Assembly (NCBI GenBank): GCA_023127875.1
Contig: JAGMFA010000149.1
Span: 1 to 5,215, forward strand
DNA length: 5,215 bases
DNA from: Candidatus Zixiibacteriota bacterium
Lineage (GTDB): Bacteria > Zixibacteria > MSB-5A5 > SM1-73
Direction: 5' to 3'
Below are positions 1 to 5,215 of this stretch, in pieces. The translations under genes and the position numbers were made by a program. The first letter of the stretch is position 1. The number at the start of each line of letters is the position of its first letter. The notes under the pieces were generated by a model, which was not told the DNA's origin, did not search any database, and saw nothing but the letters and a program-made list of their open reading frames with translations.

Positions 1-187
1 AATAATAAGATGTAAACTGTTTCCTGCTCCCCTTAATAATTATTATGTTAAAAAGTTCGACAGCTTAACTCATATTAGAGTTTTGGCCCTCTCTTAGCTC
101 ACCAATCCGAATTTGGTTGGATGACCTATCCGATCTCAGTATCCTGCGGATATGCTCGTACGGGCACACCTACGGACATTTTTCTGA
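1..187. other. Gene-free flank downstream of the exosortase operon
   Basis: No convincing coding region or RNA gene is seen here. It lies downstream of the membrane-protein stop at 188 on the minus strand. It contains a 12-bp AT palindrome (TAATAATTATTA, 34-45), a weak AACTC/GAGTT hairpin (67-82) and an imperfect CCAATC/GGTTGG inverted repeat near 102-120. None of these is followed by a U-tract on the minus strand, so I do not call a terminator. The minus-strand text near 160-185 (GTAGGTGTGCC...) resembles other intergenic repeat fragments in the window but is too diverged to classify. Confidence 0.5.
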
Positions 188-778
188 TTACCGGATGCTC
201 AATTTGAGCCTTTTATCCCACCAATATTTCACATAAAGCAAACTCCAGATCAAAATCGGAAAGATTTGATTGGCAACCAGTACGATGAAATCACCCAGAT
301 AGTGGTAGGCTTTCTGTTGAAATGGCGACCAATAGGGAACGCCACTAACTTCGATATGGAGAGAATACTCACGTTTGACGAAAACAAAAATCTTAAACAG
401 GTGAAGAACAAAAATGATGGCAAAGCCCAAAAGAAAAATCTTGAATCTCTTTTTCCAGCTTATGTGCGGAACAGCCCAGATCAAGGCAAAGAGCAGGACC
501 ATATCAAAATGCAGGACTCTGCTTTTGATTCTCACAGTAAGGTCGGGGTTTTTTTCCGATACCACGTGATGAACAAAAATATGTTTTCCCTGCACCTGCA
601 TTGAATTGGTTATATGCTTACCACCGATTTCGCTGAGCTTGAGTATGAGCACAGAGGGTGTGGCTAAAATGTGGTTATAAACGGGGGAAAGGAAATACCA
701 TAAGACATAGAACAACAAGAAGAAGAAAACCAGTCTAATCAGAAACAGGACTTTTTTGGATTCTATCCTTCCGGACAA
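188..778 (-). CDS. Exosortase H-associated membrane protein
   Basis: This is a predicted inner-membrane partner of exosortase H. It is assigned mainly by position, directly downstream of and overlapping xrtH, and by topology typical of the small membrane proteins paired with XrtH. With the start chosen here it has 196 residues and about four membrane segments (roughly 10-31, 88-106, 112-134 and 164-185). Between the first and second lies a soluble stretch with GGKHI and a second GKHI/VHH motif, probably periplasmic. The first ATG in frame is at 859, but that would overlap xrtH by 125 nt and add an odd Ser-rich N-terminus. A TTG at 778 follows GAGGA closely and gives a short basic N-terminus (SGRIESKK) before the first helix, with a 44-nt overlap that suggests translational coupling. 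The molecular role is unknown. The family assignment is from memory of XrtH loci; the start is inferred. Confidence 0.72.
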   Translation of the reverse strand: MSGRIESKKVLFLIRLVFFFLLFYVLWYFLSPVYNHILATPSVLILKLSEIGGKHITNSMQVQGKHIFVHHVVSEKNPDLTVRIKSRVLHFDMVLLFALIWAVPHISWKKRFKIFLLGFAIIFVLHLFKIFVFVKREYSLHIEVSGVPYWSPFQQKAYHYLGDFIVLVANQIFPILIWSLLYVKYWWDKRLKLSIR

Positions 779-1331
779 AATTCCTCGCCCAAAAATCCCA
801 GACAAAGATGGCGAAGATGATGATGATCGGCTGCCAGACATACACGTGTACCTCTTCAAAAACTGTGGGATATTTTCTTCCTAAAAGGAAAAGCGAAATC
901 ACTCTACCTTGATTGATGGCAAATATTGCAGGTATTCCGATGAGTATACCCATCAATTTCTCTTTTAATCGGGATGGGTAAGCGATGATCCCGGAAAGCA
1001 AAATGGCAGTGGCAAAAGCGCCATTGCATCCATACACCACATTGATTCCATAATCACTGGAGGAAAGATGGGTTCCTGAAACGGAAGTCCACGAGCCAAA
1101 CACGTTCAAAATCACAGAGGAGCAAAAAGCTACAAAGGCGGTAAAAGGCTCCATCACATTTGTGAAGAAGAAACTATTAGCGAGTAAAGCGAAAAAGAAC
1201 ACCAGCGCCAGCCCAAAGAAGATATAGATCTTCACCAGCGCCCAGAGTATTTTCTTCAAACTAAACTTTTTGCGCTGGCTCTCTTTTTCCGAAGTTGGTT
1301 TGCTTCTTCTGGATTTGCCTTTCCCACCCAT
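735..1331 (-). CDS. xrtH: Exosortase H (IPTLxxWG-CTERM-specific sorting transpeptidase)
   Basis: This polytopic inner-membrane cysteine enzyme is expected to cut the C-terminal sorting tail of IPTL-CTERM proteins and pass them on to the envelope or outside. It has 198 residues. A basic, Ser/Lys-rich cytoplasmic N-terminus (1-27) precedes hydrophobic segments at about 31-52, 57-78, 105-119, 126-150 and 166-181. The exosortase catalytic triad is visible in order: Cys102 in VVYGCNGA, Arg143 in NQGRVISLFLLG and His162 in EEVHVYVWQP. The H subtype is supported by two IPTLT(E/Q)WG substrates nearby. The ATG at 1331 is the best start, although its Shine-Dalgarno is weak. A consensus promoter lies about 95 nt upstream, and the leader between them is hairpin-rich. 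The 3' end overlaps the next membrane-protein gene, so the two are likely one transcript. The family call is confident; the substrate link is by family knowledge and proximity. Confidence 0.93.
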   Translation of the reverse strand: MGGKGKSRRSKPTSEKESQRKKFSLKKILWALVKIYIFFGLALVFFFALLANSFFFTNVMEPFTAFVAFCSSVILNVFGSWTSVSGTHLSSSDYGINVVYGCNGAFATAILLSGIIAYPSRLKEKLMGILIGIPAIFAINQGRVISLFLLGRKYPTVFEEVHVYVWQPIIIIFAIFVWDFWARNFVRKDRIQKSPVSD

Positions 1332-1345
1332 TTTTTAGACTTTCA

Positions 1346-1420
1346 TCCGTTTAATCCGTCCAGACGGACGCCCCCAGACGGGGGCTCGTCTGAGCCCGTC
1401 TGGGCGCTTAATCCGTTGAC
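1346..1420. repeat. Intergenic repeat bounded by TCCGTTTAATCC and TCCGTTGAC, copy 1
   Basis: The stretch starts with TCCGTTTAATCC (1346-1357) and ends with TTAATCCGTTGAC (1408-1420), with the hairpin chain between. The same two border sequences recur at 2306-2317 and 2342-2350 around a different, shorter core. This suggests a small interspersed repeat family with variable centres. It ends four bases before the promoter's -10 box. Confidence 0.6.
1357..1405. repeat. Chain of four overlapping hairpins with AGAC/GTCT centres in the xrtH leader
   Basis: Four small palindromes abut or overlap, all with the same four-base centre or its complement. They are CGTCC-AGAC-GGACG (1357-1370), GCCCCC-AGAC-GGGGGC (1370-1385), GGGCTC-GTCT-GAGCCC (1382-1397) and GCCC-GTCT-GGGC (1394-1405). 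As an alternative, 1373-1404 can fold into one long hairpin (CCCAGACGGG against CCCGTCTGGG, with a bulge). The block lies between the predicted transcription start and the xrtH ATG, so it would be transcribed as 5' leader RNA. There is no U-tract on the minus strand, so it is not a standard terminator. Confidence 0.8.
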
Positions 1421-1423
1421 TGA

Positions 1424-1452
1424 ATTATACCTCATTTCCCGACCTCTGTCAA
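1424..1452 (-). promoter_or_regulatory. Consensus sigma70-type promoter for xrtH
   Basis: Read on the minus strand, TTGACA (1452-1447) is followed by exactly 17 nt and then TATAAT (1429-1424). Both hexamers match the consensus in full. Transcription should begin near 1416-1418, giving a leader of about 85 nt before the xrtH ATG at 1331. The orientation fits the xrtH/membrane-protein pair. Confidence 0.85.
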
Positions 1453-1523
1453 CGATTAAAAATCTTAGTCGGGCTCTCCGTATGTGGCGAAGAATACTCC
1501 ATCAAAAAACGAATAAAAGGAGT

Positions 1524-1593
1524 GCAAAAGCTTGTTGGAGCGGAGTCCCGATAAATCGGGATAAACTCCAATCCCGTTTCGCGGGGCTTTTGC
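1524..1593. repeat. Multi-branched inverted-repeat element
   Basis: An outer stem GCAAAAGC/GCTTTTGC (1524-1531 with 1586-1593) encloses two arms. The first arm has a stem TTGGAG/CTCCAA (1535-1540 with 1566-1571) carrying an inner hairpin TCCCGA-TAAA-TCGGGA (1546-1561, with flanking pairs). The second arm is CCCG-TTTCG-CGGG (1573-1585). The nested pairing forms a compact cloverleaf-like fold on either strand. It may be an interspersed palindromic repeat or a structured RNA; the sequence alone does not tell which. There is no tRNA-like T-loop or anticodon arm. Confidence 0.7.
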
Positions 1594-1662
1594 GATCTTT
1601 AAAACCGCATCAGTCCGAATTTGGATCCATAGGACTGGTTGTGTGTTAACTTCACATGCGTT

Positions 1663-1702
1663 GTCCGAAACCCCCGCGCCTCTGGCGCAGGGGATTTCGG
1701 AC
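1663..1702. repeat. Long near-perfect hairpin
   Basis: GTCCGAAA (1663-1670) pairs with TTTCGGAC (1695-1702). CCCC pairs with GGGG, and GCGCC pairs with GGCGC around a TCT loop. There is one mismatch and one single-base bulge. No U-tract follows on either strand, so an intrinsic terminator is not supported. Confidence 0.8.
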
Positions 1703-1742
1703 CTACGACTCTTGTGGTTAAAATCAAAGTTTGCCTCCTTTT

Positions 1743-1780
1743 GTAAGTCGTTGATATTTCGATATCGGCACCGGACTTAC
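1743..1780. repeat. Hairpin with inner UUCG-type tetraloop
   Basis: GTAAGTC (1743-1749) pairs with GACTTAC (1774-1780). Inside, GATAT-TTCG-ATATC (1753-1766) forms a five-pair stem that would carry a UUCG loop on the plus strand. On the minus strand an AAAAGGAGG motif lies immediately 3' (around 1732-1742), but no ATG follows it. Confidence 0.55.
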
Positions 1781-1842
1781 TGGCGTTTCTGACGTTTCTG
1801 ATGTTCATTTTGAAAAATTTTCATCATCCGTAATCATGTGCT

Positions 1843-1877
1843 CACCTTTATCCCCTTTTTACCCAGAGGGATAGGTG
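1843..1877. repeat. Inverted repeat CACCT..ATCCC / GGGATAGGTG
   Basis: CACCT (1843-1847) and ATCCC (1850-1854) pair with GGGATAGGTG (1868-1877), leaving a two-base bulge. The same left arm can pair instead with ATAAGGTGA (1888-1896), so two folds compete. No function is apparent. Confidence 0.45.
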
Positions 1878-2079
1878 TATCCGTCCATAAGGTGATAATG
1901 GTGAGAAAGGCGATCGAAGAAATTTGATTCTTTGAATATGAACCTTATTTCGTCTCATATAACTCTCCTTGATAACAGGTGGGCTATCTCGATCACCATC
2001 AAAATTGGAGTGAAATTGCTTTTTGTAGAAGTTAAGACTTCCCGTTACAGGACCTTTTCAATTGCTCTAATTTCTTGTT

Positions 2080-2104
2080 CGTCACGGAGGCCTCGTCCGT
2101 GACG
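2080..2104. repeat. Perfect 9-bp hairpin
   Basis: CGTCACGGA (2080-2088) and TCCGTGACG (2096-2104) pair perfectly around GGCCTCG. It opens a run of strong palindromes extending to about 2262. No U-tract follows. Confidence 0.75.
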
Positions 2105-2114
2105 GAGATATAGA

Positions 2115-2176
2115 TGGTAACGGATTCATCCTGATCCCGTCTTTGGCGGGAGAACGGACGAGGGCGTCCGTTACCA
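2115..2176. repeat. Nested inverted repeat with 10-bp outer arms
   Basis: TGGTAACGGA (2115-2124) pairs perfectly with TCCGTTACCA (2167-2176). Inside are TCCCG/CGGGA (2135-2139 with 2147-2151) and AACGGACG-AGGG-CGTCCGTT (2153-2172). The last shares bases with the outer right arm, so the two folds are mutually exclusive. Confidence 0.75.
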
Positions 2177-2201
2177 ACGAGAGACACGTCAGTAAAGACA
2201 G

Positions 2202-2262
2202 TCGGGTAGCCCCCGCCGGTGGGATGAATCGTATGCTTCGCCCCAAAGGCGGAACCACCCGA
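2202..2262. repeat. Nested inverted repeat TCGGGT / ACCCGA
   Basis: TCGGGT (2202-2207) pairs with ACCCGA (2257-2262), and CCGCC (2213-2217) pairs with GGCGG (2248-2252). An alternative pairs GGTGGG (2218-2223) with CCACCC (2255-2260). It belongs to the same palindrome-rich block as the preceding elements. Confidence 0.55.
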
Positions 2263-2305
2263 TTTGGTTTCGTCCGCTCAATAGATTCGCTTCGCTCACT
2301 ACAAG

Positions 2306-2350
2306 TCCGTTTAATCCTTCAGGCTAAGCCTTCAGGACGAGTCCGTTGAC
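2306..2350. repeat. Intergenic repeat bounded by TCCGTTTAATCC and TCCGTTGAC, copy 2
   Basis: The borders match those of the element at 1346-1420: TCCGTTTAATCC at 2306-2317 and TCCGTTGAC at 2342-2350. The core differs and consists of a directly repeated CCTTCAG on either side of GCTAAG, which itself forms AGGCT/AGCCT. Confidence 0.55.
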
Positions 2351-2392
2351 CGCTTTCCTGGCGGTGGTCTGCGGTCTGCGAACGCCTTTTTT

Positions 2393-2454
2393 ACCTCTCC
2401 CCCTTTTGTCCCCCTCTCCTTAACTAAGGAGAGGGGGGAAGTAGGGGGTGAGGT
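2393..2454. repeat. Large C/G-rich palindromic repeat
   Basis: A 13-bp perfect stem (2410-2422 with 2425-2437, CCCCCTCTCCTTA against TAAGGAGAGGGGG) lies inside imperfect outer arms ACCTCTCCCCC (2393-2403) and GGGGGTGAGGT (2444-2454). It resembles the CCCTCACCC...GGAGAGGG type of interspersed palindrome seen in many bacterial genomes. It lies about 50 nt past the stop of the gene at 2507, so it could stabilise that transcript's 3' end. The minus strand continues into A-rich, not U-rich, sequence, so it is not a standard terminator. Confidence 0.75.
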
Positions 2455-2516
2455 CAACACCTTTCACCTGATCACCGCTGACGCACAAGCAACTAGCCCT
2501 AAGACCCTAGACCCTG
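2454..2516. repeat. Degenerate heptanucleotide array at the 3' end of the TIG-domain gene
   Basis: The clearest seven-base units on the plus strand are GCAACTA, GCCCTAA, GACCCTA and GACCCTG (2489-2516). More diverged units run back to 2454, including TTCACCT, which also occurs in the array at 4061-4130. The TAG stop of the gene (2509-2507) lies inside the GACCCTA unit, so the array supplies the last residues of the protein. Confidence 0.6.
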
Positions 2517-3646
2517 ACTGCTATCGCCTTTCTCCTTCTAAGGAACACATAGGTGATAAACCCGATCAACACCACCCCAAAGATGATCAGACCCCATTCG
2601 GTGAGGGTGGGGATGTCGGAGCTTACATACGTAAAACCAGAATAAAGAGTATTATAGTCATCCTGCGAAGCATCCATAGGGACTGCTGAGACATCCACAG
2701 AACCAATACTGAAGGAAGGTGGAGTTAGGACTGCATATGTTCCTGTTTCTGGGTCATAGTCTTCAATAATTGCTTCATTCTCACCAAAGGTAATTGTTGC
2801 GTTTGACCCCAGATAAGAACCATAAATCGCTACCACTTGTCCGCCAGCTAAGTCACCGAAATCAGGAATAACGGCCAAAAGAAGCGCATGTGCCACAATA
2901 GGAGCCCCACCCAGCCAAGGTTGGGTTGAATCTACATATTTAATTATTTTAACCTCGGGGCCCTCGATATAAACGAATATTTGATTATCCTCGTTCACAT
3001 CAGCTATTAGGTCAGGATCAGCATTGATTGCTTCTTTAAATGCTTCCAGTATTTCCTCTTGAGTGGATGGATGCTCACCGGCATCTGGTCCCGTTATATC
3101 ATTGTCTACAGTTATAGTAATCGTTCTGTTTACACCATTCACGGAGATTGTGATGGTAGCTTGCCAGGTAGCATTACCCTCTGGCGGAACGGCAGCTCTA
3201 ATACCGCTTAGCTTGATCACTGCATCTGCTAGCACTTTACGACCAAAAGAAACACCAGAAATGTCCGGGTTAGCTGGAACCTCCCAATCTTCTTCGGAAA
3301 CAGTAGGTGTACCTACATGTTCACAAATATGCCCATCGCGCCCGTCGCGGATCCTTACGTAACAATAAGCATTATGCAAACAATCTATTTTGGCCTTCTT
3401 CCAGAAATCATCATTAGAAATCTCGGCTGCATTTTTAATGGCATCACACATTTGATCGCACGTCATACCTGTAGTTATGTTCACTGCAAGAGAATGCGTG
3501 CCAATAGTAATGGTGATAGTACCGTTTTCCGTTGGTGTTCCGGTAATTTCAATCAACTGGGATGGATTTAGACTCCATGAAATACTATATGTTAACAGAA
3601 CAATCAATAAAACATTTAAAAGAAGCATATTTGATTTCTTAAACAT
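2507..3646 (-). CDS. Secreted IPTL-CTERM protein with IPT/TIG domain
   Basis: This is a predicted exported envelope or extracellular protein of 379 residues, a likely XrtH substrate. A Sec signal peptide occupies about 1-25 (FKK followed by a Leu-rich core, with likely cleavage near SWS). Two loosely similar beta-rich modules follow, about 31-75 and 144-230, each with a TITI strand run and then an Asp/Glu-rich helix (DQMCDAIKNA; EEILEAFKEAINAD). Module 1 and its extension hold five cysteines (63, 67, 89, 95, 108). Residues 260-341 look like an IPT/TIG immunoglobulin-like fold (PDFGDLAGG, IYGSYLG, TPPSFSIGSVDV, SGFTYV). The sorting tail is IPTLTEWG (345-352), a membrane span (353-369) and RRRK (370-373). 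The ATG at 3646 has GGAGG six bases upstream. A small-ORF leader lies 198 nt before it. The ligand or partner is unknown; TIG folds suggest binding or adhesion. Confidence 0.92.
   Translation of the reverse strand: MFKKSNMLLLNVLLIVLLTYSISWSLNPSQLIEITGTPTENGTITITIGTHSLAVNITTGMTCDQMCDAIKNAAEISNDDFWKKAKIDCLHNAYCYVRIRDGRDGHICEHVGTPTVSEEDWEVPANPDISGVSFGRKVLADAVIKLSGIRAAVPPEGNATWQATITISVNGVNRTITITVDNDITGPDAGEHPSTQEEILEAFKEAINADPDLIADVNEDNQIFVYIEGPEVKIIKYVDSTQPWLGGAPIVAHALLLAVIPDFGDLAGGQVVAIYGSYLGSNATITFGENEAIIEDYDPETGTYAVLTPPSFSIGSVDVSAVPMDASQDDYNTLYSGFTYVSSDIPTLTEWGLIIFGVVLIGFITYVFLRRRKAIAVRV
2526..2617 (-). repeat. IPTL sorting-tail cassette, copy 1
   Basis: These 92 nt encode IPTLTEWG, the membrane span and the RRRKA end of the sorting tail. 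The ungapped alignment to 4131-4222 differs at five bases only (87 of 92 identical): two synonymous changes and three that alter residues (E/Q, V/L, F/L). The upstream parts of the two genes are unrelated. The similarity therefore points to recent shared origin or gene conversion, as well as selection for the recognition signal. Confidence 0.9.
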
Positions 3647-3650
3647 TTTT

Positions 3651-3657
3651 AACCTCC
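3651..3657 (-). promoter_or_regulatory. Shine-Dalgarno of the TIG-domain gene
   Basis: GGAGGTT lies just upstream of the ATG at 3646 (GGAGG, six bases, ATG). It fixes the start at this methionine and not the internal Met7. Confidence 0.85.
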
Positions 3658-3745
3658 ATTGCGAGTTTAAATTGCATCTTTTCGTTAATAGTGCGGTCGA
3701 GTCTTGTAATTTTATGAAAGGCTACCTCCTTTATTTTGAGATCAT

Positions 3746-3782
3746 ATTATATTGATTTTGAACCAAAAAACCGAAAGGTCGG
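3746..3782 (-). promoter_or_regulatory. Possible promoter -10 box and weak terminator-like hairpin before the TIG-domain gene
   Basis: On the minus strand a perfect TATAAT (3751-3746) lies about 100 nt before the ATG, but no good -35 box is found at 16-18 nt. Just upstream, CCGA-CCTT-TCGG followed by six T (3782-3765) looks like a small intrinsic terminator or attenuator with only four base pairs. Either or both could act between the leader small ORF and the gene. Both are weak on sequence alone. Confidence 0.3.
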
Positions 3783-3844
3783 ATATGGTCGCCACACCTA
3801 TCTGACACTTCTCTATATTGTTGAAACCCTACTGGATTTTGCAC

Positions 3845-3889
3845 CTACAAAAACGGGCGCTTACCCAGATAGGGAAGGTTGCGCCACAT
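3845..3889 (-). CDS. Conserved 14-residue leader small ORF, copy A (MWRNLPYLGKRPFL)
   Basis: This tiny ORF starts with ATG at 3889 and stops with TAG at 3845. It lies eight bases after GGAGG in a 10-nt Shine-Dalgarno (GGAGGTGATC, 3902-3893), one of the two strongest in the window. The peptide MWRNLPYLGKRPFL matches MWREYPWLGKRPFL encoded at 5161-5117, also upstream of an IPTL-CTERM gene. Both copies have the same length, start and stop position. Differences are synonymous in three codons (Arg3, Gly9, Arg11), one stop substitution (TAG/TAA) and three residue changes (4, 5 and 7), which favours selection on a peptide. It lies 198 nt before the TIG-domain gene. It may be a regulatory leader peptide or a secreted or signalling micropeptide. 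I recognise no known family. A non-coding repeat that happens to be open remains possible. Confidence 0.6.
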   Translation of the reverse strand: MWRNLPYLGKRPFL

Positions 3890-3892
3890 AAA

Positions 3893-3902
3893 GATCACCT
3901 CC
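3893..3902 (-). promoter_or_regulatory. Extended Shine-Dalgarno of small ORF copy A
   Basis: GGAGGTGATC on the minus strand is complementary over ten bases to the GATCACCTCC at the 3' end of bacterial 16S rRNA. Such a long match is much stronger than the sites before xrtH or the larger genes here. Confidence 0.75.
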
Positions 3903-3909
3903 GGGAAAA

Positions 3910-3930
3910 CAGTTTAGAGTTGAGAGTATA
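3910..3930. repeat. Heptanucleotide tract upstream of small ORF copy A
   Basis: There are three units: CAGTTTA, GAGTTGA and GAGTATA. They are identical to the first three units of the tract at 5181-5215. The tract sits seven bases upstream of the Shine-Dalgarno on the minus strand and then diverges. Confidence 0.75.
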
Positions 3931-3961
3931 TGGTTCGATAAACTCACCATCTTCGAGAGTT

Positions 3962-3982
3962 TAGAGAAAATCAAATTCTCTA
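3962..3982. repeat. 7-bp hairpin TAGAGAA / TTCTCTA
   Basis: TAGAGAA (3962-3968) and TTCTCTA (3976-3982) pair around a seven-base loop. It sits between the two IPTL gene units. No U-tract follows on the minus strand. Confidence 0.5.
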
Positions 3983-3984
3983 TA

Positions 3985-4044
3985 GGTGGGTGGCGCAAGC
4001 TCGCATTTAAATCCAGACGGATCGTCCGACCTGCGCCACACACC
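3985..4044. repeat. Imperfect 12-bp inverted repeat between the two IPTL units
   Basis: GGTGGGTGGCGC (3985-3996) pairs with GCGCCACACACC (4033-4044) at 11 of 12 positions. An inner CGGA-TCG-TCCG lies at 4018-4028. The element lies between the 3' heptads of one IPTL gene and the leader of the next, where it could act as a boundary or a 3'-end stabiliser. Confidence 0.6.
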
Positions 4045-4060
4045 TAACATCTATAATCTT

Positions 4061-4130
4061 TTCACCTTTGACCTATCACCTATTAGTTGTTCACTGAGCA
4101 CTGCCAACTGACTACTGAACACTGACTACT
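4061..4130. repeat. Ten in-register heptanucleotide repeats at the 3' end of the Cys-rich gene
   Basis: On the plus strand the units are TTCACCT, TTGACCT, ATCACCT, ATTAGTT, GTTCACT, GAGCACT, GCCAACT, GACTACT, GAACACT and GACTACT, with no gaps. The first group has consensus NNNACCT and the second GNNNACT. The array ends exactly where the 92-nt sorting cassette begins (4131). The TAG stop of the gene (4114-4112) falls inside the array, so the last five residues (VVSVQ) come from repeat sequence. Confidence 0.85.
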
Positions 4131-5029
4131 GCCTTTCTCCTTCTAAGGAGCACATAGGTGATAAACCCAATTAACACCAGCCCAAAGATGATCAGACCCC
4201 ATTGGGTGAGGGTGGGGATGTCTTCTCCTATTGGCCCGTGAATATCTAAGCCCGTAGAGTTATAAGTTACAGTCTTGGTTTGGAAGTCAAAAGTCCCGAA
4301 TCCCAGACCCAGACCCAGTATTGGGTTAGAGGCGGAGAATAAGTCATTGGTGACCAGTGTGACTATTTGCCACCCAAAACCCCCGTCCACCATTGAAGCA
4401 GCCCCGCCCGAAGAGGTATTGGGGACGAGAGTTATATGATTCAGTCCAGTTTCTTTACCATTGTTGAGCATGAATGATGGAACAGTGTATTCAAGAGACA
4501 CCGCCGTTAAATAAACAGAATCAGCATGGGGATGCTCCTCAACAAGAACTTCGATCGTGCCGGAAAATTGTGTGAGTTCAAAATCACCTCCGCCCAAGGA
4601 ATCCGAAACATGGAGAGATACAATATTTTCAGGTGCCGTTTCATCCACGGTAAAAGTAAGAGTATAGGGAGGGGTGCCGAGACTATCTGTCGTCTTTAAT
4701 TTTTGGACAGCTTCTTGTAGATCCTTCCAATTTTTTCCTGTGGGCAGACATAAACACCATATTAGCGTAGTCCAATCTCCAGGGTGGGGCCAGCTCACGC
4801 AAATTCCAGCACCCAACAATCCTGTGCAGCTGTCTCCTACGTCTCCACAGCCGGCACCCGGGTTGGTACAGTAAGGTGTCACATCGCAGTCTCCCGCTTC
4901 AGGGTGGGCGGGAGGTTCACAAATCATGCCCTTACCAGACGGAGACGCGGCACTTGCAATTATTGCATAGGTCAACCAATACCCAATGAGAATACTCACC
5001 GTTAGCAATACTACTTTATACTTAGACAT
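4112..5029 (-). CDS. Secreted cysteine-rich IPTL-CTERM protein
   Basis: This is a predicted exported protein of 305 residues and a likely XrtH substrate; its function is not recognised. A Sec signal peptide spans 1-27 (KYK, hydrophobic core, then a good ASA cleavage site before Ala28). A Gly/Pro/Cys-rich region follows with eight cysteines (37, 48, 54, 61, 68, 77, 92, 94), enough for four disulfides. Residues 100-116 look helical (DLQEAVQKLK). Residues 120-265 are beta-rich with TLTFTVDE, GTIEVLVEEHPHADSVYLTAV and a Gly-rich LGLGLGFG stretch, and have no domain I can name. The tail is IPTLTQWG (271-278), a membrane span (279-295) and RRRK (296-299). The ATG at 5029 has AGGAG eight bases upstream. 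The 14-residue leader ORF ends 87 nt before it. The last five residues derive from heptad repeats. Confidence 0.9.
   Translation of the reverse strand: MSKYKVVLLTVSILIGYWLTYAIIASAASPSGKGMICEPPAHPEAGDCDVTPYCTNPGAGCGDVGDSCTGLLGAGICVSWPHPGDWTTLIWCLCLPTGKNWKDLQEAVQKLKTTDSLGTPPYTLTFTVDETAPENIVSLHVSDSLGGGDFELTQFSGTIEVLVEEHPHADSVYLTAVSLEYTVPSFMLNNGKETGLNHITLVPNTSSGGAASMVDGGFGWQIVTLVTNDLFSASNPILGLGLGFGTFDFQTKTVTYNSTGLDIHGPIGEDIPTLTQWGLIIFGLVLIGFITYVLLRRRKAVVSVQ
4131..4222 (-). repeat. IPTL sorting-tail cassette, copy 2
   Basis: This is the partner of the cassette at 2526-2617, with 87 of 92 bases identical and no gaps. Similarity stops abruptly at both sides: on the 3' side at the start of a heptad array, and on the 5' side just before the IPTL codons. 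Confidence 0.9.
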
Positions 5030-5064
5030 TTTCTTCTCTCCTTTAAATTTAAAAAAATTCCCAT
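5011..5064 (-). CDS. Possible 17-residue upstream ORF overlapping the Cys-rich gene
   Basis: An ATG at 5064 lies five bases after GGAGG (within GGGAGGAGG) and opens the peptide MGIFLNLKERRKCLSIK. It runs in another frame past the ATG at 5029 and stops at 5011, so translating it would compete with or couple to the main gene. There is no equivalent before the other IPTL gene, where a GGAGG (around 3726-3730) is followed by no start codon. It may be only a purine-rich leader. Confidence 0.25.
   Translation of the reverse strand: MGIFLNLKERRKCLSIK
5036..5044 (-). promoter_or_regulatory. Shine-Dalgarno of the Cys-rich gene
   Basis: AAAGGAGAG lies just upstream of the ATG at 5029, with eight bases between AGGAG and the start. 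It supports this methionine, which begins a typical signal peptide. Confidence 0.8.
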
Positions 5065-5116
5065 ATTTTCCTCCTCCCGTTTCTACTATCGTTGCATTCT
5101 GAGATCGCTTCGTACG

Positions 5117-5161
5117 TTACAAAAACGGTCGCTTGCCCAGCCAGGGATACTCACGCCACAT
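5117..5161 (-). CDS. Conserved 14-residue leader small ORF, copy B (MWREYPWLGKRPFL)
   Basis: ATG at 5161, TAA at 5117, with AGGAGGTGATC (5175-5165) placed eight bases upstream counted from GGAGG. The peptide matches copy A at 11 of 14 positions, with MWR, P6 and LGKRPFL invariant. Its stop lies 87 nt before the Cys-rich IPTL gene, against 198 nt for copy A, so the ORF is kept while the spacer is not. The high content of Trp, Arg and Pro and the short length would suit a stalling or attenuating leader peptide, but no attenuator pairing conserved between the two copies is seen. I recognise no known family. Confidence 0.6.
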   Translation of the reverse strand: MWREYPWLGKRPFL

Positions 5162-5164
5162 AAA

Positions 5165-5175
5165 GATCACCTCCT
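5165..5175 (-). promoter_or_regulatory. Extended 11-nt Shine-Dalgarno of small ORF copy B
   Basis: AGGAGGTGATC is complementary over eleven bases to the conserved GATCACCTCCT end of 16S rRNA. Copy A keeps ten of the eleven bases. Confidence 0.78.
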
Positions 5176-5180
5176 AAAGG

Positions 5181-5215
5181 CAGTTTAGAGTTGAGAGTAT
5201 AGAGTTAAGAGTTTA
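5181..5215. repeat. Heptanucleotide tract upstream of small ORF copy B
   Basis: There are five ungapped units on the plus strand: CAGTTTA, GAGTTGA, GAGTATA, GAGTTAA and GAGTTTA (consensus GAGTNNA). The tract reaches the window edge and probably continues. The three units nearest the Shine-Dalgarno are identical to those in copy A. Confidence 0.8.

What the first reader, a model, noticed from the sequence alone, without database searches (positions are those of the whole stretch)
3845..5161. Twin 14-residue small ORFs (MWRxxPxLGKRPFL) ahead of both IPTL-CTERM genes
Two ORFs of identical length, 3845-3889 and 5117-5161, precede the two sorted-protein genes. Their peptides agree at 11 of 14 positions. 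Seven codons including the stop differ in DNA: three are synonymous, one is a stop-to-stop change and three change residues. Each follows a 10-11 nt Shine-Dalgarno. The pattern fits selection on a translated micropeptide that I cannot match to any known family. It could be a leader peptide controlling IPTL protein synthesis, or a functional micropeptide of the XrtH system.
Basis: partly seen in the sequence, partly recalled or inferred. Interest (0 to 1): 0.82.

Follow-up and report, generated by a model that had tools for sequence, protein, structure and literature searches.

The report
Paired 14-codon upstream ORFs, unknown role
Two surface-protein genes in an uncultured Zixibacteria-like bacterium are each preceded by a near-identical 14-codon mini-gene with an unusually strong ribosome-binding site; it looks like a small regulatory leader, but only these two copies could be found, so its function is unproven.

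Summary
On the minus strand, MWREYPWLGKRPFL (5161-5117) and MWRNLPYLGKRPFL (3889-3845) sit 87 and 198 nt ahead of two genes whose products end in IPTL-type sorting signals, near exosortase H (XrtH). Both follow GGAGGTGATC. The 45-nt ORFs differ at 10 bases yet keep 11 of 14 residues; in simulations, 10 neutral substitutions do that in 0.2-1% of trials. Similarity stops at the stop codon. A translated upstream ORF (uORF) is the best reading.

Three limits. There are only two copies. No third was found in 84,980 species genomes (strict pattern), IMG/VR (strict pattern), 132 Zixibacteria genomes (model; 3-mismatch pattern), or upstream of 26 other IPTL-type genes, two of them from the closest XrtH relative held (SM1_73). 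The repeat DNA just upstream is better conserved between copies than the ORF.

I favour a cis-acting leader ORF that sets ribosome loading or mRNA stability of the downstream gene. A specific XrtH-system micropeptide is possible but unsupported. RNA attenuation is not supported: copy A's terminator-like hairpin is weaker in copy B. It is a new member of a known kind (uORF/leader peptide).

The parts
5117..5161 (-). small ORF copy B, MWREYPWLGKRPFL, ATG..TAA
5165..5174 (-). GGAGGTGATC, extended Shine-Dalgarno of copy B (complementarity to the 16S 3' end recalled, not tested)
3845..3889 (-). small ORF copy A, MWRNLPYLGKRPFL, ATG..TAG
3893..3902 (-). GGAGGTGATC, extended Shine-Dalgarno of copy A
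4112..5029 (-). gene B, 305 aa, IPTLTQWG-type C-terminus; copy B ends 87 nt ahead of it
   Evidence: relatives P0110 (86%) and P0111 (52%) over 99% of its length
2507..3646 (-). gene A, 379 aa, IPTLTEWG-type C-terminus; copy A ends 198 nt ahead of it
   Evidence: apart from itself, listed relatives cover 8-32% of it
735..1331 (-). exosortase H (XrtH)
   Evidence: TIGR04177 106.9 bits, cut-off 86
188..859 (-). XrtH-associated membrane protein (NF041730, 46.2 bits, cut-off 35); the TTG start listed overlaps xrtH by 125 nt, the true start may lie further in
3910..3935 (-). repeat tail (contains TATACTCTCAACTCTAAACTG) just upstream of copy A
5181..5206 (-). same repeat tail upstream of copy B
3849..3885 (-). 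terminator-like hairpin (GGCGC..GCGCC) plus T-run inside copy A; weaker and bulged in copy B
   Evidence: coordinates counted by hand

Best explanation
The two 14-codon ORFs are a duplicated, translated upstream ORF (leader ORF) ahead of two exosortase-H substrate genes. Shown: two copies, strong Shine-Dalgarno at good spacing, intact frames, codon-aware divergence, similarity ending at the stop codon, and position ahead of two genes whose bodies are otherwise unrelated. Inferred: ribosomes load efficiently at the strong site, translate or pause on the 14 codons, and thereby set how much of the downstream surface protein is made, through mRNA protection and ribosome occupancy and possibly a pause on the conserved LGKRPFL end. 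The peptide would be no longer than the ribosome exit tunnel (recalled), so its action would most likely be in cis. No single amino acid is enriched, so classical amino-acid attenuation is not indicated.
For: Identity between copies is 13/13 in SD plus spacer and 35/45 in the ORF, then falls to 4/15 and 3/15 after the stop codon. Neutral simulation gives 0.17-0.99%. Genes A and B give a meaningful alignment only over 35 residues at their C-terminal ends, and leader-to-gene distance differs (132 against 243 nt ATG to ATG), so the leader has stayed alike while the DNA between changed. The block is not a detectable dispersed repeat in two genomes that share other intergenic DNA of this window: model R1 finds no copy in SM1_73 or G108, whereas segment 1500-1720 matches G108 at 92% over 85 nt and SM1_73 at 76-82%. 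Leader ORFs with extended SDs that control a downstream gene are documented, e.g. eight-residue rbfL of S. aureus (PMC13009471, passages).
Against: Only two copies, chosen after inspection, so the simulated probabilities are not corrected for that choice. The non-coding 26 nt upstream is 92% identical, more than the ORF at 78%. Antisense frame 1 keeps 10 of 14 residues, only one fewer than the sense frame. No copy is found upstream of 26 other IPTL-type genes. The stop codons lie 87 and 198 nt from the genes, too far for simple translational coupling (distance rule recalled). No expression data exist, and the transcript starts are unknown.
Confidence: 0.45

Rival explanations
1. The strong SD is a 5' mRNA stabiliser (STAB-SD-like): a 30S subunit bound far upstream protects a long 5' untranslated region. 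The ORF is incidental or merely keeps ribosomes moving.
For: The best conserved piece is the 13-nt SD plus spacer (13 of 13), and it lies about 130-260 nt ahead of the gene starts. STAB-SD is described for cry3A as an SD-like sequence that can interact with 16S rRNA without directing translation initiation (PMC4113751, passages).
Against: Conservation continues through the ORF with codon-aware changes and ends at the stop codon. An ATG sits at good spacing in both copies, unlike the cry3A case as described.
Confidence: 0.2
2. The block is a piece of repeated DNA that happens to carry a ribosome-binding site, copied with the neighbouring repeat tail during duplication of the IPTL genes. It is like STAR-associated small ORFs of S. 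aureus and has no role at these genes.
For: The 21 nt just upstream are identical in both copies. Similar stretches occur at other sites in relatives: 20 of 21 bases in G108 (L125) and 17 and 18 of 21 in SM1_73 (L123). S. aureus STAR repeats recruit ribosomes when expressed (PMC13009471, passage).
Against: None of these three places carries the SD or ORF in the 109 nt shown after it. Model R1 finds no copy in G108 or SM1_73. The ORF divergence is codon-aware.
Confidence: 0.2
3. A transcription attenuator: a hairpin plus T-run inside the ORF terminates transcription unless a ribosome is translating through it.
For: A 39-nt piece of copy A folds GGCGC..GCGCC followed by CGTTTTTG, -12.7 kcal/mol, 7 of 200 shuffles fold as well. 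The scanner lists a terminator-like site there. The T-run is kept in copy B.
Against: Copy B's 39-nt piece folds to -8.5 kcal/mol, no better than shuffles (141 of 200), with a bulge. The 66-nt pieces that include the SD are ordinary for both (73 and 118 of 200 shuffles as good), as are the whole leaders. None of 12 predicted pairs has a two-sided compensatory change. Terminator-like sites in the window are near chance level, 7 found against a mean of 5.4, and copy B's is not among them.
Confidence: 0.08
4. A micropeptide acting in trans in the XrtH system, for example on the exosortase or its substrates.
For: Both copies sit by putative XrtH substrates in an XrtH locus. The peptide is cationic with a conserved LGKRPFL end.
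Against: R1 finds no convincing copy in 14 genomes with an exosortase match, 9 of them at 48-71% identity to this XrtH. Fourteen residues leave no room for a usual signal or transmembrane segment. Two copies directly ahead of separate genes point to a cis role.
Confidence: 0.07

Closest known systems
Bacterial upstream ORFs / leader peptides (e.g. rbfL of S. aureus, PMC13009471 passages; uORF4u paper PMC10219788, outline and abstract)
   Same: short ORF with strong or extended SD ahead of a gene for a surface or biofilm function
   Different: rbfL overlaps the SD of its gene, which gives a direct mechanism; here the distance is 87 and 198 nt. No translation or regulation has been shown here.
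STAB-SD 5' mRNA stabiliser of cry3A (PMC4113751, passages)
   Same: strong SD far upstream of the gene start
   Different: STAB-SD does not direct initiation; here each SD is followed by a well-spaced ATG and a similar ORF
STAR-repeat small ORFs of S. aureus (PMC13009471, passages)
   Same: ribosome-binding site with a small ORF next to repeated DNA
   Different: STAR ORFs vary in length; here both are 14 codons and no further copies were found in relatives

Membership tests
translated uORF / leader peptide | intact short ORF with its own ribosome-binding site upstream of a gene | tested here: met
translated uORF / leader peptide | constraint on the encoded peptide rather than on the DNA alone | tested here: inconclusive
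   simulation 0.17-0.99%, but two copies only, third-position excess P = 0.077, upstream DNA more conserved than the ORF
translated uORF / leader peptide | conserved with the downstream gene family in other genomes (usual support, not strictly required) | tested here: not met
   no convincing copy in 132 Zixibacteria genomes or upstream of 26 other IPTL-type genes; close metagenomic relatives could not be read
translated uORF / leader peptide | translation controls the downstream gene | not testable with these tools
   needs reporters or ribosome profiling
transcription attenuator | terminator hairpin conserved in both copies | tested here: not met
STAB-SD stabiliser | SD far upstream of the gene start within the transcript | tested here: inconclusive
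   distance met, but the transcript start is not known
STAB-SD stabiliser | SD does not direct initiation | not testable with these tools
   a well-placed ATG is present in both copies
dispersed repeat with ribosome-binding site (STAR-like) | many copies at unrelated sites | tested here: inconclusive
   none found in relatives; the window's own genome is not held

The most novel reading that the evidence does not exclude
MWRxxPxLGKRPFL is a ribosome-acting leader peptide of a new sequence family that gates synthesis of exosortase-H substrates, linking surface-protein output to translation or sorting status in cis.
Probability: 0.13. Interest if true: 0.65.

Novelty: new member of a known kind. 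Interest (0 to 1): 0.33.

Why it matters
Control of exosortase-sorted surface proteins seems little studied: in the held library no paper contains exosortase together with XrtH, IPTL-CTERM or Zixibacteria, and the one with exosortase and leader peptide is, by its listing, about an archaeal amylase. If the leader acts as proposed, it would be a handle on how these systems set the amount of their substrates. As it stands it is a pair of candidate uORFs in one uncultured organism.

Tried and rejected
Homology of the peptide: Pfam gave one weak match (Zn_ribbon_ISL3, E 0.14) to an artificial joined query and none to the frame-extended peptides; rejected as chance. One paper search for the string LGKRPFL found nothing.

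Near matches to the SD-ATG-TGG stretch in relatives were followed up in part. The SM1_73 match lies inside a 384-codon ORF. The 10 other matches were translated, and none resembles the motif. A six-frame scan of all 141 loci held plus the window (504,041 nt) for the 11 shared residues found only the two known copies; the next best had 6 of 11.

A promoter reading of TATACT upstream of both copies was dropped, because that stretch looks like part of a repeat and no sigma-70 site was listed there. The Rfam scan gave only sub-threshold microRNA and lncRNA models.

Corrected on re-checking: five of the eight matches to the 21-nt upstream stretch (L124, L126-L129) lie in open frames encoding NPFNPTTxIQFRV-type protein ends, so only three (L123 twice, L125) are counted as copies of the repeat tail. 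My first count of other IPTL genes rested on a narrow motif; one search replaces it, taking its places.

Full report
What is there. On the minus strand the order is: small ORF B (5161-5117), gene B (5029-4112), small ORF A (3889-3845), gene A (3646-2507), xrtH (1331-735) and an XrtH-associated membrane protein gene (859-188). XrtH is clear (TIGR04177, 106.9 bits, cut-off 86), as is its associated protein (NF041730, 46.2 bits, cut-off 35). Genes A and B end in IPTLTEWG and IPTLTQWG plus a hydrophobic stretch and RRRKA, but score below the curated cut-offs of PF18203 (both) and TIGR04174 (listed for gene B only). Among the listed XrtH relatives the closest with an organism name is from 'Candidatus Zixiibacteriota' (P0019, 81%). 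The closest in held genomes is SM1_73 (L001, 70-71%).

The pair. The two ORFs and their SDs form a 57-nt repeat at 84%. Ten of 45 ORF bases differ: 2 at first, 2 at second and 6 at third codon positions. Eleven of 14 residues agree. I placed 10 random substitutions on either copy, 100,000 trials for each setting. An intact ORF with at least 11 of 14 residues remained in 0.17-0.74% of trials, and in 0.21-0.99% with the start codon held. This is uncorrected for the fact that the pair was picked by eye. The third-position excess alone is weak (P = 0.077). The sense frame keeps 11 residues; the next best, an antisense frame, keeps 10. By position, identity is 13/13 in SD plus spacer, then 10/15, 12/15 and 13/15 along the ORF, and 4/15, 3/15 and 7/15 in the three stretches beyond the stop. 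The sharp 3' edge at the stop codon is the strongest sign that the ORF is the unit.

Upstream DNA. After a short dissimilar gap, a further 26 nt 5' of the SD are 92% identical, including 21 identical bases. This counts against a simple selection story, because this non-coding DNA is better kept than the ORF. I fetched nine stretches from relatives that matched this or the neighbouring segment. Seven of them held eight places with 17-20 of the 21 bases. On re-checking, five of the eight (L124, L126-L129) lie in open frames encoding NPFNPTTxIQFRV-type protein ends, so they are not the same element. The other three, two in SM1_73 (17 and 18 of 21) and one in G108 (20 of 21, continuing into the same CCTT as copy B), are followed by different DNA without the SD or ORF. 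So a repeat tail of this kind exists apart from the ORF, and its identity in the two copies says little about the ORF.

Copies elsewhere. A degenerate translation-level pattern found nothing in 84,980 species genomes or in IMG/VR; a second pattern also found nothing in IMG/VR. A sequence-only model of the two copies scores them at 65-66 bits. Against all 132 held Zixibacteria genomes it gave 4 matches of 14.7-15.9 bits at E 0.04-0.09 per genome, no more than chance over 132 genomes, though stricter filters apply in such large searches. With the looser setting it gave 5 matches in 4 of 14 genomes with an exosortase match (E 0.08-0.53), and 4 matches in 2 of 11 further genomes, several of which share repeats with this window (E 0.14-0.88); none is convincing, and SM1_73 and G108 had none. 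Of the 14, nine carry an exosortase at 48-71% identity to this XrtH; the other five, at 34-38%, may be other exosortases. The pattern GGAGGTGATCTTTATGTGGCG with up to 3 mismatches gave 11 matches in 11 of 132 genomes. One, in SM1_73, lies inside a 384-codon ORF. I translated the other 10, and none continues as the motif. BLAST with copy A and its SD against phage and plasmid records found nothing. As a control, another intergenic stretch of this window (1500-1720) does recur in relatives: G108 at 92% over 85 nt and SM1_73 at 76-82%. G108 shows no XrtH at E 1e-30 and no IPTL signal at E 0.5, so its lack of the ORF says nothing about linkage to XrtH. It does say the block is not a common repeat there, as far as that assembly goes.

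Other IPTL-type genes. One search lists 64 IPTL-like matches in 9 genomes at E up to 1. For 26 of them I held the surrounding region and scanned 357-450 nt upstream of the first ATG (one frame has no ATG). None contains GGAGGTGATC, and the best match to the 11 shared residues is 5. One further gene, in L001, is cut off at its 5' end. The remaining matches were not read. A few of the genes read have unrelated SD-preceded small frames. The two tandem SM1_73 genes share a different stretch abutting their start codons. So shared leaders between neighbouring IPTL genes are not unique to this window, but this leader was seen only here.

Origin. Genes A and B give a meaningful alignment only over 35 residues at their C-terminal ends. 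Gene B has two full-length relatives (86% and 52%). Gene A's other hits cover 8-32% of it (positions not shown, presumably the tail in most). The leader and the sorting tail therefore behave as modules around unrelated bodies, which fits either cassette-like duplication or maintenance by selection.

Mechanism. The RNA-structure reading fails: copy A's hairpin (-12.7 kcal/mol; 7 of 200 shuffles as good) is weaker in copy B (-8.5; 141 of 200), longer pieces are ordinary, and there are no two-sided compensatory changes. What remains is ribosome binding and translation. I favour a cis-acting leader ORF (0.45), with a STAB-SD-like stabiliser and a ribosome-binding repeat as near rivals (0.2 each). 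Known cases show that each is possible: rbfL and STAR-associated ORFs in S. aureus (PMC13009471, passages) and STAB-SD in cry3A (PMC4113751, passages). The complementarity of GGAGGTGATC to the 16S 3' end, the tunnel length and the reach of translational coupling are recalled, not tested.

Verdict. It is a new candidate of a known kind, of modest interest until the metagenomic relatives are read.

Noticed in passing
window 2525-2614 and 4130-4219 (-); L001 675-764: The DNA of the IPTL sorting signal is unusually conserved at synonymous sites: gene A against SM1_73 has 23 of 26 shared residues with the identical codon, against 75 of 136 in xrtH (Fisher P = 0.0017). The stretch ATCCCCACCCTCACCGAATGGGG also recurs in L066 and L067. 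It may reflect gene conversion, cassette exchange or a nucleic-acid signal.
   Followed up: partly
window 1452-1424 (-): A perfect sigma-70 promoter match (TTGACA-17-TATAAT) lies upstream of xrtH; the same hexamers are visible upstream of xrtH in SM1_73 (sequence printed).
   Followed up: partly
window 5064-5011 (-): A third small ORF, MGIFLNLKERRKCLSIK, with a GGAGGAGG site overlaps the start of gene B; nothing comparable was listed ahead of gene A.
   Followed up: no
window 2390-2457: A long palindrome (33-nt arms, 82% complementary) downstream of gene A; similar C-rich palindromic DNA follows an IPTL gene in SM1_73 (sequence), so it may be a dispersed repeat. Rfam microRNA matches here are sub-threshold.
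   Followed up: partly
L064 (SM1_73): Two tandem IPTL-type genes share an upstream stretch abutting their ATG (GAAAGGAGAAGAA..ACAATG), different from the window's leader.
   Followed up: no
L124, L126-L129 (relatives G108, G104, G107, G105): DNA resembling the window's upstream repeat (AACTCTAAACTG on the other strand) is read in frame inside NPFNPTTxIQFRVGSLEFG-type protein ends; whether repeat DNA entered coding sequence or the likeness is chance was not tested.
   Followed up: no
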